Assembly (NCBI GenBank): GCA_009787745.1
Contig: WQST01000004.1
Location: forward strand, 1 to 33,286
Reading direction: 5' to 3'
Length of the DNA: 33,286 nt
Origin: Lachnospiraceae bacterium
Lineage (GTDB): Bacteria; Bacillota; Clostridia; Lachnospirales; Lachnospiraceae
Made by a program: the position numbers and the translations under genes. This document shows positions 1 through 33,286 of the stretch, one piece after another; position 1 is the stretch's first letter; the number at the start of each line of letters is the position of its first letter. The notes below the pieces were generated by a model. The model was not told where the DNA came from and searched no databases. It saw only the letters and a list, made by a program, of their open reading frames with translations.

Positions 1-329
<329 letters not shown>

Positions 330-447
330 TTATTTTCTCCTTATTATATAATTTTCTGACTTAGTATTGCTCTTTATATTATAATTCCTGCGGAACCATA
401 ATATTTTTATGCGCGCTAATACTGCGCAGGTCTAATGCCTAGCGTCA

Positions 448-732
448 TTATACCGTGATTGCGAGAATATCATTTTGTTTAACAATAATGTATTCCACAT
501 CATCAATCTTTACTTCTGTTCCGGAATATTTGGAGTAGATGACCTGATCTCCCACTTTTACTTCCATCTTAATTTCTTTTCCGTCAACGCATCCGCCCGG
601 ACCAACGGCGATAACTTCCGCCTGCTGGGGTTTTTCTTTACTCTGTCCGGGTAAAACAATCCCTGACTTGGTCGTTTCTTCTGCGACCAATTGCTTTAAG
701 ACTACTCTGTCTCCTAATGGTACTAATTTCAT
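448..732 (-). CDS. groES: Co-chaperonin GroES
   Basis: MKLVPLGDRVVLKQLVAEETTKSGIVLPGQSKEKPQQAEVIAVGPGG...; ATG at 730-732 with a Shine-Dalgarno (aggaggaaatctt) upstream; the ORF-track extension to 819 reads through the promoter/CIRCE region. Confidence 0.97.
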   Translation of the reverse strand: MKLVPLGDRVVLKQLVAEETTKSGIVLPGQSKEKPQQAEVIAVGPGGCVDGKEIKMEVKVGDQVIYSKYSGTEVKIDDVEYIIVKQNDILAITV

Positions 733-785
733 GTAAGATTTCCTCCTTGCTATTTTTCGTATCTTATATGTTCGTTTACAGTTTG

Positions 786-812
786 TTAGCACTCGATGTG
801 GACGAGTGCCAA
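786..812 (-). promoter_or_regulatory. CIRCE element (HrcA operator) upstream of groESL
   Basis: TTAGCACTC-N9-GAGTGCCAA; matches TTAGCACTC-N9-GAGTGCTAA with one mismatch, located just upstream of groES. Confidence 0.95.
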
Positions 813-912
813 TCGACATTATCTATATTATCGCTATTCAAAAATAAATGCAATAGGAAATTGTTATTTTATAAAAAATTTAGAATCTGTTTATCCGACA
901 CTCTGATAAACT

Positions 913-941
913 TTGTCGGTTGATGATTAAGATGATATTAT
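913..941 (+). promoter_or_regulatory. Putative sigma-A promoter for the ABC transporter operon
   Basis: TTGTCG - 17 nt - TATTAT upstream of the ATG at 1001. Confidence 0.5.
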
Positions 942-953
942 ATATAATCATAA

Positions 954-970
954 TACAACACGTTGTTGTA
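954..970. promoter_or_regulatory. Putative repressor operator (perfect palindrome)
   Basis: TACAACA-CGT-TGTTGTA just downstream of the predicted -10; position typical of an operator for a TetR/MarR-type local repressor. Confidence 0.45.
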
Positions 971-1000
971 ACTATCAAGATTTTTGAAGTGGGATTCTGA

Positions 1001-1951
1001 ATGGAGAAACATATGTCAGTAATACAAGTAGAAAGGCTTACAAAAGACTATGGGCATAACCGCGGTGTTTTCGATGTGTCTTTTGATGTGAACGAAGGTG
1101 AAGTTTTCGGTTTCCTCGGCCCCAACGGGGCAGGGAAAACGACCACCATCCGCCATATCATGGGCTTTTCCCGCCCACAGGCGGGGACGACCAAGGTGAG
1201 AGGATTAGACAGTTGGAAATGGCATTACGATATTCAGCAGAATGTCGGGTATCTTCCCGGCGAAATTGCTTTGCCCGAAAACCTTACCGGAACACAATTT
1301 ATCAAAATGATGGCTGAACTTCGCGGCATGTCGGATATGGCTTATCCCGAAATCTTAATAAAGCGGTTTGAACTTTGCGCATCAGGCGGCCTTAAGAGGA
1401 TGTCATTGGGAATGAAACGAAAACTGGCGGTCGTTACGGCTTTTATGCACGACCCCAAGATTTTGATTCTTGATGAACCAACAAGCGGGCTTGACCCTGT
1501 TATGCAAGATATTTTTATTGATTTCATCAAAGAAGAAAAAGGGCGCGGTAAGACAATTCTTCTGTCGTCACATATATTTAATGAAGTGGATGCGACTTGC
1601 GACCGAATTGCCATCATCAAAGACGGGCGGTTGGTATCTACTTTTGTGGCGGATGACCTGCGCCATAACGACAGCAAGCAATGGCGGATTGAATTTACGA
1701 ACGAAGAGGATTTTGCCAAATTTAATATTTATGCGCAAAAGTCGGAATTATATAGTATTTTGTCCGTAAAGCCGCAACATAATCAACTTCAATTATTAGT
1801 TAAGGACAGCGAGATAAATACATTAATAGCGGAACTGTCTAAATACTCACTGCTCTATTTTAAGGAAATAAAATTGACGCTTGAGGATTATTTCATGAAA
1901 TTTTATGACCGTAACGCAAAGACGGGAGGTAGCGCAAATGCCGTACATTGA
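1001..1951 (+). CDS. ABC transporter ATP-binding protein
   Basis: Walker A GPNGAGKTT, signature SLGMKRKLA, Walker B ILILDEPTSGLDP. Confidence 0.92.
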   Translation: MEKHMSVIQVERLTKDYGHNRGVFDVSFDVNEGEVFGFLGPNGAGKTTTIRHIMGFSRPQAGTTKVRGLDSWKWHYDIQQNVGYLPGEIALPENLTGTQFIKMMAELRGMSDMAYPEILIKRFELCASGGLKRMSLGMKRKLAVVTAFMHDPKILILDEPTSGLDPVMQDIFIDFIKEEKGRGKTILLSSHIFNEVDATCDRIAIIKDGRLVSTFVADDLRHNDSKQWRIEFTNEEDFAKFNIYAQKSELYSILSVKPQHNQLQLLVKDSEINTLIAELSKYSLLYFKEIKLTLEDYFMKFYDRNAKTGGSANAVH

Positions 1952-2861
1952 AATCAGCGGGATAAAAAAGGATTACGGCGACGGACGCGGTAATTTTGAT
2001 TTAAACCTTTCCATTGAACGCGGTGAGGTTTTCGGATTCGTCGGTACAAACGGCGCGGGTAAAACTACCCTGATCCGGCAAATGATGGGATTTTTACGCC
2101 CCGAAGACGGCAGCATAAAAATAAACGGGCTGGATTCGTGGGAAGATTCCGCCGAGTTAAAGAGATATATCGGCTATGTACCCGGGGAGATTGCTTTCCC
2201 TGACGCACCTTCAGGTACCGTCTTTTTACGGCGTCAAGCCGAACTTTTGGGGCTTAAGGATATGTCCCGCGCCGATGAAATCATTAATAAATTACAGCTT
2301 GACCCGACCGCGAACTTGAAGCGGATGAGTAAGGGCATGAAACAAAAAACCGCAATTGTGGCGGCTTTTATGGCTGATTTTGATATCCTGATATTGGATG
2401 AGCCGACCACGGGACTTGACCCTTTAATGCGACGTGAATTCGTCGAGATTCTTAATGAGGAAAAGAAAAAAGGTAAAACAATTTTTATGTCAAGCCATAT
2501 GTTTGAGGAAGTTGAGCATACTTGCGATAAAGTTGCGCTTATTAAGGAAGGCAGAATTATCGCCGTAAAAGACACGCTCGAGATTAGGCATAATACAAAA
2601 AAGGTTTATAAAATTGAATTTAGCTCCGCAGAAGACTACAAACTTTTTATCACCGAAGCTTTTGATTTTTCCGAACAGCGTGAAGATTATCAACAAGTAA
2701 TCGTCAAAATTAACGATACCGATATTAACCGTTTCTTCTCGGTGCTTAAGAATTATCATATGAAGTTTTTAACCGAAATAAAATATTCGCTCGAACAATA
2801 TTTCAAGAACTTATATTCTTTAACGGGTGAAAATCAAGGAGGAAAAAGCGATGTTCTGTAA
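1938..2861 (+). CDS. ABC transporter ATP-binding protein (second, tandem copy)
   Basis: Walker A GTNGAGKTT, SKGMKQKTA, ILILDEPTTGLDP; likely start MPYIEISG at 1938 (RBS gggaggt), overlapping the preceding CDS. Confidence 0.92.
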   Translation: MPYIEISGIKKDYGDGRGNFDLNLSIERGEVFGFVGTNGAGKTTLIRQMMGFLRPEDGSIKINGLDSWEDSAELKRYIGYVPGEIAFPDAPSGTVFLRRQAELLGLKDMSRADEIINKLQLDPTANLKRMSKGMKQKTAIVAAFMADFDILILDEPTTGLDPLMRREFVEILNEEKKKGKTIFMSSHMFEEVEHTCDKVALIKEGRIIAVKDTLEIRHNTKKVYKIEFSSAEDYKLFITEAFDFSEQREDYQQVIVKINDTDINRFFSVLKNYHMKFLTEIKYSLEQYFKNLYSLTGENQGGKSDVL

Positions 2862-4086
2862 AACAATATTTAAGCAAACACTTAACCAAAACTGGAAGCT
2901 GTGGATGATCTTTACGATCATTCCGACGATAATGAGTATGCTTATTATTACGGTCTATGACCCCAAGATGGTTCAGGGGATGATGAATATGATCCAAAAT
3001 GTTCCCGGGGTAGGCGATATCCTAGGCGACCGGATTGAAACAATGTCGTCCCTACTCGCAATGCTCGGCGAAAACTTCTATATGCTGCCGGGATATATTT
3101 TACCGCTCATATACGTTATCATGACCGCTAATTCGCTTATTGCTTCACAAGTAGACAGAGGTTCGATGGCGTATATCCTATCCACGCCGATTAAACGCAC
3201 AAAGGTCGTTAGGACACAGGCTTTTTATCTGATTACAGCTATTTTCTGTACTTTCCTTGTGATAACCACCTTCGGTTTTGTGGCTGTGCAAGCCAAACAT
3301 AACGCTCTTTGGGGGCAGGCTTATACCGCCGATGTAAAAGCCGCTTCTACTGTTTTGAATTTTGACAATGATACTGTCGCAAACGACCTAACGCTTATCC
3401 TTAATAATCAAGACGCCGTTCGCGCAGGGGCAAAAGCGAGAGGAATTGACGATGATGTATATATTGTATATCTGGGGTTAAAAATGAGTGCCGCGGAAGA
3501 GAGTGCGGCGCCAACAGAACAAGCCAAAGAAATGCAGGAAAAATTGATGAGCGGAATTGTCGCCGCCGCTGATGCACTTGATATGGAAGCCGCCGATCTT
3601 ACAACAGACATGAGTAAAATCAAGGGTAATTCCCACGCCATGGCGGCGGCCGTTAAAGCTTCCGGCTTACCGCAGGAACTTTTTACCGCCTTTATCAATA
3701 GGCAGTTGGCGACAGATGAAATCACCTTCGATAAAGGTGTTGACTTTAGTGTAAAAGGTTATTTAATGATAAACCTTGGTGCATTCCTGATGTTTTTCGC
3801 TATTTCGAGTATATCATTCCTGTTCTCCTGTGTTTTCAATTTGACCAAAAATTCACTTGCGTTAGGAGCGGGCATCCCGATTGCCTTCTTCATTTTTCAC
3901 CTTATGTCCCAATTCGGGTCAAGCCTTGAAAATCTCAAATATCTTTCACTTAACACGCTTTTTGCCGCCCATGAAATTGTGATTGACGGAGTATATATTC
4001 CGCAGTTCATTGCGCTGGCGGTAATCGGGTCGGTACTTTATTTGGTCGGGATTAAAGTATTTAAGGAAAAAGATTTGCCGTTATAG
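2851..4086 (+). CDS. ABC-2 type transporter permease
   Basis: Start MFCKTIFKQTLNQNWKLW at 2851 after RBS aaggagg; several TM segments; overlaps the upstream ATPase. Confidence 0.85.
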   Translation: MFCKTIFKQTLNQNWKLWMIFTIIPTIMSMLIITVYDPKMVQGMMNMIQNVPGVGDILGDRIETMSSLLAMLGENFYMLPGYILPLIYVIMTANSLIASQVDRGSMAYILSTPIKRTKVVRTQAFYLITAIFCTFLVITTFGFVAVQAKHNALWGQAYTADVKAASTVLNFDNDTVANDLTLILNNQDAVRAGAKARGIDDDVYIVYLGLKMSAAEESAAPTEQAKEMQEKLMSGIVAAADALDMEAADLTTDMSKIKGNSHAMAAAVKASGLPQELFTAFINRQLATDEITFDKGVDFSVKGYLMINLGAFLMFFAISSISFLFSCVFNLTKNSLALGAGIPIAFFIFHLMSQFGSSLENLKYLSLNTLFAAHEIVIDGVYIPQFIALAVIGSVLYLVGIKVFKEKDLPL

Positions 4087-4099
4087 GCATAATAAAATC

Positions 4100-4202
4100 A
4101 ATGCCATCAACTTAGGAAGTGTCAATCCCCCTACGGTTAGCGTCACTAGCCAAGGGATTCCGGCCGAAGCCCGGAATGACGAATGCTTAAGTTGATGACA
4201 TT
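4100..4202. repeat. Nested palindromic repeat element with terminal inverted repeats (MITE/REP-like)
   Basis: AATGCCATCAACTTA (4100-4114) pairs with TAAGTTGATGACATT (4188-4202); internal ATTCCGG...CCGGAAT and AATCCC...GGGATT arms. Confidence 0.55.
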
Positions 4203-4227
4203 GTCTTAAAGTGAAAGCTTGAGATAC

Positions 4228-5397
4228 TTAACCAAGTGCTTTTAACAAACGATAAAATGCTGTTTCCAAAGTTTTACGCGGGCAGGCTATGTTAATACGC
4301 TCAAAACCTTCGCCGCATCCGCCGAATTGCCGCCCGCTGTAAAGCCAAAGCCCTGCTTTCTTAATAATCAAATCCTCTCGCTCTTCTTCATTCAGCGAAA
4401 GCCCGCGGCAATCAAGCCATATCAGATAAGTTCCCTCAGGTTCAATAAGCCGTATCCCTTGCAACCGGTTTTGCAGAAAAACTCTAACGAAATCAATATT
4501 ACTTTGTAAATATTGATTCAATTGCTCAACCCATTCGCGCCCGCCCTCATAAGCCGCCTGACTGGCAATCAAGCCGAAGTAATTAAGCCGCCCATAACCT
4601 GTTTTTGCCATCGCTTTATTGAACTTAACTCTTAAATCTTTATTGGCAATAAAGATATTAGCGACTTGCAAACCGGCTAAGTTAAAAGTCATGCTCGGTG
4701 AAGTTAGGTTAATCGTTATTTGTTCAAATTCCTTTTTTATTCCGGCGAAAACCGTGTGCTTATGACTGGGATAAACGAAATCACAATGACTTTCATCGCT
4801 TAAAACAATAACCCCATGACGGGCGCAAATATCGCCCATCCGTTTAAGTTCCTCATTTTTAAAAACGCGCCCAACGGGATTATGAGGATTACACAGGATA
4901 AATATCTTCACATTGTTTTTAATTATCTTGTTCTCAAAATCACCAAAATCAATTTCATAATGAAGGTTATTCAAGTGTAAATCGTTGGTCACTAATTTGC
5001 GGGAACTGTGAAGAATTTCATCACAAAAAGGATAGTAGACAGGCGGCTGAACAAGTATTCCGTCGCCCTTTTCCGTAAAAGCACGAATAGCCGTCGAAAT
5101 AGCAAAAACAATGCCCGGCGTTTTGACTAACCATTCTTCTTTTAACTTGTAATTATGATATTTACGATACCATTTTTCGATCGCGTTAAAATACTCACTC
5201 TTCGCTTCCGAATAACCGTATATACCCAGTTCAGCACCTTCTTTTACCTTGTCCTGAACACATGGCGGTACCCGAAAGTCCATATCCGCTACCCATAGCG
5301 GCAGCAAACCATCAGGTTTGCCGAGTTCCGCAGAAAAATCGTATTTCCACGAATTAGTATTTTTGCGGTCGATAATTTCATCAAAGTTATATTTCAT
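4228..5397 (-). CDS. PLP-dependent aminotransferase, PatB/MalY family (putative C-S lyase)
   Basis: MKYNFDEIIDRKNTNSWKYD...LPLWVADMDFRVPPCV...CNPHNPVGRVF...LSDESHCDFVYP. Confidence 0.9.
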   Translation of the reverse strand: MKYNFDEIIDRKNTNSWKYDFSAELGKPDGLLPLWVADMDFRVPPCVQDKVKEGAELGIYGYSEAKSEYFNAIEKWYRKYHNYKLKEEWLVKTPGIVFAISTAIRAFTEKGDGILVQPPVYYPFCDEILHSSRKLVTNDLHLNNLHYEIDFGDFENKIIKNNVKIFILCNPHNPVGRVFKNEELKRMGDICARHGVIVLSDESHCDFVYPSHKHTVFAGIKKEFEQITINLTSPSMTFNLAGLQVANIFIANKDLRVKFNKAMAKTGYGRLNYFGLIASQAAYEGGREWVEQLNQYLQSNIDFVRVFLQNRLQGIRLIEPEGTYLIWLDCRGLSLNEEEREDLIIKKAGLWLYSGRQFGGCGEGFERINIACPRKTLETAFYRLLKALG

Positions 5398-5856
5398 TCC
5401 AAAACCCCCGATTACAAATGTTTTATATTAGTTTTCCCGTAAATAATTATCCGGCTATTATGCGTAATATGCTTGTTAGATACTAAGACCCACCTAAGAT
5501 AAATCGCTTGGGCGGGAGGGGGAATAGTACGAATTATAAGCAGATAGTCACAATCACTAGCCATTATGTTATGGTACACAGACTATAAAACTTGTTATCC
5601 TTGACACACTTTAAGTATAGCACAAACTCATTATTTTTGCACGATAATTATAGTAAAAATTACCCAAAAATATCACCAAAAATATCCTGTTTTTTTTGAC
5701 AGATAAAGTTGTCTTTTGTGCTGAATTTACTTTGGCTTAGATATTGCTTTTTCATTCAATAAATTGTATGTTAATTATAGGTCACTTCATAGATTTATTT
5801 CGGTAATAAATGTAAAGCAACCGAGAATTAACAGCACAGGCACAGAAAGGAAAAAC

Positions 5857-7401
5857 ATGGCAATCAAATATAAAAACCCTATCCTCAAAGGCTTCTACCC
5901 TGACCCCGGCATCTGCCGAAAAGGTGATGATTATTATATGGTAACGAGCTCATTTGAGTTTTTCCCCGGTGTGCCGATTTTTCACTCAAAGGATTTAGTT
6001 AACTGGACACAAATCGGACATTGCCTGACCCGCGAAAGTCAACTGCCATTACATAATGTTAGATATTCGATGGGAATTTTCGCCCCCGTAATCCGCTATC
6101 ATAAGCAGAAAGACCGTTTCTATATGGTCACTACCAATGTGACTAAATTCGGTAATTTTTTCGTTTATGCCGACGACCCTTTAGGCGAATGGTCTGAGCC
6201 GATTTTGATAAACCAGGGCGGTATTGACCCTTCTTTATTCTTTGAAGATGATGGTACTGCTTACTTTATCTCCAATGCGTATGAGGGGGACGACCCAAGA
6301 AGCGGCTTTTTATTATCGCAGATTGACTTGGAAACGGGTCGCCTTCTTACTAAACCAACTCCTGTTTGGGGCGGTATCGGCGAAAGTGCGCCGGAAGCTC
6401 CTCACATCTATAAAATCGGGGCTTGGTACTATCAAATGATTGCCGAGGGCGGCACTGAACTCGGGCATATGGAGACGATTGCCAGAAGCAGGAATTTATT
6501 CGGCCCTTATGAACCATGCCCGATGAATCCGATTCTGACGCATCGCAATAAGAAAAACCATCAGATCCAAGCAACAGGACATGCCGATTTGATTCAGGAT
6601 ATCTATGGTGAATGGTGGGCGGTTTTTCTCGGCTACCGCGAAACTCATGCCTATTTCCATCATCTCGGCCGCGAAACTTTTCTGGCGCCTGTGGAATGGG
6701 TTGATGAATGGCCGATTATAAACGGCGGCAGAGCCATTGAATTTGAAATGAATGTTCCTTCAAAAGCAGTTATTTTGCAATCACGTGTTAATGAATATCA
6801 CACCGATTTTACTAAAGGTATTGAACTGCCCTTTGTTCATTTACGAAATCCTTATCCGGAAAATTATGAATCAACTGAAAGCGGACTTAAATTGATTGGT
6901 TCTGAATTTAATCTCGCTGATGAAGACAGTCCGACTTTTCTCGGATTCCGCCAAAAAGACCATGAAAGCAGGCTAGAAATTGATTTTTCATTTTCACCTA
7001 TTGTTAATGGCGATGAAGCCGGAGTGACGGTTTTTTATAAGCACGATGCACATATGGATGTTTATGTGGGTATGGAAAATGGACGGAGATTTCTATGTTT
7101 TAAGAAATCTGTCGGCGATATTCTTCACATATGTGCATACTTGCCGATTTTCGAAGGTGAACTTAGCGATGATAAGATTACCATTATAGTCAAGTCAGAT
7201 AAATTGAAATATTATTTTTCGGCGGTTGTAGACGGAAAAGAAATATTCCTCGGCGAAGGTTTGACCAGATATGTCTCAACCGAAAGTCATCAATTAGGTT
7301 TCACCGGAACATTCCTTGCCATTTATGCTACCGGAAATGGCAAGAAGGCATCAAGTGACGCCCTCTTTTCGCGGTTTGAGTATTATGGGTTTGATGATTA
7401 G
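5857..7401 (+). CDS. Glycoside hydrolase family 43 (beta-xylosidase / arabinofuranosidase-like)
   Basis: KNPILKGFYPDPGICRKGDDYYMVTSSFEFFPGVPIFHSKDLVNW, GGIDPSLFFEDDGTAYF; start at 5857 (RBS gaaagg) rather than 5764. Confidence 0.92.
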   Translation: MAIKYKNPILKGFYPDPGICRKGDDYYMVTSSFEFFPGVPIFHSKDLVNWTQIGHCLTRESQLPLHNVRYSMGIFAPVIRYHKQKDRFYMVTTNVTKFGNFFVYADDPLGEWSEPILINQGGIDPSLFFEDDGTAYFISNAYEGDDPRSGFLLSQIDLETGRLLTKPTPVWGGIGESAPEAPHIYKIGAWYYQMIAEGGTELGHMETIARSRNLFGPYEPCPMNPILTHRNKKNHQIQATGHADLIQDIYGEWWAVFLGYRETHAYFHHLGRETFLAPVEWVDEWPIINGGRAIEFEMNVPSKAVILQSRVNEYHTDFTKGIELPFVHLRNPYPENYESTESGLKLIGSEFNLADEDSPTFLGFRQKDHESRLEIDFSFSPIVNGDEAGVTVFYKHDAHMDVYVGMENGRRFLCFKKSVGDILHICAYLPIFEGELSDDKITIIVKSDKLKYYFSAVVDGKEIFLGEGLTRYVSTESHQLGFTGTFLAIYATGNGKKASSDALFSRFEYYGFDD

Positions 7402-7430
7402 GGCAAGTAAAATAAATAGGCTATCATAAA

Positions 7431-8276
7431 TTAAGCAAGGGCTTTAATCTCATTTGAGTTTACCATAAATGTTGTTTTGCTTTCCAATCTATATTTTCCG
7501 ATTAAATCATCTACTCTTACGTTTTGATGAACAATTCCATGAATATCATTTAAAAGCTCAGTATAATTATCGGATTGAAAAATATTTCTACCAATAGATA
7601 TACCCTTTGCTCCGCAATCCATAGCATTGCTTATCATCGTTAATAATGATTCTGTATCCATCTGCTGCCCACCTGCGATTATTACCGGTATTTGACAACT
7701 TTCAATTACCTCTGCAAATCCTGATTTTGAATTACAATAATTCACTTTAACCATATCAGCACCAAGTTCATCCATAACCCGAACTGCATGTTTTATATAT
7801 TTAATATCCCATTCATTATCAATTTTATCACCTCTTACATAAACCATTGCAATTAAAGGCATTCCTGCATCATTACAATCCTGAATTATATTTGCCGTAT
7901 CTTGTAGCATTTTAGCCTCATATCCATTTCCTAAATTAATATGTATAGATACAGCATCACATCCCATTCGTACTGCTTCTTTAACTGTTGCTGTTTGAAT
8001 TTTTAATAATCCTGATGTGCTTAGTGCTGTGCTGCCCGATAAATGCATAATCAATCCTATATCATTATTGTTTAACAATTGATAATTATTCTTTATCGGT
8101 CCTCCATGCAAAATCATAGAATCTACAATTTTACACTCCATAATCTTTTGTAATGTATCTCCTAATTTCTCTAATCCTTTAATTGGACCTTCTGAGAATC
8201 CATGATCTAAGGGTAAAATAATTGCTCTTTCATGCCCTCTGAAAATACGGCTCATTCGTTTTTCTTTACCATTCAT
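7431..8276 (-). CDS. 2-amino-3,7-dideoxy-D-threo-hept-6-ulosonate synthase-like class I aldolase (MJ0400 / GriI family)
   Basis: MSRIFRGHERAIILPLDHGFSEGPIKGLE...MGCDAVSIHINLGNGYEAKML...PLIAMVYVRGDKI...GADMVKVNYC...PVIIAGGQ...GAKGISIGRNIFQ; RBS aggagg before ATG. Confidence 0.85.
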   Translation of the reverse strand: MNGKEKRMSRIFRGHERAIILPLDHGFSEGPIKGLEKLGDTLQKIMECKIVDSMILHGGPIKNNYQLLNNNDIGLIMHLSGSTALSTSGLLKIQTATVKEAVRMGCDAVSIHINLGNGYEAKMLQDTANIIQDCNDAGMPLIAMVYVRGDKIDNEWDIKYIKHAVRVMDELGADMVKVNYCNSKSGFAEVIESCQIPVIIAGGQQMDTESLLTMISNAMDCGAKGISIGRNIFQSDNYTELLNDIHGIVHQNVRVDDLIGKYRLESKTTFMVNSNEIKALA

Positions 8277-8287
8277 TTGTTATCCTC

Positions 8288-9055
8288 CTAATTAGTTATC
8301 TTCAGCAAATATTGTATATTTTTATACAATATATTATCCATATCACCATCATTACATGATAGCTGTTTTATATTCACTAAACCACATATCGGCTTATATA
8401 ATGGAAATTCACTTCCAAATATCAGCTTTGTACTGCCACATTTTTTTAGTGCTTCTTCTATTCCCGCGTAACTGCCTTGAGAAGTTTCCAGAAAAACATT
8501 GTCAAATTTCGCCGCATATTCTATCGCGTCCACATCTGACGGACCAAATCCCATGTGTCCAATAATAAATTTCGTCTTGGGAAAAAGTTTGGCTAAAGCT
8601 CCCATTTTTTTAGTAGAAGCACCTGGGGAGTATAAAGTATGGCTATAAAAAGGCACTTCCAATTGCCCGCATAGATCTGCCAAATCTAATACCGTTTGAG
8701 ATGCTAATGAAAAACCATGTATTAGAGGAGCCAATTTCAATCCGGAAAATCCTCTCTTTATCCCGCTTTCAAATTCTAATAAAGCTTCTTCTCTTTTTAA
8801 AGGATTTACACAATAAAAACCATAGAACTTTCCCGGTTCCTTCCTTATTATATTTTCAACAATATCATTGGGAATATATTCACCGTCCGGCTTTTCTTCT
8901 CCGGTAATATATTTTGTCATCCTTTTTACATTAACCATTCCTCCCGGCACCAAAACTGCTTTGTCTATACCTGCCAGCTTCATGTCATTATTTAATTCTT
9001 CAATCGTACCATAATTACTCTTTCCAATATGCGCATGTCCATCAATTATCATCAC
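8288..9055 (-). CDS. Amidohydrolase-superfamily (amidohydrolase_2) metal-dependent hydrolase
   Basis: IIDGHAHIG (HxH), PFYSHTLYSPG, KFIIGHMGFG, LIFGSEFP motifs. Confidence 0.85.
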   Translation of the reverse strand: MMIIDGHAHIGKSNYGTIEELNNDMKLAGIDKAVLVPGGMVNVKRMTKYITGEEKPDGEYIPNDIVENIIRKEPGKFYGFYCVNPLKREEALLEFESGIKRGFSGLKLAPLIHGFSLASQTVLDLADLCGQLEVPFYSHTLYSPGASTKKMGALAKLFPKTKFIIGHMGFGPSDVDAIEYAAKFDNVFLETSQGSYAGIEEALKKCGSTKLIFGSEFPLYKPICGLVNIKQLSCNDGDMDNILYKNIQYLLKITN

Positions 9056-10397
9056 TTTCCTCCTTTCCGTTAATATAGTTTACACGTCTGACTTTTTTCC
9101 CATCACAAGGTATTTTATCAACAATTTTAATCTGATTAGGCATCCCGCACCTATATTCAAGCTGACTGGAGATAATTTCTTCAAGCCCATCTCTATAAAT
9201 ACAGTTTGAAGCTAATTCGATAACAACCTCAGCCATATCTTCCCTTACATTAATAAAATAATTATCTCCCACCTCTTTTATATTCATTAGCATTTCCTCA
9301 ATATAAATAGGCGCATATTCTTTTCCATCAATTATTATCTGATCAATTTTTCTTCCTCTTAAATATAGCTTCTTTAATGGAATTCCACATTCACATCTAA
9401 AATGTTCAATAAATCCAATGTCCTGTGTTCGATATCGAACCAAAGGTGTCCCCTCCTTAAGAAGCGTTGTGACTACTATTTCGCCAATTTCGCCATCTTC
9501 CAACGTCTCACCTGTGTCCGGATTAATTATTTCCAGATAAACATGGGAATCCGGAATATGATACCCATCTTTTTTGCCGCATTCAATTCCCAAGGCTCCG
9601 CACTCTAAGGAACCATAGTAAAATCTTGCATCCGCATTCCATTTTGATTCTATTCTATTCCTAAATTTATTTGAACACCCTTCACCGGTAAGCCATATCT
9701 GCTCTACTAAAATATCTTCTTTCATATTAAATCCGCAATTTTCAGCTGCTTTCATTAATTCTATTACATATGAAGGTGAAGAAATTAAAACAGTACATTT
9801 AAATTCTTTCATTAATTCTATGGCTTTCGTTGGGTCGGAGTATGCCCCTCCCTTGCCAACCGGTAGGACGACAGCTTGATACCCTATTTGAGCAACTCGC
9901 TGAAAGGCTTGCCCCGCAGAACTCATTTCATATGGCAATGCAACCGCAACCACATCCGTTGCATTTAAATAAAATAGCTTTCCCCATTGAGGATATAAAT
10001 CACTGCCATACAAGTCATTGATAGTATACATAATTGATATACTTTCACCTCCGGATGTACCGGTAGATGTATGTACATGAAGAATCTCTTCTATAGGTAC
10101 ACATAGCAATCCATCTTTTTTTTTCCTTAACATTTCTTTGGAAAATAATGGTATGCGTTGAAATATATCCCATGTAAATTCTTGTTCAACATTATATCCT
10201 ACCTGATTTAATAGTCCATTATAAAAAGAATTTTTTTCATACAAATAATCCAATAGGTTTTTTAATGCGTCTTTTTGATAGCTTTTTAGTTTTATCGGTT
10301 CTACAGCCGTTATATCTCTCAATTCACTTGCATAATTCTTTAAAAAATGAAAAGAGCGACGACCTTGGGTGCATACATATTCAATTATTTCTCGCAT
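9042..10397 (-). CDS. Phenylacetate-CoA ligase (PaaK)-like adenylate-forming enzyme
   Basis: HTSTGTSGGESISIMYT P-loop, FYYGSLECGALGIEC, PLVRYRTQDIG, CECGIPLKKLYLRGRKIDQIII. Confidence 0.88.
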   Translation of the reverse strand: MREIIEYVCTQGRRSFHFLKNYASELRDITAVEPIKLKSYQKDALKNLLDYLYEKNSFYNGLLNQVGYNVEQEFTWDIFQRIPLFSKEMLRKKKDGLLCVPIEEILHVHTSTGTSGGESISIMYTINDLYGSDLYPQWGKLFYLNATDVVAVALPYEMSSAGQAFQRVAQIGYQAVVLPVGKGGAYSDPTKAIELMKEFKCTVLISSPSYVIELMKAAENCGFNMKEDILVEQIWLTGEGCSNKFRNRIESKWNADARFYYGSLECGALGIECGKKDGYHIPDSHVYLEIINPDTGETLEDGEIGEIVVTTLLKEGTPLVRYRTQDIGFIEHFRCECGIPLKKLYLRGRKIDQIIIDGKEYAPIYIEEMLMNIKEVGDNYFINVREDMAEVVIELASNCIYRDGLEEIISSQLEYRCGMPNQIKIVDKIPCDGKKVRRVNYINGKEESDDN

Positions 10398-10409
10398 TAT
10401 GTGTTTCTC

Positions 10410-11540
10410 CTACTTTTCAATAATTGTTTCATCAATTGCTACTCCCAGATGCCGTCCTTCTTTCATCATGCATCCTAATACAACATCTCCTTTAGTAAGT
10501 AAAACACTATTTTTCACTTCTCCTTTGCTACTGATTATTCTTATATGCCAATCATCTTGCACTATTACATTTGTGGGTTTTCCATTTTTAGAAATTGTTT
10601 TAATTAATAACATCGGACGCTTTTCCATCTTAATCCGGCCAACACTTACAGCTCTTGCTCTGCCTTTTGAGTTAATCACCATAACCTCATCTCCCGATTG
10701 GAGCTCTGATAAATATCTATATTTATTATCCGGACATAAAATATACGAATGAATTGCACCTGCATTTACCCGGAAGGGTCGTAAATCCATATATGGTAAA
10801 TAATGATTTTCAGAACTTACTAAAATACCTCCTGAAGATGTGGATCCTAAAATCATCCCTTCGTCATTATCCAATTTACTAATCGTATCAATACATACCC
10901 GATCGCCCATTCCTATGTGTTTAATTTCTTCCACCTTAAGTTCTTCTATCTCCATAGTCATATTTATCAAATTATCTATCTTCTTCTTCAATTGATTTAA
11001 TTCTTCAATATCAGATGTTTTAATAAGAACAGCTTGACTTCCCATTTCCATAGTCATTGTCGCAATCCATCCATCTTCACTATTAGAAATTATCTTACAT
11101 ATTGTATTCTTATATTCCTGAGAATAAGCTAATATTAATTCAAGGGGGATATTAGTGACTGATTGGAATTGAATAACAATTGTTTTATATGATGGACTTA
11201 ATTCAATTGCACGCTCCATGCTTTTTTTATCATCAATTGTAATAAATATTCCTTTTTCAATTGTTCCGACATCATCAATTAATTTTTCATCATTGCCATC
11301 TATTAATCCCAATATTCTTCTGTCACTATTTTCTCGTGTATACTTTTTCAACCGTTCTTTATTCTCTTTATTTATTTTTATCATAGTAATAATATTTCTT
11401 GATACTTTTTCCATCAATGAAAGTTGTTTTTCATTAATAAGGACACCATTGTATCCTACATTTACCGCATAATTTAGCAGCTTTTGCCCTTCCTTATCCT
11501 GTAAATCCGAAATATCTAACCATAATTGCTTTTTTTCCAT
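10410..11540 (-). CDS. 3-dehydroquinate synthase II family (archaeal MJ1249 type / GriH-like)
   Basis: GMGDRVCIDTISKLDNDEGMILGSTSSGGILVSSENHYLPYMDLRPFRVNAGAIHSYILCPDNKYRYLSELQSGDEVMVINSKGRARAVSVGRIKMEKRPMLLI...GRHLGVAIDETIIEK; likely start MEKKQLWLDI at 11540 with RBS ggagag. Confidence 0.9.
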   Translation of the reverse strand: MEKKQLWLDISDLQDKEGQKLLNYAVNVGYNGVLINEKQLSLMEKVSRNIITMIKINKENKERLKKYTRENSDRRILGLIDGNDEKLIDDVGTIEKGIFITIDDKKSMERAIELSPSYKTIVIQFQSVTNIPLELILAYSQEYKNTICKIISNSEDGWIATMTMEMGSQAVLIKTSDIEELNQLKKKIDNLINMTMEIEELKVEEIKHIGMGDRVCIDTISKLDNDEGMILGSTSSGGILVSSENHYLPYMDLRPFRVNAGAIHSYILCPDNKYRYLSELQSGDEVMVINSKGRARAVSVGRIKMEKRPMLLIKTISKNGKPTNVIVQDDWHIRIISSKGEVKNSVLLTKGDVVLGCMMKEGRHLGVAIDETIIEK

Positions 11541-11541
11541 G

Positions 11542-12762
11542 CTAATCGCTCTCCTTTTCATTTGCATTTTTGATGTAATAATTTGCTTTCCTTAATTTTG
11601 TAATTTTTAATAATTCATTTATTGGTTCTATTTGATGTTTAGAAACATATTTAACTTCATTTGAAATGGGTAGGTCAATTTCTTTGCATTTAACTATATT
11701 CATATATTCTTCTTGTTCTACAATGATTGTTAATATCCCTCCTTGAAATATCAATCTAAAGTATTTAGGATTCAATTTCTCATTTCCATAGATTTGGTTT
11801 TGAATATCAAGCATTGAAATGCATTTTTCTCTATTGCATATGGCATCAGCGAATCTCCCATGGTGAATGAGCATTGGCATTTGATTTCCGCATTGGCATT
11901 TTTCTTGTTTGATTTCTACAATATCCTCTGTTTGATATCTAATCAGCGGAAATGCTTCTTTATTCAGTTGTGTTACCGCCAACAATCCTTTTCCGGTATT
12001 TATTATTGCCTTCCGATCATCGATCTTAACGATCTCAAGATAATAATCAGAAGATATGTGCAAATTGCCATAAGCGCAGGATACGGCAATATTTGCTGTC
12101 TCTGTCATCCCATAGAAATTAAAAACTTTTGCTTCCCATAATTTTTCTATCTGCATTTTCCTGCCATCACATAACATTTCACCTGCCACCAATATCATTC
12201 TGACGGAAAAATCTTTTCTGCTGTCGAATCCAAGATGCTGTGCCACATCTGCTAAGACTACTGCTTCTGAGGGATTACAAACCAATATGGTTGCGTTAAT
12301 CTTTTTCATAATATTTATTACTCTTTGATATGGCGTAACCATTGAACCTCTGCTGACAGGAATAATTGTGGCACCATCATCAATTAGCATTCCAGTAAAT
12401 ATATGAGCCGGGACAGACAGTGCATAAGGAAATCGAATCAGGGCAATATCTTTCTTTGTGATTTTTATGTCTTTATCTCTAAGTTGCCTAGCCGCTTCCT
12501 GCATATCTTTACGTGAATACCATACCGATACCGATTCACCTGTCGTACCAGATGACTCATGATATTGTTGAATATCATCTATTTCAACTGATAATAAATC
12601 AAATGGATCACTTTTCTTTAGATCTTTTTTTTCTGTAAAATTAATTTTTTGAAACTCTTCAATATTCGAAATTGTTACCGGAATTTTTCTCTGTTTATAA
12701 AATTTACTTCTTTCTGCCTGAGCCAAAGCAAAATTTATTTTGCTTAATAATTTTTCTTCCAT
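11542..12762 (-). CDS. PaaK-like adenylate-forming enzyme (second, shorter)
   Basis: YHESSGTTGESVSVWYSRKD, FNFYGMTETANIAVSC, FPLIRYQTEDIVEI, CQCGNQMP; ATG at 12760-12762 with RBS aaggag. Confidence 0.88.
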   Translation of the reverse strand: MEEKLLSKINFALAQAERSKFYKQRKIPVTISNIEEFQKINFTEKKDLKKSDPFDLLSVEIDDIQQYHESSGTTGESVSVWYSRKDMQEAARQLRDKDIKITKKDIALIRFPYALSVPAHIFTGMLIDDGATIIPVSRGSMVTPYQRVINIMKKINATILVCNPSEAVVLADVAQHLGFDSRKDFSVRMILVAGEMLCDGRKMQIEKLWEAKVFNFYGMTETANIAVSCAYGNLHISSDYYLEIVKIDDRKAIINTGKGLLAVTQLNKEAFPLIRYQTEDIVEIKQEKCQCGNQMPMLIHHGRFADAICNREKCISMLDIQNQIYGNEKLNPKYFRLIFQGGILTIIVEQEEYMNIVKCKEIDLPISNEVKYVSKHQIEPINELLKITKLRKANYYIKNANEKESD

Positions 12763-12794
12763 CACATCTCCTTGGATTTTACTTTTACTACGAA

Positions 12795-13619
12795 CTAATT
12801 ATTACAAAGCATTTTATGAATCTTCTTATGAGGTATTTGACCTGACCAAAACTCTTTCTCTTTTTGGTATTCATCAAGATCTATATAATAAACCAATAAT
12901 CCGGCATCATCTTTTGGCAACCCAGCTAATATATAATCATCTCTTGAACTTTTAATTAAATCCTCACCACATTCTACATATCTTAAAATGGACGTCTGCC
13001 CCGAAAAATTAATTCTTGATACACTGCTTGTCCCCGTTACACATATCATAAATAAAAAGCAAGGAATGTCCATAACTCTTGATAATGCTATCTGTTCAAG
13101 AATAAAATCATATTCATAAGGAATTTGGGTTAAGCATATAATAAAATCTGTTTCAGACGCGGCTAATTTTTCACATAAAGCCAATGAATTTAGATCATTT
13201 CCAATTAATACTCCAAATTTACCGAATTCTGTTTCAAAAATATCAATTTTTCTTCCGGGTTTCATAAAATGCATTTCAAACTCATTAAGACATATTTTTC
13301 GATATTTCCCTAAAATATTTCCCTTACGATTAATAATGATTGCTGAATTATAATATGAGTAATTATCCTTTTCAAAAATTCCACCAATAACCATAGAATT
13401 TTCAGATTTTGCCAAATCTACCAAAAAATGAACTGTATCCCCCATCAAATCTTCAGCTGTTTCATCCAAATTAATTAAATTTATACTGGCTGAAAACAAT
13501 TCTGGTAAAATAATTAAATCAAGCGGCTTCTTAGCTTCACTAATTTTTTCATTTAAATCCATAAATAATAATTGTTTTGATTCAAATGTTACATCCGTTT
13601 GCAGCAAACATACATTCAT
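12795..13619 (-). CDS. Nitrilase-superfamily (C-N hydrolase fold) protein lacking the catalytic cysteine
   Basis: LIILPELF (Glu), GKYRKICL (Lys), GKFGVLIGNDLNS where canonical members have ICYD; Cys replaced by Gly. Confidence 0.8.
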   Translation of the reverse strand: MNVCLLQTDVTFESKQLLFMDLNEKISEAKKPLDLIILPELFSASINLINLDETAEDLMGDTVHFLVDLAKSENSMVIGGIFEKDNYSYYNSAIIINRKGNILGKYRKICLNEFEMHFMKPGRKIDIFETEFGKFGVLIGNDLNSLALCEKLAASETDFIICLTQIPYEYDFILEQIALSRVMDIPCFLFMICVTGTSSVSRINFSGQTSILRYVECGEDLIKSSRDDYILAGLPKDDAGLLVYYIDLDEYQKEKEFWSGQIPHKKIHKMLCNN

Positions 13620-13632
13620 CTCATTTATCCTT

Positions 13633-14496
13633 TCAATCGTTCTTAAAAATCAAATATTTCGTGACATTTTCTTCCGTGCAATTATTATATTTTTCACTCA
13701 TCCTGGTCATATATTTCGTGAGTGCATATATGAATTCATCACTTTTTTCTGATAATATGTCCCCAAAGGTACCTCTTGATAATATGCTTTGAATCATATC
13801 TTCCGCATTTTTATAATCTATTTGAAAAATTAATATCTCTTGATGAACCAATTCCATATTATTTTGTAATGCTGCATTGATAATTTCTTTTTCTCCCAAG
13901 GTGTCATTCCATACATTCATAACTTTTTCAGGTACTTTCGCTTCTTGGTAATGGCAATTTTTATTTGAAATTTTTATAATCGCTTTAAAAAGTTTATTAC
14001 CTGTAAATGTCACGGATTCTTTGCTTACCTTTACATTTTGCAATGTATAACCAGGGATAGAACATATAAAATAACCTTTTGATTTTAGTATCTTTGATAT
14101 GCCTATAAAAGCATCTTCATTTAACCATTGAATACCATAATTACAAGTTATCAGATCGGCTTGATAATTTAAAGTTCCTAAATCCCGACCGTCAATTTGG
14201 ATAAAATCGGCTCTATCAATCTCTTTTGCTTGTGCTTCTTTAAGCATTATTTGCGATATATCAACTCCTAAAAATCTTGCATTCTTAAATGTATCGCTTA
14301 ATTGTTTTGTCAGTATACCGGTACCGCAACATAAATCAAGAATATTGATATCCATTTCCTCTGATTTTATATTAAGAAAATTATATAAGAAATTGATAAT
14401 CCCATTCCCTATTTTCTGATAGTAATTTACATTACTGTGTGTTTCATAATCTTCGCCTAAACTATCAAATATCGCTTTATTATGTATTTGGCTCAT
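13633..14496 (-). CDS. Class I SAM-dependent methyltransferase (BioC/UbiE-like)
   Basis: NILDLCCGTGILTKQLSDTFKNARFLGVDIS, ADLITCNYGIQWL. Confidence 0.85.
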   Translation of the reverse strand: MSQIHNKAIFDSLGEDYETHSNVNYYQKIGNGIINFLYNFLNIKSEEMDINILDLCCGTGILTKQLSDTFKNARFLGVDISQIMLKEAQAKEIDRADFIQIDGRDLGTLNYQADLITCNYGIQWLNEDAFIGISKILKSKGYFICSIPGYTLQNVKVSKESVTFTGNKLFKAIIKISNKNCHYQEAKVPEKVMNVWNDTLGEKEIINAALQNNMELVHQEILIFQIDYKNAEDMIQSILSRGTFGDILSEKSDEFIYALTKYMTRMSEKYNNCTEENVTKYLIFKND

Positions 14497-14497
14497 G

Positions 14498-15640
14498 TTA
14501 TTTCTCCTTTGCAGTTAAACGGTTTCCGGCTACAGCCATAACAAATAAGATGATAATAAAAATTGAAATCATCCATATTTCATTTGAAATAAGCAAACTT
14601 TCCCCATTAAGAACATTATCCATTGCTATTTTCAGCCAATATGTAGGTGTTAATTTGGACAAAACCAACATATTCTCAGGCATATATAAGATAGACCAGT
14701 ATAATCCACCCAACATAGCTAAAACATTAATCAAAATATTTAATAATGCCAAAAACATATTTTTAGTTTTAGAAATAGATGACATAAAAGTGCCCAGCAT
14801 AAACCCAGTCAACCCTGATCCAAGAAGAACCAAAATGATATCAATAACCATTCCAGCATTCAAAGATTTTACCGCTAATAGCATAAATACTAAAATAACT
14901 AACAATTGTATTATATAGATCCCTAATTCACTCAGCAGTAATGATATTACATATTTTCCGTAGCTATATTTTGTCGTTGTAATTCTAGTTAATATCCCAT
15001 TCCTTTTATCTTGATAAAGCTTCATTCCAAAATAACAATTATAGTAAATCATGAAAAATATAATAAATCCCCAGAATACTTTAATCGCACTTGAAATACC
15101 TCTTTCTTCTTGATTGTCCTGCGGTATTATTAAATTTACTTTTACGGCATTTTCATTTATATCTTTCACAAATGACTGTAACTCAGTATCTGTATCAGTA
15201 AGATCACTTGCAATTACATACTGATGAAGATAGCTATTTATATCATAATCGACAAAAATATAAATGGAACTTTCTGTTAAACTCACTGACGTAATTTCAA
15301 TTGAATCATTATTACGTATACTTTCATATAAGCCCATTGGCAAAATGACTGCATAATCAATTTTATTCTTTATTAACTCATGTTGTATTTCCGAACCATC
15401 CAAAATCTTAATCGAGTATCGCTCACTAAGATACCGAATCATTTCATTACTAAATTCCGTTTTATCTTGATCCCAAATACCAACTCTACATTTTGAAACA
15501 AAAGAATTATCTGTTTGTTCTTTATCATCAGAGAAAATAATTATATTAAATAATATAATGGCAATGATGGGCAATAAAAACAAGATGAGTCTAAAAATGC
15601 CATTTAAATTTCTTTTCATATTTAGTTTAAGAATCATCAT
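14498..15640 (-). CDS. ABC-2 type transporter permease
   Basis: N-terminal TM, large extracytoplasmic domain, C-terminal TM cluster; next to an ABC ATPase and a second permease. Confidence 0.8.
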   Translation of the reverse strand: MMILKLNMKRNLNGIFRLILFLLPIIAIILFNIIIFSDDKEQTDNSFVSKCRVGIWDQDKTEFSNEMIRYLSERYSIKILDGSEIQHELIKNKIDYAVILPMGLYESIRNNDSIEITSVSLTESSIYIFVDYDINSYLHQYVIASDLTDTDTELQSFVKDINENAVKVNLIIPQDNQEERGISSAIKVFWGFIIFFMIYYNCYFGMKLYQDKRNGILTRITTTKYSYGKYVISLLLSELGIYIIQLLVILVFMLLAVKSLNAGMVIDIILVLLGSGLTGFMLGTFMSSISKTKNMFLALLNILINVLAMLGGLYWSILYMPENMLVLSKLTPTYWLKIAMDNVLNGESLLISNEIWMISIFIIILFVMAVAGNRLTAKEK

Positions 15641-16746
15641 TTGGCAAGCCTCCTTTTATTCGTTAAAACTGCAACAATAATCAAAATCGATGCCCCCGCC
15701 GCCATTACTTGAATATATTCAATAAACGATACAGAATTTGTTTCATATATTGTACTAAATAATACATTCTGGCATACTGCATTTGGCAGAAGCTGATTAA
15801 TCAATCTACCTGCCCCAAAATGATCCAAATCTATGATTACAAATCCTCCGGCTAAAAAAGTTGAACCTAAAATTATGATATTTGCTAATGTATAAGCAAT
15901 GCCATAGTCTTTAACCACTGAAATCAAAGCAAGCCCAAATAAATTTGAAAAGATAATAAAGATAAAAAGAATTGCTATTAGCCTAAAATAATTACTTCCT
16001 AAAAATACGCCATATACCATTTTATAAAAAATAAGCAATACCGAAATTTGCATGGCTACCAAAAGTATAGATGCCAATAAGACGCCTATATATATCGGTA
16101 GTAACCTGTTCGTTACTGAAAGTAGTCTTTCCTGTTTTCGTCCTATTAGGGTATCACTAATTATTTTAATTGCATACAGCGATCCAAATAAGCAAACTAA
16201 AACTGTGAGTGTTACACCATAATAATCAAATGCCCTCGGAATATGGTTATTAGATAACCCTCTTGCTTGTATATAAGTTTCCAGTAATCGATTTCCAATA
16301 ACATCATAATCATTGTAATTCACATTTTGATGTGTAAAAATATTTTGATTCCTTGTGAATTGTGTGAGAATAAATGTTATAATCGCCACTCCTTGCAGTT
16401 CTGGATCTTCAACTACAAAATTAATCTCATCAGAATCGTACCATATATATCCATGTATCTCGCCTAATAACAATGCATTGTCTGCCTCTGAATGATTATT
16501 CAAAATTATAGTTTCAGTAATATTACTTACTGCTTCTGCTGCAAATACGCTTTTTAAAGATTCCATATACATATCACCTTCTATTAGCGCTACTTTATAC
16601 TTTTCTGTTTTCGGTGCTTGAAAATCACCTTGTAGTGCATTGCCAACAATAAGAGCCAATATTGCCGGAAAAAAAACCATCAACAACATACTTGTATAAT
16701 CTCTTATTTCCCTTTTTAATGTATATTTAAATGTAGATATTATCAC
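15637..16746 (-). CDS. ABC-2 type transporter permease
   Basis: Same topology as the neighbouring permease; 4-nt overlap with it. Confidence 0.8.
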   Translation of the reverse strand: MIISTFKYTLKREIRDYTSMLLMVFFPAILALIVGNALQGDFQAPKTEKYKVALIEGDMYMESLKSVFAAEAVSNITETIILNNHSEADNALLLGEIHGYIWYDSDEINFVVEDPELQGVAIITFILTQFTRNQNIFTHQNVNYNDYDVIGNRLLETYIQARGLSNNHIPRAFDYYGVTLTVLVCLFGSLYAIKIISDTLIGRKQERLLSVTNRLLPIYIGVLLASILLVAMQISVLLIFYKMVYGVFLGSNYFRLIAILFIFIIFSNLFGLALISVVKDYGIAYTLANIIILGSTFLAGGFVIIDLDHFGAGRLINQLLPNAVCQNVLFSTIYETNSVSFIEYIQVMAAGASILIIVAVLTNKRRLAK

Positions 16747-16756
16747 TGATTAACTC

Positions 16757-17710
16757 CTAATCTCTTAATGTTTTGCCTGTTAAATGTAAAAAGATATCTT
16801 CCAGATTATTTCTTTTCATATTAATTGATAAAAATTTATAGTTTGTTCTTTCAATAACATCCAATATATGCTTTAATGAAAATGTATTCGCCTGCGCTTC
16901 AATTTCCAATACTTTTTCGTTTATACTGCACTTTACAACACCGATAATTTCATTCAATTGTTTACAAAGCTCATTTTGAATTTTTTTATCCAACATGATA
17001 AGGTATGTTTCATTTAAATTATATTTTAGTAGAAGTTCATTAGTATTACCGCTTTCAACGACTTTTCCTTTATCAATAATCAAAAGACGGTTACACAGGC
17101 TTTGGATTTCCTCCATATAATGAGAAGTATATATAATTGTTGCTCCCTGTTGGTTTAGTTTCCGTATCGATTCCATGATATGGTTTCTCGATTGTGCATC
17201 AATACCAACAGTTGGTTCATCCAAAATAATTATTTGGGGGCGATGGACAATAGCACAGCCGATATTAAGCCTTCTTTTCATTCCACCTGAAAATGTCTTG
17301 GGAAATTTATTCGCAACATCTGTTAATCCAATAAATTCAAGGGTTTGGTCAACATTATGCTTCCGTGTTTTATTATTAATACCATAAAGGCTTCCAAAAT
17401 ATTCTAAATTTTCTTTGGCAGTCAGATCTTCAAATATAATAATATCTTGTGGAACTAATCCCATATTCCTTTTTATATCTTTTAGATTCTTATCAAAATT
17501 TTTGCCTTCTACTAAAATTTCACCCTTATCTCTGTGAATAATTCCACTTATTATACTAATTGTTGTCGATTTGCCTGCTCCATTTGGGCCTAATAATCCA
17601 AATATATCTTGTTTGTCAATTTTGAAGCTTACATCATCAACCGCCACAGTATTTTGATATTTTTTATGTAAACCTTGAACTTCTAACATTGTTATGCTCA
17701 TTTTATTCAC
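16757..17710 (-). CDS. ABC transporter ATP-binding protein (drug/natural-product export type)
   Basis: GLLGPNGAGKSTT, FSGGMKRRLNIGCA, IIILDEPTVGIDAQ, YTSHYMEE. Confidence 0.93.
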   Translation of the reverse strand: MNKMSITMLEVQGLHKKYQNTVAVDDVSFKIDKQDIFGLLGPNGAGKSTTISIISGIIHRDKGEILVEGKNFDKNLKDIKRNMGLVPQDIIIFEDLTAKENLEYFGSLYGINNKTRKHNVDQTLEFIGLTDVANKFPKTFSGGMKRRLNIGCAIVHRPQIIILDEPTVGIDAQSRNHIMESIRKLNQQGATIIYTSHYMEEIQSLCNRLLIIDKGKVVESGNTNELLLKYNLNETYLIMLDKKIQNELCKQLNEIIGVVKCSINEKVLEIEAQANTFSLKHILDVIERTNYKFLSINMKRNNLEDIFLHLTGKTLRD

Positions 17711-17751
17711 CTTTTTGAAATGATCTTCTATTTTAGATTTTTACAAACTCT

Positions 17752-18708
17752 TTAAATAATATAATTATTCCACATATATTTGCATCTTTTTTCTTTACAA
17801 AAAGTGTTTTCCCACATACCAAAATCCATTTCATCACTTATAATTTCTAATATTTCTTGTATACTTTTTCCTTCTAGAATATAATCGATGGTTTTAGCAT
17901 AAACCGCGGTTATAGCCGCCATGAACATTGGATCTAAATCACGACCTATCGTTTTAATCGATTCTACCCCTGTTTTCATTACCTCATCCAATAGGCATAA
18001 AGAACAATCTTCATTTACATCTAAAATGGATATTTCTTCCCCGCTTGACTGGATAATAAACTTTGCCCTGCATGGTATTCCCGTTTGAAGTCTTTCATCA
18101 TTTACATGCAAAAGACCACAAGTACTTTCTAAAAATGAACAGCCAAAATGTCCGAAAATTTCTACCTTTATTTTTGTATCGGTAACAATTTCTGTGATTT
18201 CTTCTAAGCTAAATGTATGTGGAAGAACCACCTTTTCAATATGCATTTCTTCGAGAAATTTAATGGTTTTTTTATTAAGACAGGTAAGAAATGTACTGGC
18301 AGTAACCGGGAAATTTATACCGGCTGCTCTTAATCGTATAAGATTACCTAAATCCCCTACAATTACTCTATCAACACCTGCATCAATTCCCATTTTTATA
18401 TATTCAATATATTTCTTATCACCATCATTATTGCCGGAAAAATTACAATCATTAAAATGAGGAAGGTTTGCCACCAATTCTACTTTTACACCATTATCAT
18501 GGGCGATTCTGACTGCTGTTTCAAAGTCTTGATACGGCATAATTGTTTTCCGATTATCAAAGCAAGACTTCTTGGCTCTTCCTGAAAAAGTCATTGAATG
18601 CCCATAATCAAACTCAAAACCGCCATATAATTCTCCTGCACCTGATTCTATCTGTAATTCTGTTGAATATATAGAATTAATCGGTGCTTTAATTAGTAAT
18701 TTCTTCAT
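17752..18708 (-). CDS. Peptidase U32-family protein (UbiU-like)
   Basis: ESGAGELYGGF, VDRVIVGDLGNLI, VEIFGHFGCSFLESTCGLL...GIPCRAKF...DCSLCLLDEVMKTGVESIKTIGRDLDPMFMAAITAVYAKTID. Confidence 0.85.
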   Translation of the reverse strand: MKKLLIKAPINSIYSTELQIESGAGELYGGFEFDYGHSMTFSGRAKKSCFDNRKTIMPYQDFETAVRIAHDNGVKVELVANLPHFNDCNFSGNNDGDKKYIEYIKMGIDAGVDRVIVGDLGNLIRLRAAGINFPVTASTFLTCLNKKTIKFLEEMHIEKVVLPHTFSLEEITEIVTDTKIKVEIFGHFGCSFLESTCGLLHVNDERLQTGIPCRAKFIIQSSGEEISILDVNEDCSLCLLDEVMKTGVESIKTIGRDLDPMFMAAITAVYAKTIDYILEGKSIQEILEIISDEMDFGMWENTFCKEKRCKYMWNNYII

Positions 18709-19606
18709 GATATGTCCTCCTAAAGGTATTTATGATATGTTCTAAATCAGACTTTTCAAGATCATAATCATGTATGACAAAAGTTATGTTTTCGTCTGCA
18801 TCTATTAACCATTCTTCTTGCATTTCTATCCGCCGATATAAAACATTGCCTAGCAAATTAAAATCTAATAATTTTTTATCCAATTGATTATGGCATGGTT
18901 GATAATCTATTCCATTACTATATTGCGACATTGTAATATCTATACTTTCATGGCAATGGTTTACGCAATTGCCAATCTCAAGATTTTTATGTTTAGCATA
19001 AGCACATTTTCTGGCAAAAGCTACCGCACAATTAGCTAAATGACAATTTATTTTCCATCCCCACTTCTGAATACGAGCTAATCCTCTCATTGCTTCCGGA
19101 AGAAGGCTTGTTTCGATACCTGTTATACCATAATTTTTCAAAAATTTATACTTAGAGTAGTCTGCCATGGTATTAGAAATCATATCATCACTAAATTCTT
19201 CATTTTCAAGTAACAGAAAATGCCAAGGGGTATCTTCCAAAGTTCTTGATAAGCTGCGGCCGACAAAAACCTGTGAAGGTAGAATTTTTCTATTATATGC
19301 TTCATATAAAACCCCGAAATCATTGATAACCAATTGATAATCTAAGTGATTATTTACCAGCGTTTGCAGCAAATCCATAATTTTTTCGAAATGAATATCT
19401 ACTACTTTAGGGGTAATTAATTTAGGCTGAAGACCAGCATTAATTATTGTGTTAAATATACTTATAATCTCTTTACTTGACGGCATATGAAAAATACAGC
19501 CTTCATCTCCTACGGATATAATATCTATTTCATATTTAAAATAATCTTCGGTTATATATTTATACAATAATTTATAGTTTCTAACGTGTAATTCTAATTT
19601 TGCCAT
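18689..19606 (-). CDS. U32-related, UbiV-like protein (putative Fe-S protein)
   Basis: GDEGC near position 37 and KC-x12-C-x3-C (RKCAYAKHKNLEIGNCVNHC); overlaps the U32 gene 17752..18708. Confidence 0.65.
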   Translation of the reverse strand: MAKLELHVRNYKLLYKYITEDYFKYEIDIISVGDEGCIFHMPSSKEIISIFNTIINAGLQPKLITPKVVDIHFEKIMDLLQTLVNNHLDYQLVINDFGVLYEAYNRKILPSQVFVGRSLSRTLEDTPWHFLLLENEEFSDDMISNTMADYSKYKFLKNYGITGIETSLLPEAMRGLARIQKWGWKINCHLANCAVAFARKCAYAKHKNLEIGNCVNHCHESIDITMSQYSNGIDYQPCHNQLDKKLLDFNLLGNVLYRRIEMQEEWLIDADENITFVIHDYDLEKSDLEHIINTFRRTYHEEITN

Positions 19607-19619
19607 ATTATCTTATCCT

Positions 19620-20438
19620 TTATATTAATTCTACATAGTTCTTAGCTTTTTCGATATCTGCCGATTTTAGATCAATTACATTAATATATTCATCATTATC
19701 CAGCTCAAGTATTTTTCCAAATGGGCCAGCAATAATGCTCCCCCCTTCAAAGCGTCCTTTCAAATAACTCACTTCTCCTACTCCGTTTACACCGATAATA
19801 AAAATACCATATTCATAAGCTTTTGCCAAAACCATTGACTTCCATTTATTAATAATAAAACTTTTATTTATTTCTTCATTTAAAGGACTCGGAAGCAAGC
19901 AAGGAGCAAAAATAATCTCTACTCCTAAGGCTACCATTTGCTTTATCATGTCTTCATAAAACATATCTATTCCCATCAATATGCCAACCCGTCCAATATC
20001 CAAATCAAATACTTTTTTTTCTACTCCTTTGACAATAAATTCTGCTTCGCGGTAAAAGATATAGTTTCTCTCCTGCGTTCCGATTATTTTTCCTTTTCTA
20101 TTTAATATAAAGCCTATGTTACGATATCTTCTATCTTTCCCTTCATTATCAACAGAGCCTGTAACCCCACCAATAATATAACAGTTATACTTTTCTGCCA
20201 ATTCTGATAATTTTTTTATTGCTTTATTTCCGCTAAAAGCTTCCGGAATACTTGTAAAATTATAGGAACTTCCGGTATAAAATTCTTCCGGCATTACAAT
20301 CACATCTGTTTGCGGATTTGCTTCCATTAGCTGTGTTATCTTTTCTTCAACACTCTTTATATTCTCATATCGATTTTTAGTGCCAAATTTTGAACCTAAT
20401 ATTTTAAGCTGAATTACTCCTACTTTTATATTTTCCAT
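19620..20438 (-). CDS. Nitrilase-superfamily protein lacking catalytic Cys (and apparently Lys)
   Basis: MENIKVGVIQLKILGS...VIVMPEEFYTGSSYN...GTQERNYIF...GRVGILMGIDMFYED; ATG at 20438 with RBS aaggag; frame stays open upstream to a TTG at 20594. Confidence 0.75.
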   Translation of the reverse strand: MENIKVGVIQLKILGSKFGTKNRYENIKSVEEKITQLMEANPQTDVIVMPEEFYTGSSYNFTSIPEAFSGNKAIKKLSELAEKYNCYIIGGVTGSVDNEGKDRRYRNIGFILNRKGKIIGTQERNYIFYREAEFIVKGVEKKVFDLDIGRVGILMGIDMFYEDMIKQMVALGVEIIFAPCLLPSPLNEEINKSFIINKWKSMVLAKAYEYGIFIIGVNGVGEVSYLKGRFEGGSIIAGPFGKILELDNDEYINVIDLKSADIEKAKNYVELI

Positions 20439-20616
20439 TAAACACCTATCTCCTTGTTTGCCGATTATTTCATCAAGGTAGTTGTCAAATTGCACTGCTT
20501 CTATAAACTTTCTCTCCATTTGTAGTAAAATAGTATCGTCACACACAATCTCACCAACAAACGGAGACGAAAATTTATGGTTGTTATGTTCCAAGCTAGT
20601 TTAACAATCACCTAGG

Positions 20617-20772
20617 TTACTTCATCCTTTGTAACCGCGCCGCCATATTTTCCGGCTCTTTGGGCTGATTATAAAACACCCAGCATGCGGCTGATATCTC
20701 GTTTTGCGCAACTTTGCGAGCTAAAGACGCTGCTCCTTTGAGCAATGGATTGGATTTATCTTGGTTCTTCAT
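20617..20772 (-). CDS. agrD: AgrD-like cyclic autoinducer prepeptide (51 aa), not in the supplied ORF track
   Basis: MKNQDKSNPLLKGAASLARKVAQNEISAACWVFYNQPKEPENMAARLQRMK*; overlaps the 3' end of agrB by 17 nt; amphipathic N-terminus, core Cys, and an acidic/proline tail NQPKEPENM typical of AgrD. Confidence 0.88.
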   Translation of the reverse strand: MKNQDKSNPLLKGAASLARKVAQNEISAACWVFYNQPKEPENMAARLQRMK

Positions 20773-21358
20773 AATTCATTACCACCTTTCTTTTTATATG
20801 CTTAGCATATGTCATGCTTCCTGTAACAAACATCATAGATAAAGCTATTGCTAAAAAAATACTGTTTGCGTTTGAGAACATTCCAATTATTACAATAAGT
20901 GACATCACCGATACCAATATTCTGCTTTTTATTCTGAGTACTTTTTGCTGTCCTTGGTAAATAGGTTTATTTTCATGTTCAACTGGTGCTAAATTATAAA
21001 TAATACAAACCGATATTAATGAAGCTAAGATAGCAGTAGCTGAATAAATTTGAATTGGCATTAATGATATAATAATCAACATCGAATTAAAAATAATTGC
21101 AAATGTTATGATACAGCTCCAGTGTTGTTTCGCATGATGCCCCCCGGCAAAACGCCTTAACAGAGCAAAGCAAACCATAAAGACAACACCCTCTATAACC
21201 AATCCAAAAAAAGTTGAAAGCATCAAGCAAAGCAAAATATGTATCGTAGTTGAAATGATATTCTCAAACGCATATGTATAAATATCTTCTTCTTCAACCT
21301 TAGCTACATTACCTGATATTAATACTAATGTTGCTTGTTTTGCCAGTCTATGAATCAT
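20756..21358 (-). CDS. agrB: AgrB-like accessory gene regulator / autoinducer-processing peptidase
   Basis: RRFAGGHHAKQHWSC contains the H-x6-C catalytic pair; multiple TM segments. Confidence 0.92.
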   Translation of the reverse strand: MIHRLAKQATLVLISGNVAKVEEEDIYTYAFENIISTTIHILLCLMLSTFFGLVIEGVVFMVCFALLRRFAGGHHAKQHWSCIITFAIIFNSMLIIISLMPIQIYSATAILASLISVCIIYNLAPVEHENKPIYQGQQKVLRIKSRILVSVMSLIVIIGMFSNANSIFLAIALSMMFVTGSMTYAKHIKRKVVMNYEEPR

Positions 21359-21413
21359 AGCATTAAACCTCCTACTGTAACGATATCATTTATCAAATAG
21401 TTGTACAATACCT

Positions 21414-21441
21414 ATTGCACGAATAGTATCTCTCATTGCAC
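21414..21441. promoter_or_regulatory. Direct repeat with 21-bp period upstream of agrB (candidate LytTR/AgrA site)
   Basis: ATTGCAC at 21414-21420 and 21435-21441 (GTGCAAT on the coding strand), in the agrC-agrB gap. Confidence 0.4.
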
Positions 21442-21568
21442 CAAAAAATAAAACTACTTATTTTTATTGAAATATTTAATTATATTTTAAGAGAAACACA
21501 AAATAATTTATGAAATCTTTGTCGAATATTTAAGTTGAATAAAGAAAAATAGAATAAAAGAATTAGTA

Positions 21569-22879
21569 TTAAAGCGGAATTAAAATATGTAACAAGAACA
21601 TGTCTTCGTCATAATCATAACTCAATTTCCCCCCCAATCTCAAGCAGCTTTCCTCCATACTCTTAAGCCCGATGCCATGATGAAGCATATCCTGCTTCAG
21701 GGTTTCTATTCTCCCCTCCCGTAGCTTAGGCTTCGCACCAATCGTATTTTTTACTTCGCATAGCAACACATTTTCAGATATGCGGAGCTCTAAGTCAATA
21801 AATAAATGTATTAAATCACCGGCGCGCCGGCAAGCTTCAATAGCGTTTTCCAATGCGTTTCCAACAATCGAGCAAAGCTCAAGTACCGGAATGGGTAACT
21901 CCGGCAGAATTTGAATCAACCAATCACATTGAATATTTTCCTGTTCGGCTACATTACGCTTCGTTGTCAACATAACATCAAGCATGGGATTCCCTGTATC
22001 CAGCATTAACTGAGTATTATTATGATATTGCACTAATTCATTAATGCGAAGTGAAAGTTCTTCATATTGACCCTGTTCTATAAAAAATTGAAACGCATTG
22101 ACATGATGTCTAAAGTCATGAGCCAATTGTTGAATATGTGTACGGCTTTCTGCTAATTTCAAACTATGTTCACGATGCGCAGTTAGCTGAGCCTCAGTAA
22201 CCGCCAGCTTTTCCTTATCTTCCGATCTTCGGAGTAACCCTTCAATAATGGAAAAAATAATGACATTTGAAAAAAGCAAACTAAGAATGCTAAAAATAAG
22301 CAGAAAAGTTATCGGCTGACCTTCACTTGTAGAAGTGTAAAAGATTTGCACCGAAATAAAGATTGATAGTAAAGGAAGAATACATAAAATCATCCATTGT
22401 TTAGGTGGTAAATTATTAGTTTTTCCTTTTCTGAAACGGATCAATATATTAATGAATAAAAAAAGCAGAAGATTCGCAACGACGTTTACTTGATATCTAA
22501 AACTGTTTACTCCAAGCGTGTCATTGATTTCAATGCCTTGGAACAAAACAATCACAAACGCGCCCAGAGATTCAAAGACAACACTAAAAAGAATTTTCAA
22601 TAAGCCGATAATTCCATACCAATATAATTTTGCTTTACAAAATGAAAAAGAAATTAACACCGATATAAAGATGGTTTTAGCTACTATCATTATCAATATA
22701 CCATTCATGTATATAGAAACTATAGCTGATATTAAGACAGCTAAAGCACAAACTAAAAAGCCGGTTTTTTTAGATATGTTCCGCTTTTGCTTTAAAAATC
22801 CCTCCGCCATCATCTTCATAATAAAAACTTCAAAGCAAGCAATACAAATTTCAAAAAATACCCAGAGCATATCGAACAT
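21569..22879 (-). CDS. agrC: AgrC-like sensor histidine kinase (GHKL ATPase)
   Basis: N-terminal multi-TM sensor, QQLAHDFRHHVNAFQFF H-box, VGNALENAIEAC N-box. Confidence 0.88.
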   Translation of the reverse strand: MFDMLWVFFEICIACFEVFIMKMMAEGFLKQKRNISKKTGFLVCALAVLISAIVSIYMNGILIMIVAKTIFISVLISFSFCKAKLYWYGIIGLLKILFSVVFESLGAFVIVLFQGIEINDTLGVNSFRYQVNVVANLLLFLFINILIRFRKGKTNNLPPKQWMILCILPLLSIFISVQIFYTSTSEGQPITFLLIFSILSLLFSNVIIFSIIEGLLRRSEDKEKLAVTEAQLTAHREHSLKLAESRTHIQQLAHDFRHHVNAFQFFIEQGQYEELSLRINELVQYHNNTQLMLDTGNPMLDVMLTTKRNVAEQENIQCDWLIQILPELPIPVLELCSIVGNALENAIEACRRAGDLIHLFIDLELRISENVLLCEVKNTIGAKPKLREGRIETLKQDMLHHGIGLKSMEESCLRLGGKLSYDYDEDMFLLHILIPL

Positions 22880-22890
22880 ATATGATCCCC

Positions 22891-23595
22891 TTATTTTCTA
22901 TATCTTCTATATGTATCCTTTAAGTTGTCTCTAAATTTAGGGCCGATAGATAATGATAAATTATTGGTAAATGTAACACAGTCGTCCGTGATAATCCATA
23001 CCCACGCCATATTGATTAAATAAGAACGGTGACATTGGACGAAACCATATTGTGACAACTTTTTAAGCTCCTCGGATAATTTTCCCCAATATTCGCATTT
23101 CAAAGTTCTTGTGAAAGCGCATATTATATGGAGGTTACTCTCCATATAAAGTACATCTTGTAATTGAATTGTTCCAACTTGTCCGCCTTTTAATTTCACC
23201 TCATAAGGTGTTAAATTCTTGCGGTTAAATAAATTAATTAATTTTTCTAAAATATTATAAATTGCCTTTTCTCTGATAGGTTTTACAATAAAACCGGCCG
23301 CCATAACATCAAAACCACGCGGCATATAATCAGCTAAATTCGTTACAAAAACTATTTGCACATTCGTATCTACAACGCGAATATGCTCAGCTGCTTCGAT
23401 ACCGCACATTTGCGGCATCGAGATATCAAGAAAAATAATATTAAAGCTTTCTTTAACCGCATCTTCCAAAAGATTTACCGCAGAAGTATATGTAGAAATA
23501 AAAAAACCTAATTTATTAATAATGGAGTACTCTTCAATTTCCTTACGGATTATACATAATTGCTGTTGATCATCATCGCATATCGCAATACGCAT
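22891..23595 (-). CDS. agrA: AgrA-like LytTR response regulator
   Basis: MRIAICDDDQQQL, IIFLDISMPQMCGIEAA receiver; C-terminal LytTR domain (LYMESNLHIICAFT...FVQCHRSYLIN); start MRIAICD at 23595 with RBS aaggagg. Confidence 0.88.
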   Translation of the reverse strand: MRIAICDDDQQQLCIIRKEIEEYSIINKLGFFISTYTSAVNLLEDAVKESFNIIFLDISMPQMCGIEAAEHIRVVDTNVQIVFVTNLADYMPRGFDVMAAGFIVKPIREKAIYNILEKLINLFNRKNLTPYEVKLKGGQVGTIQLQDVLYMESNLHIICAFTRTLKCEYWGKLSEELKKLSQYGFVQCHRSYLINMAWVWIITDDCVTFTNNLSLSIGPKFRDNLKDTYRRYRK

Positions 23596-23655
23596 AAAAT
23601 TCCTCCTTAACCCCTCGATTACACTATAAAGCACAAGAATGTCACTTTTTTAAAC

Positions 23656-23684
23656 ATTATAGCCTTTTTTGTCAAGACAATCAA
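23656..23684 (-). promoter_or_regulatory. Putative sigma-A promoter of the agr / biosynthetic run
   Basis: Minus strand TTGATT - 17 nt - TATAAT, about 60 nt upstream of the agrA ATG. Confidence 0.6.
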
Positions 23685-23752
23685 GTATTAAAAGCGCCAT
23701 GGAACGAAACAAGACAATCCTAAGTTTTGTATTAGTAACAATATCACATCTT

Positions 23753-23780
23753 TACCAAAAAACAAAGAGCGCCTTCGCTC
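23753..23780 (-). terminator. Rho-independent terminator downstream of ackA
   Basis: Minus strand GAGCG-AAGG-CGCTC followed by TTTGTTTTTT. Confidence 0.7.
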
Positions 23781-23849
23781 CCGATGACGCCCTGTTGAAA
23801 TTTATTATTTAACGACTATGCAGATTGTTGAGAAATGGATTATGCTTAC

Positions 23850-25064
23850 TCAAGAAACAATCCCCTTCGTATCCCGTGCAATCATCAGTTCTTCGTCTGT
23901 CGGTACCGACATAACGGCGACTTTGCTGTTGGCTTTTGAGAATACTACTTCTTCACCCTTGATTTCATTCGCGGATTCATCTATTTCAATTCCTAAATAG
24001 CCTAAATACTCACAAACCATTGTCCGCACAACATTGTTATTCTCACCGATTCCAGCTGTAAAGCATATAATATCAACCCCGTTCATTGCCGCCGTATAAG
24101 CGCCGATATATTTAGCAATACGGTAAACATAAGCTTTCATTGCTCTGACCGCCTCTGCTTTTCCCGCCAAATAATCAGCCGTAATGTCCCGAAAATCCGA
24201 TGAACCGCCGTTTTGTAAACCGACCACACCTGATTTTTTATTAAGCATTGCGGTAACTTCTTGGATGCTCATCCCTTCTTTTAATGCTAAAAATTCAATA
24301 ATCGCCGGATCAATGTCACCTGACCGCGTCCCCATAATCAATCCTTCCAGCGGTGTTAAGCCCATTGATGTATCGATGCTTTTTCCGTTCTTAACCGCTG
24401 TCACACTGGCGCCGTTACCCAGATGACAGACGATAATTTTCAAATCTTCCAAACTGCGGGCCGCGTCTATTTTCGCTTGATACAGAAGCGCCGCGTGTTG
24501 TGAAACATAATTATGGCTGGTTCCGTGAAAGCCGTAGCGTCTTACTTTATATTTCTCGTAGTACTCATAGGGTATTCCATAAAGATAGGCTTCCTCCGGC
24601 ATCGTCTGATGAAAAGCCGTATCAAAAACCCCGACCATCGGCGTCCCGGGCATCAGCTCGCGGCAAGCCTGAACCCCGATTAAGTTGGCAGGGTTATGTA
24701 GCGGTGCTAAATCATTACACTCTTCTGTCGCCTTAATAACTTCATCAGTAATCAAAACCGAACTATGAAATTTCTCACCCCCATGTACTAAACGATGCCC
24801 AACCGCTCCAATTTCGCTAAAACTACTAAGCACTCCATTGACCGGATCGGTCAATGCGTTTAGAACTAATTTTACCGCTTTAAGATGGTCGTCCATCTTA
24901 ACCACATTCGTGATTTTATCCTTCCCCACCGCCTGATAAACCAGCTGACTCCCGTCGATTCCGATCCGTTCACAAATCCCCTTTGCAATCGTTTCTTCCG
25001 ACACACTATTAATCAACTGAAACTTAAGCGAAGAACTGCCGCAATTAATAACTAAAATATTCAT
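23850..25064 (-). CDS. ackA: Acetate kinase
   Basis: MNILVINCGSSSLKFQLI..., HRLVHGGEKFH, FDTAFHQTMPEEAYLYGIP, RYGFHGTSHNYVS, CHLGNGASVTAVKNGKSIDTSMG. Confidence 0.97.
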   Translation of the reverse strand: MNILVINCGSSSLKFQLINSVSEETIAKGICERIGIDGSQLVYQAVGKDKITNVVKMDDHLKAVKLVLNALTDPVNGVLSSFSEIGAVGHRLVHGGEKFHSSVLITDEVIKATEECNDLAPLHNPANLIGVQACRELMPGTPMVGVFDTAFHQTMPEEAYLYGIPYEYYEKYKVRRYGFHGTSHNYVSQHAALLYQAKIDAARSLEDLKIIVCHLGNGASVTAVKNGKSIDTSMGLTPLEGLIMGTRSGDIDPAIIEFLALKEGMSIQEVTAMLNKKSGVVGLQNGGSSDFRDITADYLAGKAEAVRAMKAYVYRIAKYIGAYTAAMNGVDIICFTAGIGENNNVVRTMVCEYLGYLGIEIDESANEIKGEEVVFSKANSKVAVMSVPTDEELMIARDTKGIVS

Positions 25065-25134
25065 ATTCACTCCATTCCTTGTAAAAAAATACACAACCTA
25101 CATTTGAAAGTACTAACGTCATTATATCACGCTC

Positions 25135-25683
25135 TCACTTCCTGATAAACCCATTTCGCATTTGCCGGACATCGTTTACTGTTACCAAGGCGGAAGGGGT
25201 ATGCGATCTTATTAAATCAAGTGCTTCCGGAACGCTTTTACGCTTCAAATAAATCATCATAATATTAACTTCCCGCTCAAGCCCTTGTGCCGGAACCGTC
25301 GTCACACCGAAACCCTTTTCGCGAAGCAAAACATTAAGATTTTCTTTCTCGTCTTCTATCTCTTTGATAACATTACCCGCATCCATTTCTTCTGCTATCA
25401 TTACTTGAATTAAAGCCGTTCCCAATGCCAATTTGCCTTCAATAATAACACCGACATAATTCCCGCATGAAAAAGCAAGGCAATAAACCAAAGCTTTTAT
25501 CGGATCTTCTTTCAAGGTTCCTAAAACATTACTGACGACAATTATCCAAATTAATACTTCGACAAACCCTATTAACGCACCAAAAAGCTTTTCGCCGCGA
25601 TTAATTAAAACATTACGAACAGTCGCCAGCGACACTTCCACAAGTTTAGCCGCGAAAATAGCGAAATAAATCAAAATTTGCAT
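25135..25683 (-). CDS. UPF0316 / DUF2179-type membrane protein
   Basis: MQILIYFAIFAAKLVEVSLATVRNVLINRGEKLFGALIGFVEVLIWI...; C-terminal EREVNIMMIYLKRKSVPEALDLI. Confidence 0.75.
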   Translation of the reverse strand: MQILIYFAIFAAKLVEVSLATVRNVLINRGEKLFGALIGFVEVLIWIIVVSNVLGTLKEDPIKALVYCLAFSCGNYVGVIIEGKLALGTALIQVMIAEEMDAGNVIKEIEDEKENLNVLLREKGFGVTTVPAQGLEREVNIMMIYLKRKSVPEALDLIRSHTPSALVTVNDVRQMRNGFIRK

Positions 25684-25720
25684 TTTATCCCCCACTAACC
25701 TCCATGCCTGCCAACAGCTG

Positions 25721-25754
25721 TATGAAAAGTGTCCGCTTGCGGACACTTTTCATA
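25721..25754. terminator. Perfect 16-bp-arm palindrome, probable (bidirectional) terminator at the 3' end of the GH2 gene
   Basis: TATGAAAAGTGTCCGC-TT-GCGGACACTTTTCATA. Confidence 0.65.
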
Positions 25755-28302
25755 CTCTACTCCATGATATGTGACTAATCGCCTGATAAGAATATAATGG
25801 TGCTTCTTTGTTAGCCGTCACACTTATAATGCAATCACCGGATTCACAGACAGTACTTAGTACCAGCAACGCGCGCCCGTGATAAGCCGCAATTCTATCA
25901 CCGCGAAAACTCTGATGAGACGACGGGTCGCCGTTATCTATACCGATTAATTTCGCCGCTCCTTCTACCTCAATATCCAAAACATCCATTGCTTGCGGGC
26001 AAAAATTTCCCGAGACATCCGTTATTTCAATTTCTACTTGAAAAATTCCCTCATCAGCTGTTAGTGAATAATTTCCTCCGTCATTATCAAGCTCTGAGTA
26101 ACCATTATCATCATAAATCCGCATCTTAATCCGTTCAGGCTTATCAGCTGAACGGATTTCATATCCGATAATTTCATTACCTTCCTCGTCATAGCCGACT
26201 AACCGCATACTGCCCGATTGATACGGTACATCCCACGAAAGAAACAAATCATCAGTACTCGGCAGATATCTTTTTTTCTCGAAATTCCCATATATCTGCG
26301 ACATCCCGTAAGCAGGATAATTCATCGCCTTTCGCCCATATGATTTCCCATTTACGAATAACTCCGCACTATCGCAATTAGTATATCCCAAAAACGGAAT
26401 GACTGTTCCTTCTTCTATATCTAAATTTAGATGCGGCAACAAATATGCCGTCGGCTCATCCCTCTTCCAAATGCTCTGATAAAAATAATAACCGTCCTTT
26501 TCAAACCCACAGGTATCAAGCGCTCCCGAACTGGCAGAACGTTCGGGCCAATGCGCTTCGCCCAGATAATCAATCCCCGTCCACATAAAGTCTCCGGCGA
26601 CATAATCATGTGTCATCGTGAACTTAAGCAATTTTCCGACTGTCACGGGAGTGCTGTAGTATGGTTTTTTACGCCAATCGAAAAGTTCAGCGTCATTAAA
26701 ATGATACTCACCACGGCTTCCGGCGATACTGGTATTTTCTGTTCCGATAATAGTCCATTCCGGATGAGCCGCATGGTCTAAAGCATAAAGTGTCCCGGCG
26801 GTATCACGCCAACGTCCCGCATAATTATAGCCGATCACATCCAGTTCACGCAAAAATTCCTGGGTCGCTTGTTTCGGCTCGGCACCTATTTGGTCGTTTC
26901 CTTGCGTTACGGGACGTTCAGGGTCAAGTGATTTGCAAATCCCTTTAAGCAGTCTTGCGGTCATATGTCCGTCAGGGTCAGTTTGGTCAGGCACTTCGTT
27001 ACCGATACTCCAAATTATGATCGAGGGACGATTGCGGTCGCGGTATAGCATTGCTTTTAAGTCTTGCTCATGGTATTCGTTAAACCACTCCGAATATCCG
27101 CGGCTTTGGTGGGTATTGGCGCCGCCCTCTTTACCTTTTAGCCATTTCCATTCATCAAAGGCTTCTTCCATAACCAGAAAACCTAACTCATCACATAAAT
27201 CAAGCAAGCCCGGGTCGGACGGATTATGTGCGGTACGAATCGCATTCACGCCCATCGCCTTTAGCTTAAGAAGGCGCCGGCGCCAAATAACCTTCGGTAC
27301 TGCCGCACCCATGCATCCGCCGTCATGGTGCAGGCAAACGCCATTAATTTTGTATCTTTGATTATTTAAAATAAAGCCTGATTTATTATCAAAACTAATC
27401 GTGCGGAAACCGATTCGGGTTTTTACTTCATCAAGCAGTTCTCCTGTCGGGTCATAGATTCCTGTCACAAGTTCATATAGATAAGGATTTTCGGGCGACC
27501 AAAGAATTGGCTTCGGTACGGAAAATTCCTGCTCTGACTTCCGCCCGTCTTCATCTTCCCATAACTCGTTAAGCGGTTTTAAATATTCACTGCCGGGAAA
27601 CGAGGCCGCATTTCCATAACCGTCAACCGTAACCTCATTTGTGACGACCTCATTCCCTAAATGGTCGTTTAATGTTGTTTTAAGCTTTGTAAATGCTTTT
27701 CCTTCAATCTTCGTTTCGACTGTAAAAGCCGCTTTTTCATCATTAATTTCCTGATTTTTGAGATAAATTCCATACGGCGGCAAATACGTTTCATTTAATT
27801 GATATAACCAAACCGAACGTGTGATGCCTGAACCTGAATACCAGCGGGAATTAGGCTGCGCTGAATTATCGATTTTTATATCGAGAACAATATTTATGAC
27901 ATTTATGTCATTTTCTTCCGCGGCATTGCACATCTCGTTGACCGCCGCTGTTATATCCCAGCCAAAAGGGGTATATCCGTAGACATGCCGACCTAACCTT
28001 TTTCCGTTAAGCCAGACTTCGGCAAGCATATAAGCACCCTCGAATTTAAGCAAAGTCCGCTTCATGGCAGTACTTTCTTTATCTAAAGTAAAAGTTTTCT
28101 TATACCAGCCAACCCCTGTTTCCACATATCCGCCTGACCCACATGACTTAGCATTCTCTGAAAAAGGGAAGTCAAGGCTAAAATCATGCGGTAATGTAAC
28201 CGCCCGATAGTTTGAAGTTTTGTCGCTGCCAATCGACACGGGAGGTACGGTCCCATGATAAAAAAACCAATCATTGTTTAACTTATTTCGTCCGGATCTC
28301 AT
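25750..28302 (-). CDS. Glycoside hydrolase family 2 (beta-galactosidase-like, with C-terminal DUF4982-type region)
   Basis: MRSGRNKLNNDWFFYHG..., NAIRTAHNPSDPGLLDLCDELGFLVMEEAFDEW, IIIWSIGNEVPDQTD, IIGTENTS. Confidence 0.92.
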   Translation of the reverse strand: MRSGRNKLNNDWFFYHGTVPPVSIGSDKTSNYRAVTLPHDFSLDFPFSENAKSCGSGGYVETGVGWYKKTFTLDKESTAMKRTLLKFEGAYMLAEVWLNGKRLGRHVYGYTPFGWDITAAVNEMCNAAEENDINVINIVLDIKIDNSAQPNSRWYSGSGITRSVWLYQLNETYLPPYGIYLKNQEINDEKAAFTVETKIEGKAFTKLKTTLNDHLGNEVVTNEVTVDGYGNAASFPGSEYLKPLNELWEDEDGRKSEQEFSVPKPILWSPENPYLYELVTGIYDPTGELLDEVKTRIGFRTISFDNKSGFILNNQRYKINGVCLHHDGGCMGAAVPKVIWRRRLLKLKAMGVNAIRTAHNPSDPGLLDLCDELGFLVMEEAFDEWKWLKGKEGGANTHQSRGYSEWFNEYHEQDLKAMLYRDRNRPSIIIWSIGNEVPDQTDPDGHMTARLLKGICKSLDPERPVTQGNDQIGAEPKQATQEFLRELDVIGYNYAGRWRDTAGTLYALDHAAHPEWTIIGTENTSIAGSRGEYHFNDAELFDWRKKPYYSTPVTVGKLLKFTMTHDYVAGDFMWTGIDYLGEAHWPERSASSGALDTCGFEKDGYYFYQSIWKRDEPTAYLLPHLNLDIEEGTVIPFLGYTNCDSAELFVNGKSYGRKAMNYPAYGMSQIYGNFEKKRYLPSTDDLFLSWDVPYQSGSMRLVGYDEEGNEIIGYEIRSADKPERIKMRIYDDNGYSELDNDGGNYSLTADEGIFQVEIEITDVSGNFCPQAMDVLDIEVEGAAKLIGIDNGDPSSHQSFRGDRIAAYHGRALLVLSTVCESGDCIISVTANKEAPLYSYQAISHISWSRV

Positions 28303-28469
28303 TCTTGCCTCCATCTAATAAATTTAAAAACTGTTTAAATGTGTTGAATTATTCCCGCAATAATTATATAATGTGTTATAACTTGTGAAGAAGATGGTAT
28401 TAATTCAACCCAAATTCCTAACTTTTCTATATTATACTATATTTTCACTTCGAAAGCGAGGATAATGCT

Positions 28470-30128
28470 ATGGTAACCAAAAATAATATGTCCCTGAAAG
28501 AAATACATCAATACGTGTCAAAAACTGTCTCAATTTTATCAGCTATTGTAACGGCATTTTTGGTTACGGTTTGTCTTTCCGTCGCTATGTTAAATCATAT
28601 TAATAACAACAAATCCGAAATGACATTGCTTAGCAGTAATATTATGCATAATAATGATTCATTAATTAAGTTAGTGCAATCCTTTATCATCACAGGTGAT
28701 AGCAAAGTCTTCGATTCCTATAACAAAATGTTGAACGACCCTGATGTCTTTGACAACAAGCTGAACCGCATGATGGAAATCGGACTCAGTAAAACCGAAA
28801 CCGAACTTGTCGATAAAATTCTCGGCATCCTTGATGAACTGGCGGCTATCGAAGATAATGCCATCGCCGCTTTAGAAGCCAACGACCATGAGCTTGCCAT
28901 CGCGACTTTATTTAGCCCTGCTTATACTAATTATGACGCCGAGTTAGCAAAGCTGACGCTTTTACTTATTGATACGATTGAACAGCGTTATAATCGAATC
29001 GATGTTATATTTCAAATGATAATTTACTTATTATTAGCTATGACAATTATTTTGTTTATTTATACCAGCATTACTACTAATAAGATGCAGAAGTGGCAAA
29101 GCGAACGAACCCTTGGTCCCATTAAAGCAATCAGCGATATTGCCAACCAAATCGCTAACGGTTATATCGATGTCGAGATGCATAAGGAAAATGATGATGA
29201 AATCGGTGCCTTAATTGACTCGTTTAATAATATGGTACTCAGTGTCAGAAAGCAAACCGAAATCGTCGAAGTCATGGCGACAGGTGATTTTTCTGTAAGT
29301 GTTGAATTAAGAAATGATAAGGATGTGCTTAATATCGCCATTAAGGATATGATTGAGATGACATCCCAAACCTTAAATCTTATCAAGAAATCCGCTAATA
29401 ATGTCAACGATACTACCAGAGAAATGGAAGCTGAAAGTAATAATCTTGTCAATATAACTAATAAACAGTTGGATTCAACCGCCAAATTGGCGGCAGTCGT
29501 TGCAAACCTGTTCGATGAAGCAACCAAAAATGCCGTTAACGCGAAGCAAGTTTCCGCACTCTCATCCCAAATCCATGATGATGCCGTTGTCGGCAGTGAC
29601 ATGGCGAAGTTAGTGGTCAACAAAATGGAAGAGACGAGAACTGCTGTCGATGGGATTACTGATATTATGAATACTATTGAAGGTATTGCTTATCAGACTA
29701 ATTTATTAGCTTTGAATGCTTCCATTGAGGCGGCAAGAGCAGGCGAGCATGGGAAAGGGTTCGCTGTCGTCGCGGATCAGGTTCGCCAGTTAGCCGGGCA
29801 AAGCAGTCAGGCGGTTGAAAAGAGTGCGGGTATTATTAAAAGTGTCACTGAAAGAACCGCCGAAGGAGCCAAACTTTCCAATCAGGCGGCAGAAGCGCTT
29901 AAGCAAATTGTCGAAGGAATTAATCAGGTCTCGCAGTCAATGTTCAATATTTCTGAATCTTTGGCTACACAGAACTCAGAAATCGCCGAAACCAGTGCTA
30001 ATATTAAGGCTTTCAACCAACAAATTCATGATATCGTCACGACCGCCCAAGATAGCGCTGAATCAAGTACGAATCTGTTAACGGATGTCGAGGGACTTAA
30101 TACCTTGATTTCACAGTATAAGTTTTGA
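28470..30128 (+). CDS. Methyl-accepting chemotaxis protein
   Basis: Two TMs, HAMP region ([17 protein letters not shown]), signalling hairpin [43 protein letters not shown]. Confidence 0.95.
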
Positions 30129-30189
30129 TGATTAAAGCGCAGAACCTCTGTTAAGCATTAGAGAACTTCGTTTCGCTCAGGAATATAAA

Positions 30190-30224
30190 AATATAGCCCA
30201 CTACTAAATGCAGTGGGCTATATT
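30190..30224. terminator. Bidirectional terminator hairpin between convergent MCP and ppdK genes
   Basis: AATATAGCCCACT-ACTAAATGC-AGTGGGCTATATT, AT-rich flanks. Confidence 0.7.
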
Positions 30225-30244
30225 AATTATTTATTTAATTACGC

Positions 30245-32896
30245 TTAACCGTGAATAACTTTTCCGCCTTCTTCAGCATGTAACGCTGCTTGCGCGGCGG
30301 CAAGTCTGGCGATCGGGACACGGAAAGGTGAACATGATACATAATCCAGTCCGGCATTGTAGCAGAATTCAATACTACTGGGGTCGCCGCCATGTTCGCC
30401 GCAGATACCAAGCTTGATGCCCGGTCTTGCTTTACGGCCTTTTTCACATGCCATCTGAACCAAGAAACCGACACCGCTCTGGTCAAGGCGAGCAAACGGA
30501 TCTGATTCATAAATCTGTTGTTTGTAATACTCATCAATGAATTTTCCTGTATCATCACGTGAGAAACCAAATGTCATCTGCGTTAAGTCGTTAGTACCAA
30601 AGGAGAAGAAGGCGGCTTCTTCGGCAACTTCATCAGCCAAGATACAAGCACGGGGAATTTCCATCATCGTTCCGACTAAATATTCTATATCGGAATTTTT
30701 CTCTTTCTTAACCAACTCAGCGGTTTCCACAACGATATCTTTAACGAACTTAAATTCTTTCTTCTCGCCCGTCAAAGGAATCATGATTTCGGGAACAATG
30801 TTAAAGCCTTTTTCGTTCTTAACTTCAATAGCGGCTTCCATAACCGCTCTGGTCTGCATCTTGGCAATTTCAGGATAAGTAACCATCAGGCGCAAGCCAC
30901 GATGACCCATCATCGGGTTAAACTCATGGAGGGAATTACAGATATCTTTAACTTCCTGCACGGTCATGCCCATATCTTTTGCTAATGAAGCAATCGCATC
31001 TTCATCAGTCGGAACGAATTCATGGAGAGGGGGATCAAGGAAACGAATTGTGACAGGGAACTCGCCCATAACTTCGTAGATACCTTTAAAGTCGCCCTTC
31101 TGGAAAGGAATCAAAGCATTAAGCGCTTTTTCTCTCATTTCTACATTCGGGGCAAGGATCATTTCACGGATTCTCGGAATACGGTCAGGCTCAAAGAACA
31201 TATGTTCTGTTCTGGTCAGGCCGATACCTTCGGCACCGAATTCAAGCGCTTTACGAGCTTCATCGGGAGCGTCAGCATTGGTACGAACCTTAATCTTACG
31301 GTATTTGTCAGCCCATTTCATAATTTGTGAGAAATTAGCATTTCCGTCGATAGTCGCGTCAATTGTTGCAATATCACCGTCATAAACTTTTCCTGCCGTA
31401 CCGTCTAATGAAATATAATCGCCTTCATTATAGGTTTTGCCGCCTAATTTGAAAAATTTCTCTTCTTCATTGATCGTAATATCACCGCAACCGCAAACAC
31501 AAGCTGTTCCCATTCCGCGGGCAACAACGGCGGCGTGAGAGGTCATTCCGCCGCGGACGGTTAAGATACCCTCGGCGGCGTGCATACCTTCGATATCTTC
31601 AGGGGATGTTTCCAAACGAACGAGGATAACCCTGTTTCCTGCATCGGCGGCGGCTTTAGCTGTCGCGGCGGTAAAATAGACTTTACCTGCGGCGGCACCG
31701 GGTGATGCGGGAAGGGCGGCGCCGATAACCGTTCCGGCCGCAAGCGCTTTCGGGTCAAAGGTCGGATGCAGTAACTGATCGAGTGACTTCGCATCAATTC
31801 TAAGCACGGCGTCTTTATCGGTAATCATGCCTTCATTAACCATATCAACGGCGATCTGTAAAGCTGCCGAAGCAGTTCTCTTGCCGGCTCTGGTCTGGAG
31901 GAAATAAAGTTTTCCGTCTTCAACCGTAAACTCCATATCCTGCATATCTTTATAATGTTTTTCTAAGATTTGCGTAATTTCGATAAATTTGTTGTAGCAT
32001 TCAGGCCATTCTTTCGCCATTTCGGTAATCGGATTCGGCGTGCGGATACCTGCGACAACGTCTTCACCCTGTGCATTGGCAAGATATTCACCGTAGATTT
32101 GGTTAGTCCCGTTAGATGGGTTACGGGTAAAGGCAACGCCTGTCCCTGATGTATCGCCCATATTTCCGAAAACCATCGCCTGAACGTTGACAGCGGTACC
32201 CCAATCGCCGGGGATATCATTCATACGGCGATAAATGATGGCGCGTTCGTTATTCCATGAACGGAAGACGGCGCGGATCGCTTCCATCAATTGAACCTTC
32301 GGATCCTGAGGGAAATCGTCGTTCTTGTTATCTTTGTAAATTTGCTTGTAACGTTTGATAACTTCCTGTAAATCTGCGGCAGTAAGCTCGTAATCATAAT
32401 GAATCCCTTTGGATTCTTTGATTTCTTCCAGAACTTTTTCGAAAAGCTGTTTGCTTACGTCCATAACAACGTCTGAGAACATTTGAATGAAACGGCGATA
32501 TGAATCATATGCAAAACGCGGATTGCCGCTTTTAGCCGCCATACCTTCAACGGAAACATCATTCAAACCAAGATTCAGGATCGTATCCATCATCCCGGGC
32601 ATCGATGCGCGCGAACCCGAACGAACTGAAACCAGTAACGGGTTATCGGTATCACCGAATGATTTGCCTTGTTTCTTTTCAAGTGAAGCAAGACATTTAA
32701 AAATTTCATCTTCCATCTCTTTCGAAACAGTTTTCCCTTGCTCATAGTAATTAGTACAGGCTTCCGTGGTAACCGTAAAACCTTGCGGGATCGGCAGGCC
32801 CAAATTGGTCATTTCTGCCAAGTTAGCGCCCTTTCCTCCCAAAAGATTGCGCATTTCTGCACTTCCTTCTTCAAACTCATAAACCCATTTTGCCAT
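30245..32896 (-). CDS. ppdK: Pyruvate, phosphate dikinase
   Basis: MAKWVYEFEEGSAEMRNLLGGKGANLAEMTNLGLPIPQGF..., GGMTSHAAVVARGMGTACVCG, GICGEHGGDPSS. Confidence 0.97.
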   Translation of the reverse strand: MAKWVYEFEEGSAEMRNLLGGKGANLAEMTNLGLPIPQGFTVTTEACTNYYEQGKTVSKEMEDEIFKCLASLEKKQGKSFGDTDNPLLVSVRSGSRASMPGMMDTILNLGLNDVSVEGMAAKSGNPRFAYDSYRRFIQMFSDVVMDVSKQLFEKVLEEIKESKGIHYDYELTAADLQEVIKRYKQIYKDNKNDDFPQDPKVQLMEAIRAVFRSWNNERAIIYRRMNDIPGDWGTAVNVQAMVFGNMGDTSGTGVAFTRNPSNGTNQIYGEYLANAQGEDVVAGIRTPNPITEMAKEWPECYNKFIEITQILEKHYKDMQDMEFTVEDGKLYFLQTRAGKRTASAALQIAVDMVNEGMITDKDAVLRIDAKSLDQLLHPTFDPKALAAGTVIGAALPASPGAAAGKVYFTAATAKAAADAGNRVILVRLETSPEDIEGMHAAEGILTVRGGMTSHAAVVARGMGTACVCGCGDITINEEEKFFKLGGKTYNEGDYISLDGTAGKVYDGDIATIDATIDGNANFSQIMKWADKYRKIKVRTNADAPDEARKALEFGAEGIGLTRTEHMFFEPDRIPRIREMILAPNVEMREKALNALIPFQKGDFKGIYEVMGEFPVTIRFLDPPLHEFVPTDEDAIASLAKDMGMTVQEVKDICNSLHEFNPMMGHRGLRLMVTYPEIAKMQTRAVMEAAIEVKNEKGFNIVPEIMIPLTGEKKEFKFVKDIVVETAELVKKEKNSDIEYLVGTMMEIPRACILADEVAEEAAFFSFGTNDLTQMTFGFSRDDTGKFIDEYYKQQIYESDPFARLDQSGVGFLVQMACEKGRKARPGIKLGICGEHGGDPSSIEFCYNAGLDYVSCSPFRVPIARLAAAQAALHAEEGGKVIHG

Positions 32897-33043
32897 TTTT
32901 TACCAATCCTTTCGTTTTTATATTTTTACCTTTATCAAAAATAGATAAAGTAACATGCTAATAATTACTATAACATAAAATGGAAATTTGTACAGCCTTA
33001 AATTGAAGGTATTTTTGATTTTCCCGCGAACTGTTGTTCTTTT

Positions 33044-33286
33044 TCATAGCGGCTTGCTGTCGCCGTGATAAACTTGACTCATCGTCACCAGTGCTAAGGC
33101 GGAAAATACCATTGCATAGGGGAAAAGTGTCATATAAGAATAATATTCTAAAAGAAAACCTGAAAATATCGGGGTGAAAATTTGCGCCGCCATCGAAAAA
33201 ATATAGTATATACCCGTAAACCTGCCGATATTATGCCCTTTACTCATTTCGACGACCATCGGGTATGAATTGACGTTTATCATCGC
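33044..33286 (-). CDS. MFS-type transporter, C-terminal fragment (runs off the right edge)
   Basis: GHNIGRFTGIYYIFSMAAQIFTPIFSGFLLEYYSYMTLFPYAMVFSALALVTM. Confidence 0.65.
   Translation of the reverse strand, partial: AMINVNSYPMVVEMSKGHNIGRFTGIYYIFSMAAQIFTPIFSGFLLEYYSYMTLFPYAMVFSALALVTMSQVYHGDSKPL

Follow-up and report, generated by a model that had tools for sequence, protein, structure and literature searches.

What would an anaerobe make, and by what chemistry, from an operon that joins benzoxazole-type assembly genes to a pair of genes related to U32 oxidases? Anaerobes cannot use oxygenases, yet they produce oxygenated aromatics and, to our knowledge, their route to oxygenation in secondary metabolism is largely open. 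The operon in question lies in a 33,286-nt stretch of DNA (hereafter the window) from a Lachnospiraceae bacterium (GCA_009787745.1, contig WQST01000004.1, positions 1-33,286 of the forward strand). An earlier sequence-only reading had proposed it as a candidate for anaerobic assembly of a benzoxazole or AHBA conjugate, and each gene named there is a long, intact ORF in the ORF list of the window.

The five-gene core

Domain matches bear out the interleaved order of ligase, DHQS-II, ligase, amidohydrolase and aldolase given by that reading, all on the minus strand from 12765 to 7431, with the aldolase falling just outside the range it had covered. The genes, with their profile or structure matches, are:

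7431-8276, minus strand: ClxE-like aldolase of the DhnA/ADTH type (DeoC 2.2e-47; ADTH-synthase subfamily model NF005556 above cut-off; BagB/FevI 9e-51)
8288-9055, minus strand: ClxD-like amidohydrolase, putative benzoxazole-forming cyclase (Amidohydro_2 1.6e-18; likely start ATG at 9052)
9042-10397, minus strand: ClxC-like PaaK-type AMP ligase (AMP-binding 7.8e-9; PaaK-related models down to 7e-59)
10410-11567, minus strand: ClxB-like 3,4-AHBA synthase of the 3-dehydroquinate synthase II family (DHQS 2.6e-101; BagC/FevH AHBA-synthase model 1.3e-68)
11542-12765, minus strand: ClxA-like AMP ligase (AMP-binding 4.6e-12; BagE_FevW 3.6e-57; PDB 9s3l E 5e-93)

The closoxazole pathway of Clostridium cavendishii comprises the ligase ClxA, the AHBA synthase ClxB, a second ligase ClxC, the amidohydrolase ClxD and the aldolase ClxE; the precedent named in the sequence-only reading, 3,4-AHBA-derived closoxazoles from an anaerobic Clostridium, is real, and the five window genes match ClxA-E (PMC12118335). 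An AHBA synthase with a DhnA aldolase (10410-11567 and 7431-8276) and a second PaaK-like ligase of the ClxC kind (9042-10397) are all present. The same five enzyme classes make up clxA-E and the pfxA-E set of Pyxidicoccus fallax, and their order agrees as well, provided that the clx lettering reflects the arrangement of the genes. Because all five clx genes occur together in 34 of the best 80 loci, the core is, on sequence, of a known kind, the closoxazole type. Loci compared with it include one in Anaerosporobacter faecicola KCTC 15857 (L016) and a second locus (L017), with which the aldolase shares 56-60% identity; the ClxC-like ligase is 62% identical to its L016 counterpart. Four further loci with AHBA genes (L012-L015) have clxB and clxE but not the rest of the set; they belong to clusters of a different type and were dropped as clx relatives.

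The ClxA-like ligase aligns over its full length with crystallised ClxA (PDB 9s3l; E 5e-93, 41% identity), and P120, Y219, T222, N226, D281, H301 and K393 are identical between the two, while K140 of ClxA aligns with an arginine. Both N226, which contacts the para-hydroxyl of 3,4-AHBA, and the catalytic K393 are therefore kept. In the ClxD-like protein H7, H9, H139, H167 and E216 are conserved in 44-48 of 48 aligned ClxD-like rows, so that, judged against this family of 48, a ClxD-type metal site is intact. Given the identity and the kept AMP, catalytic and AHBA-contact residues of ClxA, together with the metal site of ClxD, the benzoxazole reading of the core is well supported at the level of sequence and a benzoxazole is the candidate product; the assembly proposed from the letters holds up as a candidate on the same five-gene match.

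Nataxazole and caboxamycin offer the parallel that the sequence-only reading had drawn, in that an adenylating ligase and a metal-dependent amidohydrolase (NatL2, NatAM) condense two hydroxy-aminobenzoates, with an HxH/H/H histidine pattern (PMC7204872) that ClxD shares. The parallel stands for functional class but not for closeness of sequence, since ClxD and NatAM are only about 18% similar (PMC12118335); the window protein is also shorter and has a glutamate in place of Asp345 of NatAM, and the nataxazole substrate is 3-HAA rather than the 3,4-AHBA of the window type. Bagremycin and ferroverdin biosynthesis (BagB, BagC, BagE) likewise draws 3,4-AHBA from a DhnA aldolase and an AHBA synthase and employs a related ligase, and the three window proteins compared all score far below the cut-offs of the corresponding NCBIfam models.

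Two other uses of the core have to be weighed against the benzoxazole reading. It is quite improbable, in our estimate, that the product of the core stays linear, as an amide, ester or conjugate of AHBA, its amidohydrolase being a hydrolase or aryl-acid decarboxylase rather than a cyclase. The AlphaFold model of ClxD (pLDDT 94.4) has an Amidohydro_2 fold and, as modelled, is close to aryl-acid enzymes, which counts for the benzoxazole reading too, but its nearest folds in the PDB include ACMSD and dihydroxybenzoate/carboxyvanillate decarboxylase-type amidohydrolases; the glutamate at the NatAM aspartate site could be read the same way, and ligases alone do yield linear products, with PfxB rejecting the isolated amide (PMC12118335). 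That glutamate, E216, is however invariant in 48 of 48 aligned rows, which makes it a mark of the subfamily and not a loss, PfxB makes a benzoxazole in vitro despite being only 38% similar to ClxD (PMC12118335), and ligases and amidohydrolase co-occur in at least 34 five-gene loci. Far less credible still is an archaeal-type shikimate route, in which ClxB and ClxE would serve dehydroquinate and not AHBA synthesis: the best NCBIfam scores of the two are indeed to DHQS-II and ADTH-synthase models, but separate canonical aroB genes in the host genome and in that of L016 mean that ClxB is not needed for shikimate, and AHBA-type ligases surround the genes, ClxA among them keeping the para-hydroxyl contact residue. 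With aroB present, this role was rejected.

A conserved operon around the core

The core forms part of an operon of 13 genes separated by overlaps or gaps of at most 41 bp, the other eight being:

12795-13619, minus strand: nit2, nitrilase-fold protein, Cys to Gly (CN_hydrolase 4.3e-25)
13633-14496, minus strand: SAM methyltransferase, BioC/Methyltransf_25-like (Methyltransf_25 2.7e-15; BioC 9.5e-24)
14498-15640, minus strand: ABC-2 permease (ABC2_membrane_3 2.8e-27)
15637-16746, minus strand: ABC-2 permease, SagH-like (ABC2_membrane_3 1.5e-17; SagH model 1.3e-36)
16757-17710, minus strand: ABC exporter ATPase, DrrA-like (ABC_tran 3.6e-33; DrrA 3.6e-83)
17752-18708, minus strand: UbiU-like U32 oxidase (Peptidase_U32 2.8e-26; UbiU model 4.3e-17; [4Fe-4S]-type cysteines C190, C197, C213, C235/C238)
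18689-19606, minus strand: UbiV-like partner, by remote homology (C37...C201-x12-C214-x3-C218)
19620-20594, minus strand: nit1, nitrilase-fold protein without catalytic Cys (CN_hydrolase 3.4e-25; likely start ATG about 20438)

The same 13 genes recur in identical order in Anaerosporobacter faecicola at 37-72% identity, so the arrangement is not due to chance; agrB and agrD recur there with them. Relative to the five genes clxA-E the window has in addition the U32 pair, the methyltransferase, two Cys-less nitrilase-fold proteins, the ABC exporter and an agr set, and it is this setting that appears to be new: a known clx core in one operon with a U32 pair, an exporter, a methyltransferase and Cys-less nitrilase-fold proteins. 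Rfam and tRNA scans of the window returned nothing, and a promoter and terminator scan gave the same counts as shuffled sequence.

Both genes described beforehand as nitrilase-like (12795-13619 and 19620-20594) do have the fold, but not its catalytic cysteine. The Glu-Lys-Cys triad of active nitrilases and amidases is broken by a glycine in nit1 and nit2 of the window and of L016 alike: nit2 reads VLIGNDL where 3ivz has VMICFDW, nit1 reads ILMGIDM and, by inspection, also has an arginine at the lysine position. Lacking that cysteine, neither protein is likely to hydrolyse anything. The expectation of a more decorated product is nonetheless reasonable on the side of the U32 pair, which points to O2-independent hydroxylation.

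The U32 pair

The two U32-type genes are adjacent with a 20-bp overlap, and are paired likewise in L016 and in L102-L106. That there are two was right in substance, although only 17752-18708 matches the Pfam U32 domain; 18689-19606 had no Pfam match even at E 10 and was recognised solely through profile-profile comparison and its cysteines. The first protein matches E. coli UbiU at a profile probability of 99.7 (E 2.7e-26) and carries a U32 domain with four candidate Fe-S cysteines (C190, C197, C213 and C235 or C238), the first two matching UbiU C169/C176 and the third and fourth spaced unlike those of UbiU; a PDB search with it gave nothing useful. For the second protein homology emerged when a family profile was used on both sides, with a probability of 93.9 (E 1.6e-7) against true UbiV and of 3.2 for an unrelated control, while single-sequence hhalign against UbiV gave no signal. 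The four Fe-S cysteines of UbiV (C-x(n)-C-x12-C-x3-C) are all matched here, as they are in L016 and another five pairs. Its AlphaFold model, built from two sequences only, reached a pLDDT of 42 and was not used.

The likeness to UbiU-UbiV lies in two adjacent genes and their cysteine sets, while identity is 27% and about 20%, the operon has no UbiT, and UbiU-UbiV serves a quinone pathway whereas the window pair lies in an anaerobe's biosynthetic operon. In the U32 tree (where the rows Rosm_yrrN and Rosm_yrrO are one and the same ORF and were both disregarded) the window UbiU-like protein and its L016 counterpart form a clade of their own, apart from TrhP, RlhA and UbiU. Orthology with UbiU was not recovered, E. 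coli UbiU grouping with TrhP and RlhA in a tree with long branches and several unresolved deep forks. TrhP and RlhA share with the window protein a U32 domain with Fe-S cysteines, and the literature describes a prephenate-linked hydroxylation, but the window protein falls outside both clades and the host genome has separate copies of each.

Hydroxylation by U32 enzymes needs no O2, and prephenate has been implicated in it (PMC10470549, PMC11574389); the enzymes are known from ubiquinone and RNA, the prephenate-to-hydroxyl chemistry being so far without direct demonstration (PMC11574389), and a search of the literature turned up no natural-product cluster with a U32 oxidase. By analogy, the window pair probably adds hydroxyl groups without oxygen. 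Against this stands the host genome, 83% complete, in which a search gave no chorismate mutase, although its prephenate dehydratase ORF is cut off by a contig end on the side expected to carry a fused mutase domain.

We regard it as unlikely that the products are ordinary closoxazole-like benzoxazoles, with the methyltransferase, the nitrilase-fold proteins and the U32 pair serving another purpose, such as self-protection or the modification of RNA, a lipid or some precursor acid that is not AHBA. L017 has the five-gene core without U32 genes, which are therefore not needed for it, and most loci likewise have the core without the extra genes; TrhP and RlhA hydroxylate RNA (PMC10470549); and related U32 pairs occur in ten genomes of the phylum sample, mostly with no evident cluster nearby, for which reason the pair was dropped as a marker of secondary metabolism only. 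Against this, the extra genes share one tight operon whose order is fully kept in L016, the genome already has its TrhP- and RlhA-type copies, and L102, a second cluster, independently joins ligases, a ClxD-like amidohydrolase and a U32 pair in a different arrangement, together with a chorismate mutase-DAHP synthase.

Proposed pathway and its control

We think it rather probable that the window holds a benzoxazole cluster of the closoxazole type, enlarged by a set of tailoring genes that work without O2, controlled by agr and with an exported product. By homology to enzymes studied elsewhere, ClxE would convert aspartate semialdehyde and DHAP to the AHBA precursor from which ClxB makes 3,4-AHBA, ClxA would adenylate 3,4-AHBA and couple two units, ClxD would close the product to a benzoxazole and ClxC would attach a third aryl acid. 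The UbiU/UbiV-type pair, in which two different subunits probably dimerise and each carries one [4Fe-4S] cluster, would hydroxylate an aromatic ring without O2, either ahead of assembly or once it is complete, with prephenate as the probable oxygen source; the BioC-like methyltransferase might methylate the product or the new hydroxyl, nit1 and nit2 may have a non-hydrolytic role, and the ABC exporter would secrete the product. More tentatively, as an idea with slightly less for it than against it, UbiU/UbiV-type U32 pairs could serve the natural-product clusters of anaerobes in general as a module for aromatic hydroxylation without O2; in this case the product would be a closoxazole-like benzoxazole that bears hydroxyl and probably also methyl groups, prephenate donating the oxygen. 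If U32 hydroxylation is true, anaerobes would have a means of decorating aromatic natural products that has not been reported before. U32 chemistry would be far easier to test on a small, soluble aryl substrate from a defined pathway of five genes than on ubiquinone precursors or RNA, and benzoxazole scaffolds might gain a tool for hydroxylation without oxygen.

Position and conserved linkage suggest that the operon is switched on by the agrBDCA set beside it, a quorum-sensing set in which AgrB, AgrD-like, AgrC-like and AgrA-like genes are all present:

20617-20772, minus strand: ORF for an AgrD-like autoinducing-peptide precursor, 51 aa (...SAACWVFYNQPKEPEN...)
20756-21358, minus strand: agrB, AIP-processing membrane protease (AgrB 5.5e-38)
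21569-22879, minus strand: agrC-like sensor kinase (HATPase_c_5 1.3e-19)
22891-23634, minus strand: agrA-like LytTR response regulator (Response_reg 5.3e-16; LytTR 3.9e-11)

In L016 a similar AgrD-like ORF adjoins agrB.

Layout and upstream region of the operon

Thirteen minus-strand genes run from 20594 down to 7431, their ORF coordinates overlapping or leaving gaps of at most 41 bp between neighbours, on a single 33-kb contig (C4) of a source genome that is 83% complete and comprises 310 contigs. The sequence-only reading had placed two PaaK-like ligases and an amidohydrolase around AHBA genes at 8288-12762, and this description of the genes is borne out, the aldolase falling slightly beyond that range, at the end of the run (7431).

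Genes of the run in order of transcription, preceded by the set directly upstream (window coordinates)
upstream of the run: agrA, agrC, agrB and a 51-aa AgrD-like ORF
19620..20594 (-): nitrilase-fold protein, nit1
18689..19606 (-): UbiV-like protein
17752..18708 (-): UbiU-like U32 protein
(-): ABC ATPase
(-): two ABC-2 permeases
(-): methyltransferase
12795..13619 (-): nitrilase-fold protein, nit2
11542..12765 (-): PaaK-like ligase (ClxA)
10410..11567 (-): DHQS-II (ClxB)
9042..10397 (-): PaaK-like ligase (ClxC)
8288..9055 (-): amidohydrolase (ClxD)
7431..8276 (-): DhnA aldolase (ClxE)

Because the agr set adjoins the operon, and the corresponding cluster of Anaerosporobacter faecicola is likewise flanked by agrB (27%) and an AgrD-like ORF, quorum-sensing control is suggested. 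Upstream of agrB, a GTGCAAT direct repeat with 21-bp spacing lies within 21358-21568. Spaced direct repeats of this kind are often used by LytTR regulators; the repeat is absent from the A. faecicola locus, making it a weak candidate for a LytTR-type site.

A candidate closoxazole-type core

In the closoxazole route, 3,4-AHBA is made by ClxE and ClxB, two units are coupled by ClxA, the benzoxazole is closed by ClxD and a third aryl acid is attached by ClxC; homologous ligases and an amidohydrolase from Pyxidicoccus fallax have been reconstituted in vitro (PMC12118335). The last five genes of the run are, with high probability, a candidate benzoxazole cluster of this type. The top PDB match of the first ligase is 9s3l (E 5e-93; 41% identity, 391 residues), which we take to be ClxA because its P120, Y218, Y219, T222, N226, D281, H301 and K393 sit at the ClxA numbers of PMC12519233. 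The window enzyme is identical at each of these except Y218, which is Phe, and has Arg in place of K140. Of these residues in ClxA, N226 touches 3,4-AHBA at its para-hydroxyl, and lysine K393 extends from the partner subunit to the phosphate (PMC12519233); the conserved residues are the strongest evidence that the window ClxA would activate 3,4-AHBA.

For ClxD, residues H7, H9, H139 and H167 match, by motif order rather than superposition, the HxH/His/His pattern of NatAM, whose metal site comprises H75, H77, H253, H290 and Asp345 (PMC7204872), whereas the fifth position is Glu216 in the window protein and Glu in all 48 sequences of the ClxD alignment. The closest solved folds to its structure model (pLDDT 94.4, built from 35 sequences) are Amidohydro_2 enzymes, including dihydroxybenzoate and carboxyvanillate decarboxylases and ACMSD, which fits an aryl-acid enzyme, although fold alone cannot tell cyclase from decarboxylase; the putative role as a cyclase is taken from published studies of ClxD and PfxB. 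The source genome also has a canonical aroB, and ClxB is therefore dispensable for the shikimate route.

Elsewhere in this genome, a different contig carries at its edge a further AHBA-type pair, a truncated DHQS-II and a DhnA aldolase (L003, G000:C9:1-20000). By inspection, its neighbours are two DegT-like aminotransferases, two radical-SAM-like proteins, a glycosyltransferase, a PIG-L-like protein, carbamoyltransferase-like proteins, an AMP ligase and another agrB, and it is probably a locus for a different AHBA-derived natural product.

Spread of the core and conservation of the extra genes

A single scan of the genome collection with the ClxB alignment, from which the 80 nearest loci were taken, found all five genes in 34, most commonly in the order C-D-A-B-E; the core is thus of a widespread, already known kind. 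The window order, A-B-C-D-E, is shared among these 80 only by the loci of A. faecicola (L016) and Mobilitalea sibirica (L017). A. faecicola keeps all thirteen genes in unchanged order at 37-72% identity, whereas M. sibirica has the core alone, and a search of its genome for a UbiV-like protein matched nothing. The core can thus occur without the extra genes, which form an extension that two genomes have kept together. The M. sibirica ClxC is broken into two ORFs (L017:11153-12483), and that cluster may be decaying or misassembled there. Four Dactylosporangium loci (L084, L090, L094, L095) have a ClxD-like amidohydrolase (27-28%) adjoining AHBA genes and a ligase; they are probably the four ClxD-like rows of the alignment in which Arg and Val replace two metal-site His.

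Among the extra genes, nit1 and nit2 each match CN_hydrolase, but they are unlikely to act as hydrolases, since Gly replaces the catalytic Cys: where archaeal nitrilase 3ivz reads VMICFDW, nit2 reads VLIGNDL, nit1 has ILMGIDM, and both A. faecicola counterparts likewise carry Gly. They constitute paired pseudo-enzymes in one operon, with the substitution preserved in a second genome.

The U32 pair and a putative hydroxylation module

Pfam places the 17752..18708 protein clearly in the U32 family; compared with E. coli UbiU, the profile of its family scores a probability of 99.7, and C190/C197 of the window protein align with UbiU C169/C176 (a C-x6-C step). A Pfam search of its partner gave zero hits, yet C37, C201, C214 and C218 of that protein align on C39, C180, C193 and C197 of E. 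coli UbiV, the demonstrated [4Fe-4S] ligands (PMC6747719), and the same four are kept in A. faecicola and five further pairs. The UbiV-like profile scores a probability of 93.9 (E 1.6e-7) when matched to one built from nine true UbiV proteins, compared with 3.2 for an unrelated control. In the U32 tree, several of whose deep forks are poorly supported, the window and A. faecicola UbiU-like proteins group together (100/100) outside UbiU, TrhP and RlhA, and the source genome holds its own, distinct TrhP-clade and RlhA-clade genes. Cysteines, profiles, tree placement and these separate copies thus identify the pair, at the level of sequence, as UbiU/UbiV-like, and we reject both UbiU/UbiV itself, given the separate clade, and a copy of an RNA hydroxylase. 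A C-terminal Cys pair (C304/C309 in the window) is common to 7/7 aligned UbiU-like proteins; E. coli UbiU is without it.

UbiUV hydroxylates benzene rings without O2 (PMC10470549), with prephenate the reported hydroxyl source, the U32 chemistry itself lacking direct demonstration (PMC11574389). For an anaerobic host, the natural inference is that the window pair would hydroxylate AHBA or the benzoxazole independently of O2. The source genome has a prephenate dehydratase ORF, cut by a contig end on the side that carries a fused chorismate mutase in A. faecicola; incomplete assembly probably explains why the mutase is missing. The full-text literature searched, which covers few subscription journals and did yield the closoxazole papers, reports no U32 oxidase in a natural-product cluster. 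On balance we favour, with some reserve, a closoxazole-type cluster combined with an O2-independent hydroxylation module; the core is known, and what is new, relative to the literature searched, is its joining to this putative module.

Out of 388 genomes searched in the class, five others gave a match to the UbiV-like alignment. One (L102) provides an independent link between the U32 pair and ligase/ClxD-like genes: an 18-kb stretch there holds a U32 pair together with four PaaK-like ligases, an amidohydrolase resembling ClxD (34%), a chorismate mutase-DAHP synthase and a protein whose match is prephenate-dehydratase-like. A phylum-wide search added ten genomes whose related pairs mostly have no evident cluster around them; the pair therefore belongs to a broader family, part of it in biosynthetic clusters. 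Adjacent U32 pairs of the L106 clade (L130-L139) make up a separate family that occurs sporadically across diverse genomes of the phylum, for the most part with no evident biosynthetic cluster nearby. In the remaining loci of the class (L103-L106), neighbours, mostly assigned by inspection, are B12-radical-SAM, carbamoyltransferase or terpene-cyclase-like genes: L103 and L104 have several B12-radical-SAM-like proteins and a carbamoyltransferase-like protein beside the pair, and L105 a squalene-hopene-cyclase-like protein. L103, L104 and L105, whose hosts belong to a genus group including Ruminiclostridium sufflavum, are further candidate clusters for O2-independent hydroxylation.

Follow-up and report, generated by a model that had tools for sequence, protein, structure and literature searches.

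What does a pair of U32-type proteins do in a biosynthetic operon of an anaerobe? The question is raised by a 33,286-nt stretch of Lachnospiraceae DNA (contig WQST01000004.1 of assembly GCA_009787745.1, positions 1 to 33,286; hereafter the window) from an anaerobic gut-type bacterium. An earlier, sequence-only reading had proposed that two adjacent, overlapping genes here form a UbiU/UbiV-like pair inside a biosynthetic cluster. The UbiU-UbiV heterodimer carries one [4Fe-4S] cluster per subunit, and these clusters are needed for O2-independent ring hydroxylation (PMC6747719); the oxygen donor is reported to be prephenate, as summarized in PMC11574389. We therefore compared the two window proteins, their operon and their relatives with UbiU-UbiV and with other U32 groups.

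The U/V pair and its operon

Both open reading frames are present and overlap by 20 nt, as the sequence-only reading had claimed: U (positions 17752-18708, 318 aa) and V (18689-19606, 305 aa), both on the minus strand. U is a U32 protein that matches the Pfam family Peptidase_U32 (PF01136, E 2.8e-26). V, which we describe as UbiV-type, matched no Pfam or NCBIfam model whatever, so its putative U32-like label rests on profile comparison and not on a domain match. Searching PDB sequences with U or V returned no relative, and a tblastn search of plasmids with V returned no match. AlphaFold models built from two-sequence input were of low confidence for U and V (mean pLDDT 45 and 42, respectively), and Foldseek with the low-confidence U model retrieved nothing but generic alpha/beta barrels at TM values around 0.3.

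The pair does lie within a dedicated biosynthetic operon, comprising 13 co-directional minus-strand genes between 20594 and 7431, whose intergenic gaps range from -26 to +41 nt. The first gene encodes a carbon-nitrogen hydrolase (19620-20594, PF00795), V is second and U third. Downstream of U come an ABC transporter ATPase (16757-17710, PF00005), two ABC-2 type permeases (15637-16746 and 14498-15640), a BioC/UbiE-like SAM methyltransferase (13633-14496) that is a candidate O- or carboxyl-methyltransferase, and a second carbon-nitrogen hydrolase (12795-13619, PF00795). Scans for promoters and terminators did no better than shuffled sequences.

The remaining five genes correspond to the closoxazole set, clxA-E. 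They encode a ClxA-type aryl-acid ligase (11542-12765; best PDB match 9s3l/9s45, E 5.1e-93); a ClxB-type member of the 3-dehydroquinate synthase II family (10410-11567; PF01959, E 2.6e-101), of the 3-amino-4-hydroxybenzoate (3,4-AHBA) synthase type and related to BagC/FevH; a ClxC-type, PaaK-like aryl-acid ligase (9042-10397); a ClxD-type condensing amidohydrolase (8288-9055, Amidohydro_2); and a ClxE-type ADTH synthase, or DhnA-type aldolase (7431-8276; NF005556 above cut-off). The ADTH synthase and 3,4-AHBA synthase of a closoxazole-type cluster are thus both there, as are two aryl-acid AMP ligases and a condensing amidohydrolase, with ClxA identified by its PDB match and ClxC and ClxD by family only. 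Among these predicted assignments ClxA is the firmest; residues Y219, T222 and N226 of the 9s3l/9s45 chain fit the published numbering of Clostridium cavendishii ClxA (PMC12519233). According to PMC12118335, ClxE and ClxB make 3-amino-4-hydroxybenzoate, ClxA joins two such units, ClxD closes the benzoxazole and ClxC adds a third unit. Judged from its sequence, the operon encodes enzymes that make 3-amino-4-hydroxybenzoate (ClxE, ClxB), ligate it (ClxA, ClxC) and close the benzoxazole (ClxD).

The window genome holds a second ADTH synthase and 3,4-AHBA-synthase-type pair at a contig edge (L052, G000:C9:1-1703), next to aminotransferase-like, radical-SAM-like and carbamoyltransferase-like genes, which makes a second AHBA-derived cluster in this genome.

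Directly upstream of the operon, a complete agr-type system occupies 20617-23634, also on the minus strand. It consists of a small ORF for a 51-aa AgrD-like peptide precursor ending ...SAACWVFYNQPKEPENM... (20617-20772), AgrB (20756-21358, PF04647), an AgrC-like GHKL histidine kinase (21569-22879) and an AgrA-like LytTR response regulator (22891-23634). The system is likely regulatory, and may turn the operon on by cell density.

Cysteine patterns and relationships of V and U

In E. coli UbiV the cluster ligands are C39, C180, C193 and C197, in the motif CXnCX12CX3C (PMC6747719). The sequence-only reading had named these residues correctly, and the spacings that it gave for both window proteins are accurate: C37 and C201-x12-C214-x3-C218 in V, and C190-x6-C197-x15-C213-x21-C235-x2-C238 in U. 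On alignment, the four V cysteines fall at exactly the four UbiV ligand positions and are invariant across 14 V-like and 9 proteobacterial UbiV proteins aligned jointly. Because the invariance extends over both groups and coincides with the published ligand motif, we do not regard the pattern as chance. A profile alignment of V-like proteins with UbiV likewise paired all four cysteines. The column of UbiV C39 contains cysteine in 100% of the V-like and UbiV proteins and in 0% of the UbiU, U-like, TrhP and RlhA proteins examined, and V-like and UbiV proteins both lack the first canonical U32 cysteine and retain the other three.

Overall similarity was less discriminating. The 14-member V-like profile matched proteobacterial UbiV (probability 95%, E 3e-8) and RlhA (probability 96%, E 1e-9) equally strongly, and gave no alignment with UbiU. 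Similarity alone is therefore undecisive for V, and we rejected a classification of V as a plain UbiV orthologue on that basis. V-like and UbiV proteins formed one clade in three of four trees (support 100/99, 97/96 and 99/94), a grouping that was lost in the fourth, to which more divergent U32 proteins had been added and for which a faster alignment was used; long branches meet in these trees, as the program warned, and the grouping is sensitive to them. Kinship of V with UbiV is, from these comparisons, probable. We also considered V as a TrhP1-type subunit and rejected this, as the probable TrhP1 in our set (L142, a short U32 ORF whose neighbor in a Bacillota genome is TrhP-like) groups with TrhP and not with V. 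Several V-like proteins (L025, L026, L057, L058 and L101, and also L020) have an N-terminal extension of about 150-200 aa, in which a scan of three of them (L020, L025 and L058) gave no significant Pfam match.

U proved harder to place. It scored 62 bits against the NCBIfam UbiU equivalog NF047963, below the cut-off of 440, and 60 bits against the TrhP equivalog, below the cut-off of 534. Its C190, C197 and C213 are invariant and occupy canonical U32 cluster positions; C235, C238, C304 and C309 are also conserved, in nearly all U-like proteins. This set of cysteines differs from that of UbiU and of every other U32 group examined. UbiU ligates its cluster through C169, C176, C193 and C232, in the motif CX6CX16CX38C (PMC6747719). 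U had been described as close to this pattern, but the likeness is partial: equivalents of C169 and C176 are present by both alignment methods, but that of C193 is absent and four other cysteines are conserved. C213 of U aligned with UbiU C232 in one alignment and with the fourth TrhP/RlhA ligand in another. We discarded the x15 spacing of U as evidence for UbiU, since this gap is shorter or much longer in other U-like proteins and is thus not a conserved spacing. The four additional cysteines could provide an extra ligand for the first cluster or a second metal site.

By profile, U-like proteins score slightly higher against TrhP and RlhA than against UbiU, and in trees they form their own clade (support 100/98) outside UbiU, TrhP and RlhA. 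The branching order among these four groups was not settled by topology testing, with a union of U and UbiU neither favored nor rejected (AU p 0.43). The sequence-only reading had taken grouping with TrhP or RlhA as one of the outcomes that would speak against it; U and V both fell outside those two clades. Its broader proposal of a UbiUV-type pair holds in that paired U32 genes occupy the operon and V has the UbiV-specific upstream cysteine, and does not hold in that U shows no particular closeness to UbiU.

Conservation and other settings of U/V pairs

Anaerosporobacter faecicola (strain KCTC 15857), another member of the Lachnospiraceae, has an identical gene order: regulator, AgrB, carbon-nitrogen hydrolase, V and U, followed by transporter, methyltransferase, carbon-nitrogen hydrolase and clxA-B-C-D-E. 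Its U and V are 62% and 41% identical to those of the window and retain all cysteines named above. It was the sole match in a scan of named genomes with the U alignment. The same four agr parts lie upstream of its operon, but there the AgrD-like ORF precedes AgrB. A. faecicola also has a tandem of U32 ORFs (4690-5796 and 5793-6920 of L102, G166:C15:262500-274000, minus strand) between NRPS-like genes; these belong to another subgroup, in one clade with the single U32 proteins of L103, L104, L105, L106, L110 and L111.

Across 299 genomes of the same family, PF01959 occurred in two, those of the window and of A. faecicola, both of which carry a close V; one further genome had a distant V and no PF01959 match. 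V-like and PF01959 genes were both rare among 391 genomes sampled from the class and, the window genome aside, coincided only in one genome (G655), at separate loci. This rarity and separation imply that U/V has no general link with AHBA chemistry.

The two genes do appear to be tied to one another. We found 16 adjacent U/V pairs in Bacillota, 14 in Clostridia-type genomes and 2 from a phylum sample, and a V-like gene adjoins the U-like gene in every U-like locus examined. Distances among U and among V proteins are strongly correlated (Mantel r 0.94, p 5e-5, 12 pairs), as expected for subunits of one complex.

Several of the 16 pairs lie in unrelated biosynthetic clusters. One clostridial locus (L020, G586:C5:166000-185999) combines U/V with several aryl-acid ligases and a ClxD-like amidohydrolase, and the stretch that was read contains no AHBA synthase; its product is possibly a new benzoxazole-type compound. 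This locus also encodes a chorismate mutase-DAHP synthase fusion, which we count in favor of the function proposed below, and a prephenate-dehydratase-like protein of 219 aa; given the latter, the prephenate genes of L020 might instead supply a building-block pathway. Two loci (L010 and L023, in G099:C4 and G323:C1) have U/V with a UbiA prenyltransferase, a B12-radical SAM protein, a squalene-hopene-cyclase-like protein that carries a fused MacB-like domain, and two 2-hydroxyglutaryl-CoA-dehydratase-like proteins with their ATPase. In another genome (L021/L058, G535:C63), two different U/V pairs lie about 10 kb apart in a single cluster with B12-radical SAM proteins and a carbamoyltransferase; a second V is also found in G495. 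Other pairs lie near a radical SAM protein and carbamoyltransferase (L024) or near NRPS-like genes, a SPASM radical SAM protein and ABC transporters (L025), and four (L026, L057, L100 and L101) have no obvious cluster around them. A search of the open literature for U32 or UbiU proteins in Clostridia, in natural-product work or in biosynthetic gene clusters found no account of such pairs; as the search covered open papers, the absence of reports is not proof.

Proposed function and comparison with known systems

We favor, with somewhat better than even confidence, the reading in which U/V is a heterodimeric, UbiUV-type Fe-S oxidase serving as a tailoring enzyme of a closoxazole-type pathway. 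Its chemistry would be an O2-independent oxidation, most likely ring hydroxylation. Each subunit would bind a [4Fe-4S] cluster, and the complex would hydroxylate, without O2, an aromatic ring in either the 3,4-AHBA unit or the finished benzoxazole, probably with prephenate as the oxygen donor. In ubiquinone synthesis, hydroxylation and O-methylation alternate; by analogy, the hydroxyl so introduced may be capped by the methyltransferase of the operon. In favor of this reading, the window genome has a prephenate dehydratase gene, which is truncated by a contig end at the place expected for a chorismate mutase domain. As the ORF is cut at this point, we set aside the idea that chorismate mutase is missing from the genome.

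U/V could instead be an Fe-S enzyme of the same pathway that catalyzes something other than hydroxylation, such as reductive dehydroxylation, dehydrogenation, sulfur or nitrogen transfer, or oxidative coupling. The unusual cysteine set of U, unlike that of any other U32 group examined, fits this idea, as do the very different chemistries (radical SAM, carbamoyltransferase, UbiA/cyclase, NRPS) among which related pairs sit. The characterized U32 Fe-S enzymes in the literature consulted, however, are hydroxylases (PMC11574389, PMC6747719), and we rate this alternative as a clear minority possibility, though the strongest of the competitors.

That U/V modifies RNA in the manner of TrhP/RlhA, perhaps for self-protection against the cluster product, we consider improbable. 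By profile, U lies at about the same distance from TrhP/RlhA and from UbiU, V matches RlhA as well as UbiV, and TrhP1-TrhP2 of B. subtilis is likewise a U32 heterodimer (PMC11574389). Against this stand the position of both clades outside TrhP/RlhA, the grouping of the probable TrhP1 with TrhP and not with V, and the company that related pairs keep with unrelated clusters. Moreover, the window genome has separate TrhP-like and RlhA-like U32 proteins of its own, from which we conclude that U/V is not its RNA modifier.

Hardly any weight falls on U being a true peptidase whose substrate would be the AgrD signal peptide or some other peptide from this locus, as the Pfam name Peptidase_U32 and the adjoining agrBD genes might suggest: AgrB is itself the AgrD protease, the cysteine conservation points to metal ligation, and around most related pairs the 20 kb that we examined contain no match to AgrB. 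The pair is equally unlikely to be a bystander with no part in the product since, although C. cavendishii closoxazoles are described with clxA-E alone and without mention of a U32 pair in the accessible text of PMC12118335, here the two genes overlap each other inside the operon, their cysteines are invariant and their order is conserved in two genera.

Beyond the oxidase that we favor lies a wider generalization, which we advance tentatively and at less than even confidence. U/V pairs might be a distinct and widespread class of oxygenases for natural products in anaerobes, in which V would hold a UbiV-type cluster and U a three-cysteine cluster with an open catalytic iron site plus a second metal site at C235/C238/C304/C309, and which would use prephenate or another organic donor on many small-molecule scaffolds. 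The U32 hydroxylases characterized so far have quinones and RNA as substrates. If the generalization is true, the recurrence of U/V in benzoxazole, radical-SAM, terpenoid- or quinone-like and NRPS clusters would represent the anaerobes' own O2-independent tailoring oxygenase system. Because 3,4-AHBA and the benzoxazole, in contrast to ubiquinone intermediates, are small, soluble substrates, the operon could also provide an in vitro assay, which the UbiUV field lacks, and such an assay could test prephenate directly as the oxygen donor.

Compared with clxA-E of C. cavendishii and pfxA-E of Pyxidicoccus fallax, the window has all five core enzyme types but adds U/V, a methyltransferase, two carbon-nitrogen hydrolases, an ABC exporter and, next to the operon, an agr system. 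TrhP and RlhA, Fe-S hydroxylases that depend genetically on prephenate, share the U32 family with the pair, and U retains three of their four ligand positions. Neither window protein has their full motif (CX6CX15CX3/4C), as U lacks the third cysteine and V the first, and V, unlike them, has the UbiV-type upstream cysteine.

The pair resembles UbiU-UbiV (YhbU-YhbV in E. coli) in consisting of two adjacent, distinct U32-type genes, with V carrying the CXnCX12CX3C motif at aligned positions and joining UbiV in most trees. It differs in the ligand set of U, in its very low sequence identity and in its anaerobe natural-product setting, in an operon without quinone genes. A UbiT (SCP2) gene adjoins proteobacterial UbiU-UbiV pairs, and none is found in the window operon, the genome having two SCP2-domain ORFs elsewhere. 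Because the defining UbiU features that we tested are lacking in U, the pair should not be filed as UbiU-UbiV itself; plausibly, it works like UbiU-UbiV.
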